Assembly: GCA_015231915.1 (NCBI GenBank)
Contig: JADGAR010000015.1
Coordinates: 12,622-72,901 of the forward strand
Source of the DNA: Magnetococcales bacterium
GTDB lineage: Bacteria; Pseudomonadota; Magnetococcia; Magnetococcales; Magnetaquicoccaceae
Reading direction: 5' to 3'
DNA: 60,280 nt
This document shows, piece after piece, positions 1 through 60,280 of the stretch. The number at the start of each line of letters is the position of its first letter. Position 1 is the stretch's first letter. The translations under genes were made by a program, and so were the position numbers. The notes below the pieces were generated by a model. It had not been told where the DNA came from. It searched no databases and saw only the letters and a list, made by a program, of their open reading frames with translations.

Positions 1-231
1 GACATCGCCAATGTGGACGCCAAGATCGAAACCACCAAGGCGGAATTGCAGCGGGATATCAAAGAACTCGAACTCCGCATGGTGATCAAGATGGGTGCCA
101 TGATCATTGGCGGGATTGGTCTGGTTTTTGGTCTCATGCGGGTATGGCCCGTCCCTGTGCAGTTTGTTCCATCCATCCAGGAGATGCGCGCGCCTGCACC
201 CGGCCAGGGGTTTCCCACCCCGGCCAGGTGA
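1..231 (+). CDS. DUF1640-like coiled-coil/membrane protein, 5'-truncated
   Basis: The reading frame is open from the first base, so the gene starts outside the window. The visible part has a charged amphipathic helix (IETTKAELQRDIKELELRM) followed by a single hydrophobic segment (GAMIIGGIGLVFGL) and a short Pro-rich tail. A coiled coil running into one C-terminal membrane helix is the layout of DUF1640/CCDC90-type proteins, which are common in proteobacteria and of unknown role. A GTG at 13 could act as a start, but the upstream codons continue in frame and fit the coiled coil, so truncation by the window edge is more likely. Confidence 0.5.
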   Translation, partial: DIANVDAKIETTKAELQRDIKELELRMVIKMGAMIIGGIGLVFGLMRVWPVPVQFVPSIQEMRAPAPGQGFPTPAR

Positions 232-398
232 AGGTGGGTGCGTCACCCATCCTTCCCAACCATCACAATTCCCAACACCTCGGACGTGACCACTTTATGG
301 GCAAGTGTGGGGCGGGCTGCTTATTTGTTGTGCGATTTGCTTAAAAAACAGGCAGGGGATTTTGTGGGCTTTTTTAATGATTTCAAACGATTAAAAAA

Positions 399-413
399 AG
401 GCATGCAAGTTGC
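399..413 (+). promoter_or_regulatory. Putative sigma54 (RpoN) promoter of amt
   Basis: AGGCATGCAAGTTGC has a GG doublet, ten bases, then GC, and matches the sigma54 consensus TGGCAC-N5-TTGC at most positions, including the exact TTGC at -12. It ends about 50 bases before the amt start. NtrC/sigma54 control is the usual mode for amt-glnA genes. No NtrC enhancer site was identified. Confidence 0.45.
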
Positions 414-465
414 GCTAATCGTCGTCGTGATCGTTTTTCTTTCCTCGTCGATCAAGGCATAGAAG

Positions 466-1761
466 ATGACAAAGGCTTCCCGACTCGCATGCGCCCTGCT
501 CCTGGTTCCCGGTTCCGCCTGGGCCGAAACCCCCGCCACCCTCAATCCGGCCAATACCGCCTGGCTGTTGACCGCCACCACTCTGGTGCTCTTCATGACT
601 CTGCCGGGGCTGGCGCTTTTTTATGGCGGGCTGGTGCGCACCAAGAACGTCCTTTCCATCTTCATGCAGTGCTTCGCCATCGCCTGTCTGGTCTCGGTGT
701 TGTGGCTGGCCTACGGCTACACCCTCTCCTTTGGCGACGGCGGGGGATGGCAGCATCTGATCGGCGGTTTGGGGAACGGCTTTCTTGTCATGATCCGCCC
801 CGACACCTTGCGGGGGGATGTCCCGGAAACGGTCTTCGTGATGTTTCAACTCACCTTCGCCATCATCACCCCGGCCCTGGTGATCGGCGGCTTCGCGGAA
901 CGGATGCGCTTCTCGGCAGTGCTGTGGTTCACCCTGCTGTGGTTCACCCTGGTCTATGTGCCCCTCTGCCACTGGGTCTGGGGGGGTGGCTGGCTGGCGG
1001 CGATGGGTTTCCTGGATTACGCGGGCGGTTCGGTGGTCCATATCAACGCCGGCATCGCGGCCTTGATCGCGGCCCTGATGCTGGGCAAGCGGCGCGGCTT
1101 TCCCACCACGATGATGCTCCCCCACAACATGACCATGGTCTTTATCGGTGCGGCCATGCTGTGGGTGGGGTGGTTCGGCTTCAACGCGGGCAGCGCCCTG
1201 GGGGCGAACGGCTCGGCGGGCATGACCATGCTGGCCACTCACCTGGGTGCGGCGGGCGGTTCCCTCTCCTGGATGATGGTGGAGTGGATCCGGCACGGCA
1301 AGGCCAGCGTGCTGGGCATCGTCACCGGCATGGTGGCGGGACTGGGCACGGTCACCCCGGCCTCCGGCTATATCGGCCCCATGGGCGGATTGCTGATCGG
1401 TCTGCTGGCCGGCATCGTCTGCTATTACGCCACCCAACTGGTGAAACGGAAATTGCAGATCGACGACTCCCTGGATGTCTCTCCGGTTCACGGGGTGGGC
1501 GGGATCATGGGCACCCTTTTGACCGGCGTCTTTGCCGCCCCGTCCCTGGGGGGCGTGGGTTACGCCGAGGGGGTCACCATGGCGGGGCAACTCTGGGTGC
1601 AAGGCATCGGTGCTTGCGCCACCCTGATCTGGAGCGGCGTCTGGACCGTGATCATCCTCAAGGGGATCGATCTGACGGTCGGTCTGCGGGTCTCCCGCGA
1701 CGAGGAGACCGAAGGTTTGGACCTGGCGCTCCACGACGAAAGGGGCTATACTTTGGAATGA
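466..1761 (+). CDS. amt: Ammonium transporter (Amt/MEP/Rh family)
   Basis: A 431-residue inner-membrane channel for NH4+/NH3. It begins with a cleavable signal peptide (ending GSAWA before ETPA) and then has about eleven hydrophobic segments. Family landmarks are visible: FYGGLVRTKN in the first helices, GFAERMRF, DYAGGSVVHINAGIAAL carrying the first pore histidine, and DVSPVHGVGG carrying the second. Length is normal for the family. It sits 65 bases upstream of glnA in the same direction, coupling ammonium uptake to assimilation. No PII gene (glnK) is adjacent, which differs from the common glnK-amtB pair. A sigma54-like promoter lies upstream. Confidence 0.95.
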   Translation: MTKASRLACALLLVPGSAWAETPATLNPANTAWLLTATTLVLFMTLPGLALFYGGLVRTKNVLSIFMQCFAIACLVSVLWLAYGYTLSFGDGGGWQHLIGGLGNGFLVMIRPDTLRGDVPETVFVMFQLTFAIITPALVIGGFAERMRFSAVLWFTLLWFTLVYVPLCHWVWGGGWLAAMGFLDYAGGSVVHINAGIAALIAALMLGKRRGFPTTMMLPHNMTMVFIGAAMLWVGWFGFNAGSALGANGSAGMTMLATHLGAAGGSLSWMMVEWIRHGKASVLGIVTGMVAGLGTVTPASGYIGPMGGLLIGLLAGIVCYYATQLVKRKLQIDDSLDVSPVHGVGGIMGTLLTGVFAAPSLGGVGYAEGVTMAGQLWVQGIGACATLIWSGVWTVIILKGIDLTVGLRVSRDEETEGLDLALHDERGYTLE

Positions 1762-1826
1762 TCCATGCGTGATGAATTTGTCCGGTTTTTCCCGTCTCCA
1801 CATCAATTTAAAAAGGTTTGCACATT

Positions 1827-3248
1827 ATGTCCGACCAAGATGCGATTCGTAATGCCCTGGCCATGATGGAATCCAACGATGTCCGTTTCGTGGATTTCCG
1901 CTTCACCGATTTCCACGGGAAATGGCAACACATCTCCACCCCCGCCAAGATGGTGACCGAGGAGGTGTTCGAAACCGGCTTTGGTTTCGATGGCTCCTCC
2001 ATTGCCGGCTGGTGCGAGATCAACCAGTCGGACATGGTCTACAAGCCGGATGCCTCCACCGCCACCCTGGATCCCTTCACCGATGTCCCCACCATGATCC
2101 TCATCTGCGACGTGGTGGATCCCTTCACCGGCGAGGGCTACAGCCGCGATCCCCGCGCCGTGGCCAAACGCGCCGAGGCCTATCTCAAGTATACCGGCAT
2201 CGGTGACACGGCCTACCTGGGGCCGGAAGCCGAGTTCTTCATCTTCGACAACGTTCGTTTCGCCACCCGGATCAACAAGGTCAGTGTGGAAATCGACTCC
2301 ATCGAAGGGGCCTGGAACACCGACACCGATTACGAAGAAGGCAACACCGGCCACCGTCCCGGCATCAAGGGCGGCTACTTCCCGGTCCAGCCGGTGGACT
2401 CCTATCAGGACATGCGCTCCGAGATGTGCATGATCATGGAAGAGATGGGCATCACCATCGAATTCCATCATCACGAGGTCGCCACCGCCGGTCAGTGCGA
2501 AATCGACATGCGCTTTTCCGACCTGCTCAGCATGGCCGACAACATCCAGAAGTACAAGTATGTCGTCCACAACGTGGCCCATCAACAGGGCAAGACCGTC
2601 ACCTTCATGCCCAAACCCATGAGCGGCGACAACGGCTCCGGCATGCACGTCCACATGTCCATCTGGAAGAACGGCAAGCCCCTGTTCGCCGGCAACCAGT
2701 ACGCGGACCTCTCCGAGATGGCGTTGCACTTCATCGGTGGCATCAAGAAGCACGCCCGCGCCCTCAACGCCTTCACCAACTCTTCCACCAACTCCTACAA
2801 GCGCCTGATCCCCGGTTTCGAGGCGCCGGTGCTGCTGGCCCACTCCGCCCGCAACCGTTCCGCCAGCATTCGCATCCCGGCCTCCACCAATCCCAAGGCC
2901 AAGCGCTGCGAGATCCGTTTCCCGGATCCGTCCGCCAATCCCTACCTGGCCTTCGCCGCCCTGCTGATGGCCGGCCTGGACGGCATCGAAAACAAGATCG
3001 ACGCCGGTCCCCCCATGGACAAGAACCTCTACGACCTCCCGCCGGAGGAATTGAAGGGCATTCCCACGGTGTGCGGCTCCCTGCGCGAGGCCCTGGAGTC
3101 CCTCGACAAGGATCGTGAGTTCCTCAAGAAGGGCGATGTCTTCAGCGACGACCTCATCGACGCCTGGATCAAGCTCAAGATGGAGGAAGTCTACAAGGTC
3201 GAGCACACCCCACACCCGATGGAGTTCACGCTCTACTACAGCGTGTGA
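1827..3248 (+). CDS. glnA: Glutamine synthetase type I
   Basis: A 473-residue enzyme that makes glutamine from glutamate, ammonia and ATP in the cytoplasm. Visible signatures are FDGSSIAGW near the N terminus, GPEAEFF, the catalytic block [29 protein letters not shown], and [10 protein letters not shown], which carries the tyrosine adenylylated in GSI-beta enzymes. This implies GlnE-type control. The ATG at 1827 is chosen because AAAAGG lies ten bases upstream; a TTG at 1818 is in frame but has no spacing for a ribosome site. It follows amt, probably co-transcribed, and is followed by a strong hairpin at 3274-3303. Confidence 0.97.
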
Positions 3249-3273
3249 CGCTGCCTTTTGTATTGGTTTGGAT

Positions 3274-3303
3274 CGAGGGCCGTCCCAGAGGGGATGGCCC
3301 TCG
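3274..3303 (+). terminator. Hairpin terminator after glnA
   Basis: A 12-bp inverted repeat (CGAGGGCCGTCC with GGGATGGCCCTCG, one G-U pair) with a six-base loop, 25 bases after the glnA stop. There is no T run. Group II intron-like sequence begins about eight bases beyond it. Confidence 0.55.
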
Positions 3304-3311
3304 CCGTTGTG

Positions 3312-3670
3312 GTGCTCCCGGCAGGGCGTACGCACTGAGGTGTAAGTCCTCAACAGGCCCAGCAAGGGGAACTGTATATACGGATGGCCAGGGTGTCCAT
3401 CGCGAGATGGAACTTAGAGTGACGGGATGAACGGGCAGAAGTCAGCCGAAGGCATAGTCGGTCCATCGACCGGACCAAAGATCCGAAAGTGTTGTATGTA
3501 AAAAAATACTCGCAATTTGATGATGACAGGAGACGCAGATGGCCGGATTGGATGCCCGGAGCCGTCTGGGAGAGGCAGACGATGAAATCCGCCAGAGTCT
3601 GTGGCGTCTGGAGTGCAGAACAAGGCCTTGGGTGCCCTGGTTTCTTTTAGAGGGAGAGTCCCTCAATAGT
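3312..3670 (+). mobile_element. Group II intron 5' (domain I-like) remnant, no reverse transcriptase
   Basis: This stretch contains no credible gene. It carries elements typical of the 5' ribozyme part of bacterial group II introns: a GTGC-type start near 3312, the hairpin GAGGTGTAAGTCCTC (about 3337-3351), the block CAGGGTGTCCATCGCGAGAT (about 3389-3408), and GGGCAGAAGTCAGCCGAAGG (about 3432-3451), which usually lies just upstream of the intron reverse transcriptase. The RT gene is absent; AT-rich sequence begins near 3670 instead. It starts just after a terminator hairpin, the site preferred by group IIC introns. Recognition is by remembered motif similarity, not by a covariance model. Confidence 0.5.
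3656..3664 (+). repeat. 9-bp direct repeat GAGTCCCTC, left copy
   Basis: An identical GAGTCCCTC lies at 9391-9399, so the two copies bracket the AT-rich cassette. This copy also forms a small hairpin (AGGGA-GAG-TCCCT, 3651-3663). It could be an insertion scar or recombination site, but nine bases may also match by chance. Confidence 0.3.
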
Positions 3671-3744
3671 AGGGATTTTGGGAAGCTGGTGTTTTTATAT
3701 CATGATTGTGAACGCTAATAAATTTTTTAGCAGTGCTTTTTTTG

Positions 3745-3773
3745 TTGACGCTTTCTGATCTTTTTGGTAATCT
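3745..3773 (+). promoter_or_regulatory. Sigma70-type promoter of the AT-rich cassette
   Basis: TTGACG (3745-3750), a 17-base spacer and TAATCT (3768-3773) form a near-consensus promoter about 80 bases ahead of the first cassette gene. The roughly 185 bases between the intron remnant and that gene hold no other recognised feature. No operator was identified. Confidence 0.55.
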
Positions 3774-3854
3774 ATACATTAAGCTGGCTACGGTGGAATG
3801 AACCATGGATCGACAGCGTAATAGTGTCTACAAGAGATTTAATGGTATTCAATA

Positions 3855-5201
3855 ATGAATGATTATAATATCAGATTAAATAGTACTGATTCGTTTTCAT
3901 CGAAGACATTATGGATGCTGCGTGGTAATGGGCTGAGTGGGATTAAACCATTACCATCAGAAATTATGAAATATGAAAAAGAGGAAAATGTTTTACCAAG
4001 TGAGTCGATTCTTCTTCCAGATGCCATTTTATTAGCTTCTTTTTCGGAAACTATGCATCATCTCTATTATGTATCGCCTGACAATCCATGCCTTGTACGT
4101 GCAAGGTATGTTCCTAATCCATTTGCTTCTAGTAAAATATTCGAAAAGGAGATGAAGGAACAGGGCGAACTATGGGAAATACTAGAACCAGATGAAATTG
4201 AGGCAAAAATATTATTTATTGAGCCAATTTATCAATTAATTGCTATTGGCAAAAATTTGATAGTTGTCACGTCATGTGTCAATAATAATGAAATTATTTT
4301 TACATTTCATTTATGTCCGTTGGATGTCGTAAAAGGGTTTCAACTAGGTCATAATCCTTCAGAATTCAGTCAGAGTAAACTTAAAATTAAAAACATCAAT
4401 TTATCTCAATTCTTTAGAGCGGTAGAAATAGGTAAGGCTATTATTATTTATGCTACAAATATAGAAAATAATGGAGTGTATTGGGGAGAATTTTTGCCGG
4501 GAAGTTTTCTTAAAATGAGGTATCTTGTAAACAAAGGGCGGTTTTTTGGAGCAGATTTTCCGCAAAAAATTATATTTGAAATCGTTCAATTTAATATATT
4601 TAAAATTATATTGATATGTTATTCAGAGGATAAGGATGTATTTTTTAATATAAACCATATGATTAATAGAGAAGAAATAAGTGGAGGGATAGATTTGGGG
4701 TTAAGTGTAAGTAAATTTGGTAAAGAAAGGGTTTCTATTGAATTGTATCCAAAAAAAAATCAATTTTCTTTGCGTGGAGTCAAACAATTTACGGTGTTAA
4801 AAGTAGAGCCTGCTTTAATTCCATTCTTTAATACATATCATGATGAATACGATACTTTTATTTTGGTCCCAGCATTAGAAGAGAAGCGAATATGGACTTA
4901 TAATATTCAATTAACAAACCCAAGTGAATCAGGAGATTTCATACCACTTCTTGGTGGCGGTATGATTACTGAACAAAAATATGAATCAAATATGTTAAAA
5001 TTATCAATTAATCGATGTGATTCGATAATTAATATCCGTGATAGCATTATTTTATTTGGTGAAGCCGGAAAACCAGGATGGAAAGTGCTTTTAATGCCAA
5101 TAATGATATTTGCAAGGAGGTCACCAGAATTGTTTAGAAAAGTTATTATAGAGCGAGGACGCTCTTTTGGCAGGTCGTATGCGTTTTATACAACGACGTA
5201 A
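3855..5201 (+). CDS. Cassette protein A: uncharacterised beta-repeat protein
   Basis: A 448-residue cytoplasmic-looking protein with no signal peptide or membrane helix and no family I recognise. It contains at least five recurring units of hydrophobic strand, polar turn and second strand, for example LIVVTSCVNNNEIIFTFHL, AIIIYATNIENNGVYWGEFL, IILICYSEDKDVFFNINHM, TFILVPALEEKRIWTYNIQL and SIILFGEAGKPGWKVLLM. Such spacing suggests a beta-propeller, often a sensing or protein-binding scaffold (inference). The ATG has only a weak ribosome site. It is the first gene of a four-gene operon, 18 bases before the kinase-like gene. Its codon use is very AT-rich, unlike the surrounding chromosome, indicating transfer. 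Confidence 0.75.
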   Translation: MNDYNIRLNSTDSFSSKTLWMLRGNGLSGIKPLPSEIMKYEKEENVLPSESILLPDAILLASFSETMHHLYYVSPDNPCLVRARYVPNPFASSKIFEKEMKEQGELWEILEPDEIEAKILFIEPIYQLIAIGKNLIVVTSCVNNNEIIFTFHLCPLDVVKGFQLGHNPSEFSQSKLKIKNINLSQFFRAVEIGKAIIIYATNIENNGVYWGEFLPGSFLKMRYLVNKGRFFGADFPQKIIFEIVQFNIFKIILICYSEDKDVFFNINHMINREEISGGIDLGLSVSKFGKERVSIELYPKKNQFSLRGVKQFTVLKVEPALIPFFNTYHDEYDTFILVPALEEKRIWTYNIQLTNPSESGDFIPLLGGGMITEQKYESNMLKLSINRCDSIINIRDSIILFGEAGKPGWKVLLMPIMIFARRSPELFRKVIIERGRSFGRSYAFYTTT

Positions 5202-5219
5202 AAAATTTTTGGTGATCAA

Positions 5220-7412
5220 ATGCAAGAATTTTATGATTTCAAGAAGGCAGTTCTAACACAGCTTTATAAAACGTCAACATCGTACTCTGATACAATTTCA
5301 GCGCTGCTTCCAATGCTTCAAAATCTGTACTCCTCTGGTTGTGGAAAAAAATTTTCAGATTTTTCGTTATCATTACCGACTTGTGAATTTGAAAGTTTGT
5401 CTTGGTTGTCAGAGGCAATAACAACAATTAGCCTGTGTCATTTTCTTCCGTTAAAGTATTTGACCCAAATTTGCAACGTAATGGATTATTATGGGTTGTT
5501 TTTCTTGTCTATAGAGATAGCTGAGAAACATGTTGATCAGTTTTCAATTGGCACTGAAGAAAGGTTTCAGCTTTTAAAAATTATAGCAAAGTCATATAAA
5601 AATGATAGTAAATTTGAAGAGGCTAGAAAATGGTATCGTCAGGCAATCCAAGAAGCACATGATTGTGGTAATAAGTTTTATATAGATTATTTTTTATTGT
5701 TATTTGCGAAATTATGTAATGATTTTCAGCAGCGCCAAGGTTGGTATATAACCTATCACAAAATTGCGTACCAAAGATTCGCAAAGAATGCAAAATTCGA
5801 AAAAAAACCAGATCCGTTTAATACTTGGCGCTCTATTTGCGTTGATTCATATTCAAAAGCCCTTTATAATTATTTTCCAAAGATAGCAGAGCGAAATTTT
5901 AGACAGTTACTGAATGATCCAGATCTTCCAGCAAGTAGAGAAAGCAGGATTAAATCGCACTTGTATTCGTGCAGGATTATTAAACAGATCATGACAGATC
6001 GCTCTCTGAATGAAGCTGTTATTTACAAAAATTTATCAAATTTTAAGAAGGTTGTAGACTCGCTCCGCCCGGAATGGAATAGATTGGCATATTCAGTTAG
6101 ACTGGTACAATATTTTGAATTAGTACGCAATGTTGCTGATAAATTATACAATAAAAATAAAGGCACAATATATAATGATTTTCAGGGATGGTTGTTTCCT
6201 TACTGTCACTCAGATCTGCTAGAAGCATATCAATCTTCTGAATTGTTGTCTGATTGGAAAACAAGCTCTCGCATATCTTATGAGATTGCGAAATACTACC
6301 AAATATTAATTAAATTATCATGCGTTAATGATCAAGCTTTGTTAGTTTCTTATTATAAAAAAATAAGAGAATCTTTAGTTGTTTGTATTAATATTTTAGA
6401 TAAAAAATCAGAAAAGTTACCAGATTTATACGTGAGTGCATTATTGGATTTGGCTGATTTAGAGCATAAATCTAATGACTACACATCGTCTGCTAATTAT
6501 TGTTTGAAAGCATATGATTTTGTAAAAAAATTGTCGCTTGGTGTTCAAAATGATGAAAGTTCGTTAGAGAAGGCAATGTCAAGATTTGAAACAGAAGTCC
6601 CTTCTGAATTTTCTGTACTTACATTATCAGAAAAGAAGGCGCTCCTGGAAAGTTTAAGACAAGATTATAGAGTGTTATTGCAAAGAATGCTTTTGATTGC
6701 CGAAAAATTGCATGACATCCAGAAAGATAGGATTGCGAAAGATTTTAATAATTTTGCGTCTTCGCTTTATAATCATCTTGGTTTACATACATTGAGCAAT
6801 ATTGTGACTTCAGTCGACATACTGTCCAACCGACTTGATGGGAGGATAAAAGAACTTCAGCAACAAGTTAAAGATATGCGATCTCAAGGTGATAACCTTT
6901 TTCCGGTAAAGGCAATTAATGTATATGATGTCGTAGATAAATATTTAAACACACTAAAACAAAGAATGTCATATGATTTGTTTGTTAATATAAATAATAT
7001 TATCGATAAAAATTGCATGATTAATTTTAATGAAGAGTTGTTTGTGACGTTGATTAAAAATATTATCTATAATGCTGAAAAAATTATTGATGCGGCAAAA
7101 ATTGATGAATCCAAGGTAAATATTTCTTTTTCCAACCGTGTTACGTCAGGTGTGTTTTCTCTAGAATATTGCGATAATCTTGGAAATTTCGATGAATTTT
7201 TTAATGTAATTGATCGGATTAATAATAATATTGAAATAATTGATAATCCTTCAAATGGTATAAGTGGTTCTGGTGTGGGTCTGTTGTATAGTAAGCGTGC
7301 AATAATGTTGGTCAGTAAAATTGCTCCTGCTGAATTGTTGGGTTGGAGTTTGATTGGTAATGATGCAAGCAAGACTTTAACTATACCTTTGTCACGTTTG
7401 TCTGAGTTGTGA
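5220..7412 (+). CDS. Cassette protein B: TPR-GHKL histidine-kinase-like protein
   Basis: 730 residues, soluble, no membrane helices. Residues about 80-480 are helical repeats of TPR type (for example FEEARKWYRQAIQEA and YTSSANYCLKAYDFV). A helical stretch near 510-560 (LYNHLGLHTLSNIVTSV, with His519 and His523, then a coiled coil RIKELQQQVKDM) resembles a dimerisation/phosphoacceptor region. The C terminus is a GHKL ATPase: N-box LIKNIIYNAEKIIDAA (about 605-620), a diverged G1 box EYCDNLGNFDEF (about 648), and G2 box GSGVGLLYSKRAI (about 682-694). It is plausibly the kinase for the receiver domain of protein D. The phosphoacceptor histidine is not certain, and the weak G1 box could mean an ATP-binding switch rather than a kinase. 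Confidence 0.8.
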   Translation: MQEFYDFKKAVLTQLYKTSTSYSDTISALLPMLQNLYSSGCGKKFSDFSLSLPTCEFESLSWLSEAITTISLCHFLPLKYLTQICNVMDYYGLFFLSIEIAEKHVDQFSIGTEERFQLLKIIAKSYKNDSKFEEARKWYRQAIQEAHDCGNKFYIDYFLLLFAKLCNDFQQRQGWYITYHKIAYQRFAKNAKFEKKPDPFNTWRSICVDSYSKALYNYFPKIAERNFRQLLNDPDLPASRESRIKSHLYSCRIIKQIMTDRSLNEAVIYKNLSNFKKVVDSLRPEWNRLAYSVRLVQYFELVRNVADKLYNKNKGTIYNDFQGWLFPYCHSDLLEAYQSSELLSDWKTSSRISYEIAKYYQILIKLSCVNDQALLVSYYKKIRESLVVCINILDKKSEKLPDLYVSALLDLADLEHKSNDYTSSANYCLKAYDFVKKLSLGVQNDESSLEKAMSRFETEVPSEFSVLTLSEKKALLESLRQDYRVLLQRMLLIAEKLHDIQKDRIAKDFNNFASSLYNHLGLHTLSNIVTSVDILSNRLDGRIKELQQQVKDMRSQGDNLFPVKAINVYDVVDKYLNTLKQRMSYDLFVNINNIIDKNCMINFNEELFVTLIKNIIYNAEKIIDAAKIDESKVNISFSNRVTSGVFSLEYCDNLGNFDEFFNVIDRINNNIEIIDNPSNGISGSGVGLLYSKRAIMLVSKIAPAELLGWSLIGNDASKTLTIPLSRLSEL

Positions 7413-7417
7413 TAATA

Positions 7418-7968
7418 ATGAAAAAAAAAATCCTATCTTTTTTACGGGTCCTGCAAATAGTGGAAAATCTGAATGGGTTGAATATTATTTGGGTAAAATA
7501 TATTCTCCAATTTATTTTGGAGTCTTACCGTTTCGTCCAGAATTTGAGCTGATTATTACGCGCCATAAGAAGCGCAGATCATCAAATTGGCGATTAATTG
7601 AAAGTATTGGTGATCTGGATGCGGATATTAAGTTGATTAAAAAAACATTATCTATGCAAATTTCAGGTCAATTAGCTGTTTTTATTGATGGTCTTACTAA
7701 CTGGGTATCTTTTATTAATGAGAGTGAGTGCGATTTTGTTCGAACTGTTGACATGTTGTCTCTTTCGCTTGGGAATTTGATCAACCATAATACAGCTTGT
7801 CAATGGGTGCTTATGGATAGCGTTCCATGTGAAAAAAGTGAGGCTTTTTCTATCATTTCATCACTGCATCTTGTGTTACCATATCATGTCAACAATTTAT
7901 TAACCATCAAACTTAGTGGAGATAAAAATGAAGACAAACACCGAATATACAATTCTTTGGATCGATGA
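7418..7968 (+). CDS. Cassette protein C: CobU-like P-loop nucleotide kinase (frameshift-dependent start)
   Basis: The protein resembles adenosylcobinamide kinase/guanylyltransferase (CobU). It has Walker A GPANSGKS (codons at 7447-7470), TRHKKRRSSNWRLIES matching the CobU His-containing RHxxRRxxxW block, and VFIDGLTNWVSFI matching the Walker B-like VLVDCLTLWLSNL. The Walker A frame has no ATG, GTG or TTG upstream of it; it is open only from 7381. An ATG at 7418, five bases after gene B, lies in another frame and enters ten consecutive A residues (7421-7430). A -1 slip there, or one extra A, joins MKKK to NPIFFTGPANSGKS. The TTG at 7489 would delete the P-loop. It overlaps gene D by 41 bases. 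No cobalamin genes are nearby, so a nucleotide-handling role in this system is more likely than B12 synthesis. Confidence 0.7.
7421..7430 (+). repeat. A10 homopolymer, potential slippage or phase-variation tract
   Basis: Ten A residues directly follow the only nearby ATG (7418-7420) of the CobU-like gene. In the sequence given, the tract puts the start out of frame with the P-loop; a tract of 11 or 8 would restore it. It could be programmed or transcriptional slippage, a phase-variable switch, or a sequencing error. Confidence 0.7.
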
Positions 7969-9406
7969 TCATTGGAGTGAAAAACGTGATGTCGGTGACA
8001 CTAGTGCAAGTGCGGCGTATGATAATTTATGCTCATTTAGTGACAGGCTCCAGCATAGTCTTGGTGCTTATTCTAGGATGATTCGATGGGTCAAGGTGAT
8101 TGCCCCCTCAGCCGCAACTGCAATGATACTTGGAGAGAAGATTGATTTTGCAATAGTTGATTTTGAAGTTCCGTCGGTTGACAAAAAGTATGATTTGCCG
8201 CGAGTTATTGATGATATTATAGGTAAATGCATACCGTTTTGTTTTTTAACCAACTATCCTGGTGGAGTAAAAATATTCGTCGATCTTCTTAGTAAAGAAA
8301 AGCTTAGTCATTTCAAAGGCATCTATACAAAAGAATTAGCAGATGTCTCTCGTCTAGGATCTTGTTTATTGTCTTTTTTTCAAATTCCAAGCTTTTCAAT
8401 CGTCCATTTAAGTGATCTGCATTTTTCTTCTGTGCAAAACGGAAGTACAACGAGTCTTGCTGGCGAGCAAGTGCTGCTTTATGAAGCTTTGATTGATTTT
8501 TTTGAAAAGCATAAGTCGCAGTTTAATTTTGACGCTCTTGTAATTACTGGTGACATGGCTGCAAAAAAACCTGAGGTTGATCTTCAAATCGCTCGTGAGT
8601 ATATTCGCTTAATTGCTGAAAAAACTATTTCGTTGAAAAATTTAGAGAGGATGTTTATAGTTCCTGGCAACCATGATTTAACATGGAGCAATTTTGACGC
8701 TTTACAAATTTCTTCAAACCCTTGGAAAAATTATGTTGACTTTTTTAATGCTGTGTATATTGGGTATGATGGTGCTATTCAACAGCTTGATGGATGGACA
8801 GGAAGTGGATTACCTGCAACTTTAACAGGTCCTGGATTATCCTGGAGAAGAGAACTATCATATCCCAATATTGATATAATTGGTATATCAACTGTAAATG
8901 CTTCAGAAACTAGCAAGGGTAATGGATTGGTTACGCAAAATCATATAAGTTATATAAAAGGTAAGTGGAGTAACAGTCCAGGGCATTTTAAGACTAGAAT
9001 TTTATTGCAACATCATAATATAATGCCTGTTTATTCCGGGTCTACATTAGATAAGAGAACTATTTTGGAAAATCCAGGAAGTATTTTAAATTGTTTGTCT
9101 GCTTGTCACTGTAATATTATATTGTCTGGTCACACACATTTTCCCGAGGTTCATATCCAAGAGGCATATAAGAGAAATCAAACAGGCCTGATTGTTTCTA
9201 AACCTGTTATTTGTATTTCAGCAGGGTCAACTGGCAACGTTTTTGAAAGGCATCCAAATTATTTTAATATTCTCAAATTTCATTCGCTTGATCCTGTCAC
9301 AAAAACCCGAAAATTATCTATTAATCATGTTCAGTATATATCTGACGATGGTAAATGGTCTTTATGCAATGACCCGATTGATTTAACATTGAGTCCCTCG
9401 CAATAA
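7928..9406 (+). CDS. Cassette protein D: receiver domain fused to calcineurin-like metallophosphoesterase
   Basis: 492 residues. Residues 1-145 form a CheY-like receiver: acidic pair D13-D14 (ILWIDDH), phosphoacceptor D78 (FAIVDFEVP), T108 (CFLTNY) and K135 (IYTKEL) are all present. Residues about 155-480 are a calcineurin-like phosphoesterase with every metal motif: D163-x-H165 (HLSDLHF), GD208-209 (VITGDMAAKK), GNHD 247-250, LLQHHN, and SGHTHF. Such enzymes hydrolyse cyclic nucleotides, other phosphoesters or nucleic acids. The start at ATG 7928 is set by GGAG six bases upstream; it overlaps gene C, implying translational coupling. Phosphorylation by protein B probably gates the phosphoesterase (inference). 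AT-rich like its neighbours. Confidence 0.85.
   Translation: MKTNTEYTILWIDDHWSEKRDVGDTSASAAYDNLCSFSDRLQHSLGAYSRMIRWVKVIAPSAATAMILGEKIDFAIVDFEVPSVDKKYDLPRVIDDIIGKCIPFCFLTNYPGGVKIFVDLLSKEKLSHFKGIYTKELADVSRLGSCLLSFFQIPSFSIVHLSDLHFSSVQNGSTTSLAGEQVLLYEALIDFFEKHKSQFNFDALVITGDMAAKKPEVDLQIAREYIRLIAEKTISLKNLERMFIVPGNHDLTWSNFDALQISSNPWKNYVDFFNAVYIGYDGAIQQLDGWTGSGLPATLTGPGLSWRRELSYPNIDIIGISTVNASETSKGNGLVTQNHISYIKGKWSNSPGHFKTRILLQHHNIMPVYSGSTLDKRTILENPGSILNCLSACHCNIILSGHTHFPEVHIQEAYKRNQTGLIVSKPVICISAGSTGNVFERHPNYFNILKFHSLDPVTKTRKLSINHVQYISDDGKWSLCNDPIDLTLSPSQ
9391..9399 (+). repeat. 9-bp direct repeat GAGTCCCTC, right copy
   Basis: Identical to 3656-3664. It overlaps the last codons of cassette gene D, and its TCCCTC pairs with GAGGGA at 9415-9420 in a hairpin spanning the stop codon, which could also serve as a weak terminator. 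Confidence 0.3.
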
Positions 9407-9414
9407 ATCCGCCT

Positions 9415-9495
9415 GAGGGAGGTGTGTAACCTCAACATCAACGTACAGCTAACCGCCGGATACGGAATCGTGTGTCCAATGGGGCGGAAAACTCG
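9415..9495 (+). mobile_element. Possible group II intron 3' (domain V-like) remnant
   Basis: GC-rich sequence resumes just after gene D. A hairpin GAGGTGTGTAACCTC (about 9418-9432) echoes the 5' remnant. It is followed by ACCGCCGGATACGGAATCG and a pairing strand (GTGTGTCC, then GGGGCGG) that resemble the domain V stem of bacterial group II introns, although the 3' strand is imperfect. The copy looks degenerate. Together with 3312-3670 it brackets the AT-rich cassette. Motif recognition only. Confidence 0.4.
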
Positions 9496-9525
9496 CAACC
9501 TACCCGTTCGAAGGAGCGCGAGATC

Positions 9526-10878
9526 ATGGACCCCACCGAGGTCGCCCTGCGCAAGGCCGTGCGCCTCCGGCCCCTGAGCCTGGAGGCCCATGCCGCCCTG
9601 ATCGATCACCTGACCCGCCGCAATCGCCCGGATGCGGTGGTGGCCGCCTACCGGGAACTGGTGCGCCGTCTGCCGGATCTGGCTGTGGCCCATTATAATC
9701 TCGGGGTGATCCTGAAAGATCTGCAATGCCATGCCGAGGCCGAAGCCGCCTATCGGGAGGCGTTGCGGGTCAGGCCGGATTACGTCGAGGCCCATGCCAA
9801 TCTGGGGGTGTTGCTGATGGGCCTCGGTCGTTTCGAGGAGGCCGAAGCCGCGTTGCGGCAGGCGCCGGACTTGCCGGAAGCCAATCTGAACCTCGCACAG
9901 TTGTTGTTGCGCGACGGACGGTTCGCAGAGGGGTGGCGACGGTTCGAATTCCGTTATCATCCGCGCCTGACCGGTCGAACCGTGATTCCGCCCGCTCTGC
10001 CGTATCCCCCATGGCGGGGGGAGGATCTCGCGGGCAAGAGCCTGTGCGTGCTCTGGGAGCAGGGGTTCGGGGATGCGATTCAATTCTGCCGCTATCTGCC
10101 GCTCTTGAGCGCGCGCGGTGCCGCGAGGATCACATTTCTTTGCGACCATCAGCTGGTTTCCTTACTGGCCACCGGGTTGCACGGGGTTGCGAACCTGGCG
10201 CTGGCCTGGGATCTTGCCGCCATTCCCCGGCATGATTACTGGGTTTTTTTGTTATCCATCCCTTCTCTCATGGGCACGGAGGCGGCATCGATTCCGGCCT
10301 CGCTGCCCTATCTGAGCCTCTCCCTGGAGCGGCTGGCATTGTGGCGCGCAGCGTTGCCAAGTGGCGCGGGGCTGCGTGTCGGTCTGGCGTGGAAGGGCCG
10401 GTCGGATCATGTCAACGACGCCAACCGTTCCTTGCCCGGTCTCGCCGTTCTGGCGTCGCTCTGGGACGTGGCGGGGGTGACCTGGATCAGCCTGCAGAAG
10501 GGCGCGGGGGCACAGGAGGCCCAGTCGCCGCCCCCGGATCAGCCCCTGGTGGATCTGGGCGCCCAGGTCCGCGACTTCGCCGATACGGCGGCGGTGCTTG
10601 TGCAACTGGACCTGTTGATCACCGTGGATACGGCGGTCGCCCACCTGTGCGGGGCATTGGGAAAACCGTGCTGGGTGGTGCTGCCCTGCGTCGGCACGGA
10701 TTGGCGTTGGCTGGCGGAACGGGCCGATTCCCCCTGGTATCCGGGGGTCATGCGTCTGTTTCGGCAACGCCAACCCGGTGACTGGACCTGTGTGGTCGAG
10801 GAGGTGCGAAACGCCTTGTTGGAGTTCGCCCGCACGGCGACGTTGCCGCCGTGCGGGCAGGAAATCACTGCTCGTTGA
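9526..10878 (+). CDS. TPR protein with GT9/heptosyltransferase-like C-terminal domain
   Basis: 450 residues. The N-terminal 150 carry four or five TPR units (AVAHYNLGVILKDLQCHAEA, YVEAHANLGVLLMGLGRFEE). The C-terminal half begins WEQGFGDAIQFCRYLPLL and ends with TVDTAVAHLCGALGKPCWVV, the pattern of TPR proteins that end in a glycosyltransferase-9-like fold. It probably transfers a sugar to protein or surface glycan; the acceptor is unknown. ATG 9526 is chosen because AAGGAG sits nine bases upstream; the in-frame GTG at 9472 lies within intron-like sequence. It converges on the phage-like gene to its right with a 14-base tail overlap. Confidence 0.8.
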   Translation: MDPTEVALRKAVRLRPLSLEAHAALIDHLTRRNRPDAVVAAYRELVRRLPDLAVAHYNLGVILKDLQCHAEAEAAYREALRVRPDYVEAHANLGVLLMGLGRFEEAEAALRQAPDLPEANLNLAQLLLRDGRFAEGWRRFEFRYHPRLTGRTVIPPALPYPPWRGEDLAGKSLCVLWEQGFGDAIQFCRYLPLLSARGAARITFLCDHQLVSLLATGLHGVANLALAWDLAAIPRHDYWVFLLSIPSLMGTEAASIPASLPYLSLSLERLALWRAALPSGAGLRVGLAWKGRSDHVNDANRSLPGLAVLASLWDVAGVTWISLQKGAGAQEAQSPPPDQPLVDLGAQVRDFADTAAVLVQLDLLITVDTAVAHLCGALGKPCWVVLPCVGTDWRWLAERADSPWYPGVMRLFRQRQPGDWTCVVEEVRNALLEFARTATLPPCGQEITAR

Positions 10879-11983
10879 GCACGGAACGGGTGATGCGCAC
10901 ATGCACCGCCGACCCGCAGGACCCCTTGAGCTGCATCACCTGGGCGGCCCCGCTGCCGCTCAACCCCACCTCGAAATGGAGCGTGGGGATGTCGCCGCCC
11001 AGTCGCAACTCGGCGAACCAGTTGTAGTTGACCCCGGTGGCGTCCGCCACGCTGGTGCCGTTGTGCACCGCGATCACTTTCAGGATGTTCACCTGAGACG
11101 GCGTGGCCACGGAACGGGAATGGATCACCCATTCGGCGGCGAGCGCCTGATCCACCGCCACCGAGTCGAGCACGGTCAGGGCGGTGACGTTGTCCACCTT
11201 CTTTTCGCTCTTGGCGTCGGCCAGGACCCGGTCCAGGGTCGAAAGATTGGCCGTGACCGTGGCCGAGGCGGCAATGTGCTGCGTGGAGGTCACCTGCGGG
11301 CCGATGGCGGCGTCCAGGGCGCCGATGCCGCTCTCCAGGCTTTCGCCGTTGTGCACGATGTTGACCGAGGTGTAGGAGGGCATTTCGTTGCCCACGCCCG
11401 ACTTGCCCAGGAACGTGCGGATGAAGCCCGCCTCGGTCCAATCCTCGGCCCCGGTGGAGACCCAGTTCGCCCCATTGAAATTGAACTTGTGGCCCGCCCA
11501 GGTTCCGTCCTGCACCTGCACGGTATCGCCCTTGCTGGCGTCGTTGCCGTCCTCCACCAGGGTGGCCCCGCTGCCCGGCGTGCCACTGACGAGAAAAACG
11601 TTCTTGTTCGCCCCAATGATCCCGGTGAACAGGATGCGGCTGCCGTCCCCCACCGCCACGTCGTTCACCGTGCCGGTATTCACCGCCGTTTCGGCGGCGG
11701 TCAGATCGGCATATGCCGTGTTGTCCAGACAGTTCACCGGCTCGCGCCAGGAAAGCCCGAGCAGGGCGGCGGCGAGGTCCTGCTGGTTTTGCAGCCGGGT
11801 CCATTTCTCCAGGCCGGCGCCGGCGGCCTTCTTGGTGTAGAGGTGGCCGTTGCCCTGATCGGCGTAGAACGAACCGATCACCGCCTCGTCGGCGCGGCCT
11901 CCGTTCGGCGTGCCGTTGCCGGGGATGATGTGGATGCCGATGTCCAGCCCGCCACGGGCCGTGAAAAGTGCTGGTATTCCCAT
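10865..11983 (-). CDS. Phage-tail-like structural protein
   Basis: 372 residues, strong ribosome site (AAGGAG, six bases before ATG). The sequence is Gly/Thr/Asn-rich and low in charge. It opens IPALFTARGGLDIG with a short module ending HLYTKKAAGAGLEKWTRL and ends with a beta-rich region (FAELRLGGDIPTLHFEVGL). Such composition is typical of phage tail-fibre or baseplate-associated proteins, but I do not recognise a named family. It is the last of three minus-strand genes that look like a small tail module without head, lysis or integrase genes. It could be part of a tail-derived particle or a phage remnant. Confidence 0.55.
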   Translation of the reverse strand: MGIPALFTARGGLDIGIHIIPGNGTPNGGRADEAVIGSFYADQGNGHLYTKKAAGAGLEKWTRLQNQQDLAAALLGLSWREPVNCLDNTAYADLTAAETAVNTGTVNDVAVGDGSRILFTGIIGANKNVFLVSGTPGSGATLVEDGNDASKGDTVQVQDGTWAGHKFNFNGANWVSTGAEDWTEAGFIRTFLGKSGVGNEMPSYTSVNIVHNGESLESGIGALDAAIGPQVTSTQHIAASATVTANLSTLDRVLADAKSEKKVDNVTALTVLDSVAVDQALAAEWVIHSRSVATPSQVNILKVIAVHNGTSVADATGVNYNWFAELRLGGDIPTLHFEVGLSGSGAAQVMQLKGSCGSAVHVRITRSVLNEQ

Positions 11984-12008
11984 GTTTTTCTCCTTTCAGT
12001 GTTGGTTT

Positions 12009-12536
12009 TTAGTTGAAAATGCCGATTTTGGCTGTACGCACGGTCAAGGGGCCGCCGCCATGGCGACTGGTGATCAACAGTTCCACCACCTCGCCCTGTT
12101 CGGTCACGTCCACCTCGTAGGGGAGTTGGCCGGCATCTCCCAGGATCGCGTACTCCATGAAATGAACCGCGTCCCTGTCGCGCATGCACTTGATTTCGCT
12201 GGTGACGGCCAGGCCCGCCGCCTCGTCCGTGACCAGCACGAGCCACTTGGCCACCCGGTAATAGGCCGGCATCACCAGACGGTCCACCACCGTGGGCAGA
12301 TCCCTGGCCAAGGTTTCCACGCGGTTCGGATTCGGCCCGAACGGCCACCCGGGCGTGGCCAGGACGAGCGGAGAGGAGAACTCCAGTCGTTCCTCCTTGA
12401 TGGTCAGGCGCATGTTGCCGTCGAGATTGCGCACATGGATGGTCTCGTTGACCGTGCTGACCTGAATCCGGCTTTCGTCGAAGGAGATGCGCACCGCTTC
12501 CCCGCCCATGACGACTTGTAAAGTGGTGTCGGCCAT
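12009..12536 (-). CDS. Hypothetical protein of phage-tail-like cluster
   Basis: 175 residues starting at ATG 12536, one base after the stop of the upstream gene, so the two are translationally coupled; an in-frame GTG at 12548 would overlap that gene. Alternating hydrophobic and polar residues (LQVVMGGEAVRISFDESRIQV, TIHVRNLDGNMRLTI) indicate a beta-rich fold. No enzymatic motif or signal peptide is visible. Function unknown; a structural role is inferred from its neighbours. Confidence 0.6.
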   Translation of the reverse strand: MADTTLQVVMGGEAVRISFDESRIQVSTVNETIHVRNLDGNMRLTIKEERLEFSSPLVLATPGWPFGPNPNRVETLARDLPTVVDRLVMPAYYRVAKWLVLVTDEAAGLAVTSEIKCMRDRDAVHFMEYAILGDAGQLPYEVDVTEQGEVVELLITSRHGGGPLTVRTAKIGIFN

Positions 12537-12537
12537 G

Positions 12538-12909
12538 TCAGGGTCCACTGTCGCGTGTGATGTCCGCCTGCACCACGATCCTGCCGCTCATGATGGTGGC
12601 GACGATGGGCGGGTTTTCCGGAATGACCTTTTGCAGATCGTAGAAATAGCTCCCTGGCCGCAGCGCTCCGGTCTCGGCGGAGGTCAGCAGCAGGCTCCCC
12701 TTGCCGGACTCCGACTCTGCGCCTGGCGGAAAGGTGATCCGTTTTTGCAGTGCGGCGTTTTCGTCCAGGTCCTCCATGGTCCGTTTCATGGTGAACCACA
12801 ACACATGGTTGGTGATGTCGATCGGATTGCCCGCGCCATCCTTGAATTCCAGATTCCAGGCCTTGGTGTCCCCGCGAAAGAACGAGGTCAGATTGTTGTT
12901 CGTGGTCAT
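12538..12909 (-). CDS. Phage baseplate/BppU-like small protein
   Basis: 123 residues with a clear ribosome site (GAGGAG four bases before ATG). The pattern SFFRGDTKAWNLEFKD, then GNPIDITNHVLWFTMKR, resembles the N-terminal beta-sandwich of BppU-type phage baseplate or tail proteins (RGDT, then PIDLTG, then VWFTVK). It is the first gene of the three-gene minus-strand module. The 244 bases upstream (12910-13153) hold no gene I can support and probably contain its promoter. Confidence 0.5.
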   Translation of the reverse strand: MTTNNNLTSFFRGDTKAWNLEFKDGAGNPIDITNHVLWFTMKRTMEDLDENAALQKRITFPPGAESESGKGSLLLTSAETGALRPGSYFYDLQKVIPENPPIVATIMSGRIVVQADITRDSGP

Positions 12910-13153
12910 TGATCTCCTCTGAGTGCTTGCGATGCTGATCCCTGCCCGGCCTCCCGGACGCCATCCCGACGGCCTGGATATTGCCAGGATGACGGTCGTG
13001 CGAAAAGATGAATTGTTTCATCAATTCTTTTGTCTGGCGGTCAGAAAAAAATGTGCGTAAACGCAGGCAAGAAGAGCGTGTGTCTTTGGCGTTGAATATC
13101 GCCAGTGGCAGGCTACCGCAATAAATTTCCGGATGGGATTCGGTCAGGCGGTT

Positions 13154-13576
13154 TCATAAGCCGAGGCCGTCGCGTTGCAGAATGATTTTGGTGTAGTCCA
13201 GCATTTCGTCCAGATGGCGGGTGATGATGGCCACGGTAATGGGCAGTTGCAGAGACTGATCATCATGCACGGCGATGTTGCGAAACCCCACCATGGGTTT
13301 GAGCCTCGTGGCCATCTCCGTGGTGATCCATCCGCTGATGGCCAGCAGGTCGAAAACCTCCCGTGCGCCTTGGGGAACGCCCAGCCGCTCCCGGCGGATG
13401 AGGTGCTGGCCCATGTCCAGAGCGGCTTCACAGGCGCGTTGAATGTTGAGGATGGCCGCGTCCTGGCGGGTGAAATCGCTGGCGAAGGTGGCGGGATTCT
13501 TGGCGTACTCCTCCCTGGCCCGGGCCACGCAGCGTTCGATGATGGCGGCCTTGTTGATCAGCACGTCATCGGCCAT
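13154..13576 (-). CDS. HepT-like (DUF86) HEPN-domain protein
   Basis: 140 residues, all helical. LNIQRACEAALDMGQHLI and PMVGFRNIAVHDD match HepT/DUF86, whose active site is Rx4HxY. Here R and H are present (RNIAVH), but the tyrosine position is Asp. HepT is the HEPN ribonuclease toxin of HepT-MntA modules, where a nucleotidyltransferase AMPylates that tyrosine. No MntA gene is next to it, so this is a solitary copy, possibly inactive or acting with a distant partner. Confidence 0.7.
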   Translation of the reverse strand: MADDVLINKAAIIERCVARAREEYAKNPATFASDFTRQDAAILNIQRACEAALDMGQHLIRRERLGVPQGAREVFDLLAISGWITTEMATRLKPMVGFRNIAVHDDQSLQLPITVAIITRHLDEMLDYTKIILQRDGLGL

Positions 13577-13875
13577 GGATGGTGCCCTCCCGTAGGAGGA
13601 TGCAGGATGGGTTCAGGTTCATGCGACGTGTCGTTCATTGCCATGGTTGCAACGATGCCAAGGTGCGACTCTTGCGAGGATAACATCCGCAACCGCATGT
13701 GTCAGGCAGATTTTTGCTGGCAATGGCCATTTGCCCCGTTGACCCCGGTTCCCATGCCCGGTCGGTCGGGCGCTCCAACCCAATTTTTGTTCCTTGCCCC
13801 CCTTGCGCTCGAGCGATGGCATACCCATATCGATGGCAATATTCAACCGCATAGCTCTGAGGCGAGAAGCGCGAC
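13577..13875. other. Intergenic region without recognised feature
   Basis: About 300 bases between the divergent HepT-like gene and the ABC operon. I see no RNA gene, repeat or clear promoter, and short open frames lack ribosome sites. Confidence 0.5.
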
Positions 13876-14817
13876 ATGACGGAAACCATGATTCATCTGT
13901 CCGGCGTCACCCGGATGTTCGGCACGGTCAAGGCGCTGGACAACATCGAATTGCAGGTCCATCGCGGGGAGGTGATGGGCTTTCTGGGTCCCAACGGGGC
14001 GGGGAAGACCACCACCATGCGCATCCTGGCCGGGCTGCTGGCCCCCACGGAAGGCTCGGTGGCGGTGGCCGGGGTGGACGTGCTGGAAGATCCGGTCGAG
14101 GCGCGGGCCAGGATCGGCTTTCTGCCCGAGAATCCGCCCATCTACGGCGAGATGACCGTGGAGGAGTACCTGACCTATCTGGCGAGCCTGCGCCGGGTGC
14201 CGAAGGGGCAGTTGGCCGGGGCGGTGGACCGGGCCATGGAGCGCTGCGGCCTGACCGCAGTGGCCAACCGGCTGTTGCGCAACCTCTCCAAGGGGTATCG
14301 GCAGCGCGCCGGGATCGCCCAGGCCATCGTGCATGCCCCCGACGTGGTGATCCTGGACGAACCCACGGTGGGCCTCGACCCGATCCAGATCCGGGAGATC
14401 CGGGAACTGATCCGCGAACTGGGCGGGGAACATTCGGTGCTGCTTTCCACCCACATCCTGCCGGAGGTGCGCATGACCTGCGGGCGGGTGGCGGTGATCC
14501 ATCAGGGACGCATCGTGGCCGACGACGCCCTGGAAAACCTGGAAAGTCGCGTTCATGGGAGCAGCGCCCATTTTGTCCGCTTCGGCTCCTTGCCCGATGC
14601 CGATGCGTTGCGACGGATGGCGGGCGTGGCCGGCGTCACCCCCAGGGAGGACGGCTGGCTGATCACCTCCGTTGCCGCCGCCGACCCGGTGCCGGAACTG
14701 CTGCGCCTGTCGGTCGCCCAGGGATGGAACCTGCGGGAGTTGACCCCTGCGGGGGGCAACCTGGAGGACATCTTCCTGCAATTGACCACCCGCGAAGAGA
14801 AGGAGAACGTCCAATGA
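13876..14817 (+). CDS. ABC transporter ATP-binding protein, GldA/NatA type
   Basis: 313 residues. Walker A GPNGAGKTTT, Q-loop region GFLPENPPIY, signature LSKGYRQR and Walker B VVILDEPTVGLDP are intact. It ends with the ~80-residue C-terminal extension typical of ABC-2 exporters. First gene of a four-gene operon with a permease, a GldG-like protein and a DUF4340 protein, the layout found in many proteobacteria near gliding-type exporter homologues. The substrate is unknown. The start of the permease overlaps its stop (ATGA). Confidence 0.9.
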   Translation: MTETMIHLSGVTRMFGTVKALDNIELQVHRGEVMGFLGPNGAGKTTTMRILAGLLAPTEGSVAVAGVDVLEDPVEARARIGFLPENPPIYGEMTVEEYLTYLASLRRVPKGQLAGAVDRAMERCGLTAVANRLLRNLSKGYRQRAGIAQAIVHAPDVVILDEPTVGLDPIQIREIRELIRELGGEHSVLLSTHILPEVRMTCGRVAVIHQGRIVADDALENLESRVHGSSAHFVRFGSLPDADALRRMAGVAGVTPREDGWLITSVAAADPVPELLRLSVAQGWNLRELTPAGGNLEDIFLQLTTREEKENVQ

Positions 14818-15581
14818 GCGCCATTCTCACCCTGGCCGTGCGCGAGGTGCGCGGCATGTTCCACTCCCCCCTGGCCTGGACGCTGCTGGCGGTGCTCTTT
14901 TCCATATGCGCGTACATGTTCAACGCCAGTCTGCTCAACTACCAGATTCAGATGATGGAGTATCAGGCCTACGGCATGCGCGGCGCCCTGCCGCTGACGG
15001 AACGCACCATCGCCCCGATGCTGGGCAATGCGGCGGTGCTGTTGCTGCTGATCATGCCCCTGCTCTCCATGCGTCTGATCGCCGAGGAGAAACGGCAGGG
15101 AACCTGGCCGGCATTGGCCTCTTCCCCCTTGTCGCCCATGGTGATCGTCATGGGCAAGTATCTGGGGCTGTTGTTTTTCATCGCCATCGCCATCGGGGTG
15201 CTCGCCATCATTCCCCTGACCCTGTACCCCTACGGCAATCCGGACACCGGGCAATTCCTGGCCGGACTGGTTGGGTTGTTTCTGACTGCGGCCTCCTTCG
15301 GGGCCGTGGGGCTGGCCGCCTCCAGCGCCACGGAAAACCCCAACGTCGCGGCGGTCGCCTCCTTCGGCGTGCTGCTCCTGTTGTGGATCGTCTCCTGGAT
15401 GGGGAACGCCAGTGGCGGCGCCCTCGACAAGACGTTGGCCTATTTCTCCCTGATGACCCACTATCAGAATTTTCTTACCGGGCTGATCAGCAGTGCGGAT
15501 CTGGTCTATTTTGTGTTGCTCTCCGCAGCGGGCGTCCTGTTTGCCCGGCACCGGCTCCTGGCCGAGCGGATTCAAGGTTAG
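14814..15581 (+). CDS. ABC-2 type permease, GldF-like
   Basis: 255 residues with about six membrane helices (for example AWTLLAVLFSICAYMF, GNAAVLLLLIMPLLSM, FFIAIAIGVLAIIPLTL). The block SMRLIAEEKRQGTWPALASSPLS is the conserved cytoplasmic loop of ABC-2 permeases that contacts the ATPase. ATG 14814 overlaps the ATPase gene stop in an ATGA, which fixes the start. A longer upstream reading in this frame is not coding. Confidence 0.9.
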   Translation: MSAILTLAVREVRGMFHSPLAWTLLAVLFSICAYMFNASLLNYQIQMMEYQAYGMRGALPLTERTIAPMLGNAAVLLLLIMPLLSMRLIAEEKRQGTWPALASSPLSPMVIVMGKYLGLLFFIAIAIGVLAIIPLTLYPYGNPDTGQFLAGLVGLFLTAASFGAVGLAASSATENPNVAAVASFGVLLLLWIVSWMGNASGGALDKTLAYFSLMTHYQNFLTGLISSADLVYFVLLSAAGVLFARHRLLAERIQG

Positions 15582-15600
15582 GAAGAAGGGGAAGACGACG

Positions 15601-16965
15601 ATGAAGATGGATCGCTCCACCCGTTTGCATCTCCGGTCGCAGAACTTCGTCACCGGAGTGATCGCCCTGGTGCTCATCGGTCTGGCCGCCTATGCCACGC
15701 AGCGCTACCAGGTCCGCTATGACTGGACCCGAGGCAGCCGTCACACTCTGGCCGAGCAGTCGGTCAAGGCCGTCAAGGCCTTTCCGGACGGGGTGACCGG
15801 CACGGTCTACATTCAAGAAAAAGGGGACAAGCGGCAGCAGTTGCAGGAATTGATGGAAAAATATCAGGTCATCAACCCCGCCCTGACCATCCGTTACGTC
15901 GATCCGGACCTGGATCCGGCGGCGGCGCGTCAGGCAGAGGTGGCCCTGTACGGCACCGTGATCCTGCGCGCCGGGGAGAAGACCGAAAAGATCACCGAGG
16001 CCACCGAGGAGGCGGTCACCAATGCCCTGATCCGTCTGGCCAAGGGGAGCGCCAAGACCATCCGTCTGGTCACCGGCCACGGCGAACACGCCGTTGGCGA
16101 AAACCCGGAAGGGGGGGCGACGGGCAAGGATCGCTTCGCTTACACCCAGGCGGCGGCCCTGCTCAAGGGCGAGGGGTACAAGGTGGAGAGCTTCAATCTG
16201 GCGGAAGTGGAGAAGGTCCCGGAGGAAACCGCCGTGCTGATCCTGTCCGGTCCCCGCAAGGCCCTGCTGGAGGTGGAGGTGAAACGGCTGCAAGCCTGGC
16301 TGGAGGCCGGCGGTCGCCTGTTGCTGATGCTGGATCCCAATCAGGATGCCGGCCTGGCCGGTCTGCTGGAGTCCCATGGCCTCTCCCTGCTCAAGGGGGT
16401 GACTCTCGATCCCACTGCCCAGTTGCTCGGCGGGTCGGCGGCCACGCCGTTGATCAGCCGTTATCCGGCGGGCCACCCCATCACCAAGGGGATGACGGCG
16501 GCCTCCATCTTTCCCGATACCGGCGCACTGGAACTGAAAGCGGCCCCGGTGGAGTCCAAGGAGCAGCGCGTGCGGTTGCTGGAAGGGGCGGAACGGGGCT
16601 GGCTGGAGACCGGTGACCTCTCCGGGCAGGTGGAGTTCAATGCCGGCAAGGATGTCAAGGGTCCCATCCTCATCGGTGCGGCGGTGGAGTCCGGCAAGCA
16701 GCGTCTGGTGGTCCTGGCGAACTCCAATTTCGTGGCCGACGCCTATGTCAACGCCCTCGGCAACGCGGATCTTTTCCTCAACATCACCCGTTGGCTGGCG
16801 GAAGACGAGAACTTCATCGCCATCAAGCCCAAGGAGGTCCAGGATGCCGGACTCAATCTGCCGGCTGGGGATGCGCTGCTGCTCTTCTGGGGATTGGTGG
16901 CCTTCATCCCGCTGGCGTTGCTGGGAATCGGCGGGGCCATCTGGAGCCGCAGGAGGCGGGGCTGA
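15601..16965 (+). CDS. GldG-like auxiliary component of ABC exporter
   Basis: 454 residues. An N-terminal membrane anchor (VTGVIALVLIGLAAYA) is followed by a periplasmic region with the GldG/IFT52-like fold: SRHTLAEQSVKAVKAF, LVTGHGEHAV, and LILSGPRKALLEVEVKRLQAWLEAGGRLLLMLDP. A second membrane helix lies at the C terminus (LLLFWGLVAFIPLALLGIGG), then RRRRG. ATG 15601 follows a purine-rich ribosome site (GGAAGAAGGGG). Works with the permease and ATPase just upstream; precise role unknown. Confidence 0.85.
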   Translation: MKMDRSTRLHLRSQNFVTGVIALVLIGLAAYATQRYQVRYDWTRGSRHTLAEQSVKAVKAFPDGVTGTVYIQEKGDKRQQLQELMEKYQVINPALTIRYVDPDLDPAAARQAEVALYGTVILRAGEKTEKITEATEEAVTNALIRLAKGSAKTIRLVTGHGEHAVGENPEGGATGKDRFAYTQAAALLKGEGYKVESFNLAEVEKVPEETAVLILSGPRKALLEVEVKRLQAWLEAGGRLLLMLDPNQDAGLAGLLESHGLSLLKGVTLDPTAQLLGGSAATPLISRYPAGHPITKGMTAASIFPDTGALELKAAPVESKEQRVRLLEGAERGWLETGDLSGQVEFNAGKDVKGPILIGAAVESGKQRLVVLANSNFVADAYVNALGNADLFLNITRWLAEDENFIAIKPKEVQDAGLNLPAGDALLLFWGLVAFIPLALLGIGGAIWSRRRRG

Positions 16966-16966
16966 C

Positions 16967-18253
16967 ATGGCGGGTGGCATTGTTAGGGGGTGGCGAAATA
17001 ATCTCTTGTTGGCGTTGGCCGCGTTGGCTGCGGGAGGGGGCCTGTGGTATCTGGATGCGCGTGAGGAGGCCCGCGATCTGGCGGACCGGAACTCCCGCGC
17101 CCTGAGCGCCATCCGCGCCGACAGTGCGGTTTCGTTGGAGTTCCGGGAGGGCCAGGGCACCCCGGTGACCCTGACCAAAAGTGACGGGGAATGGCGCATC
17201 ACCGCCCCGGCGCCGTTGCGTACCGACAAGGGTGCGGTCAAGAGCCTGTTGGGGGTGCTGGAGAAGAGCTACGACCAGAAGGTGACCGATGTGGGCAAGG
17301 ATCTCGCGCCTTACGGTCTGCACACCCCGATCAGTCATCTGACGGTGAAGGATCAGGGGGGCAAGGTGGTCCACCTGTCGGCGGGCACCACCGCGCCGGC
17401 GAGCAAGAAACGTTATCTGGGCCTGGGCGAGTCCGGGCCGGTGGTCCTGATCGGGGAGAGCGATGCCGCCGGTCTGCTGCAAAAAGGGGACGCCCTGCGG
17501 GACAAGCGCCTGGCCACCGTGGAGGGGCACGACCTGACCGGCCTGGTCATCCGCAAGCAGGGTGGGGGGGAGATACGGGTCCGGCGCGATACGGATGAAA
17601 AATGGTTTTTGGAAAAACCTCTGGCCGATCTGGCGCATGCCCAGCGGGTGCGCGCCTGGATCTACGCCCTGACCGGCGCCCAGGGCACGGCGTTTCTGCC
17701 GAAACGACCGGACGGGGAGGGGGAGTGGACCCTGGAGTTGACCCCGGCCAAGGGGAATGCCGAAACCCTGACCGTCTGGCGTTCCGCCCGGGATCTGCTG
17801 GTGGCCCGGCCTGGGGAGGCCGATTACATGGTGCTGCCCCAGTATCTGACCGAGGAATTCGAGAAGAATCCCATGGATCTGGTGGCCCTGCGTCCCCTGG
17901 ATGCCGCCGAGGCGAACGAATTGCGGTTGGAGGCGAACGGGACCTCCCTGAGCGCCGAAAAGAAGGAGAAGAAATGGCCCCGCGCCGAATGGGGCGATCT
18001 GGAGGCGCTGCTGATTCAGGACGCCCTGCGGGGCGCGCCGCGTGACACTCCCGGCGAACCCTGGCTGAAGATCACCGTCGGCAAGGGCGAGAAGGCGGTG
18101 GTGTTCACGTTGCGCAAGGAGGGCAAAGTCGCCTATCTGGAACCGCCGGGACGTCCGGTGGCCCTGGAGTTGACCCCCATGCAATTCGAAAACGCGCAAA
18201 AGGCCGTGGAGGCCCTGCTCGCGTCCGAAAAACCTCCTGTGAGCGGTTCCTGA
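16967..18253 (+). CDS. DUF4340 protein of the ABC exporter operon
   Basis: 428 residues. One N-terminal membrane anchor (LLLALAALAAGGGLWYLDA), then repeated beta-rich modules of the DUF4340 type (VTLTKSDGEWRITAPAPLRT, IRVRRDTDEKWFLEKPLADL). ATG 16967 is one base after the previous stop, with AGGAGG eleven bases upstream. DUF4340 proteins regularly follow GldG-like genes and are presumed periplasmic partners; no enzymatic residues are visible. It is the last gene of the operon. Confidence 0.85.
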   Translation: MAGGIVRGWRNNLLLALAALAAGGGLWYLDAREEARDLADRNSRALSAIRADSAVSLEFREGQGTPVTLTKSDGEWRITAPAPLRTDKGAVKSLLGVLEKSYDQKVTDVGKDLAPYGLHTPISHLTVKDQGGKVVHLSAGTTAPASKKRYLGLGESGPVVLIGESDAAGLLQKGDALRDKRLATVEGHDLTGLVIRKQGGGEIRVRRDTDEKWFLEKPLADLAHAQRVRAWIYALTGAQGTAFLPKRPDGEGEWTLELTPAKGNAETLTVWRSARDLLVARPGEADYMVLPQYLTEEFEKNPMDLVALRPLDAAEANELRLEANGTSLSAEKKEKKWPRAEWGDLEALLIQDALRGAPRDTPGEPWLKITVGKGEKAVVFTLRKEGKVAYLEPPGRPVALELTPMQFENAQKAVEALLASEKPPVSGS

Positions 18254-18351
18254 GCCACCCGGCAAGGAAATTTTTTTTCGGCTTTGCTCATGTTTTTGGC
18301 GTTGGCGGACGAAAAGAGTGCATCGGATCGCCCCAGCAGGAGCATGCCAAC

Positions 18352-18867
18352 GTGAAGAAACATCCCAAACAGGAAGCCTGGATTGCCATGGTGGATTACA
18401 TGCACCATGGGGTGCGCAAGGAGAAGACGCGCATCGATCCCTTCGCCACGCGCCGTTATGCCACCACCTTTCCGGAGACCTGGGTCCCCATGGAGCAATC
18501 CATGCTGCATGGGGTGCGGAAAAAACATCAGGTGACCGAAGAGTCGCTCGTTTTGCGCCTCAAGCCTCCCCCTCCCGCGCAGGTGGTGCCACGGGAGGCC
18601 TACATGACCATTTTTCATGCCCTGGAGGCGTTCTGGGCCGTTCCCCGGCCCAATGGGGCGGTTTTTGCGCGACTGAAGGCCATTCATGCGTCCGATCAGG
18701 CCGAGTGGGCGGCGGGTCGCATCACCACCGAGGAGTTTCATCGCCGCCAGGAGGCGCTGAATGCCATTCGGGTGGGTTACGCGCAAGGCGTCGAAGAGGT
18801 GCGCGATCTGTTTCTGGAGCGTTTTTTCCGTCTGTTTGAAACCTTGCCGTACGCGTTGGAGGAGTGA
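18352..18867 (+). CDS. Hypothetical protein
   Basis: 171 residues from GTG 18352, with AGGAG about eleven bases upstream. Charged and largely helical, no signal peptide. Two similar segments, YMHHGVRKEKTR and SMLHGVRKKHQV, lie about 40 residues apart, suggesting an internal repeat. The C-terminal half is a long amphipathic helix (FHRRQEALNAIRVGYAQGVEEVRDLFLERF). I recognise no family. It precedes another small unknown gene by about 25 bases, probably co-transcribed. Confidence 0.6.
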   Translation: MKKHPKQEAWIAMVDYMHHGVRKEKTRIDPFATRRYATTFPETWVPMEQSMLHGVRKKHQVTEESLVLRLKPPPPAQVVPREAYMTIFHALEAFWAVPRPNGAVFARLKAIHASDQAEWAAGRITTEEFHRRQEALNAIRVGYAQGVEEVRDLFLERFFRLFETLPYALEE

Positions 18868-18891
18868 CGATGAAGCCGGGAGATGCGTGTC

Positions 18892-19326
18892 ATGGATAAT
18901 CTGGTGGAAAAGCTCGGAGTGTTGAAGAACCTGCTGCAAACCGCCAGCGATATCGCCGATCCGTTCGAGTACTTCATGAGCCATTTCGGAGAGAATCTTC
19001 AGTTCATGAAGTCTTCGCAGGATGTTGTCAATGAAAAACTTTTTGAGGTTATCAAGGTCATTTCAATCAAGCATTTCAAATACGAGTTGCGTCTGGAGCA
19101 CTGCATGTTTCGGCAGTCGCCGCTGGCGCCGAGATTGATTCACGGGGTATGCGAAGTGCCGAACAAGATCATCGTGCTGTTCTATGCCGAGGAACTGGGG
19201 CAGGGGATGATGAGCATGGTGGACTACTCCGAGCCGCGCCGGGTAAACTATTACCGTTTCACCACGCTGGTGGCCACCAACGGCCCACCCGCGCTGCATC
19301 AAGGCAATCCATTGGTATTGCATTAA
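18892..19326 (+). CDS. Hypothetical protein
   Basis: 144 residues from ATG 18892, chosen because CGGGAG lies nine bases upstream; the ATG at 18883 abuts that site. An amphipathic N-terminal helix (MDNLVEKLGVLKNLLQTASD) is followed by mixed alpha/beta sequence (KIIVLFYAEELGQGMMSMVDY). No family recognised and no membrane segment. Its end overlaps the tail of the minus-strand gene at 19323. Confidence 0.6.
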   Translation: MDNLVEKLGVLKNLLQTASDIADPFEYFMSHFGENLQFMKSSQDVVNEKLFEVIKVISIKHFKYELRLEHCMFRQSPLAPRLIHGVCEVPNKIIVLFYAEELGQGMMSMVDYSEPRRVNYYRFTTLVATNGPPALHQGNPLVLH

Positions 19327-19808
19327 TCGTTTGACATGGGCCTCATCCAAACCCTTTCTCCTTTGTAGAGCGCCTGCAGGAATGCCTTGGCGTGGCCATG
19401 AATGCCCGGAAAGCCACGCTCTCGAGGTCCTGCGACGTTGAGCGTGTCGATTTGGTGTTGTTCCAGCCAGGCGCGCACGGCACACAGATCCACGTTGCCG
19501 CGCAGATTGCAGGCGCGATGCGGCTTTTTCAGGCTGCGCGCCATCTGCAGGGTCAACAGCGTGCCGCCGCGCAATGTCCCCTGATGGAGGATCAGCGTGC
19601 CATCGCTGTCCTGGACATTCTTGAGCGTGCGCTGGCGGTAGTCCGACGTGGAGGTCTCCAGCAGGGGGTAATCCACGGAGATGGCGCCGTCGTCGGCGCG
19701 GCGGCCTTTGGGACACCAGCCGCCCGCCGGAATGTTTTGTTCCTGTGCGAAGTCCAGCGCCGCGCGATCCACGCCTGTCTGTCCCCCGGAGACGATTTTG
19801 TGAAACAT
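19323..19808 (-). CDS. Putative molybdenum-carrier / SLOG-like Rossmann protein
   Basis: 161 residues. The N-terminal motif IVSGGQTGVDRAALD and later GWCPKGRRADDG match the MoCo_carrier family (PF12694), a member of the SLOG/LOG-like nucleotide-binding superfamily. These proteins bind nucleotides or cofactors; the molybdenum link is by similarity only. A single small gene facing the unknown pair at 18352-19326. Confidence 0.75.
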   Translation of the reverse strand: MFHKIVSGGQTGVDRAALDFAQEQNIPAGGWCPKGRRADDGAISVDYPLLETSTSDYRQRTLKNVQDSDGTLILHQGTLRGGTLLTLQMARSLKKPHRACNLRGNVDLCAVRAWLEQHQIDTLNVAGPRERGFPGIHGHAKAFLQALYKGERVWMRPMSND

Positions 19809-19924
19809 GTTTCTCCTCCTATTCCCGACATGAATGGATATGGCCCTTCGTCATTCTTGTCGCTTGTGTGGTATTGCCGTCCCTGGCACGATCCGTTTTT
19901 CTGGTGTAGGATGTGGTCACTTTC

Positions 19925-20863
19925 ATGGGTTCAACAAAAACACTGTCGGAGACCTCCATCATGGACATTCTGAGCGACGATGAACTCATCGCCGAGTTGA
20001 AGAAACGGTTCGACCAGACCAAGCAGGCGTTGTACGATGTCAAGATGATCAGTAAAAAGCTGGAAGATGTCAATGAAAAACTTAAGTTGTCTGAGGAGGT
20101 GAAGAGCAATTTCGTCTCCCATATGAAAAACGAAATAAATAATCCTTTATCGTGTATTTTGGGATTGTCTCAACAGTTAATGTCTAGCACCATGGATCCG
20201 GACACGGTGAACAACGTGGCCACGATGATCCATGCCGAGGCGTTCAGCCTGGATTTTCAACTCCGCAACATTTTTGCGGCTGCGGAACTGGAAGCCGGGG
20301 ATGCCATCATTCATGTCTCCATGGTGGACATCAACGCCCTGATTCACAGTACCGTCGAGTCGTTCAAACATCAGATCAACGACAAGAAACTCACCCTCGA
20401 ATTCGACCTGAGCGGCGACGAGGCGCAGCGCTTCTTGTTCAAAACCGATGCCGAGAAGATCGGACTGGTGATCTCCAACCTGATTTCCAACGCCATCGAG
20501 TTCAACAACGAAGGGGGCTGGATCACCATCGCGACCGAACGCTCCGACGACGTGCTGGTCCTGTCGGTCACGGACACGGGCGTCGGCATCGACATGGCCG
20601 AGGTCCATCGCCTGTTCGACCGCTTCGTGCAGGGCGAGTCCGGCAGGCGCAAGAGCCACAAGGGGCATGGACTGGGACTTTCCATCACCCAGGCGGTGCT
20701 GGATTTGATGCAGGGGACCGTCTCCGTGAATTCCGGGGATCAGAAGGGCGCCACCTTTACCATCTCTGTCCCGGAATTGCAGGCCGATATCGAGGCGGAC
20801 GCCTTTTCCATGGATGGCAATGATTTTCTGTTCGGTGATGACGACGGAGGAGAGGCGTTCTGA
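19925..20863 (+). CDS. Histidine-kinase-like protein with Asn at the phosphoacceptor site
   Basis: 312 residues, soluble. An N-terminal coiled coil precedes a dimerisation helix reading FVSHMKNEINNPLSCILGL. Aligned with the usual [19 protein letters not shown], the phosphoacceptor His is Asn. The ATPase domain is intact: N-box NLISNAIEFNNEGG, G1 VTDTGVGID, G2 GHGLGLSITQAV. It may bind or hydrolyse ATP without autophosphorylating at that position; a nearby His three residues upstream is out of register. The tail is acidic. A cheD gene follows after four bases, tying it to chemoreceptor control. Start at ATG 19925; ATG 19961 is an alternative. Confidence 0.8.
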   Translation: MGSTKTLSETSIMDILSDDELIAELKKRFDQTKQALYDVKMISKKLEDVNEKLKLSEEVKSNFVSHMKNEINNPLSCILGLSQQLMSSTMDPDTVNNVATMIHAEAFSLDFQLRNIFAAAELEAGDAIIHVSMVDINALIHSTVESFKHQINDKKLTLEFDLSGDEAQRFLFKTDAEKIGLVISNLISNAIEFNNEGGWITIATERSDDVLVLSVTDTGVGIDMAEVHRLFDRFVQGESGRRKSHKGHGLGLSITQAVLDLMQGTVSVNSGDQKGATFTISVPELQADIEADAFSMDGNDFLFGDDDGGEAF

Positions 20864-20867
20864 ACCG

Positions 20868-21341
20868 ATGAGCAACGGATCCGATCCCTCCAAGCCCTTT
20901 TTGATGCCCGGGACCTTGTTCGCTCAAAACGGGGTATACACCATCACCACGGTGCTGGGATCCTGCATCGCCGTGTGTCTGTGGGACCGTTTTCGCAAGG
21001 AAGGGGGCATGAATCACTACAAATTGCCCTTGTGGAACGGCGATGGACTTCCTTCGCCGAAATTCGGCAACATCGCCATCGCGAAACTGATCGAGCGGAT
21101 GGACGAGATGGGTTGCCTGAAACGGAACATCGTGGCCAAGGTCTTCGGGGGGGGGGCGGTCATCAAAAGCGAATCCGGTCTGCTCAACGTCGGGGAGCGC
21201 AATATCGAAGTTGCCCTGGACTGTCTGGCCAAGGAAGGGATTCCGATCATCGCCTCCGACATCGGCGGGGATTACAGCCGCAAGATCATCTTCAACACCC
21301 AGGAGGGGACCATCCTGATGAAGAAGGCCCAGCCGAGCTGA
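20868..21341 (+). CDS. cheD: Chemoreceptor glutamine deamidase CheD
   Basis: 157 residues. LGSCIAVCLWD holds the catalytic Cys, GGMNHYKLP the catalytic His, and KVFGGGAVIKSESGLLNVGERNIE is the conserved core. CheD deamidates glutamines in methyl-accepting chemotaxis proteins and can be regulated by CheC/CheY-P. ATG 20868 is downstream of a GGAGGAGAGG purine stretch. No receptor or cheY gene is adjacent; the kinase-like gene just upstream is its only partner here. Confidence 0.92.
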   Translation: MSNGSDPSKPFLMPGTLFAQNGVYTITTVLGSCIAVCLWDRFRKEGGMNHYKLPLWNGDGLPSPKFGNIAIAKLIERMDEMGCLKRNIVAKVFGGGAVIKSESGLLNVGERNIEVALDCLAKEGIPIIASDIGGDYSRKIIFNTQEGTILMKKAQPS

Positions 21342-21350
21342 ACCGGCAGG

Positions 21351-23834
21351 CTATTCGTGTCCCCGGAGCGCGGCCATGACAGGCCGTCGCAGATCGTTGC
21401 GGGCCGTTGCGTAACCGGTGAGGGCAGTGACGGCAGTGGTGACGATCAGGGTGGTCAGGGTCCACCCGGGGAGCCAATCCCAAGTGTCGTTGAGCAGGAT
21501 GCCGGTCACGCCGGCGGTGACGGCCTGGCCGAGCACCACCCCAGCCAGCGCGGCGATTCCCCCGATGCAAAGAAATTCCCATGCGGCGCTGTTCAGGAGT
21601 TCGCGGGGTGTGGCCCCCAGGAGTCGGTGAAGGGCTGCCTCTTTGGCACGGCGGCGTCGTGTCATGGTCACGCTGACACCCAGTGCGGTCAAACCCGCCA
21701 CTGCCGCCATTCCCCCCGCGAGACGCACCGAGAGGAGCAAACGTTCCAGCATGTTGCTGGCCGCCTCCATGACATCGCGCACCGCCACCAGGGAGAGGTT
21801 GTGGATGCGTTGGGTCAGGGCGGCGCGCAGGGGTTCTTCCCGTTCCCTGGGGAGGGTCACGGAGCCGAGATGGGTGTAAGGGGCGTCTTGCAGGACCTCT
21901 GGCGAGAAGACCACGAAGAAATTGATGCCCATGTCGGACCAGTGGACCTCGCGGAGGCTGGTGATGCGCGCGGTGACCTCCACGCCCAGGATGTCGAAAC
22001 CGATCGTGTCGCCGATGCCCAGACCGAGGGAGCGGGCCATTTCCGTTTCCAGGCTGGCTTCGCGGGCATGGGGATCGGACCACCATCGACCGGCGAGAAT
22101 GCGGTTGCCGGGTGGGAGTTCCGCAGACCAGGTGAGGACGTAATCCCGCGTAAAGCGCCAGGCGTTGGGGTGGGCGGCGATCTGTTCGGGCGTGACGGGT
22201 GTGTCGTTGAGGGAGCGGATGCGGCCCCGTACCACCGGGGTGGTGCGCCAGTCGTCCGGGTGGTCGAGGAAGGGGGCGGCCAGTTGCCGGGCGAGGGGGA
22301 GTTGCTCGGGGAGCAGGTCGATCAGGAAAAAGCTCGGGGTGCGCTTGGGCAGGCGTGAGACGAGTTGCCAGTCGAGATTGCGTTCCAGAAAGAGGATGGC
22401 ATTCAGCGTGCCCAGGCCGATGGCGACCACGATGATGGCGCTGGCCGTGCCGTTGCGGGGGGCGGTGAGGTTGCGGATGGCCATGCGCTGGGAGAGCGTG
22501 GCGGGGCGCCAGCGGTGCAGGAGGAAGAGTCCTCCGGCAGTGACCATGCCGAGCAGAAGTGGCGCTGCGACCAGTTCTGCGGCGAACAGGCGGAGGGCGG
22601 GCCAGCCGTTGCGCCAGGCGAGAAAGATGGCGCAACCGCAGGCGCCGAGCAGGGGGATGCCCCAGCGCCAGGGCCAGGGGAGGAGTTCCAGGCCGCCGCG
22701 CCAATGGACATTGCGCAGCAGAGAGGCCGGGGAGATGGCGCGGGTGCTCCGGACAGGGGCGAGGGAGAAGAATAGGGCGGCGGCGATGCCGAGCAGGGCG
22801 CCCTGCCAGGCGCTGTCCGGGTCGAGGCAGGCGCCGTCGCGCCAGCCTGCGATGGGGCAGGGGGCGAGCAGGCCGAGGGCGGTTCCGGCCAGGATGGCGG
22901 GCAGGGCGATGATGAGGATGCGCGTCAGAAAGATGCGCGTGATCTGGGCGTGGCTTGCTCCCAGGAGTTTCAGGATGGCGATGTGGGCGCGTTGTTCCCT
23001 GGCGTGGGCGGTCATGGCGCCGGCCATGGCGGTGCCGGTGGCGAGGATGGTGAGGAGGGTGATGGCGCCGAGGAAGATCGAGAAGCGTTGGATGAGGCGT
23101 TGGGCCGAGGGTTGACTTTCGGCTGGGGTCATGACGCGGATGGCGTTGTTGGCGGCGCGGGAACGCAGATCGGCGGCCAGGGCGTCGGGGTTTTCGTCGG
23201 GGCGCAGGCGGACCAGGGCGACGTGCTGGACGCGGCTGCCGAAGGTGATCAGACCGGTTGCGGCGGCGCGGCTTTTCGGGATGACGAGGCGGGGTCCCCA
23301 GCGGAAGAAGCGGAGGATGCGGTCGGGTTCGTGTTGCAGCAGGTCGGTCAGGAGGAATTCGGCCTCGCCCAGCCGGAAGGAGTCGCCCACCTGGAGGCCG
23401 AGTCGGCTGGCCAGGGCGTTTTCGCCCACGGCGCCGTTGCCGCCCAAGGCGGTTTGGAGGGGTTGTCCGGAGTGGAGGTCCACGGCGCCCCGCAGGGGGT
23501 ATTGGGGGTCTGCGGCGAGGATTTCGGCCAGGACGGTCCGGTTGGATCCCGGGACGTGGATCATGGCGGAGAATTCCAGATTGACGGCCACGGTGCGGCC
23601 CGGGGCGCGCAGGTGGGTATCGATGAAGGCGTCGAAGGGCGTGGCGGACTCCAGACGGAGGTCTGCGGCGAGCATGGAGCGGGCATCGCGGTCGATGACG
23701 TGCATCAGGGTGTTGCCGGTGGCGATCAGGCCGGTCATGGCCGTGACGGCCAAAAAGAGCGCCAGGGAGAAGAAGGCACAGTCGCGCCAGGCGCCTCTGA
23801 TACCTTGGATGGCAATGGTCAGGGTCACGTTCAC
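21351..23834 (-). CDS. ABC transporter permease, YbbP/FtsX-MacB-like
   Basis: 827 residues from GTG 23834 (GTG 23828 also possible). Two FtsX-type permease halves: a membrane helix near the N terminus (CAFFSLALFLAVTAMTGLI), a large extracytoplasmic domain, then groups of three helices with ILKLLGASHAQITRIFL and ALHRLLGATPRELLNSA, the conserved coupling-helix signatures. This matches YbbP, the partner of the YbbA ATPase in lipid or lipoprotein-type export. No ATPase gene is adjacent, so the partner must be elsewhere. It ends nine bases from the convergent cheD gene. Confidence 0.85.
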   Translation of the reverse strand: MNVTLTIAIQGIRGAWRDCAFFSLALFLAVTAMTGLIATGNTLMHVIDRDARSMLAADLRLESATPFDAFIDTHLRAPGRTVAVNLEFSAMIHVPGSNRTVLAEILAADPQYPLRGAVDLHSGQPLQTALGGNGAVGENALASRLGLQVGDSFRLGEAEFLLTDLLQHEPDRILRFFRWGPRLVIPKSRAAATGLITFGSRVQHVALVRLRPDENPDALAADLRSRAANNAIRVMTPAESQPSAQRLIQRFSIFLGAITLLTILATGTAMAGAMTAHAREQRAHIAILKLLGASHAQITRIFLTRILIIALPAILAGTALGLLAPCPIAGWRDGACLDPDSAWQGALLGIAAALFFSLAPVRSTRAISPASLLRNVHWRGGLELLPWPWRWGIPLLGACGCAIFLAWRNGWPALRLFAAELVAAPLLLGMVTAGGLFLLHRWRPATLSQRMAIRNLTAPRNGTASAIIVVAIGLGTLNAILFLERNLDWQLVSRLPKRTPSFFLIDLLPEQLPLARQLAAPFLDHPDDWRTTPVVRGRIRSLNDTPVTPEQIAAHPNAWRFTRDYVLTWSAELPPGNRILAGRWWSDPHAREASLETEMARSLGLGIGDTIGFDILGVEVTARITSLREVHWSDMGINFFVVFSPEVLQDAPYTHLGSVTLPREREEPLRAALTQRIHNLSLVAVRDVMEAASNMLERLLLSVRLAGGMAAVAGLTALGVSVTMTRRRRAKEAALHRLLGATPRELLNSAAWEFLCIGGIAALAGVVLGQAVTAGVTGILLNDTWDWLPGWTLTTLIVTTAVTALTGYATARNDLRRPVMAALRGHE

Positions 23835-23899
23835 GCCGTTCTCGCTGTGCCTAAGGAGGGCCGTTGGAGGGCCAGTTGCAAAAAAATGCATTTTGCATC

Positions 23900-23928
23900 T
23901 TGACGCGGAGCGCGTCACGGGGTAAATT
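23900..23928 (+). promoter_or_regulatory. Promoter of tRNA-Arg
   Basis: TTGACG, 17 bases, TAAATT, followed by a GC-rich discriminator (CCCGCAC) and the tRNA 15 bases later. A GC-rich discriminator is typical of stringently controlled stable RNA promoters. Confidence 0.6.
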
Positions 23929-23942
23929 CCCGCACAGTTCAT

Positions 23943-24020
23943 GCGCTCGTAGCTCAGCCCGGATAGAGCAACTGGCTACGAACCAGTAGGCCGGAGGTTC
24001 GAATCCTTCCGAGCGCGCCA
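23943..24020 (+). tRNA. tRNA-Arg (anticodon ACG)
   Basis: Complete cloverleaf: acceptor GCGCTCG pairs with CGAGCGC, D-arm GCTC/GAGC, anticodon stem ACTGG/CCAGT with loop CTACGAA (anticodon ACG, read as ICG for CGN arginine codons), T-arm GGAGG-TTCGAAT-CCTTC, discriminator G and encoded CCA at 24018-24020. Confidence 0.95.
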
Positions 24021-24022
24021 AT

Positions 24023-24063
24023 GGAACAAAAACAGCCACCCGCAAGGTGGCTGTTTTTGTTCC
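24023..24063 (+). terminator. Rho-independent terminator after tRNA-Arg
   Basis: An 18-bp perfect inverted repeat (GGAACAAAAACAGCCACC with its complement) around the loop CGCAA, giving a GC core and A/T flanks on both strands. It can work in either direction. Confidence 0.9.
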
Positions 24064-24245
24064 AGTACCCACATGGCGCGGCCTGAGGTGTAACAATACA
24101 ATAATTATTATAAATTCAAGATCCAGGTCCAACTGCACACAAATCGCTGTTCCTGTCAGGGAGCGTATTCCAAGCTCTTGCCGTTTTGGATCCAATCAGA
24201 ATCGCTGCGCAGGGCGGTTTGGCGACAAGCAATTTTTTTCGCATG

Positions 24246-24275
24246 AACGCAACATTTTTGTTTGCAAACGCAACA
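24246..24275 (+). promoter_or_regulatory. Direct repeats, likely HicB operator
   Basis: AACGCAACA occurs at 24246-24254 and 24267-24275, 21 bases apart (two helical turns), with the palindrome GTTTGCAAAC (24260-24269) between them. They lie just upstream of hicA over the probable promoter. Autorepression by the HTH domain of HicB is usual for this family. Confidence 0.45.
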
Positions 24276-24295
24276 GAAATGTTAGAATGTTTTCC

Positions 24296-24472
24296 ATGAA
24301 CAGCAACGAATTCAAACGGTGGTTGGCCCAACAGGGCGCAACCTTTGAACAAGGGAAAGGATCTCACATCAAGGTTTTTTTGAACGGGAACTTCTCTGTT
24401 CTTCCGATGCATTCCGCTGAACTGAAAAAGGGACTTGTCGAGGGAATCAAAAAACAACTCGGTCTGAAGTGA
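24296..24472 (+). CDS. hicA: HicA-type mRNA interferase toxin
   Basis: 58 residues (ATG 24296; ATG 24287 in frame would add three). MNSNEFKRWLAQQGA, then KGSHIKVF and LKKGLVEGIKKQLGL follow the HicA double-stranded-RNA-binding-like fold with the catalytic His in GSH. HicA cleaves mRNA when not bound by HicB, whose gene follows seven bases later. Confidence 0.9.
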   Translation: MNSNEFKRWLAQQGATFEQGKGSHIKVFLNGNFSVLPMHSAELKKGLVEGIKKQLGLK

Positions 24473-24479
24473 GACAGAA

Positions 24480-24905
24480 ATGTTCGATTATCCAGTTGAA
24501 CTCGAAGTGGCTGAAGAGGGAGGGTTCATCGTCACTTTTCCGGATGTTCCACCAGCCATCACTCAGGGGGAAAACGAACCGGACGCACTGACCCATGCGG
24601 TTGACGCCCTGGAAACCGCACTGGATGGCTACATCGTTGCCAGGATGCCAATCCCGGTTCCCACATCAGCCAACGGGAGAAGGACCGTTTCCCCATCTCC
24701 GCTGTCATGCGCAAAACTGGCGATCCATCAGGCCATGCTGGAACGCGGGATCAGAAAATCCGATCTTGCCCGCATGATGAAATGCCACCTCCCACAGATA
24801 GACCGCCTGCTGGACCTGAAGCATGCCTCCAAATTTGAACGAATTGAGGACGCCCTGGCAGCGCTGGGCAAGCGCATTTCACTGGATGTCCTTGACGCCG
24901 CGTGA
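24480..24905 (+). CDS. hicB: HicB-type antitoxin
   Basis: 141 residues. The N-terminal half (YPVELEVAEEGGFIVTFPDVP, then ALTHAVDALETALDGYI) is the degenerate RNase H-like HicB fold that covers the toxin. The C-terminal half (IRKSDLARMMKCHLPQIDRLL) is a helix-turn-helix that probably binds the repeats upstream of hicA. Confidence 0.92.
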   Translation: MFDYPVELEVAEEGGFIVTFPDVPPAITQGENEPDALTHAVDALETALDGYIVARMPIPVPTSANGRRTVSPSPLSCAKLAIHQAMLERGIRKSDLARMMKCHLPQIDRLLDLKHASKFERIEDALAALGKRISLDVLDAA

Positions 24906-24956
24906 TATGGACTTTGGCGATGTCCTGGTTCAGCGGAAAAGGACTCCCCTCCTGCT

Positions 24957-25175
24957 TCACTCCTGGCTCTTACCCTGGTTTTCTGGATCAGGTATGGCGC
25001 TTTGTAAAGTGGTGTTGCTGCTCTTTCGTCGCGTTGCTTTGGCCTCTCGAGCAGCTTCGCGTTTGTCGTCACGGGCATCCCAGATCTCCTGCTGCCGTCC
25101 TTCCAGCCGGTCTTCGAGAGCAATGAAACCAATGGCGCTGTGCAACCGGACGTTATTGTAGTGATCGACGTAATT
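24957..25175 (-). pseudogene. IS3-family transposase C-terminal fragment
   Basis: Only the end of an OrfB-type transposase remains: YVDHYNNVRLHSAIGFIALE, then a charged helix (RQQEIWDARDDKREAAREAK). The DDE catalytic core and terminal inverted repeats are not seen. The scar lies between hicB and the HD-GYP gene and fills most of the roughly 370-base gap between them. Confidence 0.75.
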
Positions 25176-25274
25176 CCCCACAATTGGGACAAAATGGCGC
25201 CATTTGGCGCGGGTTTTCGGCCCGGTTGTCATAGACACCGGATGGACGGCGAGGAGTGGGAGATCGTCTCGGCA

Positions 25275-26291
25275 ATGAAAAAAATATTATGCGTCGATGA
25301 CGAACGCAACAATCTTCAGCTGCTCCGGCAGATTCTCAAGGATCATTATCAACTCGTTTTTGCACCGAACGGGGTCAGGGCACTGGAGTCTGCGGCCAAA
25401 TACATGCCTGACATGGCCCTGTTGGACATCATGATGCCGGACATGAGCGGCTATGAGGTGTGCGAAAGGCTCAAGAGCAACCCCGCCACGAGGCATATCC
25501 CCGTCATCTTCGTGACCGCCATGGGCGAAGTGGAGGATGAGGCGCGCGGCTTCGACGTTGGCGCGGTGGACTACATCCAAAAGCCGATTTCCGGTCCGGT
25601 GGTGCTGCGGCGGGTGCGGACGCATCTCAACCTGGTCCGCGTCCAGGAACTGGAAGCCAGCCAAAAAGCCGCCATCTTCATGCTGGGCGAGGCTGGACAC
25701 TACAATGACACCGACACCGGCGTTCACATCTGGCGCATGTCGGCCTATGCCCGCGCACTGGCCGACGCGGTGGGGTGGCCAACCCACCTGGCCGAACGGC
25801 TGGAGTTCGCCGCTCCCATGCACGATACCGGCAAGATCGGCATCCCCGACGCCATTCTCAAGGCGCCCCGCAAGTTGACCGCCGAGGAATGGGACGTGAT
25901 GAAGGGCCATGCCGAAATCGGCTTCTCCATTCTCAGTATGAGCGATACGCCCATTTTCGTCATGGCAGCCCAGATCGCTCGCTGCCACCATGAAAAATGG
26001 GATGGAAGCGGCTATCCGGCAGGGCTGCAGGGAACCTCGATCCCGGAATCGGCCCGCATCGTCGCGATCGCCGACGTGTTTGACGCCTTGACCATGAAAC
26101 GCCCCTACAAGGAACCTTGGAACCTGGAGGATGCCATGGCAGAGATCAGGAGATGTGCCGGTGGCCATTTCGAACCGCGCCTGGTCGATCGGTTTGTGGG
26201 CATCTTGCCAAAAATTACCGCAATCAAGGAGCAATGGGATCAGCGTGAGTTGCGCGTCATCCATGGATCGGCTGTTTTGTGGCAGGCGTAG
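25275..26291 (+). CDS. Response regulator with HD-GYP c-di-GMP phosphodiesterase domain
   Basis: 338 residues. Receiver at 1-120 (KILCVDDERNN, phosphoacceptor in ALLDIMMPDM, Lys in YIQKPIS). HD-GYP output at about 150-330 with MHDTGKIGIPDAIL, HHEKWDGSGYPAGL and IVAIADVFDALTMKRPYK, a complete metal and substrate site, so it should degrade cyclic di-GMP. Start at ATG 25275, after GAGGAG about 20 bases upstream; ATG 25242 is in frame. It closely parallels the HD-GYP gene at 42837. The IS3 scar just upstream may have replaced its original promoter or neighbour. Confidence 0.93.
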   Translation: MKKILCVDDERNNLQLLRQILKDHYQLVFAPNGVRALESAAKYMPDMALLDIMMPDMSGYEVCERLKSNPATRHIPVIFVTAMGEVEDEARGFDVGAVDYIQKPISGPVVLRRVRTHLNLVRVQELEASQKAAIFMLGEAGHYNDTDTGVHIWRMSAYARALADAVGWPTHLAERLEFAAPMHDTGKIGIPDAILKAPRKLTAEEWDVMKGHAEIGFSILSMSDTPIFVMAAQIARCHHEKWDGSGYPAGLQGTSIPESARIVAIADVFDALTMKRPYKEPWNLEDAMAEIRRCAGGHFEPRLVDRFVGILPKITAIKEQWDQRELRVIHGSAVLWQA

Positions 26292-26376
26292 CGCAAGCCG
26301 CGTGGTTTCGCTATCATGCCGGGGGCGGTGGGTCCGCAACCTCGATCAACAACCGATCATGCCATGACAGGCGCTC

Positions 26377-28755
26377 ATGACCAGCCACAACCCCGACTCC
26401 ATGGACATCGAGCAGGCGCTCCGGCAGGCGGTCGCCCGGCATCAGGCCGGCGCGTTGCACGAGGCCGAGGAACTTTATCGGACCATCCTGCGCATCGATC
26501 CCCGGCATCCGGATGCCAATCACAATCTTGGGGTCATGGCCCTGCAAACCGGACATCCCGCACACGGCGTACCCCATTTCCAGATCGCCCTGGAGGCCGC
26601 GCCAGGGGTGCGGCAATACTGGCTGAGCGCCATCGACGCGCTGATGCGGGCCGGCGGTTTCGAGCAGGCCAGGGCATTGATGCACCAGGGACGCGCGACC
26701 GGTCTGATCGCGGATGCGGTCGATGCCCTGGAGGAGCGCCTGAAGCGTCTGACGAGCGCCGAGCACGCCCTGATCGCGTTGTATCAACAGGATCGCATGC
26801 CGGAAATGGAGGCGCTGGCCGGCGGGACGGTGGCCGTGGAACCCGATTTCGGTTTCGGTTGGAAGGCACTGGCGCTGGCCCGGCAAAGGCTGGGCCGGGA
26901 GGAAGAGGCCTTCGAGGCCATGTGTCACGCGGCGCGACTTCTGCCGGCAGACGCCGAGGTGCATGCCAATCTGGGGATTCTGTTGCGGGGACGGGGGAGG
27001 GTGGCAGAGGCCGAGGCCGCCTTCCGTGAGTCCATCCGTCTGCATCCCGATGGCGTGGAGGCCCATGGCGCGCTCGGGTTTCTGCTGTACGATCTGGAAC
27101 GCGTGGAAGAGGCGGAGGCCGCCTTTCGTGAGGTCATCCGTCTTGCGCCGGACAATGCGCAAGCCCATGCCAATCTGGGCGTGCTGCTCAATGGACGCAA
27201 GCGTTTCGTCGAGGCCGAGGCCTGTTTGCGGGAGGCCATGCGTCTGGCCCCGGACCTTCCGGATCTCCACCTCAATCTGGGGCTGGTGCTGGGGGGCAAT
27301 TGGCGGTGTCGGGAGGCATGGGTCCATTTGCAACGGGCGCTGGAACTGCAGGAGGATTTTCATCTGGCCCGCTGGATCCTGGCCATTGCCCGCCTGCCGG
27401 TGCATTACCTCTCCTGCGACGAGATCACCCGGACCCGGCGCGCCTATGGCCGGGCATTGGCCGATTTGACGGCCCGCTACTCCCCCGACCGCATGGATCC
27501 GGCGGTGACTTTTCCATTGATCGGCGCCATACAGCCGTTCCATTTGGCCTATCAATCCCGGAGCGACCGGTTTTTGCAGAGAGGTTATGGCCGTCTGGCA
27601 TGCGCCATCATGGCGGCGTGGCTCGAACGGCAGGCGCCTCCCCCCGCGCCGCTCCCCCCCGCCAGGCCGGACGGACGGTTGCGTGTCGGCATCGTATCCG
27701 GGTATTTCCAGCGTCATCCGGTGTGGCTGGTGGTGGTCAAGGGGTTGGTCCGGCATGTGGACCGCTCCCGGTTTCTGTTGTACGGCTATCATACCACCAG
27801 CGAATGCGACGATGAAACCCGCAATGCCAAACGCTGGTTCGATGGTTTTCGTCAGGGACCGTTCTCCCTGGAGCGCTGGGTGCAAACCATCCGGGAGGAT
27901 CGTTTGGATCTGTTGTTCTACCCGGAGATCGGCATGGATCCCATGACCCACAGGCTGGCGTGCCTGCGTCTTGTGCCGGTGCAGGTCACCAGTTGGGGGC
28001 ATCCGTCCACCTCCGGTTTTCCCACCATGGATTTTTTTCTCAGCGGCGCATTGCTGGAGTCGGCCAATGGCGACGACCACTACACCGAGCGGTTGGTCCG
28101 TCTGCCCAATACCGGCTGTTGCTGGCTGCCGGACGGGTTGTTCCATCCGCCGTATCCCTTCGAGCCTCCGGGGGCGGCGGATGCCGTGCGGCTGATGAGT
28201 TGCGGCAAATCCTTCAAAAATCTGCCCCGCTACGACTGGGTTTACCCATACCTTGCCAGGCAATTGGGTAATTGCGTTTTTATCTTTTTTCATCAGGAAA
28301 AATTCACGAACAATCCTTTCCGGGAACGCCTGGGCCGGGCGTTCGCGGCGGAAGGGTTGCATATGGACGATTATTGCCATTTTCTGCCCTGGTTGCCCAA
28401 GTCGTATTTTTTGAATTTGCTCAAGCGGATGGATGTGTGTCTGGATACCATGCCCTTTTCCGGTTTCACCACGGCGATGGAGATTCTGGAGTACGGGGTG
28501 CCGCTGGTGACGCTGGAGGGGAATCTGATGCGCAACCGGCTGGCCGCCGCCGTCTTGCGCCGGATGGGGATCACCGAAACCATTGCCGGGAGCGCGGAGG
28601 AGTACGTCTCCATCGTGCTGGAGTTGGCCCGCGATCCCGAACGGCGTCAGGCGTTGCGGGAGCGGATTCTCTCCCGCTATTCCCTGGTGTGCGAGGATCT
28701 GTCCGTGGTACGCGCCTTCGAGGCGTTCGTGGAGCGGGCGGTTGTGCCGGAGTAG
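26377..28755 (+). CDS. TPR protein with GT41 (OGT/SPINDLY-like) glycosyltransferase domain
   Basis: 792 residues. About nine TPR units cover 10-340 (AELYRTI-type helices such as AEAAFRESIRLHPDGVEAHGAL). The C-terminal 440 residues have RVGIVSGYFQRHPVW, QVTSWGHPSTSGFPTMDFFL, CFHPPYPF-like and DVCLDTMPFSGFTTAMEILEYGVPLVT, typical of bacterial O-GlcNAc-transferase-like enzymes. It is probably a soluble protein glycosyltransferase; pilin or flagellin are possible acceptors but unproven. ATG 26377 has a weak ribosome site; ATG 26401 is in frame. Confidence 0.88.
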   Translation: MTSHNPDSMDIEQALRQAVARHQAGALHEAEELYRTILRIDPRHPDANHNLGVMALQTGHPAHGVPHFQIALEAAPGVRQYWLSAIDALMRAGGFEQARALMHQGRATGLIADAVDALEERLKRLTSAEHALIALYQQDRMPEMEALAGGTVAVEPDFGFGWKALALARQRLGREEEAFEAMCHAARLLPADAEVHANLGILLRGRGRVAEAEAAFRESIRLHPDGVEAHGALGFLLYDLERVEEAEAAFREVIRLAPDNAQAHANLGVLLNGRKRFVEAEACLREAMRLAPDLPDLHLNLGLVLGGNWRCREAWVHLQRALELQEDFHLARWILAIARLPVHYLSCDEITRTRRAYGRALADLTARYSPDRMDPAVTFPLIGAIQPFHLAYQSRSDRFLQRGYGRLACAIMAAWLERQAPPPAPLPPARPDGRLRVGIVSGYFQRHPVWLVVVKGLVRHVDRSRFLLYGYHTTSECDDETRNAKRWFDGFRQGPFSLERWVQTIREDRLDLLFYPEIGMDPMTHRLACLRLVPVQVTSWGHPSTSGFPTMDFFLSGALLESANGDDHYTERLVRLPNTGCCWLPDGLFHPPYPFEPPGAADAVRLMSCGKSFKNLPRYDWVYPYLARQLGNCVFIFFHQEKFTNNPFRERLGRAFAAEGLHMDDYCHFLPWLPKSYFLNLLKRMDVCLDTMPFSGFTTAMEILEYGVPLVTLEGNLMRNRLAAAVLRRMGITETIAGSAEEYVSIVLELARDPERRQALRERILSRYSLVCEDLSVVRAFEAFVERAVVPE

Positions 28756-28760
28756 TCGTG

Positions 28761-29147
28761 TCAGCGCCAACCCGCCTCGGCCTCGCAGGCGGCCATGGCG
28801 CGGGGATGGCTCTTTTCCCACTGGGTGATCGAGCGGGTTTCGTTGTCGGACATGCGGTTGTTCATGCAGGTGCAGTAGATGGTCACCGTGCGTTTCGATT
28901 GTCCCTCGTGCCGGTTGTCGCGTATGCACTCCCGGATCCAGGCCCGGTCGTCGGCGGTGGCGCCTGCCGGGTAGTCGTCGTGTTTGTTGCCATATTTGCC
29001 TCCTCCCCCATGGCGGGGTTCGATCACGGTGACCGGATCGTAATGGCGGTCGTAGCGGTGGTCCGGCACGCAACCCGCCGTCAGGGCGGTTCCTCCCGCC
29101 AGGAGGAGAAGCAGTGTTCTGTGCCGCAGGTGCGTCGTGGCATGCAT
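28761..29147 (-). CDS. Small putative lipoprotein
   Basis: 128 residues from ATG 29147, with AGGAGG eleven bases upstream. A signal peptide (RTLLLLLAGGTALTAGC) ends in a lipobox with Cys26. The mature part is hydrophilic and holds Gly-rich and His-rich stretches (RHGGGGKYGNKHDD), then CIRDNRH and CTCMNNRM with three cysteines. Function unknown; likely membrane-anchored periplasmic. It converges on the GT41-like gene. Confidence 0.7.
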   Translation of the reverse strand: MHATTHLRHRTLLLLLAGGTALTAGCVPDHRYDRHYDPVTVIEPRHGGGGKYGNKHDDYPAGATADDRAWIRECIRDNRHEGQSKRTVTIYCTCMNNRMSDNETRSITQWEKSHPRAMAACEAEAGWR

Positions 29148-29267
29148 GGTGATCCGGGCCTCCTGTTTTGTGTCTGGTGCTGTTGTGGGTCGGCCATCAG
29201 CATATCTTGGCGGGTTTGGGCGGGTCAAGATGCGTTGCCGCGTTTGCCTTGCGGCTGAAAATGGGGT

Positions 29268-29297
29268 TTGACATGGAGAACGATCGTACTCTATATT
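29268..29297 (+). promoter_or_regulatory. Promoter with LexA-box-like operator before the LexA-like gene
   Basis: TTGACA (29268-29273), 18 bases, TATATT (29292-29297). The spacer holds AGAACGATCGTACT, a near-palindrome that is one base from the GAAC-N4-GTTC SOS box (29278-29289). A repressor bound there would block RNA polymerase. Confidence 0.5.
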
Positions 29298-29332
29298 GAT
29301 GGCATCGTGGATTTTCGCCAAAGGAGCGTGCC

Positions 29333-29926
29333 ATGGCGCCTGTCAATCGTGACGCCGATCATTTGAATGTTTTGCGGGACTATTATGCCCGCCATCGGGC
29401 GTGGCCGTCGTATGCGCGGCTGGGGGTGGTGGTGGGGGTGACGGCCAAGTCGGCGGTGGCCAAACTGATGCGGCGGCTGGAGACGGCGGGGTATGTGCGG
29501 CGCACCCCGGACGGGGAGTGGACGCCGTGTGACCGGTTTTTCGAGCGTCCTCTGGCAGAGGCTGCGGTACGGGCCGGCCTGCCGGAGATGGCGTTGGACA
29601 CGTCGGAGCAGCCGGTCTTGATCGATTCGTTGCTGGTGGAAAAACCCTCGGTAACGGTGCTGGTGCCGGTGCGGGGGGATTCCATGCAGGGGGCAGGGGT
29701 GCATGACGGGGATTGGCTGGTGGTGGAGCGGGGGCGGGAGGCGGCGGACGGGGCGATGGTGGTGGCCGAGGTGGATGGGGAGTTCACTCTTAAAACTTTG
29801 GTAAAGGAGGGGAAGGGGTGGGCCTTGCATCCGGCCAATCCTGCCTATCCGGTGCTGCGCCCCAGGGAGAGTCTGACGTTGTTCGGGGTGGTGGTCGGTC
29901 TGGTGCGGAGGTATGGGCGGCCATGA
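29333..29926 (+). CDS. LexA-like S24-family repressor
   Basis: 197 residues. An N-terminal LexA-type winged helix (about 10-60, with SYARLGVVVGVTAKSAVAKL) is joined to a S24 serine-protease domain. Ser117 (VRGDSMQGAG) and Lys154 (FTLKTL) are 37 residues apart, as in LexA. An Ala81-Gly82 bond (VRAGLPE) lies 35 residues before the Ser, the spacing of the LexA self-cleavage site. This predicts RecA-stimulated autocleavage and derepression after DNA damage. Its ATGA overlap with the UmuD'-like gene and the downstream umuC suggest it controls the whole cassette. It may or may not be the main LexA. Confidence 0.85.
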   Translation: MAPVNRDADHLNVLRDYYARHRAWPSYARLGVVVGVTAKSAVAKLMRRLETAGYVRRTPDGEWTPCDRFFERPLAEAAVRAGLPEMALDTSEQPVLIDSLLVEKPSVTVLVPVRGDSMQGAGVHDGDWLVVERGREAADGAMVVAEVDGEFTLKTLVKEGKGWALHPANPAYPVLRPRESLTLFGVVVGLVRRYGRP

Positions 29927-30276
29927 TGAATCCGTTGCAGGACGAGGCGATGGACGGGCTGGACCTGACGCGATTGTTGATCGAGCATCGCGAGGCGACC
30001 TTTTTTTGGCGCGTGGAGGGGAGCGCCATGGACGGGCTTGGCATTCATCATGGGGATCTGCTGGTGGTGGATCGGGCCGTGGTTCCGGGGGATGGGAGCG
30101 TGGTGATCGCGGTCCTGGACGGGGGGTTCGTGGTCAGGCAGTTGGTGCGGCGCGGCGGCGTGGTGATTTTGCGCTCCGCGCATCCGGATGATCCGGGGAT
30201 CCGTCTGCGTCCTGGGCAGGATCTGGAGGTGTGGGGGGTGGTGCGCTGGTCGGTGCATCGGGTGGTGGGGCGGTGA
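29923..30276 (+). CDS. UmuD'-like S24 protein, no cleavage arm, catalytic Lys replaced
   Basis: 117 residues. It aligns with UmuD from the IDLNQLLIQH region onward (LDLTRLLIEHREATFFWRV), so the N terminus is already at the processed UmuD' length. The serine is present (Ser34, EGSAMDG), but the general-base lysine of FTVKKL is Arg72 (FVVRQL), so proteolysis is unlikely. UmuD' is the accessory subunit of DNA polymerase V; this protein may be a constitutively active form for the UmuC encoded at 32816. Start ATG 29923 overlaps the LexA-like stop. Confidence 0.8.
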   Translation: MMNPLQDEAMDGLDLTRLLIEHREATFFWRVEGSAMDGLGIHHGDLLVVDRAVVPGDGSVVIAVLDGGFVVRQLVRRGGVVILRSAHPDDPGIRLRPGQDLEVWGVVRWSVHRVVGR

Positions 30277-30286
30277 GGGTTTTTGT

Positions 30287-30315
30287 TTGACATAACAAAA
30301 TGATAATTATATTCT
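30287..30315 (+). promoter_or_regulatory. Promoter before the Septu-like ATPase gene
   Basis: TTGACA (30287-30292), 17 bases, TATTCT (30310-30315) in an AT-rich patch about 40 bases upstream of the ATPase start. The -35 context GTTTGACAT is shared with the promoter at 29268, but the LexA-like palindrome is not. Confidence 0.4.
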
Positions 30316-30355
30316 TTTGGTAAATGACTGCATCCGGCGTGGAGGTGAAAAAGAG

Positions 30356-31963
30356 ATGAACAATCCAGAGGAGAAGACACCTTCCTGTTTCGTCCTGATG
30401 GAGACCGGCGCCGACATGGAGAAACTGTGGGACGCGGTGATCCGGCCCGCCATCGAGCAGGTCGGCTTGCAGCCGTTGCGTGTTGAGGATTTGATCACGG
30501 GCGAGGACTTTGTGCGCGAGATGCTTAGTCAGATTCTGCGCGCCGATGTGGTGGTGGTCGTGTTTAATGTAAAACTTAAATTTTATCCTTTGTCTTTTCT
30601 TATAGAAAATAATAAAAAGACATTATGTTTATTAAATAAAGAAATCAATATTCCAGAACTGTTTGTTAATTTTGAGTGTGCAATATATGATTTAAAAAAT
30701 TTTATTAAGTCTCGTGAAGTCCTGATCCTGGCTTTGGATAATTTGATGCAGCCAGCATTGATTGCTCATCCATCACCAGAGACACAGGCAACACCGGGGA
30801 TACCGTCATTGCCTCTGACATTGCGGCGCATTGAAATCCGCGGGTTTCAATGCATCCAATCCACAGGGGTGGCCGATTTGCCCTCCGATGCCCCGTGGAT
30901 CATCATCACCGGGGATAACGGGGAGGGCAAGACATCGGTATTGCAGGCAATGGCCATTGGTCTCCATGGGGCGGAGGAGGCGGAGATGCTGCTCAAGGGC
31001 AATCCGTCTGCCCGAATCGGAGTCGAGTTACGCGCAACCGGACGATCGGCGGTCAGGAATTTTTCCAGGCAAAATGGTCATTGGATCATGACCGACCATC
31101 GGTTCAAGCCGATCGAACCCTTTGAGCGCGTGGTGGCCTATGGCCCTGCCCGCACGGAGATCCTGGCCGAAACCAGCATGGACAGGGAGATGGCCAGATT
31201 GAGTCCCGTGCGCTCGCTGCTGCAACAAAGAGGCTATTTGGGCAATATCGAGCATTGGTTGAAGATGCGCATCCTGACTGCCGCCGGGGACGACCGCGGG
31301 CAACGGGATGAATTGAGCCGCCAGCGGGCCAGGCGGGTCAAGGAAATTCTGGTCGATTTGCTGCCGGGCGTCACCCGCATGGAGTTGGTGGGGGAGCATT
31401 TCAAATACACGGAAAACGGATACGAAGTGACGGTCCATCAACTCTCTTCCGGGCAGGTCAGCCTGCTCGCCATGGTGGGCGACCTGTTGATCCGGCTGTA
31501 TGCCATGCACCCGGAAGCCGTCGATCCTCAGGATCTGCATGGCATCGTGTTGATCGATGAACTGGATGTCCATCTCCATCCCAGTCGTCAGCGGGCATTG
31601 CCTGGCCAGTTGAGCCGCATTTTTCCCAATGTCCAGTTCGTGGCAACCACCCACAGCGTCATTCCGATCCTGGGGGTGCCGAAGGGTTCGGTGTTTTTGC
31701 GGGCAAAACGTGATCCGGTTACAGGAACGCACCTGGAGAGGCTGGAGATCAACCCCGCCAATCTGCTTCCCAATGCCATTTTGACTTCGCCGCTTTTTGA
31801 CATGGAATCCATTCGTTCCGTTCAGAACCTCAAGTTGGCCGATGTGCACACGGATGACGATTTTCAGGAGGTCCGGTTCAAGGAACGGGTCGATCAGGCG
31901 TTGGAACGACTCGCGCGGATCGATCACGGGATTCCGAAGGATTTTTTGCAGGTCGGGGAGTGA
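30356..31963 (+). CDS. Septu-like (PtuA) AAA/SMC-type ATPase with CFVIMPF-type N-terminal domain
   Basis: 535 residues from ATG 30356 (GGAGGT nine bases upstream). Residues 1-130 (SCFVLMETGADMEKLWDAVI, then SQILRADVVVVVF) resemble the TIR-like/nucleoside-deoxyribosyltransferase-like domains beginning CFVIMPF. Residues about 160-535 are an ABC/SMC-type ATPase: Walker A GDNGEGKTS (186-194), signature LSSGQ (363), Walker B IVLIDELDVHLHP (~397-409), H-loop TTHS. With the HNH gene 4 bases later this matches the PtuA-PtuB Septu anti-phage system. The N-terminal domain contains an abruptly AT-rich stretch (30565-30720), suggesting a mosaic origin. Confidence 0.75.
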   Translation: MNNPEEKTPSCFVLMETGADMEKLWDAVIRPAIEQVGLQPLRVEDLITGEDFVREMLSQILRADVVVVVFNVKLKFYPLSFLIENNKKTLCLLNKEINIPELFVNFECAIYDLKNFIKSREVLILALDNLMQPALIAHPSPETQATPGIPSLPLTLRRIEIRGFQCIQSTGVADLPSDAPWIIITGDNGEGKTSVLQAMAIGLHGAEEAEMLLKGNPSARIGVELRATGRSAVRNFSRQNGHWIMTDHRFKPIEPFERVVAYGPARTEILAETSMDREMARLSPVRSLLQQRGYLGNIEHWLKMRILTAAGDDRGQRDELSRQRARRVKEILVDLLPGVTRMELVGEHFKYTENGYEVTVHQLSSGQVSLLAMVGDLLIRLYAMHPEAVDPQDLHGIVLIDELDVHLHPSRQRALPGQLSRIFPNVQFVATTHSVIPILGVPKGSVFLRAKRDPVTGTHLERLEINPANLLPNAILTSPLFDMESIRSVQNLKLADVHTDDDFQEVRFKERVDQALERLARIDHGIPKDFLQVGE

Positions 31964-31967
31964 GTCG

Positions 31968-32816
31968 ATGGTTCGGGTATGCAAAGCATTTGACGCGATT
32001 CCCGAAGGATTGACGAGCGTGAACGCGGTCCACAAGAAAGAGGCGCTACGCATCGAAGGCAGTAAGCATCATTTTGACAATAACGTGTATGCCCATGCCA
32101 CGGTCAAGGTTGCCCTCAATGCCATCTATCACAACAAGTGCGCCTATTGCGAATCCTTGATCGAGGAACAGGCGGATCGTCGGGTGGAACACTACCGCCC
32201 CAAAGGGGGAGGATATCACTGGCTGGCTTATGAATGGTCCAATCTTCTGCTTGCCTGTGAGAGCTGTAACCGTAAGAAATGGAACCATTTTCCTGTGAAT
32301 GGATCCCGTGTCGCCGCCCCGCCGTCAGAGGAAACGGATTGGCGGCCCGATTCCGGAGTCATGCGTGCGGAACAGCCTTTGCTCCTCAATCCGGAGATCG
32401 ATCATCCCGAAGCACATCTCCGCTTCTCCCCGGACGGTCAAATCCATGCCGTCGATGATAGCGAACAGGGCGTCCAGACAATCAAATACTGCGGATTGCA
32501 GAGGGAAGATCTGGTGTATGCCCGCAAGAAGCAGATTGATTGGTTTCGCAAGCAAATGAAATGCCAATTGAGTATTTTTCTTGATTATTTTTGTAATAAC
32601 CATGATCAGACCGGTGTGACTTTTCAAGCGGCCCTGAGTCTGGGATTTCAGACCATTGCAGAACAAATCAAGGCTGCCCAGCAACCGGATCACCCTTTTT
32701 CCCGTGTCGGTTGGCATATCAACAATGAACCGGAAACGTTTTTGCTGGAGGATATTCCGGCAGGGGAACTGCGCGATGTTGCGCGTTGTACATTGAAACT
32801 GTTAAAAATCATGTGA
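31968..32816 (+). CDS. HNH endonuclease, PtuB-like
   Basis: 282 residues. CAYCES (from Cys58), VEHYRPKGG, YEWSNLLLACESCNRKKWNHF form a complete HNH zinc/metal site, close to Septu PtuB and retron-associated HNH proteins. It likely cuts DNA or RNA when activated by the ATPase upstream. Start ATG 31968 is seven bases after GGGGAG; its stop overlaps the umuC start. Confidence 0.82.
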   Translation: MVRVCKAFDAIPEGLTSVNAVHKKEALRIEGSKHHFDNNVYAHATVKVALNAIYHNKCAYCESLIEEQADRRVEHYRPKGGGYHWLAYEWSNLLLACESCNRKKWNHFPVNGSRVAAPPSEETDWRPDSGVMRAEQPLLLNPEIDHPEAHLRFSPDGQIHAVDDSEQGVQTIKYCGLQREDLVYARKKQIDWFRKQMKCQLSIFLDYFCNNHDQTGVTFQAALSLGFQTIAEQIKAAQQPDHPFSRVGWHINNEPETFLLEDIPAGELRDVARCTLKLLKIM

Positions 32817-34105
32817 TGACAATGACCGGTCGCGCCAACATCGCCCTGATCGACGGGAACAACTTTTACGTCTCCTGCGAGCGGGTGTTCGATCCGGGGT
32901 TGCATTGTAAACCGGTTGTGGTTTTGTCCAACAACGACGGCTGCGCGGTGGCGCGCTCCAACGAAGTCAAGGCGCTGGGAGTCAAGATGGGGGAACCCTG
33001 GTTCCGGTTGCGCCAACTGGCCCAGCAACATGGCATCGTCGGGTTGTCCGGCAATCACGCCCTCTACGTCGATATGTCGCGGCGCATGATGAGCCTGCTG
33101 GCCGGGTTTGGGGCGCGGCAGGAGGTCTATTCCATCGACGAATGCTTCCTCGATCTGGGCAGGGGCGAGGACGTGACCGGATTGGGCAAAACCATGCGCC
33201 AGGAGGTGGCGCGTTGCCTGGGGTTGCCGGTGGGCGTCGGCATCGCCGCCACCAAGACCTTGGCAAAACTGGCCAATCATCTGGCCAAAAAACGCCCCGA
33301 ATACGACGGGGTCTGCAACCTCAACACCATCACGGATGCGGAATGGCCGCCCCTGCTGGCCGGCATCGACGTGGGCGAGGTGTGGGGCGTGGGCGCGCGA
33401 CTCGCGGAAGGGTTGCGCGCCGCAGGCATCCCCCATGTGCTGGCCCTGCGTCAGGCAGAACCGCGCTGGCTGCGCCGACGCTTCTCCGTGGTCATGGAAC
33501 GGATCGGGCTGGAACTGCGCGGCATCTCCTGCCTGGAACTGGGAGAGATCGCACCCCCCAACCGGCAGATTCAGTCCACCCGATCTTTTGGTGAACCGGT
33601 ATATGATATCGACACCTTGGCCGAGGCGGTCCTGAGCTTCGTGCGTCGCGCCGGACAACGGTTGCGGCGGCAGGGATCGGTGGCCGGCGCCCTGCACCTG
33701 TTCATTCGCACCTCTCCCTTTCGGGAGGGGGAGCCGCAATGCCGGCAAGCGATCACCCTGACACTGCCGACACCAACGGCGGACGAACTGCAACTGGCCA
33801 GTGCCGCCAGGCGTGGACTGGAATACATTTACCGTACCGGTTACGCTTATCGCCGGGCCGGCGTGCTGCTGCTGGAACTGGAGAACGCACAAACGCGTAC
33901 CCGCGATCTCTTCGTCGATCCGCAGGCCGAACGCAAGAGCCAGGCCCTGATGACCACCCTGGATGCCATGCGTAACCGGTTTGGCGCCAACATCATCCAT
34001 GTGGCCGGTGAGGGCCGGCAACGGCGCTGGTCGATGCGGGCATCCAACCGCTCCCCGTGCTATACCACCCGCTGGGCCGACCTGCCCACGGCGCGGGCCG
34101 GTTGA
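32816..34105 (+). CDS. umuC: DNA polymerase V catalytic subunit (UmuC-like Y-family polymerase)
   Basis: 429 residues. Catalytic motifs IALIDGNNFYVSCERVFDP, LSNNDGCAVARSNEVKALG and YSIDECFLDL carry the acidic metal ligands; VGVGIAATKTLAKLANHLAKK is the finger/thumb signature; the little-finger domain and UmuC tail (RRWSMRASNRSPCYTTRWADL) are present. It performs translesion synthesis. Its ATG (32816) overlaps the HNH stop, so translation is coupled to the Septu-like pair rather than directly to the UmuD'-like gene 2.5 kb upstream. Confidence 0.93.
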   Translation: MTMTGRANIALIDGNNFYVSCERVFDPGLHCKPVVVLSNNDGCAVARSNEVKALGVKMGEPWFRLRQLAQQHGIVGLSGNHALYVDMSRRMMSLLAGFGARQEVYSIDECFLDLGRGEDVTGLGKTMRQEVARCLGLPVGVGIAATKTLAKLANHLAKKRPEYDGVCNLNTITDAEWPPLLAGIDVGEVWGVGARLAEGLRAAGIPHVLALRQAEPRWLRRRFSVVMERIGLELRGISCLELGEIAPPNRQIQSTRSFGEPVYDIDTLAEAVLSFVRRAGQRLRRQGSVAGALHLFIRTSPFREGEPQCRQAITLTLPTPTADELQLASAARRGLEYIYRTGYAYRRAGVLLLELENAQTRTRDLFVDPQAERKSQALMTTLDAMRNRFGANIIHVAGEGRQRRWSMRASNRSPCYTTRWADLPTARAG

Positions 34106-34110
34106 GACGG

Positions 34111-34506
34111 TTACACGAGGCCGTGCCGCTTCAACATGCCCATCAATTCCGGCATGCGCACCGGTTTCTTGAGAATGCCGGTCTTGTGGTCGGTGTCGGT
34201 GGTCTTCAACAACTCCTCCGGCGACCCGGCCCCGGTGACGATGATCACCACCGCCTGCTCCCGCGCACCGATGCGGTACTGCCTCTCGATGGCGCGGATC
34301 CGGCGCAGGGCGTTCTGCCCGTTCATGCGCGGCATCATCAGATCCAGAAGCACCAGATCATATGCGTTACCGGTAGTCAGTTCGGCCTCGAACTGCTCCA
34401 CCGCCTCCAAGCCGTCACCCGCCATGTCGCAGGCGCCATACCCCTTCAGGTACTCCCACAGCATCTTGCGGTTGATGGGATTGTCATCGACGATCAGGAT
34501 GTTCAA
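34111..34506 (-). CDS. Single-domain response regulator
   Basis: 131 residues, one receiver domain only: NILIVDDNPINRKML, phosphoacceptor in LVLLDLMMPRMNG, Lys in GILKKPVRMPEL. No output domain. Its ATG overlaps the stop of the hybrid kinase gene upstream, so it is probably a phosphate shuttle or target in that pathway. It converges on umuC. Confidence 0.92.
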   Translation of the reverse strand: MNILIVDDNPINRKMLWEYLKGYGACDMAGDGLEAVEQFEAELTTGNAYDLVLLDLMMPRMNGQNALRRIRAIERQYRIGAREQAVVIIVTGAGSPEELLKTTDTDHKTGILKKPVRMPELMGMLKRHGLV

Positions 34507-36806
34507 CTTTTCACCTCCCTTTCCTCAATGGCCCGCAGGGTTTGATGCAGCGACTCCTCCAGCGTGGTCAGCAGCCGGGCGCTCTTCTCCCGATCCTCCC
34601 CCAGTATTGCGGAACCCAGACGAATTGTCACCATTTTAAAATAGATGGCCCCCGCCGAGGCGGCCAGTTGCTTGAGTGCCTCCACCTCGCGGCGCGCCTC
34701 CGGCGGGTCGGCGCCCGGCAGCAGCGCTTGCAGGGAGGCCAGCCGTGCGGGGGCCTCGGCCCGAAACGTCGCGCGTCCCCCCTCGTCGCCGGCGGAGTCG
34801 TCCAATACCGGCGGCAGACGCGGCGGGACAGGGGGGGGAGCGGGTTCCGGTTCCGGCCCGGCGCCGATCCGTTCCACCAGTTCCAACAGTTCCCGCCCCC
34901 GATAGGGTTTGCCCAAAAAATCATCCATCCCGCATGCCAGACACTGCTCCTTGACCCCGGCCAGAACGTTGGCGGTGAGGGCGATGATCGGAATGCGCGT
35001 TTTGCCCCGCGCGCTCTCCAGGTCCCGCAAACGTCGGGTCACTTCGCAGCCCGACATGTCCGGCAGGTTCACGTCCATCAGGATCAGGTCGAAAGACCCA
35101 TTCTCCCAGGTCGCCAGGGCCTCCTCCCCCTTCTGGGCGGTCGTCACCGCATGGCCCGCCATTTTCAGCAGCGAACCGGCCACCTGCCGGTTGATGGGGT
35201 TGTCGTCCACCACGAGAATGTTCCGATTGGCCCGCGTCGCGGGCAACGCCGTGTCCGGGCGCTGCTCCCTGGCATCGGCAAGTACCTCTTGCAATTCGTT
35301 TTCCGCAAGCCTGCCGTAGCGGACAATGAAATGAAAAACGCTGCCATGACCTGCCCGGCTCTCCACCCAGATGCGTCCGCCGTGCAGTTCCACCAGATGT
35401 TTGCAGATGGCCAGTCCCAGACCGGTGCCGCCATACTGTCGCGTGGTGGATGCCTCGGCCTGGGTGAAACGACCGAAGATCATCTCCAGCCGATCCTCCG
35501 GAATGCCGATCCCGGTGTCGATGATGCGAAAATGCAGGGTCGTGTGCTCCGGGTCGTCCTGCGTCCCGTTCTCCTCCTCGACCACGATGCGGATCCCGCC
35601 GGAGTCGGTGAACTTGATGGCGTTGTTGCACAGGTTCAGGATGATCTGATGCAGCCGATGCGGATCCCCCACCACCCATGGCGGCACTTCGGGGGCGATT
35701 TCCGACTCCAGGCGCAATCCCTTCTCACGGGTCTTGATCTCCAGAATCGCCATGGTGGTGGCGATGCGGTCGCGGGGGTCGAAGCGGATCCGTTCCAGGG
35801 TGATCCGGCCCGCTTCGATTTTGGAGATGTCCAGCACGTTGTTGATGAGCGCCAGCAGTTCATCGGCGGCGGTCTGCACGATCCGGATGCGGGATTTCTG
35901 TTCCGCTTCCAGCGGGGTGGCCAGCACCAGATCCGTCATGCCCATGATGGCGTTCATCGGCGTGCGGATCTCATGGCTCATGTTGGCCAGAAAGGCGCTC
36001 TTGGTCTGGCTGGCCTGCCGGGCGGTCTCGGCGGCATCCGAAATGGCGCGGATCTTTTCGATCAGATCGAGGTTCTGGAACACCCGGCACAGCAACTCCT
36101 CGATCTGGAACGGTTTGCCGATGAAGTCGTTGGCCCCGTACTTGAGGAATTTGGCGGAAAGATGCGGATCGCCCTGGGCGGAAAGCCCGATGATGGCCAG
36201 TTCTTCCCCGGAATGGCGGGCGCGGATCTTCTTGGTCAACTCGAAGCCGTCCATGCCCGGCATGTGGTAGTCGGTCAACAGCAGCCGGATCCCCGGCTCC
36301 TGTTCCAGGAGTTGCAGGGCCGCGTTGCCGTTCTCCGCCTCCAGGACCTGCAGCCGGTAGCGCTGCAAAAGCCCGACCAGCAGCAGACGGGAACTGCGCG
36401 AGTCGTCCACCACCAGGGCTTTGATCGAGGCGTTCCGATAATAGCGTTCGATGAAATGGATCACGGCATGGATTGCGCCGAAGTGGCTTTTGACGAAATA
36501 ATCCAGTACCTGCCTGGCCAGCAGTTTTTGTTGCAATTCGGCGTTGAAACTGGAGGTCAGAATGATGGACGGGATTTTTTTGGCCAGCACCGTGTCCACG
36601 ATTTCCCCGTCCGGTGCGTCCGGCAGGTGGAGATCCAGGATGCCGAGCAGGAACCCCCCCTTGGCCAGGGCGATTGCCTTGGCCGCATCCTTGCGCGTGG
36701 TCGCCAGGACCACCTCCAGATAGGGCAGCCGGGCGGCCAGTTCGTTTTTCAGGAGTGTGGCGAACGCCTTGGAATCTTCGACGAGAAGAATTTTTTCCGC
36801 GCTCAT
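34503..36806 (-). CDS. Soluble hybrid histidine kinase, REC-REC-HisKA-HATPase-REC with diverged C-terminal Hpt-like region
   Basis: 767 residues without membrane helices. Two receivers come first (ILDLHLP with Asp58; LLTDYHMPGMDG), then His[18 protein letters not shown], ATPase boxes NLCNNAIKFTDSGG, IDTGIGIP and [13 protein letters not shown], and a third receiver (LILMDVNLPDMSG). The C-terminal ~100 residues look like an Hpt bundle (EVEALKQLAASAGAIY), but the phosphotransfer His expected before LK is absent. Input receivers suggest it is itself controlled by another kinase. Forms an operon with the small receiver downstream. Confidence 0.92.
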   Translation of the reverse strand: MSAEKILLVEDSKAFATLLKNELAARLPYLEVVLATTRKDAAKAIALAKGGFLLGILDLHLPDAPDGEIVDTVLAKKIPSIILTSSFNAELQQKLLARQVLDYFVKSHFGAIHAVIHFIERYYRNASIKALVVDDSRSSRLLLVGLLQRYRLQVLEAENGNAALQLLEQEPGIRLLLTDYHMPGMDGFELTKKIRARHSGEELAIIGLSAQGDPHLSAKFLKYGANDFIGKPFQIEELLCRVFQNLDLIEKIRAISDAAETARQASQTKSAFLANMSHEIRTPMNAIMGMTDLVLATPLEAEQKSRIRIVQTAADELLALINNVLDISKIEAGRITLERIRFDPRDRIATTMAILEIKTREKGLRLESEIAPEVPPWVVGDPHRLHQIILNLCNNAIKFTDSGGIRIVVEEENGTQDDPEHTTLHFRIIDTGIGIPEDRLEMIFGRFTQAEASTTRQYGGTGLGLAICKHLVELHGGRIWVESRAGHGSVFHFIVRYGRLAENELQEVLADAREQRPDTALPATRANRNILVVDDNPINRQVAGSLLKMAGHAVTTAQKGEEALATWENGSFDLILMDVNLPDMSGCEVTRRLRDLESARGKTRIPIIALTANVLAGVKEQCLACGMDDFLGKPYRGRELLELVERIGAGPEPEPAPPPVPPRLPPVLDDSAGDEGGRATFRAEAPARLASLQALLPGADPPEARREVEALKQLAASAGAIYFKMVTIRLGSAILGEDREKSARLLTTLEESLHQTLRAIEEREVKS

Positions 36807-36881
36807 GGCGCCTCCGGGGTAAGAGCCTCAGCCGAGTGGTGACGACGTGGTCATGATAACCGAAACAACGAGGTGGCATCC

Positions 36882-39053
36882 ATGATTTTGCCAATGCATC
36901 GATTCGTTTTCACGCACAATCTGCAGCTTCGCCTGGCCTTGTTGGTGTTGCCCATCCTGATGCTCTCCCTGGCGACCCTGGGAGGTCTGGCCTATGGTGA
37001 GTTGCGCGACTCCCGTGTGGCGAGCGCCCGGGGCGAGGTGCGCAATGCCCTGTTGCAGGCCAGGGGGGCCATCGAGCGCCATCTGGCGGCTTTGGATTCC
37101 CATCTGGAGGTCTTCACCCGCTCCGAGATCCTGGAAAAATATCTGGCCGCCGCAGACGATCAGGAGCGCTACGGTCTGCTGCAACCCACCCTCATCCGGC
37201 TGTTCACCGGCTTCCAGCAGGCGATTGGCGATTATTACGAGGTGCGTCTGTTGCGTCCGGATGGTCAGGAGGATACCCGCGTCACCTCCCATGACCTGCC
37301 CAACCAGTCGGACAGGGAGGATGACGGTGGGTTCTTTCGGGCGTTGTCGCAGCGGGCGGATCGTCCCCATCATGCCATGGCCGACAATCCCGACAACGGG
37401 GAGTGGGCCGTGATGGGGGGGAAGGGGTTGCGGCTCACCTCCGGCATGGATGGCAACCGGGCGGGTCCTTTGGCGGGCTATCTGGTCGTCACCATGCGAC
37501 CGGCCTTTTTGCGGACACTGGCGGAGCGATCCCCGGTGGGCCGGGAAGGGGGGTTTCTGATTGCCGATGGCAAGGGGGTTGTCCGTTTCGCCCATGACCG
37601 CGCCTTGTTGGGGGTGACCCTGGAGGAGGATGTGGTACGCTGTGCCAGCCGGGGGTGTGGGGAGGAAGGGGTGCGGGAGATCCGTCTGCGGGGAGGGCGC
37701 TATCTGGCGAGCATGGCGGTCGTGGAGCCGGACCTGCTGGTGGTGGCACTCGAGCCGTTGCATCTTCTCACCCAGGCGACCGACGCCCTGTTGACCCTGA
37801 CCTTGCTGGTGGGATTGCTGGCCACGCTGGTCATGGGCGGGACTCTGTTGTATGCCTTGAACCGCATGGTGGTGTTCCCGTTGCGCCATCTCAGCCGGGT
37901 CAGTCAACGCATCGGCGGGGGGGATTTCATCACCCCGGTGGATCGGCAGGGCAGCGATGAGATCGGTGCGCTGGCCGTGGCCATGGAGTCGATGCGTTTG
38001 GGTCTGTCCGGTCTCTATCGGGAGTGGGTGAGCGCCAGGGAGCGGGCCGAGGTGGCCAACCAGGCCAAGAGCGCGTTCCTGGCCAACATGAGCCATGAGA
38101 TCCGCACCCCGCTGCACGCGGTGTTGAGCATGGGGGATCTGCTGTTGCAGTTGGAGTTGCCGGCGCGCGCGCGGGAGATGGCGGGCAAGATGCACGGGGC
38201 GGCCACCCGTCTGCTGCGGTTGGTGGACGATCTGCTGGATTTTTCCCGTCTGGAGTCCCGGCAATTGGAACTCGTGGAGGAGAATTTCCGTCTCGACGAT
38301 GTCTGGAGTCAGGTGCTGGGTCTGTGCATCCGCCAGGCCAGGGAGAAGGGGCTGGAGGTGACCTGGCGTTGCGGTTCCGGGGTTCCCGGCCATCTGGTGG
38401 GGGATTTTCATCGTTTGCGGCAGGTGTTGTTTCACCTGCTGGACAACGCCGTCAAGTTCACCGTGCGGGGGTGGGTGCAAGTCGAGGTGGAACTTGTGGA
38501 ACGGGAGGGAGAAGGGGTATTGTTGGCGTTTCAGGTGCGCGACAGCGGGATCGGCCTGCCGCGCGAGCGCCGGGAGGAGTTGTTCGGGTTGTTCACCCAG
38601 GGCGAGGCGAGCGCCGACCGGCGGTTCGGGGGGATGGGCCTGGGGTTGGCCTTGTGCCGTGAACTGGTAACGTTACTGGGGGGAACGCTTGGAGTGGAGA
38701 GTGAACCGGGACATGGAAGTTGTTTCCGGTTTACGGTTAGGATGCGGATGGGATCCGGGCCGGCGGAAGCGGATGGCCCAGGACCGGTTGCGGAGCCGGA
38801 AGTCGCGCAAGTCGAGCAAGTCGCGGTTGCGCAGCGCGTGGGCCCGTTCGACCTGTTGCGTGAACTGCAAGCCCCGGTGCATGCCCGGCAACCCAAGGGG
38901 TGTCTGGAGGTGTTGAAACGTCTGGAGGCGCTGCCCCTCGACGAGGCGTGGCGGGAACGGATCGGCAGGCTGGCGGATCTGGTGCATCGTTACCGGCTGC
39001 GGGAAGCGGAGACGATGTTGAACCTAATGTTGGAAGAGGAGGGGCGGTCATGA
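36882..39053 (+). CDS. Membrane sensor histidine kinase (Cache-HAMP-HisKA-HATPase)
   Basis: 723 residues from ATG 36882 (GAGG eight bases upstream). A first membrane helix (LALLVLPILMLSLATLGGLAY), a ~270-residue periplasmic Cache-like sensor, a second helix (LLTLTLLVGLLATLVMGGTLL), HAMP, HisKA ([16 protein letters not shown]) and ATPase (HLLDNAVKFT, RDSGIGLP, GGMGLGLALC). No receiver. The last ~70 residues (LLRELQAPVHARQPKGCLEV...) form a helical module that also ends the kinase at 40199. First gene of a six-gene signalling run; overlaps the FIST gene by ATGA. Confidence 0.92.
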   Translation: MILPMHRFVFTHNLQLRLALLVLPILMLSLATLGGLAYGELRDSRVASARGEVRNALLQARGAIERHLAALDSHLEVFTRSEILEKYLAAADDQERYGLLQPTLIRLFTGFQQAIGDYYEVRLLRPDGQEDTRVTSHDLPNQSDREDDGGFFRALSQRADRPHHAMADNPDNGEWAVMGGKGLRLTSGMDGNRAGPLAGYLVVTMRPAFLRTLAERSPVGREGGFLIADGKGVVRFAHDRALLGVTLEEDVVRCASRGCGEEGVREIRLRGGRYLASMAVVEPDLLVVALEPLHLLTQATDALLTLTLLVGLLATLVMGGTLLYALNRMVVFPLRHLSRVSQRIGGGDFITPVDRQGSDEIGALAVAMESMRLGLSGLYREWVSARERAEVANQAKSAFLANMSHEIRTPLHAVLSMGDLLLQLELPARAREMAGKMHGAATRLLRLVDDLLDFSRLESRQLELVEENFRLDDVWSQVLGLCIRQAREKGLEVTWRCGSGVPGHLVGDFHRLRQVLFHLLDNAVKFTVRGWVQVEVELVEREGEGVLLAFQVRDSGIGLPRERREELFGLFTQGEASADRRFGGMGLGLALCRELVTLLGGTLGVESEPGHGSCFRFTVRMRMGSGPAEADGPGPVAEPEVAQVEQVAVAQRVGPFDLLRELQAPVHARQPKGCLEVLKRLEALPLDEAWRERIGRLADLVHRYRLREAETMLNLMLEEEGRS

Positions 39054-40195
39054 AAATCGCACAGAAGGTGTTTCTGGATGGCCGGATGCGGGCGGAGGGG
39101 TTGCGGGAACTGGCCGCCATCGATCCGCACCTGATTTTGGTGTTCGGCTCGCGGGAGAGTTTCGCCGATGCCGGCATGTTTGCCATGCTGCGTCGGCATT
39201 TTCCCGCCGCCGGGCTGGCCGGATGCACGACCGCCGGGGAGATCGCCGGGAGTCGGGTCCACGATGGGGCGTGCGTGGTCACCGCCATGCATTTGGAGCG
39301 CAGTTCCGTGCGGGTGAGGTCCGGGCGCATCGGCGCCATGGAGGAATCCCGGGCCGTGGGCGAGCGGCTGGGACGGGAGTTGGCCGGAGAGGATCTGCAA
39401 GGGGTGTTGCTGTTTTGCAAGGGGGTGGCGGTCAACGGGAGCGCGGTCATCGAGGGGGTGATGGCCGGCCTGGGGCGTCCGGTGCCCGTGACCGGGGGAC
39501 TGGCGGGGGACGGTTCCGCGTTCGCGCGCACCCTGGTGCTGGACAACGACGAGGTGAGCGAAACCGGGGTGGTGGGGATCGGTTTGCATGGCGATGCGGT
39601 GCGGGTCGGCCACGGCTCCCAGGGGGGGTGGGAACCGTTCGGCCCGGCCCGGCGCATCACCCGCTCCAGCGGCAACATCCTGTACGAACTGGATGGCAAG
39701 CCGGCCCTGGATCTCTACAAGAGCTACCTGGGGGAGTATGCCAGGAATCTGCCTGCTTCCGGTCTGCTCTTCCCCTTCGAGATGCTGGGGATGGATCATG
39801 CCAGGGTGGGATTGATCCGGACCATTCTGGGCATCGACGAGACGAGTGGCAGCCTGATTCTGGCGGGGGACATCATGCCGGACGGTTTTTTGCGTCTGAT
39901 GCACGCTTCCACCGACGCCCTGGTGAGCGGCGCGGAGAGCGCCGCCAGGAAGACCCGGGAGATGGTGAGGGAAAGCGGGGCCGGTTTGGCGCTGCTGGTG
40001 AGCTGCGTGGGACGCAAACTGGTCATGGGGGATCAGGTGGACGAAGAGGTGGAGGTGGTGCTCGATGCCCTGGCCGAGGGATCCGTGGCCACCGGTTTCT
40101 ACTCCTACGGCGAGATCAGCCCCTTTTCCTCCGTCACCGATTGCCGGTTGCACAATCAGACCATGACCGTCACGTACCTGACCGAGGCCTGCTGA
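39050..40195 (+). CDS. FIST-domain sensory protein
   Basis: 381 residues matching FIST_N plus FIST_C: LILVFGSRESFADAG, AGCTTAGEIAGSRVHDG, VTGGLAGDGSAFARTLVLDN, and the end GEISPFSSVTDCRLHNQTMTVTYL. FIST proteins are cytoplasmic sensors thought to bind small ligands such as amino acids and usually sit beside signalling genes. It is placed between two kinases with four-base overlap before and three-base spacing after, so it probably supplies the ligand signal to one of them. Confidence 0.9.
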   Translation: MKIAQKVFLDGRMRAEGLRELAAIDPHLILVFGSRESFADAGMFAMLRRHFPAAGLAGCTTAGEIAGSRVHDGACVVTAMHLERSSVRVRSGRIGAMEESRAVGERLGRELAGEDLQGVLLFCKGVAVNGSAVIEGVMAGLGRPVPVTGGLAGDGSAFARTLVLDNDEVSETGVVGIGLHGDAVRVGHGSQGGWEPFGPARRITRSSGNILYELDGKPALDLYKSYLGEYARNLPASGLLFPFEMLGMDHARVGLIRTILGIDETSGSLILAGDIMPDGFLRLMHASTDALVSGAESAARKTREMVRESGAGLALLVSCVGRKLVMGDQVDEEVEVVLDALAEGSVATGFYSYGEISPFSSVTDCRLHNQTMTVTYLTEAC

Positions 40196-40198
40196 GCC

Positions 40199-42832
40199 AT
40201 GCACCGGTTGCTGGCGCGACAGTTGCGGCGTTGCTGCGGGCTTGCCGAGGAGGAGTTTGCCGAGGTGTGCGCCGAGTTGCGGGCGAGTGTCCCGGCGGAT
40301 GGCCGGGCGGCCAGGCTGGCGGTGGGCCTGGAGGAGCTGTTGCTGCGGGTCGGGCAGAGCTACGACCAGAGCGAACGGGACCTGGAACTGCGCAATCGCA
40401 GTTTGCGCATGAGTTCCGACGAGCTGACCCTGACCAACGACCGCCTGCGCGCCGAAGCGGATCGGCAGCGGGCCGTGATCGAATCCCTGCGGGCAACGGC
40501 CAACCGGTTGTTGTCCCTTTCCGGGCGACCGGTCCTCGGTCAGGACGACGCCAGCCTGGAGCAGTTGACGGTCCTCATGGCCACGCTGGTGGACGATTAT
40601 CTCGCCACCCAGTCCCGTTTGCGCGAGGCCAATGTCTCCCTGGAGAGGCAGAAGTTCGCCCTGGATCGGCATGCCATCGTCAGCATCACCGACACCCAGG
40701 GGCGTATCGTGTATGCCAATGACCGTTTTTGCCAAATTAGCGGTTATTCCCGTGACGAGCTGTTGGGGCAGGATCACCGCATCGTCAATTCGGGCTTTCA
40801 TTCCAAGGAGTTTTTCGCCAACTTGTGGCAAACCCTGGCCGCCGGCGAGGTGTGGCAGGGGGAGATTTGCAACCGCAACAAAAACGGGGAAAACTACTGG
40901 GTGGCCGCCACCGTGGTGCCGTTTCTCGACGAGACGGGCAAACCGGTGCAGTATGTCGCCATCCGCACCGACATGACCACCCGGAAGGCGATCGAGGAGC
41001 GGTTGAAGCAGGCCATGCGCGACGCGGAGGCGGCCAGCCGGGCCAAGAGCGATTTCCTGGCCAACATGAGTCACGAGATCCGCACCCCGATGAACGCCAT
41101 TCTCGGCATGAGTCACCTGGCCATGCTGGGCGGTGACACCACACGGCAAAAGGACTACGTGGGCAAGATCCATGGGGCCGCCAAGGCGTTGCTGCGGATT
41201 CTCAACGACATTCTCGACTTTTCCAAGATCGAGGCCGGGCGGCTGGAGTTGGAGACGGTCACCTTTCGCATGGCCGAGGTCATGGAAAATGTCGTCAACC
41301 TGATGGCCGGACGCGCCCGCGAGAAGGGGCTGGAGTTGACTGCACGGGTGGGGGATGGGGTCCCCGATGGGCTGCGCGGCGATCCGTTGCGGTTGCAGCA
41401 GGTGCTGTTGAATCTGCTGGGGAACGCGGTCAAGTTCACCACCGTCGGCGAGGTGGACCTGCAGGTGGAACTGGCGAGGCGGTGGGAGGATCAGGTGGAA
41501 CTCCGTTTTCTGGTGCAAGATACCGGGATCGGGGTGAGACCGGAGCAGGCCGAGTATCTGTTCGACTCTTTCACCCAGGCGGACAGTTCCACCACGCGCC
41601 GTTATGGGGGCACCGGCCTGGGTCTGGCGATCAGCCGGCGTCTGGTGGAGTTGATGGGCGGCGGGATCAGCGTGCGCAGCCGGGTCGGAGAAGGGAGTAC
41701 CTTTGTCTTCACGGTGGTGATGGGGGTGGTGGCGGAGCGTGGCGAGGAGGTGTCGCCCGCCTCGCCGGAGCCTGGGGGGGCGCTGGCATTCCGGGGGTTG
41801 GCCGGCAGGCGGGTGTTGCTGGTCGAGGACAACGTGGTCAATCAGGAGGTGGCGGTGGGTTTGCTGGCCCTGGCCGGGGTGCGGGCAGAGGTGGCCAACA
41901 ACGGCCTGGAGGCGTTGGAGTGGTTGCGTGGCAATCGTTGCGACGCGGTGTTGATGGATGTCCAGATGCCGGTTCTCGATGGCTACGAGGCCACGCGCCG
42001 CATTCGGGAAGAGCTGGACAGCGCGCTGCCGGTGATCGCCATGACGGCCAACGCCATGGTGGGGGATCGGGAGAAAAGCCTGCGCGTGGGGATGAACGAT
42101 CATGTTTCCAAACCCATCGATCCCCGGCATCTTTTCGCGACGCTCAAGCGTTGGATCGCGCCGGAGGGCGAGGGCGATCCTGCGGAGGAGGTCGTTGTCC
42201 CGGCGGCGGATGACGAGACCTGCCTGCCCGAGTCGCTGCCGGGCATCGACATGGAACTGGCCCTGCGCCGCTGTGCCGGCAATCGGACGTTGTTGGCGCG
42301 TCTGCTGCGTCGTTTCGCCACGAATCAGGCGACGGTGGTGGAGCGCATGGAGGAGCTTTGGGCGCGGGGGGAACTCGAGGAGGCGGTGCGTCTGGCCCAT
42401 ACCCTCAAGAGTCTGTTCGGGAGTCTGGGAGCCGTCGGGTTGCAGGAGAGCGCCCGGCGGCTGGAGCTTGCCATGCGCGAGACGGCAGAAGATGTCCCGG
42501 GGTGGTTGGCGGAAATCGCGCACGGGTTGGGGCCTTTGCTGCGCGGCCTGGATCGATTCACCGGCGCGGAGGCGTCGGGCGCCATGATCGCCTCCCGGGA
42601 GGAGGTGGAGGCGTTGCTCGGGCAATTGGAAAGACCGTTGCATGCCAGGCAGCCCAGGCCGGCGCTGGCCGTGGTGGATCGCCTGGAGGCCATGATGTTG
42701 CCGGAGGTGTTGCGGGAAAAGGTGGGCGGATTGATCGCGTTGATCCGCAAATATCGTTTCAAGGAGGCGCTGGAGGTTTTGCGGGAACTTTCGCCGCCGC
42801 GCGGGAATGCGGATTCTTCATCGAGGGAGTAG
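40199..42832 (+). CDS. Hybrid histidine kinase, PAS-HisKA-HATPase-REC-Hpt
   Basis: 877 residues, soluble. N-terminal coiled coil (~20-150), PAS/PAC (~155-270, [20 protein letters not shown]), HisKA ([19 protein letters not shown]), ATPase ([30 protein letters not shown]), receiver ([23 protein letters not shown]) and a true Hpt ([14 protein letters not shown]). It ends with the same helical module as the kinase at 36882 ([19 protein letters not shown]). Phosphorelay output could reach the HD-GYP receiver encoded five bases downstream. Confidence 0.93.
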
Positions 42833-42836
42833 GGGC

Positions 42837-43919
42837 ATGTTAAAGATCTTCGTGGTGGACGATACCGACACCAACATCGACATCCTGTTGGCAACGCTGG
42901 GGGACATTTACGAGGTGAGCGTGGCCCTGGACGGTCCCACCGCCCTGGAGGATATTCCGGACGCCAGGCCGGACCTGATCCTGCTGGACGTCATGATGCC
43001 GGGGATGGACGGCTACGAGGTGTGCCGGCGACTGAAACAGGATCCGGCCACGCGGGAGATTCCGGTGATCTTCATCACTGCCAGGCAGGGGAGCGAGGAC
43101 GAGACCCATGGCCTGAGTCTGGGGGCCGTGGATTACATCACCAAGCCCTTCAGTCCGGCGGTGGTGCAGGCGCGGGTGCGCACCCATCTCCAGTTGGCCC
43201 AGGCGAAGCGGGAGTTGTCCCAGGCCAACGAGAGCCTGGAGCAGAAGGTCCGGCAGCGCACCGAGGAGCTGCACGAAAAGAATCTCGCGCTGGAGGAGAC
43301 CAGGCTGGAGATCATCCGTCGTCTGGGCCGTGCGGCGGAATACAAGGACAACGAGACCGGTCTGCACGTCATCCGCATGAGCCACTACTCCCGGCTGCTG
43401 GCCCTGGCCGGAGGGCTGGATGCGCGGGAGGCGGAGCTGATCTTCCAGGCCGCGCCCATGCATGATATCGGCAAGATCGGCATTCCCGATCTCATTCTCC
43501 TCAAGCCGGGCCATCTCACCGATGCGGAGTGGCAGGTCATGCGCCGTCACCCGGAGATCGGGGCCGGGATCATCGGCGAGCATGCCTCGCCTTTGCTGGA
43601 GAAGGCGCGCGTGGTGGCCCTGACCCATCACGAGAAATGGGATGGCTCCGGTTATCCCCGTGGTCTGGCGGGGGAGAGCATCCCGGTGGCGGCGCGTATC
43701 GTGGCCATTGCCGATGTCTTCGACGCCCTCACCACCCGGCGTCCCTACAAGGAGGCCTGGCCCGTCGAGAAGGCCGTCGCCTTGTTGCAAGAGAATGCCG
43801 GATTCCATTTCGATCCCGGCCTGGTGCCGGTTTTTGTGGAGATTCTGCCGCAAATCCTGGAGGTGCGGGAACAGTGGAAGGAACAGGATGTCAGGCCCAA
43901 CGTCCTGGAGATGCGTTGA
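42837..43919 (+). CDS. Response regulator with HD-GYP c-di-GMP phosphodiesterase domain
   Basis: 360 residues. Receiver (KIFVVDDTDTN, LILLDVMMPGMDG, YITKPFS), a coiled-coil linker (ESLEQKVRQRTEELHEKN) and an HD-GYP domain with MHDIGKIGIPDLIL, HHEKWDGSGYPRGL and FDALTTRRPYK. All metal-site residues are present. Likely the output of the preceding phosphorelay, lowering cyclic di-GMP. Second such protein in the window after 25275. Confidence 0.94.
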   Translation: MLKIFVVDDTDTNIDILLATLGDIYEVSVALDGPTALEDIPDARPDLILLDVMMPGMDGYEVCRRLKQDPATREIPVIFITARQGSEDETHGLSLGAVDYITKPFSPAVVQARVRTHLQLAQAKRELSQANESLEQKVRQRTEELHEKNLALEETRLEIIRRLGRAAEYKDNETGLHVIRMSHYSRLLALAGGLDAREAELIFQAAPMHDIGKIGIPDLILLKPGHLTDAEWQVMRRHPEIGAGIIGEHASPLLEKARVVALTHHEKWDGSGYPRGLAGESIPVAARIVAIADVFDALTTRRPYKEAWPVEKAVALLQENAGFHFDPGLVPVFVEILPQILEVREQWKEQDVRPNVLEMR

Positions 43920-43922
43920 TCC

Positions 43923-44768
43923 ATGCAGGCCGAGGAGATCGAGGAGATCGAGATTCAGTTGCTGCTGGATGCGATTCGTCTGCGGTATGGATACGATTTT
44001 CGCAGTTACAATCGCGCCTCCCTGAGCCGGCGGATCCGGAATTGTCTCACCCACTGCGACTTCAAGTTCATTTCGGAGATCATTCCGCGCCTGTTGCATG
44101 AGGGGCTGTTCCTGCAGAGGCTCATCTCCACCCTCACCGTGACGGTCAGCAGCATGTTTCGCGATCCGGAGGTGTTTCTGGCGCTGCGGGAGAAGGTGAT
44201 GCCGGTGCTGGCGACCTATCCGTTCCTCAATATCTGGCATGCCGGGTGTGCCACCGGGGAAGAGGTCTATTCCATGGCCATTCTGCTCCAGGAGGTTGGC
44301 CTGTACGATCGTACCCAGCTCTTTGCCACGGACCTGGACGACGAGGCGTTGGCCAAGGCTGCCGAGGGGGTGTTTCCGGCGGAGAAGCTCGCCGAGTTTT
44401 CCGGGAATTATCAACTGGCTGGAGGCAGGGGCGCCTTTGCGGATTATGCCACGGTCAAGGGCGGCTTGTTGCGCATGGATCCCGCCTTGCGCAAGAACGT
44501 TCTGTTTGCCAATCACAATCTGGCCGGCGACGGGGTGTTTGCCGAGATGCAGTTGATTTTGTGTCGCAATGTGTTGATCTATTTCGACTCGACCTTGCAG
44601 GAGCGGGTTTTGAACCTTTTTGCCGACAGCTTGGCTCGCGGCGGGTTTCTTTGTCTGGGGACCCATGAGACCATGGAATTCACCAAACTGCACGACCAGT
44701 TTTCCCCGGTCGTCAAGAAGCATCGGATTTGCCGCAAGAGCATTCAACACAGGCGGCCCGCCTGGTAA
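43923..44768 (+). CDS. cheR: Chemotaxis-type protein methyltransferase CheR
   Basis: 281 residues. N-terminal helical domain (YGYDFRSYNRASLSRRIRN), then the SAM-binding fold with SSMFRDPEVF, IWHAGCATGEEVYSMAI, FATDLDDEAL and ILCRNVLIYFD. It methylates glutamates on receptors or, in non-chemotaxis relatives, on partner proteins. It lies in a kinase operon without a receptor, resembling CheR-hybrid-kinase signalling clusters. Begins three bases after the HD-GYP gene. Confidence 0.92.
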   Translation: MQAEEIEEIEIQLLLDAIRLRYGYDFRSYNRASLSRRIRNCLTHCDFKFISEIIPRLLHEGLFLQRLISTLTVTVSSMFRDPEVFLALREKVMPVLATYPFLNIWHAGCATGEEVYSMAILLQEVGLYDRTQLFATDLDDEALAKAAEGVFPAEKLAEFSGNYQLAGGRGAFADYATVKGGLLRMDPALRKNVLFANHNLAGDGVFAEMQLILCRNVLIYFDSTLQERVLNLFADSLARGGFLCLGTHETMEFTKLHDQFSPVVKKHRICRKSIQHRRPAW

Positions 44769-44826
44769 CCCTTTCCCATTCATGAATGGGAAACTCCTGT
44801 GTCCTCACACAAGAGGAGCTTTGTTC

Positions 44827-47800
44827 ATGTTTGCCAAGATGCGGATCGGTTCCCGGTTGATGATCCTGTTCATCGTGATCGGGATTGTGCCCCTGGTGGT
44901 ATTGGGATGGCATGTCAGGCAGATTGCGGAGGAGTCCCTGCTTTCCTCCACCTTTGCGCATCTGGAATCGATCCGGGAGATCAAGAAAGCGCGCATTGAA
45001 AGCTATTTTATCGGCAGTCGTCGCGATCTTGAAGTGATTGCAAGTACTATAAAAATGATTCGCGACCAAGCAAATGATGATTTGAAAGAGTTCGTCGGGG
45101 TCACAAAGGGAGATATCGAGAAATATTTTCATGGCATGCGCCAGTCGATGCGGCTGTTGCGTGACGATTCCGGCCTGTTGCATGCGCTGCGCGAAATGCG
45201 CGCCTCGTATGCGGATTCCGGTCGGCAAATCGATGCCATGGCCTGTCGGGAACAGGCGGCGCGGCTTGCGCCCCGCCTGCGGAATCTGGTGGAAAACCTG
45301 CAAGTCGATGATCTCTTTTTGTTGGATCGGGATGGCGAGATCCTGTTGACCCATGGCCAGCATGGCGAGATGGGCCGCAATCCGCTGGGTGGCGCGTGGG
45401 GCGAGACCCCGTTGGGCACGGCGTTGCGTCAGGTGATGGATCATCCCGATCCCGGTTTCGTGGCCGTCGCCGACCTCGCACCCTGGGATCCGGCGCAGGG
45501 CGCGCAGGTCGGATTTTTCGTGGGACGGCTCTCGACCGAGGGGTTCGTCGTGTTGCGCTTTGATGCCGAACGGATCGACGCCGTGCTGGCCAGGGCGCAA
45601 GAGACCATCGAGCAACTTCATTCCCGGGACGCGCGGTACCGATCCGGAACCAAGACCGATGTCCGTGTGGTGGGTCGTACTGACGGGGCGCCGACCTTGC
45701 GCTCCGACCGGAGCGGGGGCCGGCAACGCAGCTCAGATCCGCTGGAGGGGGCCTTGTACGAACGGGTGTTGACCAGTGCCGTCGGCGACGAGATTTATCG
45801 CAACGAAGGCGGGGAGATGGCGCTGGCCGTGCATGCCAGGCTGGCGATTCCCGGATTGGCGTGGGGGATCGTGGTGAGCCGGTCGCTGGAGGAGGCCCTG
45901 GGGCTGGGGCCGAAACAGGAGAATGCGGAGTTCCTGCGTCAGTTCATCAAGGCTTATGTCCATCACGATCTGTTGCTGATCGCCCGCAACGGCACGGTGT
46001 TTCACAGCGTGGCCAGGGAAGACGACTACGGCAGCGACATGCTGGCGGGGCGATACCGGGAGAGCAATCTGGGACGGTTGTTGCGTAATATTTTGCAAAC
46101 AGAAAGCTTTGATTTTGTCGATTACGAGCCGTATGCCCCCAGCAACGGCAAGCCGTCCGCCTTCATCGGCATGCCGTTGCTCCGGCAGGGCCAGGTGGAG
46201 ATGATGCTGGTCCTGCAACTCTCCCTGGAGTGGGTGCAGCGGGTGATGGATCAGCGTGAAGGGATGGGCGCAAGCGGGGAGAGCTATCTGGTGGGGCCGG
46301 ATCATCGGATGCGCTCCAATGCCCGCAACGATCCGGTCAACCGGACGGTCGCGGCCTCGTTCGTCGGTTCCGCAAGGCACAACGGCGTGGAGGGCGAAGC
46401 GGTTCGGGAGGCGCTCGCGGGGCGGAGCGGCATCGGATTGTTCAATAATTACGCGGGGCGGGGGGTGCTGGAGGCCTATGTCCCGGTCACCATGGGGCCG
46501 GTCACCTGGGCGCTGCTGGTGGATATCGACGAGGAGGAGGTCCAGGCGCCGGTGCGTGCCTTGATGCGAGCGATTCTTGTCAGCGGGGGGATGTTGATCC
46601 TGTTGGTGACCCTGATCGCCTTGTGGACCGGACGTGCGTTCGTCGCGCCGTTGCGCGAGTTGATGGGCGCGGCGGCACGGATCTCCTCCGGGGATTTCGC
46701 GGCGCGCGTGGGGATTCGGGGCGGTGGGGAGTTCGCCGACCTGGGTCGGATGTTCAACGGGATGGCCGCCAGCAGCGAGGAGCATTTGTGGCTGCAAACC
46801 CATCTGGCCAGGGTGACGGCATTGGTTCAGGAGAGTACGCGGGAGCCGGATCTGGCCCAGAGCCTGATCGGCTACCTGGCCCCTCTGCTGGGGGCGGGGC
46901 ACGGGGCCTGCCATGTCTGCGATCCCGCCACCGGGCGGTATGAACTGCGGGGGGGGTACGGATTGCTGCCGCGTCATGCCAGCAATACCTCCTTTGCCGT
47001 GGGCGAGGGGCTGGTGGGGCAGTGCGTCGTGGAACGGCGGATCGTTTTGTTGACCCATGCCCCGGCGGACTATGTCAAGATCGGTTCCGGGTTGGGCGAG
47101 GGCACGCCCGTGCAATTGCTGCTGGTGCCCATGCTGTTCCGGGAGTCGGTGCTGGCCGTGGTGGAGTTGGCCACCTTCGAGGAGTTCACCGCCACGCACC
47201 GTGCCCTCATGGAGGCCTTGCGGGGACCGGTCGGGATGGGGATTGCCAATCTGCAAAAGAGCATCCACACCCGGGAGTTGCTCGAAGAAACCCGCGTCCA
47301 GTCCGAGGAGTTGGCCGCCCAGCAGGAGGAGTTGCGCCGGAACAACGAGGAGTTGCAGGAGCAGCAACGGGAACTGGAGCGTTCCCGCGAGGCGGTGGAG
47401 GGCAAGATCCGGGATCTGGCGCTGGCCAGTCGCTACAAGTCGGAATTTCTGGCCAACATGTCCCACGAGTTGCGCACCCCCCTCAACAGCCTGTTGCTGC
47501 TGTCGCGGATGCTCTCTGCCAACCGTACCGGAAATCTGACCGAGGAGCAGGTGCAATCGATCCGGATCATCCATGAGGGGGGTGCGGAACTGTTGGCGCT
47601 CATCAACGACATCCTGGATCTTTCCAAGATCGAGGCCGGCAGGATGGAAGTGATGGTGGATACGGTGGACGTGCGGGGGTGGCGCGAGCGTCTGCTGGGC
47701 CAGTTCGCCCCCCTGTTTCGGGAAAAGGGGGTGGGGTTCGAGGTGATCCTGGAGCCGGACGCGCCAACAGCCATCCGCACCGACGAGGTGAAGATGGGGC

Positions 47801-49428
47801 GCGTGGTGAAGAATTTTCTCGCCAATGCCGGCAAATTCACCGAGCGGGGCGGAGTGACGGTGCGCATCGGTTCGCCCGCCGGGGAACGCTGCGGCCAGGA
47901 AGGGGGAGTCCGTTTCGTGGAGGGGAATGCCTGGGCGAGGATGGTCCTGTCCATCTCGGTCGCCGATACCGGCATCGGCATCGAGCGGGAGAAACTGGCG
48001 CTGATCTTCGAGGCGTTCCAGCAGGCGGACGGCGGTACCAGCCGCAGGTATGGCGGCACGGGCCTCGGCCTGGCCATCGCGCGGGAGTTGACCCGTCTGC
48101 TCGACGGCCAGTTGTGGGCGCGCAGCCAGGAGGGCGAGGGGAGCGAGTTCGTCCTGTGCCTGCCGAATCTGGATGACGGGATCCCGCCCTTGCCGGAGCC
48201 GCCTGCGACCGGCACGGAGCCGACGTTCCTCCCGGATGAGCACGCGGGGCCGAAGCCGGGTGAGAAGGTGATGCTGGTGATCGAGGAGGATGGCCGGTTT
48301 GCTGCGGTGCTCTGTTCCCAGGCGCGCAAGTACGGGTTTCAGGCCATCGCCGCCCGGGATGGGGAGTCCGGTCTGGGGATGGCCGCCCGTTTCCGCCCGG
48401 CTGGGATCATCCTGGACCGTAGTACGTTGCCCGGCATGAGCGGAGAGGAGGTCCTGGAGCGTCTGCGTGCCAATCCCTCCACCGCCACGATTCCCGTGCA
48501 GATTGTCAGCGCGGTCGAATACGGGGTGCAAACGTTGAGCGGGGAGGGGGTCGTCGGCGTGTTGATCAAACCGGTGACCGGCGAGCAGATTCATGAGGTC
48601 TGCGTCCGTCTGGAGTGCGGGAGTCATGCCGCTGGCCGGGGGGTACTGCTCCTGGTGGAGGAGAAGCCGGGGGATGCCATGCTCGCCAGCACCTTTTTCC
48701 AGGAGCAGGGGATCGAGGTGGTGGTGGTCCGTACCGGGGAGGAGGCCCTGCGCATGCTGGAGGAACGACTCTTCTCGTGCATGGTGTTGGACCTGGATCT
48801 GCCCGGCCAGGGCGGCTTTGCGCTTCTGGAGCAACTGGAGGCCCGTGGGGTGGCGCACAAACCGGCGCTGATCGTCTTTTCCGGGCATCCCCTCGACAGC
48901 GCGGAGTACCAGCGCTTGCGGCAATACACGGACAGCGTGCTCCTCAAGGGAGGGGAAGCCGGGGAACGGTTGCGGCAGGAGGTGGGAAACTTCCTGGCCA
49001 ATCTGCATGCGGCCCCAGAGGTGGTCGAGTCGTCCGTGGCGGCGGAGGCCTGTTTTTCCGGGGAGAAAATACTTCTGGTTGATGACGATATGCGTAATTT
49101 ATTCGCCATGTCTCGTCTGCTGCAAAGTTTGGGATTGTTTGTCATCCTCTCTCCGGATGGTCGCCGGGCGCTGGAACTGTTGGAAGCCAACGCCGACGTG
49201 CGTCTGGTGCTGATGGATGTGATGATGCCGGTGATGGATGGGTTGGAGGCCATCCGCCAGATTCGTGCGCGGGAGAGTCTGCGGCATCTGCCCATCGTGG
49301 TATTGAGCGCCAAGGCCATGCTGGAAGACCAGGAGAAGGGTCTGGCCGCCGGTGCCGATGCCTTTTTGGTCAAGCCGGTGGAGATGGATCCGTTGCTGGA
49401 TCTGTTGCGCAGGTATCTGCGGTCGTGA
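44827..49428 (+). CDS. Very large membrane hybrid histidine kinase (sensor-HAMP-GAF-HisKA-HATPase-3xREC)
   Basis: 1533 residues from ATG 44827 (AAGAGGAG upstream). Membrane helix (LMILFIVIGIVPLVVLGW), a long double Cache-like periplasmic region (~40-590), second helix (ILVSGGMLILLVTLIALW), HAMP, GAF (~690-830), coiled coil rich in Glu/Gln, HisKA ([16 protein letters not shown]), ATPase ([31 protein letters not shown]) and three receivers, with Asp in IILDRSTLPGMSG, MVLDLDLPGQGG and LVLMDVMMPVMDG. The first two receivers lack the usual DD pair at their start (VIEEDG, LVEEKP) and may be non-phosphorylatable. CheR upstream suggests methylation or shared control. Confidence 0.92.
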   Translation: MFAKMRIGSRLMILFIVIGIVPLVVLGWHVRQIAEESLLSSTFAHLESIREIKKARIESYFIGSRRDLEVIASTIKMIRDQANDDLKEFVGVTKGDIEKYFHGMRQSMRLLRDDSGLLHALREMRASYADSGRQIDAMACREQAARLAPRLRNLVENLQVDDLFLLDRDGEILLTHGQHGEMGRNPLGGAWGETPLGTALRQVMDHPDPGFVAVADLAPWDPAQGAQVGFFVGRLSTEGFVVLRFDAERIDAVLARAQETIEQLHSRDARYRSGTKTDVRVVGRTDGAPTLRSDRSGGRQRSSDPLEGALYERVLTSAVGDEIYRNEGGEMALAVHARLAIPGLAWGIVVSRSLEEALGLGPKQENAEFLRQFIKAYVHHDLLLIARNGTVFHSVAREDDYGSDMLAGRYRESNLGRLLRNILQTESFDFVDYEPYAPSNGKPSAFIGMPLLRQGQVEMMLVLQLSLEWVQRVMDQREGMGASGESYLVGPDHRMRSNARNDPVNRTVAASFVGSARHNGVEGEAVREALAGRSGIGLFNNYAGRGVLEAYVPVTMGPVTWALLVDIDEEEVQAPVRALMRAILVSGGMLILLVTLIALWTGRAFVAPLRELMGAAARISSGDFAARVGIRGGGEFADLGRMFNGMAASSEEHLWLQTHLARVTALVQESTREPDLAQSLIGYLAPLLGAGHGACHVCDPATGRYELRGGYGLLPRHASNTSFAVGEGLVGQCVVERRIVLLTHAPADYVKIGSGLGEGTPVQLLLVPMLFRESVLAVVELATFEEFTATHRALMEALRGPVGMGIANLQKSIHTRELLEETRVQSEELAAQQEELRRNNEELQEQQRELERSREAVEGKIRDLALASRYKSEFLANMSHELRTPLNSLLLLSRMLSANRTGNLTEEQVQSIRIIHEGGAELLALINDILDLSKIEAGRMEVMVDTVDVRGWRERLLGQFAPLFREKGVGFEVILEPDAPTAIRTDEVKMGRVVKNFLANAGKFTERGGVTVRIGSPAGERCGQEGGVRFVEGNAWARMVLSISVADTGIGIEREKLALIFEAFQQADGGTSRRYGGTGLGLAIARELTRLLDGQLWARSQEGEGSEFVLCLPNLDDGIPPLPEPPATGTEPTFLPDEHAGPKPGEKVMLVIEEDGRFAAVLCSQARKYGFQAIAARDGESGLGMAARFRPAGIILDRSTLPGMSGEEVLERLRANPSTATIPVQIVSAVEYGVQTLSGEGVVGVLIKPVTGEQIHEVCVRLECGSHAAGRGVLLLVEEKPGDAMLASTFFQEQGIEVVVVRTGEEALRMLEERLFSCMVLDLDLPGQGGFALLEQLEARGVAHKPALIVFSGHPLDSAEYQRLRQYTDSVLLKGGEAGERLRQEVGNFLANLHAAPEVVESSVAAEACFSGEKILLVDDDMRNLFAMSRLLQSLGLFVILSPDGRRALELLEANADVRLVLMDVMMPVMDGLEAIRQIRARESLRHLPIVVLSAKAMLEDQEKGLAAGADAFLVKPVEMDPLLDLLRRYLRS

Positions 49429-49469
49429 AGGCGGCCCGGCCTTTTGTGGAGGTTCGGTGTGTGATGAGA

Positions 49470-50171
49470 TCAGTCGTCGCACATTCGGTAACCGACGCCC
49501 ATTTCGGTCATCAGAATCCTTGGATGGGCCGGGTCGGGCTCGATCTTGTGGCGCAGTTGTGCCATGCAGACCCGCAGGGTATGGGTTTGGCTGGTGCCCG
49601 GTCCCCAGACATGCCTGAGAATCAGTTGATGCGTGAGGACACGTCCTGCGTTTTGGGCAAGATACAACAGCAGGCGGTATTCCAGGGGAGTCAGGGTGAC
49701 TGGCTGGTCAAGAATGCGTACCTCCCTGCGCACGGGATCCAGCCGCAAGGGACCGATGCGCAGAATGGTTTCCTGGTCGTTGCGCGACTGGGCGCGGGCG
49801 GCGTGACGCAGGGCCACGCGAATTCTGGCCAGAAGTTCGTTCACCCCGAAGGGTTTGGTCAGATAGTCGTCCGCGCCGGCATCCAGGGCCATGACCTTGT
49901 CATCCTCGCGACCGCGGGCGGAGAGGACGATGATCGGCAACTGGCTCCACGTGCGCAACTCGCGGGTGAAATCGATGCCGTCGCCGTCCGGGAGACCGAG
50001 ATCCAGCAGGATGATGTCGGGCGGGCGTCCGGTGACCGCCAAACGGGCCTCGCGGGCGTTGGTGGCCTCGATCACATCGAAGTCGCGGGCGTTCAAGGCG
50101 GTGCGCAGAAAGCGGCGCATCTGGGTTTCGTCCTCGACCAGCAGGATTCGGGCGTGGGTGGAATCTGTCAT
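49470..50171 (-). CDS. kdpE: KdpE-like OmpR-family response regulator
   Basis: 233 residues. Receiver with RILLVEDETQMRRFL, IILLDLGLPDGDG and YLTKPFG; C-terminal winged helix with VTLTPLEYRLLLYLAQNAGRVLTHQLILRHVWG and GVGYRM, closest to KdpE. In E. coli KdpE activates kdpFABC under K+ limitation. No kdp pump genes are seen here; instead it is the last gene of a Ktr/Trk operon, which may be its target. Its ATG overlaps the kinase stop. Confidence 0.88.
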   Translation of the reverse strand: MTDSTHARILLVEDETQMRRFLRTALNARDFDVIEATNAREARLAVTGRPPDIILLDLGLPDGDGIDFTRELRTWSQLPIIVLSARGREDDKVMALDAGADDYLTKPFGVNELLARIRVALRHAARAQSRNDQETILRIGPLRLDPVRREVRILDQPVTLTPLEYRLLLYLAQNAGRVLTHQLILRHVWGPGTSQTHTLRVCMAQLRHKIEPDPAHPRILMTEMGVGYRMCDD

Positions 50172-51748
50172 GCCGTGTGTTTCTCCTGTGCCGGGGGATC
50201 CGGGTTCGCGGCTGGAAGCAGGTCTGCGGGCAGGTCGGGTTGGGGGAGTTCGATGCGAAATTCGGCCCCGCCACGGGGCCGGTTCAGGGCGTGAATCGTG
50301 CCGTGATGCGCCTGGATCACGCTGCGGCAGATCGCCAACCCCAGCCCGGAACCGGGTACGCCGGGCTTGGCGTTGCGGACGAATTTTTCGAAGATGGACT
50401 CCTCCATCCCCGGTGGAATCCCTGGTCCCCGGTCCCCGATGCGTATCACGACCCGATTGCTTTCCATGTGCAGTTTCCAGGTGATGGGGTGATCCGACGT
50501 GGCGTGTTTGAGGGCGTTTTCGAGCAGATTGACCACCACATGCTCGAATAATACCGGATCCACATGAATCAAGGCAGCCTGGTCTTCGATGGTCATGGTG
50601 ATCGGTTGTTCCGGATAACGTTTTGCCAGTTGCACCCTGGCTGCGCCGATCAACTCCTCGAAGGGGATCCATTCCAGTCGCAGGGGGCAGGAGCCGGACT
50701 CCAGGCGGACCATGTCGAGCAGATTGGTGATCAGGCGTTCCATGCGTTCCGCTTCGGTGCAGATCGTTTCCAGCAATTCGGCATGTTCGTTGTTGTCCAG
50801 GGTGGCGCCCTCGTCGCGCAGGGTCGTGCCCGCTCCGGTGATCGATGCCAGGGGGGTGCGCAGATCATGGGATGCCATGCTCAACAGGGTGGAGCGCATC
50901 TCTTCGGTTCGGACCCGCACCGCAGCGGATTCGGCTTCCTCGCCAAGGCGCGCCCTGTCCAGGGCCAGACTGGCGTGGCGGGCGAAGGCGTCGAGCAGCG
51001 GGCGGGCGCCCTTTCCTGGCGGGTGCCGTGTCTCGAACCGGATGGTAATGGCCCCGGCCAGGCGTCCGGTTGTGATCGGGAGCGCGGTGAATGCCACATC
51101 CGGAAAGACGGGCGTGCCTTGTCCTGCTGCCTGCTGCTGCTCGCAACACCAGCGGATGACGGCCAGGCCGTCCTCCGGCGGTTGGTATCCCGCCGGGTTG
51201 GCTGCGGTCAGGGTCAAGGTTCCCTCGGCTTCGATCCGCCAGAGGCTGGTTGCGCCCCCGAAGAGCCGGCAGGCGTGCCGGAGGATCAGGTCGGGCACCT
51301 TGCCGGGGTCGAGGGTGGACAGGAGTTCGCGACCGAACTGGTACAAAGCGTCGGTTTGCCTTTCCCGTTCCCGGGCGTCGCGTTCCTGGGCGCGGATGCG
51401 GGTCATCAGTCCACTGATGACCAGACCCACCACGAACAGGATGGAGAAGGTCAGGAGGTATTGGGAATCCGAGACCGAAAAGGTGAAATAGGGATGCACG
51501 AAGAAGAAGTCGAAGGCCGCCACCGAGAACGCCGAGGTCGCCAGCGCGGCGCCCTGCCCGAAGCGATAGGCCACCCCCATGATGGGCAGAAGATAGAGCA
51601 TCACCAGATCGGGCTGCGTCAGCCAGTGGCGTCCCCAGTACGCCAGGGCGGTGGTGATCGTCACCAGGGCGAGACTCGCGACATATCCTGGCGCCTCAGT
51701 GGGATTTGGCCTGTCGTGCGAGATTGCGGATGCGGGTGAGTTGTTCAT
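50168..51748 (-). CDS. KdpD-like sensor kinase lacking the N-terminal KdpD/USP domains
   Basis: 526 residues. Begins with the four-helix DUF4118 membrane bundle of KdpD (ALVTITTALAYWG, VMLYLLPIMGVAYRFG, AAFDFFFVHPYFTF), then GAF, HisKA (MASHDLRTPLASITGAG) and ATPase (NLLENALKHA, GDRGPGIP, GSGLGLAICRSV). The ~390-residue N-terminal KdpD plus universal-stress domains are missing, so sensing must use the membrane/GAF region. The start at ATG 51748 overlaps the TrkA-like gene by 53 bases. Confidence 0.88.
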   Translation of the reverse strand: MNNSPASAISHDRPNPTEAPGYVASLALVTITTALAYWGRHWLTQPDLVMLYLLPIMGVAYRFGQGAALATSAFSVAAFDFFFVHPYFTFSVSDSQYLLTFSILFVVGLVISGLMTRIRAQERDARERERQTDALYQFGRELLSTLDPGKVPDLILRHACRLFGGATSLWRIEAEGTLTLTAANPAGYQPPEDGLAVIRWCCEQQQAAGQGTPVFPDVAFTALPITTGRLAGAITIRFETRHPPGKGARPLLDAFARHASLALDRARLGEEAESAAVRVRTEEMRSTLLSMASHDLRTPLASITGAGTTLRDEGATLDNNEHAELLETICTEAERMERLITNLLDMVRLESGSCPLRLEWIPFEELIGAARVQLAKRYPEQPITMTIEDQAALIHVDPVLFEHVVVNLLENALKHATSDHPITWKLHMESNRVVIRIGDRGPGIPPGMEESIFEKFVRNAKPGVPGSGLGLAICRSVIQAHHGTIHALNRPRGGAEFRIELPQPDLPADLLPAANPDPPAQEKHTA

Positions 51749-52385
51749 GGTTGCCCAGCAGCAGCAGGTGGAACGTTGCCTCCATCCGGGTGTCGGGGGA
51801 GATGTTGAAGTGAAATTCCTCTTCTGCGCCCTGGGACGACGCCTTGCGGATGCCGATCAGGGTCACGCCGTGGCGGGTGCGCAGGGCGAGTTCGCGGATG
51901 GTTCGATCAACGAACGTGCCCGGACAGGGGATGTCGATCAGGCCGAAGTCGGAGCCGAACAGGAGGCTTTCGATCAGGTCGGGATGGATCAACCGCTTGG
52001 CCAGGCTCAGGGCCATGTCCCTGGGCGGGAAGATCACCTCGGTGGCCCCGAAGATCCGGATGGCTTCGGCCTCCTGTTCGTTGTCCACCTGGACCAGGAT
52101 GCGGGAAATGCCGTTCTTGCGCAAGGCATGGGTGACCAGGACCGTGGCGTCGAAGTGGTTGCGCAGGGCGACGATGGCGCAATCCACGTCGAAGGCCCCG
52201 ATGGCCGTCATGGCCTGGGTGTCGGTGGCGTCAACGCTGACCACCTTGGAGGCCGATTCCCGATGGAGATTGACCCGTTCTTCTGCCTGGTCCACGGCCA
52301 GGACATAGGCCCCGCCCCGGAACAATGCATCGGCGACCCGACCTCCGAAAGTCCCCAATCCCACCACGAGAAATGTTTGTGACAT
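51696..52385 (-). CDS. TrkA/KtrA-type potassium channel regulatory subunit (RCK)
   Basis: 229 residues from ATG 52385. The Rossmann RCK-N domain has FLVVGLGTFGGRVADALF, the acidic end of strand 2 in AVDQAEE, and DATD, for NAD(H)/ATP binding; a RCK-C domain follows (~135-220). A single RCK unit of this size is the KtrA type. It gates the TrkH/KtrB subunit encoded 16 bases upstream in the operon. Confidence 0.9.
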   Translation of the reverse strand: MSQTFLVVGLGTFGGRVADALFRGGAYVLAVDQAEERVNLHRESASKVVSVDATDTQAMTAIGAFDVDCAIVALRNHFDATVLVTHALRKNGISRILVQVDNEQEAEAIRIFGATEVIFPPRDMALSLAKRLIHPDLIESLLFGSDFGLIDIPCPGTFVDRTIRELALRTRHGVTLIGIRKASSQGAEEEFHFNISPDTRMEATFHLLLLGNHEQLTRIRNLARQAKSH

Positions 52386-52401
52386 TTTGTTTGACCTCGC
52401 T

Positions 52402-53784
52402 TCATCCGATATTGACGTTTTCTTCCGCATAGGTATAGCGGATCGTTTTTTTGTGGCCGATCAGGGCCGTGGCCGCCAGGAGTGGTCCGACGCGGCCGAT
52501 GAACATCAGGGTGATGATGACCAGTTTGCCCTCCTGGGAGAGGGCAGGGGTGATGCCGGTGGACAACCCCACCGTGCCGAGCGCCGATACGGTTTCGAAC
52601 AGGTGGGCCAGAAACAGATTGCCCGGTAGGGTGTTGAAGGGTTTTGCGCCGGATTCGGTGATTTGCAACAGCAATACGCCGAGCGTGATGGAGAGGACGT
52701 AGCCGGTGACCACCAGCATGGCCTTGTCCACGGTTTCCTCGGGCAGGCTGCGTTCCAGGCACTCCACGCGGGGACGGTTGAGCGCCTTGGAGCGCAACAG
52801 TGCCAGGCAGAGGGCGAGGGTCGTGGTCTTCATGCCCCCGGCTGTGGAGCCTGGAGAACCGCCGATGGCCATCAGCAGGATCAATACGAAAAGTGTCGGG
52901 GAGGTCAGCAGTCCCGTGTCCACGGTGTTGAATCCGGCGGTGCGGCTGGTCACGGAGAGAAACAGGCTTTCCAGGAGGAAAGAGGCCGGTTCCTTGAGCA
53001 TGGCCTCGCCATGCCATTCCAGCAGGGCGATCGATGCCGTACCCACGAAAATCAGCCAGAATGTCACCCACAGTACCAGGCGTGAATGCAGCGACAGCAA
53101 CTCTTTTTGTCCATGCCAGGCTCGCCCTGCCCAGCGCAGCAGATCCGCGACAACCAGGAAGCCGATTCCGCCCAGGACGATCAGACCCATGATCGTGCCA
53201 TTCACCAATTCGTCCCCGCGATAGCGCATCAGGCTGTCGGAAAAGAGGCCGAAGCCGGCGTTGCAGAAGGCGGAGATGGCGTGGAACACGGCCAGCCAGA
53301 CCGCCTCGGTCGTGGGGTGGGTGGAGGAGAATCGCCAGAAGAGCAGCAGTGCGCCCACGGTTTCCGTCACGAAGGTGAAGAGCAGGATGGCAGCCAGCAA
53401 CTGTCCCGGGGTGACCGCGTCCACCGAACCGTGCGAGAGTTCCAGCAGATGTCGGTGCCGAGGGTTCAAGGAGGCGCCCCGGCGTTGAAACCAACCGATG
53501 AACAGGGTCGAGAGGGTGAGAAATCCGAGTCCGCCGATCTGGATCAAGGCGAGGATGACCGTCTGTCCGAATCCGGAAAAGGTGCTGCCCGTATCCCGAA
53601 CCCCCAGGCCGGTGACGCAGACCGCCGAGGTCGAGGTGAACAGGGCATCCACCCAGGAGACCGGTGCTTCTTGCGGGACGCGGCTGATGGGCAGCCACAG
53701 CAGGATGGCTCCGACCAGGATGGTTGCAAGAAAAGAGAGCGCCAGCAGTCGGGAGAGAGACAACTCATTGACGGGTTTCGACAT
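52402..53784 (-). CDS. TrkH/KtrB-type potassium transporter subunit
   Basis: 460 residues, about ten membrane helices arranged as four M1-P-M2 repeats. The four selectivity-filter loops are visible: AVCVTGLG, FCNAGFG, SPGSTAGG and ALGTVGLS. It forms the K+ (or Na+/K+) pathway with the RCK subunit encoded next. Start ATG 53784 overlaps the preceding small gene by 20 bases. Confidence 0.92.
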   Translation of the reverse strand: MSKPVNELSLSRLLALSFLATILVGAILLWLPISRVPQEAPVSWVDALFTSTSAVCVTGLGVRDTGSTFSGFGQTVILALIQIGGLGFLTLSTLFIGWFQRRGASLNPRHRHLLELSHGSVDAVTPGQLLAAILLFTFVTETVGALLLFWRFSSTHPTTEAVWLAVFHAISAFCNAGFGLFSDSLMRYRGDELVNGTIMGLIVLGGIGFLVVADLLRWAGRAWHGQKELLSLHSRLVLWVTFWLIFVGTASIALLEWHGEAMLKEPASFLLESLFLSVTSRTAGFNTVDTGLLTSPTLFVLILLMAIGGSPGSTAGGMKTTTLALCLALLRSKALNRPRVECLERSLPEETVDKAMLVVTGYVLSITLGVLLLQITESGAKPFNTLPGNLFLAHLFETVSALGTVGLSTGITPALSQEGKLVIITLMFIGRVGPLLAATALIGHKKTIRYTYAEENVNIG

Positions 53785-54226
53785 GCGGTGGCCTCCTCGG
53801 GCAGTGCTCAGGGTCGGTCAGACACCATTGGCGCAGGTGATGCGAGGCCAGCACCAGGCGGTCCCCGAGCGCCCTGCACACCGAGGCCGTGGTTTGGCGT
53901 TCGCTGAGGGTATGCAGGCAGGGGCAGGGTTCGTTTTGCAGTTGCAGGCACTCTTCCCCGGCAAGGATGTGGTGCGTTTTTGCAGGCATACGGGGGATCC
54001 AGTGGGGCATTCCTCCATGGGAGCGCATGTTTTGATGCCATGCGACCGTCGGGTGTGGGGTGGCGGTCACGATGACTGGCGCAGGCACGGCAAATTCGGC
54101 GAGCAGATCGAGCATGGCGAGCAGTTCCTCCATGTCGCGCTCCGGGTCCGGGGTGAACAAAACGACGCGCGCGCCGGATCCGGGGAGAGGATCTGCGCCA
54201 TCCCTGGATGGCAGGAGAATTTTCAT
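53765..54226 (-). CDS. Hypothetical protein at head of the K+ transport operon
   Basis: 153 residues, soluble. N-terminal strand MKILLPSRDG and a second VVLFTPDPERDMEELLAMLDLL suggest an alpha/beta fold of the universal-stress-protein size class, but no USP signature is clear. Contains CPCLH and several His residues in the second half. Its 3' end overlaps trkH, so it is co-translated; a regulatory role in K+ transport is only a guess. Confidence 0.6.
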   Translation of the reverse strand: MKILLPSRDGADPLPGSGARVVLFTPDPERDMEELLAMLDLLAEFAVPAPVIVTATPHPTVAWHQNMRSHGGMPHWIPRMPAKTHHILAGEECLQLQNEPCPCLHTLSERQTTASVCRALGDRLVLASHHLRQWCLTDPEHCPRRPPHVETRQ

Positions 54227-54458
54227 GACGTTTCCTTTCTGGGCAAAGAGATCGCTGGTGGCAATGTCTGGTAAGCTGGAAGTGTATTCGATTCGCTGTC
54301 AGACCGGCATCAAATGTGGGGTAAGGGATGTCATGAATTCATCAGTTCCACGGGCATGGCGGGCTTATCGGAAAAAAAAAGAGTGCATTATGTGATCCGA
54401 TCCGTTAGAATGGGGCTTAATCGCATAAAGTAGTGAACACCGTGCGGAGGGGCGGTGC

Positions 54459-54863
54459 ATGACGAACATGACAGGCACGCGCCGCTTGCCGGCGGATGGG
54501 AGCGCGGGTTTCACCCTGATCGAGTTGATCATGGTGATCGTGATCCTCGGCGTGCTGGCGGCGGTGGCGGCGGCCAGTTTCGTGGATCTGACCGAAGAGG
54601 CCGGGAGGACGGCGGCCAACGGGGTGTTCGCCGCTGCGCAGGCCGCCACCGGGACCAATTTCGTCGCCGCCCGCGCCAACAAGCCGGGGATCGTCCGGAT
54701 CAGCGACGGCGCAACCCTGCTGGGCGCATTGGATGGCAAACCGAATGGCTGGAGCGTTGCGGGCGCGGCCATCAGCAAGACGGAGGGAGCCTCGACCTAT
54801 ACGATTACCGTAATCGAGGCGGAGAGCGAGACCGTCAAGGCGGTTCTCAATAAAAGTTGGTGA
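54459..54863 (+). CDS. Type IV pseudopilin, MSHA-like (copy 1)
   Basis: 134 residues. A class III signal peptide is cut before Phe in AGFTLIELIMVIVILGVLAA, with the conserved Glu at +5. A beta-rich globular domain follows (GATLLGALDGKPNGWSVAG) and it ends LNKSW. GGAGG lies upstream. Similar along its length to the next gene. Both resemble the major pilin of MSHA-type systems; the pilus motor and secretin are not in the window. Confidence 0.88.
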   Translation: MTNMTGTRRLPADGSAGFTLIELIMVIVILGVLAAVAAASFVDLTEEAGRTAANGVFAAAQAATGTNFVAARANKPGIVRISDGATLLGALDGKPNGWSVAGAAISKTEGASTYTITVIEAESETVKAVLNKSW

Positions 54864-54982
54864 TTTTTCCGGTCGTCTTCCGGATGCCGGATGCCCGCTG
54901 CGGCGGGTGGCGGAAGAAGGCGGCCTTTCACGCTTCGGGCTGCGGCTCGGGGTCAACGGCACACACAAGGGAGCAACACAAA

Positions 54983-55390
54983 ATGAACAGCACCATCCAG
55001 ACGGGCCGCCGGACCCTCTCCCGGCAAGCGGGTTTCACCCTGATCGAGTTGATCATGGTGATCGTTATCCTCGGCATTCTGGCCGCCGTGGCCGTGCCGA
55101 AATTCACCGACCTGAGCACCGAGGCCGAAAAGTCGGCGGCGGACGGGGTGTATGCCGCAGCCCAGTCGGCGACGGCCATCAACTACGCCTCCATGCGGGC
55201 CGGCAAGGCGGGTCTTTCCATGATCACCGATGGCACCACCCTGCTGGGGGCCATGGACGGAACCCCGACGGGCTGGGCGGCGGCGGGCGCGACCATCAAG
55301 CATACCTCCAACGGCGGCAACACCTATACCATCACCGTCTCTTCGGCGGAGACGGCGGCAGCCAAGGCCGCGCTCACCAAGAGCTGGTAA
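54983..55390 (+). CDS. Type IV pseudopilin, MSHA-like (copy 2)
   Basis: 135 residues from ATG 54983. Prepilin site AGFTLIELIMVIVILGILAA, then AAVAVPKFTDLSTEAEKSAADGVYAAA, TTLLGAMDGTPTGWAAAG, ending LTKSW. Roughly half of its residues match copy 1, with identical framework, indicating tandem duplication. The 119-base gap between copies holds no further gene. Confidence 0.9.
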   Translation: MNSTIQTGRRTLSRQAGFTLIELIMVIVILGILAAVAVPKFTDLSTEAEKSAADGVYAAAQSATAINYASMRAGKAGLSMITDGTTLLGAMDGTPTGWAAAGATIKHTSNGGNTYTITVSSAETAAAKAALTKSW

Positions 55391-55430
55391 TCCGGCCATG
55401 GCCGGCCGGCGGCAGCTCGGCGGGCACGGG

Positions 55431-55844
55431 ATGAGATCCCGATCCGGGATGACCCTGATCGAACTCGTCGTGGTGATGGTTGTCGTCGGCATCCTGGCGG
55501 TCTATGCAGGCGCCAAGTGGCAGGGGGATTTGACCCTCTACACCAAGGCGGATCAGTTGCTCAACGACATCCGGCGCGCTCAGGCCCTCGCCATGAGCAA
55601 GGAAGCGGGATACACCATCCAGACCGTGGCGGTCGATTCCTATCGGATCGTCGATGCCACGGGCACGGTGGTGGATCCGCAGCCTACCGTGCTCACCGAT
55701 GTGACCATCACCCCGTTCGCCATCACCTTCAACACCCGTGGCGATCCGGGTGGGGCCAGCGTGGACATCACGCTGACCATGGCCGGCCAGAGCGTGATCG
55801 ACCGCGTGGTGGGCAATACGGGCGCCGCCCTGCGGTTGCCGTAA
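55431..55844 (+). CDS. Pseudopilin, GspH/MshC-like
   Basis: 137 residues. Short leader MRSRSG before MTLIELVVVMVVVGILA, a prepilin site in which Met replaces the usual Phe at +1. The fold pattern (LLNDIRRAQALAMSKEAGYTI, FNTRGDPGG) matches GspH/FimT-type minor pilins. ATG 55398 is in frame and would give a longer leader; the shorter start fits typical leader length. Confidence 0.8.
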   Translation: MRSRSGMTLIELVVVMVVVGILAVYAGAKWQGDLTLYTKADQLLNDIRRAQALAMSKEAGYTIQTVAVDSYRIVDATGTVVDPQPTVLTDVTITPFAITFNTRGDPGGASVDITLTMAGQSVIDRVVGNTGAALRLP

Positions 55845-55868
55845 AATCGGGCAAGGGGAGTCGGAAAG

Positions 55869-56312
55869 ATGAACGCAAGATCCTGCATCGCCGGTTTTTC
55901 CCTGATAGAGGTGATCTTCTTCATCGTGATCGCCGGCATCTCCCTGAGCGCGATCACCCCGTTGTACATGAATGTCTTGTCCAATCTTCATATCGTCAGT
56001 GACGGCCTGCAGGCGGAATTCCTGGCCCAGGAGAGCCTGGAGTCCGTGGCGGCCACCTATGGCAAGGGAAATGACCCGATGGCGTTTGATCGGATCACGG
56101 AAGCCAATTTTCCCACACAGAACGGGATCAATATTGGTGGCACCATCACCTTTGATCGGGTGATCGCCATCGAAGGGAGGATCCCCGGCAAAACCCCGGA
56201 CCCCTGTACTGGGCAAAAGTATAGTGGTGAACTGGGAAAATGTGTCAAAGTAACAGTAAAGGCTGGCACTACAGGGGAAGTGTTGTTCACATCTCTTCCT
56301 GCATTTTATTGA
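55869..56312 (+). CDS. Minor pseudopilin, MshD-like
   Basis: 147 residues. Prepilin site AGFSLIEVIFFIVIAGISLSA. It resembles MshD/PilV-type minor pilins (AEFLAQESLESVAATYG). Two cysteines (TPDPCTGQKYSGELGKC) probably form a disulfide near the C terminus. Fourth of six pilin-type genes in one direction. Confidence 0.8.
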   Translation: MNARSCIAGFSLIEVIFFIVIAGISLSAITPLYMNVLSNLHIVSDGLQAEFLAQESLESVAATYGKGNDPMAFDRITEANFPTQNGINIGGTITFDRVIAIEGRIPGKTPDPCTGQKYSGELGKCVKVTVKAGTTGEVLFTSLPAFY

Positions 56313-56327
56313 AGAGGAGTTGCGAGC

Positions 56328-56864
56328 ATGGACAGTCACCGGGATGAGGAGCGGAAGCGTCTGGCAGGGTTCACCCTGGTCGAGATGGTCATGACGCTTG
56401 TCATTATCAGCATCGTTGCCAGCGTGGGAGCCACCAGCATGATTGGTGGCTTCAATGCCTATCTCACCGCCCGTGACATGGAACCCATGGCCAGCAATGC
56501 CAGGCTCGCCTTGCAGCGCATGAGCCTGGAACTCAGAAATGCGGTCAGTTGTACCGGAATCTCCCAGCCCGGAGGGGTGGGTTCGATTCAATTCATCAAC
56601 GACCAGGGACGTCTCATTCTGGTCAATCAGGGTGCCAGCAGGACCAACGCCATTTACATGAAATTCGATGCCGATCCAACGGAATGGCTGTTGGCCCCCA
56701 ACGTGGAGGCGAACAGCTTGCAGTTTCAGATCACCCCATGCACCGATCCGATCAGGCCGGGGTTGGTTTCCTTGTCCTTCACCATGGCGACTACGACCAC
56801 GAAGGGAGATGTGCTTCGGTTACCAGTCAGAACTTCTGTCTATGTAAGGAGTACATCAACATGA
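56328..56864 (+). CDS. Minor pseudopilin, MshO/GspJ-like
   Basis: 178 residues. Prepilin site AGFTLVEMVMTLVIISIVAS; then ARLALQRMSLELRNAVSC as in GspJ/PilW/MshO minor pilins. A second cysteine (ITPCTDP) could pair with the first. GAAGAGGAG upstream is the ribosome site. Its stop overlaps the next start (ATGA). Confidence 0.82.
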   Translation: MDSHRDEERKRLAGFTLVEMVMTLVIISIVASVGATSMIGGFNAYLTARDMEPMASNARLALQRMSLELRNAVSCTGISQPGGVGSIQFINDQGRLILVNQGASRTNAIYMKFDADPTEWLLAPNVEANSLQFQITPCTDPIRPGLVSLSFTMATTTTKGDVLRLPVRTSVYVRSTST

Positions 56865-58156
56865 CTAATAATAAACAACAAGGGGCCTTGGTGATCATCG
56901 CCATGGCCATGCTGGCCGGCGTGGCCGCCATGGGCGCCTCACTGGCGAAAATGCAGGTGAGTGGTTTGGACGCAGCCGCCGAGTTCACCAGCGGCAACAA
57001 GTCGTTCAATCTGGCCGAGACCGCCTTCCGGGTCGGCTTCAAGCAGTTCAAGGACGGGGAGTGCGACCCGAGCGCCATCACCGGGGCCGCTCCGGAAGGA
57101 GCGGACGGCTCCACCGTGATCTCCCAGAGCCTGGGGGATGCGGGGAGTTTCAAATTGGTCTTCTGTCCCATGGATGGAACCTGTTATCCGCAGTCGTTGA
57201 TCCCCAGCGACGCTGCCATCAACCAGGGCGACGACGACAAGGACGACGAGAAAGGGAAAAGCCACGAGCATTGGCGGCAGGAATACGGCAAGGACGGCAA
57301 GTGGCTGGAATGGATTGCCTTGGAAAAAAACTATCGGAAACATCACTACGATCACAGCGACAAACGGGAGCATTGGCGGTCGGTGCGGAATCATCTCAAG
57401 CACTGCCATGGCCCCAACCACAAAAATCACAACAATAACGATCCGAAATGCAAGATCGGCGATACCTATGGGGTAGAGGATCCCACCAGTTACTGGATGG
57501 TGACGGCGGTGGATACCACCACGAGCAACAATCAGCGCAACCTGGTGCAGATGGTCAAATGCACGCCGGGCGAGCAGTACGGCGGCAATCTTTTCACCGG
57601 CGGAAACTACAAGTATTGGGAACCCCTGTCCAGAATCGACCGGTATAGCGGGACCGTTGTGTTCGGTTGGAACGAAAAGGTGAAAACCGAAAACGACGAC
57701 ATGACCCTGCCGAACGACAAGGATCAGGATGTCTGGTACCGCGGCACCTTCAAGCTGCCGGTCCAGTCCGATTCCAAGGTCCGTTTCTGGTTCGAGGTCA
57801 AGAATGACGGCTACAAGAAGTATGGCAAGGGTACCTACACCTTGCAGTGCGGGGATGTCCTGGACTTGGCGGATGGCATCGACCTGAACCAGGCCAATAC
57901 GACGGTCAAGTGCCTCAAGTCCGACGGCACGACCCTCCTCACCAAGTGCGATGGCTCCGTGGATGCCGACTGCAAGATCAGCGCCGGCAGGCTCCATTTC
58001 AATCTCGGCAAGCTCAACACGGACAAGGTGAGAAAGATCGAAATCACCGGCAACCGCACCGAGTTGTACAACGCCTTCCTCGGTGGCAAGAACGATGGCA
58101 TCCCTGGCCAGGACCCGGCGGTCCTGGTGGTGGGACAATGGGGTGAAAAGCTTTGA
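56861..58156 (+). CDS. PilX/MshP-like pilin-associated protein with a long His/Asp/Lys-rich insert
   Basis: 431 residues. The N terminus (QQGALVIIAMAMLAGVAAMG) is the hydrophobic helix of PilX/MshP-type proteins without a classical prepilin Glu. Residues ~125-200 are very hydrophilic and rich in His, Asp, Lys and Asn (DDDKDDEKGKSHEHWRQEYG, HYDHSDKREHWR, HKNHNNN), a possible metal-binding or flexible segment. The C-terminal 180 residues are beta-rich with paired cysteines (LQCGDVLDL, VKCLKSDG, TKCDGSVDADCK). Likely a tip or adhesive subunit (inference). It ends the operon before a strong terminator. Confidence 0.75.
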   Translation: MTNNKQQGALVIIAMAMLAGVAAMGASLAKMQVSGLDAAAEFTSGNKSFNLAETAFRVGFKQFKDGECDPSAITGAAPEGADGSTVISQSLGDAGSFKLVFCPMDGTCYPQSLIPSDAAINQGDDDKDDEKGKSHEHWRQEYGKDGKWLEWIALEKNYRKHHYDHSDKREHWRSVRNHLKHCHGPNHKNHNNNDPKCKIGDTYGVEDPTSYWMVTAVDTTTSNNQRNLVQMVKCTPGEQYGGNLFTGGNYKYWEPLSRIDRYSGTVVFGWNEKVKTENDDMTLPNDKDQDVWYRGTFKLPVQSDSKVRFWFEVKNDGYKKYGKGTYTLQCGDVLDLADGIDLNQANTTVKCLKSDGTTLLTKCDGSVDADCKISAGRLHFNLGKLNTDKVRKIEITGNRTELYNAFLGGKNDGIPGQDPAVLVVGQWGEKL

Positions 58157-58169
58157 GATTGGGTCGTAT

Positions 58170-58211
58170 CGACCTCCCCGAGAGGCGCGCGTCTCTCGGG
58201 GAGGTCGTTTT
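58170..58211 (+). terminator. Rho-independent terminator of the pilin operon
   Basis: Perfect 15-bp stem (CGACCTCCCCGAGAG and complement), eight-base loop, then TTTT. Fourteen bases after the stop of the last pilin gene. Confidence 0.92.
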
Positions 58212-58226
58212 CATCTGCGGAGTGCC

Positions 58227-58541
58227 ATGCGCAAGTGTTGGGATGTCATGGGGTGTGATCGTCAGAGGCGTCCTGGCATGGATGGGGAGAAGACGTGCGT
58301 GGTGTCCCGCCTGGACGAGGCGATTTGCTGGCTGGTGGCGGGTCCCCAGGCCCCGCCGGAAATGCAGTGCCTCTACGTGCAACGGGGACGGGATTGCATG
58401 GCCTGTCGTTATTTTCATGCCTTCCATGAAGACCTGGGGGGATTCATGACCCCAGGAGAGGTGGAGCGCGTCCGGCAATCCTGGTGTGACTTTCCCGGGT
58501 TGTGCGATGCCGGTCAAGGGGATCCGGGAGGTGAGGCATGA
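58227..58541 (+). CDS. Small cysteine-rich (two-CW-like) protein
   Basis: 104 residues with nine cysteines: CWDVMGC at the N terminus resembles the CWExMxC pattern of two-CW domains, then TCVV, ICWLV, QCLY, CMAC and WCDFPGLC. Probably binds zinc or an Fe-S/redox cofactor. Its stop overlaps the start of the cNMP-REC gene, so the two act together; it may be the redox sensor of that regulator (inference). Confidence 0.7.
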   Translation: MRKCWDVMGCDRQRRPGMDGEKTCVVSRLDEAICWLVAGPQAPPEMQCLYVQRGRDCMACRYFHAFHEDLGGFMTPGEVERVRQSWCDFPGLCDAGQGDPGGEA

Positions 58542-59494
58542 AGCAGGGTGCGGAAAAACAGGAATCGCAAGCCGAACGCGGCTTGGGCAGGCGTTACCGC
58601 AAGGGAGAGACCATCTTCCGCCAGGGAGAGGCTTCCCATCAATTCCACATTGTGCAGCAGGGGCGGGTGCTGATGACGCGGGAGACCCCCGCCGGCAAGA
58701 CCATTCGCATGGAGATCGGCCCGGGCGAGATCTTCGGCATCGCCTCGGTCTTCACCGCCAACCGGGTCCGCTTCGCCACCGCCACGGCCATGGAGGATTG
58801 CCGGATCCTCGGCATCGACGAGACGCTTTTCATCTCCCGGCTGCATCAGGATCCCTCCATCGCCTTTCGGATCATCCGGCATCTTTCCCAGCGTCTTTTC
58901 GAAGTCGGGCAGGGCAACCACGGGTGCGCAAAGGGCAGCAAGAAGGCAGCGCCACGCAAGTTGTTGAACGTCCACGATTTCAGCGTCGGCTATCACTTTC
59001 TGATCGTGGAGGACGATCCGGATCTTTTGGTATTGATACGGGAGTGGCTGGATTGCGCGGAGGGCAAGGCGCCCGGTCCCACCCCCTTGTGCCGGCTGAC
59101 CCACGCCGCCACCTTCCAGGAAGCCTCCACCCGTCTGGCCGGGGACAAGTACGATCTGATCCTGCTGGACCTGAATCTCGCGGACAGCAAAGGCTACCAG
59201 GAGACCTTCCTCCGCATCCGGGATCTGGCTATCGACACCCCGATCATCGTCTTCACGGCCATGGACGACGACCGGCAGGCGCTTCAGGCCGTGGAGGAGG
59301 GTGCCCAGGACTATCTGGTCAAGGGGCAGGTGGATCAACGGCACTTCATGCGCGCCATCCGGCATGCCTTGGCCCGCCATGGGATGCATCGGGCGTCCAC
59401 GGAGGAGACGGAAGAGTCCTCTGTCGATGATGGCGACCGGAAATTCACGGTCATGCTGCGCAACTGGCTGAACCGCTGCATCAAGCACGATTGA
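58538..59494 (+). CDS. Cyclic-nucleotide-binding domain fused to a receiver
   Basis: 318 residues. Residues ~15-130 are a Crp-type cNMP-binding domain (YRKGETIFRQGEASHQFHIV, GEIFGIASVF). Residues ~150-285 are a receiver (HFLIVEDDPDLLVLI, LILLDLNLADSKG, YLVKGQV). No DNA-binding helix-turn-helix is present, so it is not a Crp transcription factor; it joins ligand sensing to phosphorelay input. ATGA overlap with the Cys-rich gene. Confidence 0.88.
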   Translation: MKQGAEKQESQAERGLGRRYRKGETIFRQGEASHQFHIVQQGRVLMTRETPAGKTIRMEIGPGEIFGIASVFTANRVRFATATAMEDCRILGIDETLFISRLHQDPSIAFRIIRHLSQRLFEVGQGNHGCAKGSKKAAPRKLLNVHDFSVGYHFLIVEDDPDLLVLIREWLDCAEGKAPGPTPLCRLTHAATFQEASTRLAGDKYDLILLDLNLADSKGYQETFLRIRDLAIDTPIIVFTAMDDDRQALQAVEEGAQDYLVKGQVDQRHFMRAIRHALARHGMHRASTEETEESSVDDGDRKFTVMLRNWLNRCIKHD

Positions 59495-59523
59495 CGCACG
59501 TTTTTTTCAGGTCGCCGACCCCA

Positions 59524-59551
59524 TCCCGGCGGGGGAAAACCCCCGCCGGGA
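59524..59551. terminator. Hairpin between convergent genes
   Basis: TCCCGGCGGGGG, loop AAAA, CCCCCGCCGGGA: a 12-bp perfect stem between the cNMP-REC and hsp20 genes. No strong T tract. It probably stops transcription from both sides. Confidence 0.75.
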
Positions 59552-59566
59552 GAGGGGCCGTGCCGA

Positions 59567-60004
59567 TCAGTGGACCTGCACCTGGATGGCGCGGGGTTTG
59601 GCCTCTTCGCGTTTGGGCAGGGTCACTTCCAGGACGCCGTTCTTGTAGTTGGCCTGGATGTTGCCGGTATCCGTGGTGTTGGGCAGTTGGAAGGTGCGGC
59701 TGAACCGCCCGTATGCCCGTTCCACACGGTGATAGTTCTCCTTGTGCTCCTCGTCATCGAAGCGGCGTTCCCCGGAGATGGTCAGGCGACCATTGTCCAC
59801 GTTGACCTGAATATCCTTCTGCTCGATTCCGGGGAGGTCGGCCTTGATGAGGATCTGGCTGGCATCCTCGCGGATATCGACCCGCATGGGCCATTGGGTC
59901 AATTGACCGGCATTGTCGTCGATGTCCCGCTCGAAAAGACGGTTGATTTCGTTTTGCAGGGCACGAAAATTCCTGAAAGGATCGTATGCGACGAGAGTGG
60001 ACAT
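59567..60004 (-). CDS. Small heat-shock protein Hsp20 (alpha-crystallin family)
   Basis: 145 residues from ATG 60004 (GGAG seven bases upstream). It starts YDPFRNFRALQNEINRLF, then an alpha-crystallin domain (~40-135) with VDIREDASQILIKADLPGI, LTISGERR, and the end KNGVLEVTLPKREEAKPRAI. It acts as an ATP-independent holdase chaperone under heat or other stress. Confidence 0.95.
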   Translation of the reverse strand: MSTLVAYDPFRNFRALQNEINRLFERDIDDNAGQLTQWPMRVDIREDASQILIKADLPGIEQKDIQVNVDNGRLTISGERRFDDEEHKENYHRVERAYGRFSRTFQLPNTTDTGNIQANYKNGVLEVTLPKREEAKPRAIQVQVH

Positions 60005-60034
60005 TTTTTTGCTCCATGATTGGCTAGAGTGGTT

Positions 60035-60061
60035 GATATTGCGGCATGTGGTCACTTCAAG
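60035..60061 (-). promoter_or_regulatory. Possible sigma32 promoter of hsp20
   Basis: On the minus strand CTTGAAG is followed after 13 bases by CAATATC, roughly the heat-shock pattern CTTGAAA-N11-16-CCCATNT, 30 bases before the hsp20 start. The -35 fits well, the -10 only in part. Confidence 0.35.
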
Positions 60062-60136
60062 CAATCAGGTAGGTATTCGTTGCACTCCATGCAAGAGGAA
60101 GGGTGCATTTTTTTTTGGCAGTTGCAAAAAATGCGG

Positions 60137-60165
60137 TTGACAGTATATTCTGTTTCGTGTATATA
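60137..60165 (+). promoter_or_regulatory. Sigma70 promoter of the ArsR-like gene
   Basis: TTGACA, 17 bases, TATATA: close to consensus. It is followed by AT-rich sequence in which ATAT elements flank CAATCAACAG, a possible autoregulatory operator. It is divergent from hsp20. Confidence 0.65.
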
Positions 60166-60189
60166 TCAATCAACAGATATGAGGTGCTT

Positions 60190-60280
60190 ATGTTGACTCC
60201 CGAAATCCTGATGAAGTCCCTGGTGGACGAGACCCGGCTGCGCTGCGTGATGCTGTTGATGGTGGAGACAGAATTATGCG
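60190..60280 (+). CDS. ArsR/SmtB-family regulator, 3'-truncated
   Basis: Only the first 30 codons are in the window. EILMKSLVDETRLRCVMLLM and ETELC match the start of the ArsR winged helix (LKALADETRLRIL, then EGELCVCEL). The ATG at 60190 has a GAGGTG ribosome site four bases upstream. The Cys at the end is in the position of the metal-binding CVC motif of arsenic/metal sensors, but the next residues are outside the window. Confidence 0.75.
   Translation, partial: MLTPEILMKSLVDETRLRCVMLLMVETELC

What the first reader, a model, noticed from the sequence alone, without database searches (positions are those of the whole stretch)
29923..34105. Septu-like anti-phage pair embedded between a UmuD'-like gene and umuC
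The order LexA-like, UmuD'-like, PtuA-like, PtuB-like, UmuC on one strand, with ATGA or one-base overlaps at three of the four junctions and only four bases at another, places a defence nuclease inside a translesion polymerase operon. umuC is translationally coupled to the HNH gene. The defence module may be turned on by DNA damage, linking phage DNA attack to mutagenic repair.
Basis: partly seen in the sequence, partly recalled or inferred. Interest (0 to 1): 0.76.

Follow-up and report, generated by a model that had tools for sequence, protein, structure and literature searches.

The report
Septu cassette inserted into umuDC operon
A two-gene anti-phage cassette (Septu) really does sit between the two genes of an error-prone DNA polymerase, but near relatives lack it there and it carries its own promoter-like site, so it looks like a lineage-specific insertion rather than an evolved link between phage defence and mutagenic repair.

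Summary
The gene order LexA-like, UmuD'-like, ptuA, ptuB, umuC is real, and ptuAB is a Septu pair (PADLOC PtuA 3e-70, PtuB 4e-59). One junction was misread: UmuD' and ptuA are 79 bp apart, and that gap holds a 10/12 sigma-70-like site plus a strong ribosome-binding site. ptuAB is a ~2.55-kb, AT-richer insertion. The nearest relative (89-94% protein identity) has umuD' and umuC joined by ATGA; of 23 umuC loci in the class, 20 have umuD within 81 bp and only this one holds ptuAB. None of 80 PtuA loci or 15 other PtuB places is near umuC or umuD. The host operon has its own LexA-like repressor and a conserved palindrome in its promoter, unlike the CCTN10AGG element at the genome's two canonical lexA genes. 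The cassette's promoter-like site has neither. Damage-inducible Septu is possible by read-through, but nothing comparative supports an evolved link; umuC partly freed from repression is as likely. Two unreported features: PtuA carries an N-terminal nucleotide-hydrolase/TIR-like domain without its catalytic segment, and the UmuD'-like protein starts already processed and lacks both catalytic residues.

The parts
29268..29297 (+). Operon promoter TTGACA-18-TATATT with palindrome GAGAACGATCGTACTC (29276-29291) in the spacer: predicted operator of the LexA-like repressor
   Evidence: 11/12 promoter match; same layout in 7 relatives; next best site in the 4-Mb genome has 3 mismatches
29333..29926 (+). 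LexA-like S24 repressor (197 aa) with winged-helix N-terminus, Ala-Gly cleavage site and Ser/Lys dyad
   Evidence: Peptidase_S24 1e-24; TIGR00498 96 bits, below its cut-off of 111; alignment
29923..30276 (+). UmuD'-like subunit (117 aa), begins where processed UmuD' begins; catalytic Ser->Ala and Lys->Arg
   Evidence: S24 6e-17; PRK10276 1.4e-30; alignment with 7 relatives
30269..32815 (+). Inserted Septu cassette (about 2547 bp); right edge uncertain within 32816-32836
   Evidence: Empty site in G008; GC 0.52 against 0.64-0.66 in flanking operon genes
30287..30315 (+). Promoter-like site of the cassette, TTGACA-17-TATTCT, without the operator palindrome
   Evidence: 10/12 match; no palindrome there
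30356..31963 (+). ptuA: ABC-type ATPase (535 aa), Walker A GDNGEGKTS, signature LSSGQ, Walker B VLIDELD
   Evidence: PDLC00287 3.2e-70; AAA_21 6.6e-18
30356..30757 (+). N-terminal domain of PtuA (residues 1-134): nucleotide-hydrolase/TIR-like fold lacking the catalytic NxFYELG segment
   Evidence: Alignment; model pLDDT 83.5; Z 11.5-12.9 to DNPH1, deoxyribosyltransferases and TIR domains
31968..32816 (+). ptuB: HNH endonuclease (282 aa)
   Evidence: PDLC00316 4.4e-59; TIGR02646 above its cut-off
32816..34105 (+). umuC: Y-family polymerase V subunit (429 aa)
   Evidence: IMS, IMS_C, DUF4113; PRK03609 1.3e-120

Best explanation
A type I Septu cassette (ptuA-ptuB with its own promoter) inserted between the stop of umuD' and the start of umuC in one lineage of Magnetococcales-type bacteria. 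Shown: the family assignments, the empty site in the nearest relative, the lower GC, the promoter-like site inside the cassette. Inferred: ptuAB is made mainly from that site, with some read-through when the upstream LexA-like repressor cleaves itself after DNA damage. PtuA (ATPase) and PtuB (HNH nuclease) then act as an ordinary Septu: a complex activated by infection whose nuclease cuts nucleic acid (phage DNA or a tRNA, depending on the system). A side effect is that umuC can be transcribed from the cassette and is translationally coupled to ptuB instead of umuD'.
For: PADLOC and NCBIfam hits. Empty site in G008: window 30268 and 32837 lie about 20 bp apart there and umuD'/umuC overlap by ATGA. 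20 of 23 class umuC loci have umuD within 81 bp; no other has ptuAB. GC and GC3 fall in the insert. 10/12 promoter-like site at 30287. No umuC or umuD near 80 PtuA loci or 15 other PtuB places. Other ptuAB of the class lie at unrelated sites. Neighbouring genes are signalling and housekeeping genes, not a defence island.
Against: No mobile-element ends, target duplication or integrase were found, so how it inserted is unknown. The join is neat and keeps umuC coupled to an upstream gene, which could reflect selection. The promoter is only a consensus match. No expression or phage data exist.
Confidence: 0.77

Rival explanations
1. Evolved damage-inducible Septu: the position in the umuDC operon was selected because phage-caused DNA damage triggers self-cleavage of the LexA-like repressor and raises ptuAB together with the mutagenic polymerase.
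For: Same strand and tight junctions at ptuA/ptuB and ptuB/umuC; intact LexA-like repressor and conserved operator upstream; no convincing + strand terminator between umuD' and ptuA.
Against: The cassette has its own promoter-like site without the operator; the arrangement was seen in one genome only.
Confidence: 0.12
2. The pair has been recruited to DNA repair or polymerase control (for example PtuA/PtuB acting at damaged DNA with UmuC) and is no longer a defence system.
For: Position between polymerase subunits; PtuA belongs to the SMC/RecF-like ATPases; one Septu is reported to target nicked DNA.
Against: Best matches are Septu models, not repair proteins; all other umuDC operons of the class do without it.
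Confidence: 0.05
3. The pair is an inert passenger: intact in sequence but not expressed or not active.
For: A truncated ptuA remnant in the related G004 shows that such cassettes decay; PtuA's N-terminal domain lacks its catalytic segment.
Against: Both reading frames, the ATPase motifs and the HNH motif are intact and the cassette has promoter-like and ribosome-binding sites.
Confidence: 0.06

Closest known systems
Septu type I (PtuA-PtuB)
   Same: Two-gene ATPase plus HNH nuclease module; PADLOC models match both proteins over most of their length
   Different: PtuA has an extra N-terminal degenerate nucleotide-hydrolase/TIR-like domain; the pair lies inside a umuDC operon
Retron I-A effectors (Ec78/Eco7, Ec83/Eco4 PtuAB)
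   Same: Same PtuA/PtuB families; nearest solved structures
   Different: No reverse transcriptase among the genes examined around it and no Rfam hit near it; Septu models score above the retron ATPase model
UmuDAb of Acinetobacter
   Same: A dedicated LexA/UmuD-type self-cleaving repressor that controls umuDC-type genes through its own operator (PMC4807011, PMC11332147)
   Different: Acinetobacter lacks LexA; this genome has two canonical LexA proteins, and its repressor has a separate UmuD'-like partner
HumD of phage P1 (UmuD' homologue)
   Same: UmuD-type subunit made without the N-terminal arm (recalled, and HumD model matches weakly)
   Different: Chromosomal; also lacks both catalytic residues

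Membership tests
Septu type I | PtuA-family ABC-type ATPase | tested here: met
   PDLC00287 235.5 bits, 3.2e-70
Septu type I | PtuB-family HNH endonuclease next to ptuA | tested here: met
   PDLC00316 198.5 bits, 4.4e-59, 4 bp downstream of ptuA
Septu type I | No reverse transcriptase upstream (distinguishes from Septu type II, the I-A retron) | tested here: met
   Upstream genes are S24 proteins; other nearby genes are signalling genes
Septu type I | Protects against phage | not testable with these tools
   Needs an infection assay
Damage-inducible (SOS) operon, for ptuAB | Transcribed from a LexA-type promoter | tested here: inconclusive
   Operator upstream of the LexA-like gene, but ptuAB has its own promoter-like site
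Damage-inducible (SOS) operon, for ptuAB | Global LexA box of this genome (CCTAATATTATTWAGG) at the operon | tested here: not met
   Exact only at the two lexA genes; only window match is a 3-mismatch site at 4437
TIR or nucleoside deoxyribosyltransferase/hydrolase (PtuA N-terminus) | Fold | tested here: met
   Z 11.5-12.9 to DNPH1, deoxyribosyltransferases and TIR domains
TIR or nucleoside deoxyribosyltransferase/hydrolase (PtuA N-terminus) | Catalytic glutamate in the NxFYELG-type segment | tested here: not met
   Segment missing in this PtuA and in the G004 remnant, present in the 8 related domains

The most novel reading that the evidence does not exclude
A Septu variant whose ATPase carries an inactive nucleotide-binding domain (DNPH1/TIR-like) as a sensor and whose expression rises through a dedicated LexA-like repressor, so that phage-caused DNA damage and altered nucleotides both arm it alongside polymerase V.
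Probability: 0.06. Interest if true: 0.7.

Novelty: new variant of a known kind. Interest (0 to 1): 0.36.

Why it matters
It shows a defence cassette landing neatly inside a repair operon without a recognisable mobile element, and gives a filled/empty pair of sites (this genome and G008) on which effects on defence and on mutagenesis could be tested. It also shows that PtuA carries exchangeable N-terminal domains (TIR, TIR plus SIR2, or a degenerate nucleotide-hydrolase-like domain), for which I found no description in the papers searched.

Tried and rejected
A close-relative scan with full PtuA in genome contigs found nothing; an alignment query worked. The single-sequence fold of whole PtuA was useless, pLDDT 34.5. 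Search for mobile-element ends or target duplications at the insert: only short, chance-like repeats. Retron reading rejected: no reverse transcriptase among the genes examined. Global LexA box at ptuAB: none. The genome-wide scan for that box gives only the two lexA genes exactly; the 3-mismatch hits are no more than the reversed control. Defence-island reading rejected: neighbours gave only weak domain-level PADLOC matches. Literature: no paper found that describes Septu inside umuDC or PtuA with a TIR-like N-terminus; the held library is incomplete, and the Septu structure paper cited by others was not held.

Full report
Observation. Five co-directional genes lie at 29333-34105: a LexA-like S24 protein, a UmuD'-like S24 protein, PtuA, PtuB and UmuC. 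The Septu assignment is strong: PADLOC PtuA model PDLC00287 scores 235.5 bits over residues 153-517 and PtuB model PDLC00316 scores 198.5 bits over residues 1-258. The nearest solved relatives by sequence are PtuA and PtuB chains of retrons Ec78 and Ec83 and of Septu.

The cassette is an insertion. In the nearest relative, G008 (LexA-like 93%, UmuD' 94%, UmuC 89% identical), the sequences that flank window 30268 and 32837 lie about 20 bp apart, with an ATGA that ends umuD' and starts umuC. G008 has no PtuA match. In the class, 23 umuC places were found in 22 genomes: 20 have umuD within 81 bp of umuC, two (G038 and G039) have repeat-filled gaps of about 2 kb and 0.34 kb, and only the window has ptuAB. 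Those two cases show that this junction is entered by unrelated DNA too, so position alone does not imply a functional link. The insert has GC 0.52 (ptuB GC3 0.56), the flanking operon genes 0.64-0.66 with GC3 0.78-0.80. No integrase, inverted ends or target duplication were recognised.

The arrangement is not recurrent in what could be searched. None of 80 PtuA loci from bacterial and archaeal genomes, held with up to 5 kb on each side, encodes a UmuC, UmuD or LexA-like relative at E 1e-5, and none of the 15 other PtuB places in 398 genomes of the phylum has one within about 1.5 kb at E 1e-4. Limits: contig ends cut some flanks, only the best 80 PtuA loci were kept, and about half of them have a recognisable PtuB nearby. 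Other ptuAB of the class sit beside a sensor kinase gene (G012, G016), and a truncated ptuA lies next to a gene that looks like thiL in G004 (gene name by recall).

Regulation. The operon promoter TTGACA-18-TATATT (29268-29297) holds the palindrome GAGAACGATCGTACTC exactly in its spacer. The same layout recurs in seven relatives, while the DNA upstream of the -35 box has diverged in most. In the 4-Mb genome the next best matches have three mismatches. The genome also has two canonical lexA genes above the NCBIfam cut-off, each preceded by CCTAATATTATTWAGG. So this operon is probably controlled by its own repressor and not by the global LexA; this is inference from sequence. The repressor keeps the Ala-Gly site and the Ser/Lys dyad, so damage-triggered cleavage is likely. 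The cassette has its own promoter-like site, TTGACA-17-TATTCT at 30287-30315, with GGAGGTG ahead of the ptuA ATG and no such palindrome. Five promoter-like sites were found in 5.6 kb where shuffles give 2.3 on average, so a match alone is weak; its 10/12 score, its place and the 0.35 GC of the gap support it. No terminator-like site lies on the + strand between umuD' and ptuA, so read-through from the operon promoter is possible.

First, the UmuD'-like protein begins where processed UmuD' would begin; the relatives other than G008 carry an AGFPSPA-type arm with a cleavage site. Its catalytic Ser is Ala (shared with G008) and its Lys is Arg (only here). It reads as a ready-made subunit that cannot cleave, so the usual processing checkpoint appears to be gone in this lineage. 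Second, PtuA residues 1-134 form a separate domain. A model built on ten sequences (pLDDT 83.5) matches DNPH1, nucleoside deoxyribosyltransferases and TIR domains (Z 11.5-12.9, rmsd 2.2-3.7, 110-128 residues aligned). Related domains in other proteins have an ADLTxANxNVFYELG-type segment; this PtuA and the G004 remnant lack it, so catalysis is unlikely and ligand binding or assembly is the better guess. Among PtuA relatives elsewhere, L031 has a canonical TIR domain (9e-23), L042 a TIR, and L041 TIR plus SIR2, so the N-terminus is a swappable module.

Mechanism. By homology PtuA and PtuB act together. In the E. coli B88 Septu both the ATPase and the HNH residues are needed and tRNA-Tyr is cut in the variable loop (PMC13096335). 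Retron-Eco7 PtuAB also depletes tRNA-Tyr, while Septu of E. [quoted passage not shown] The target here is unknown. Plain defence from an inserted cassette is most likely, with weak damage-linked read-through as a by-product; an effect in the other direction, umuC partly freed from its repressor by the cassette's promoter, is as likely and equally untested.

Verdict. A real Septu variant in an unusual place, most likely put there by one insertion. The claimed link between phage defence and mutagenic repair is not excluded but has no comparative support.

Noticed in passing
window 3855-9406: Low-GC (about 0.33-0.44) four-gene block between a glutamine-synthetase-like gene (1818-3248) and a TPR gene: a 448-aa protein without Pfam match, a 730-aa protein with a weak TPR match whose C-terminus looks like a kinase ATPase domain, a 159-aa protein, and a 496-aa protein with a calcineurin-like phosphoesterase (5e-16). 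It recalls signalling-type defence operons such as Detocs, by recall only.
   Followed up: partly
window 29923-30276: UmuD'-like protein starts pre-processed and has lost both catalytic residues (Ser->Ala shared with G008, Lys->Arg only here).
   Followed up: yes
window 29276-29291; L115 and L116: Two different LexA-type operators in one genome: CCTAATATTATTWAGG at the two canonical lexA genes and GAGAACGATCGTACTC at the umuDC operon.
   Followed up: partly
L205 2413-4406 (G038): About 2 kb without ORFs of 80 aa, made of direct repeats (spacings 113, about 302 and 342 bp), between a LexA-UmuD fusion gene (242 aa) and umuC.
   Followed up: partly
L206 427-1577 (G039): Inverted repeats of 65-87 nt around a umuD-like gene, with a 0.34-kb gap before umuC; looks MITE-like.
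   Followed up: no
L041 3453-6287: TIR, SIR2 and PtuA-type ATPase in one 944-aa protein (uncultured Thiodictyon), with a PtuB relative in the same locus.
   Followed up: no
L024 1946-2929 (G004): Truncated ptuA (327 aa) with the same degenerate N-terminal domain and no ptuB found: a decayed cassette at another site.
   Followed up: partly
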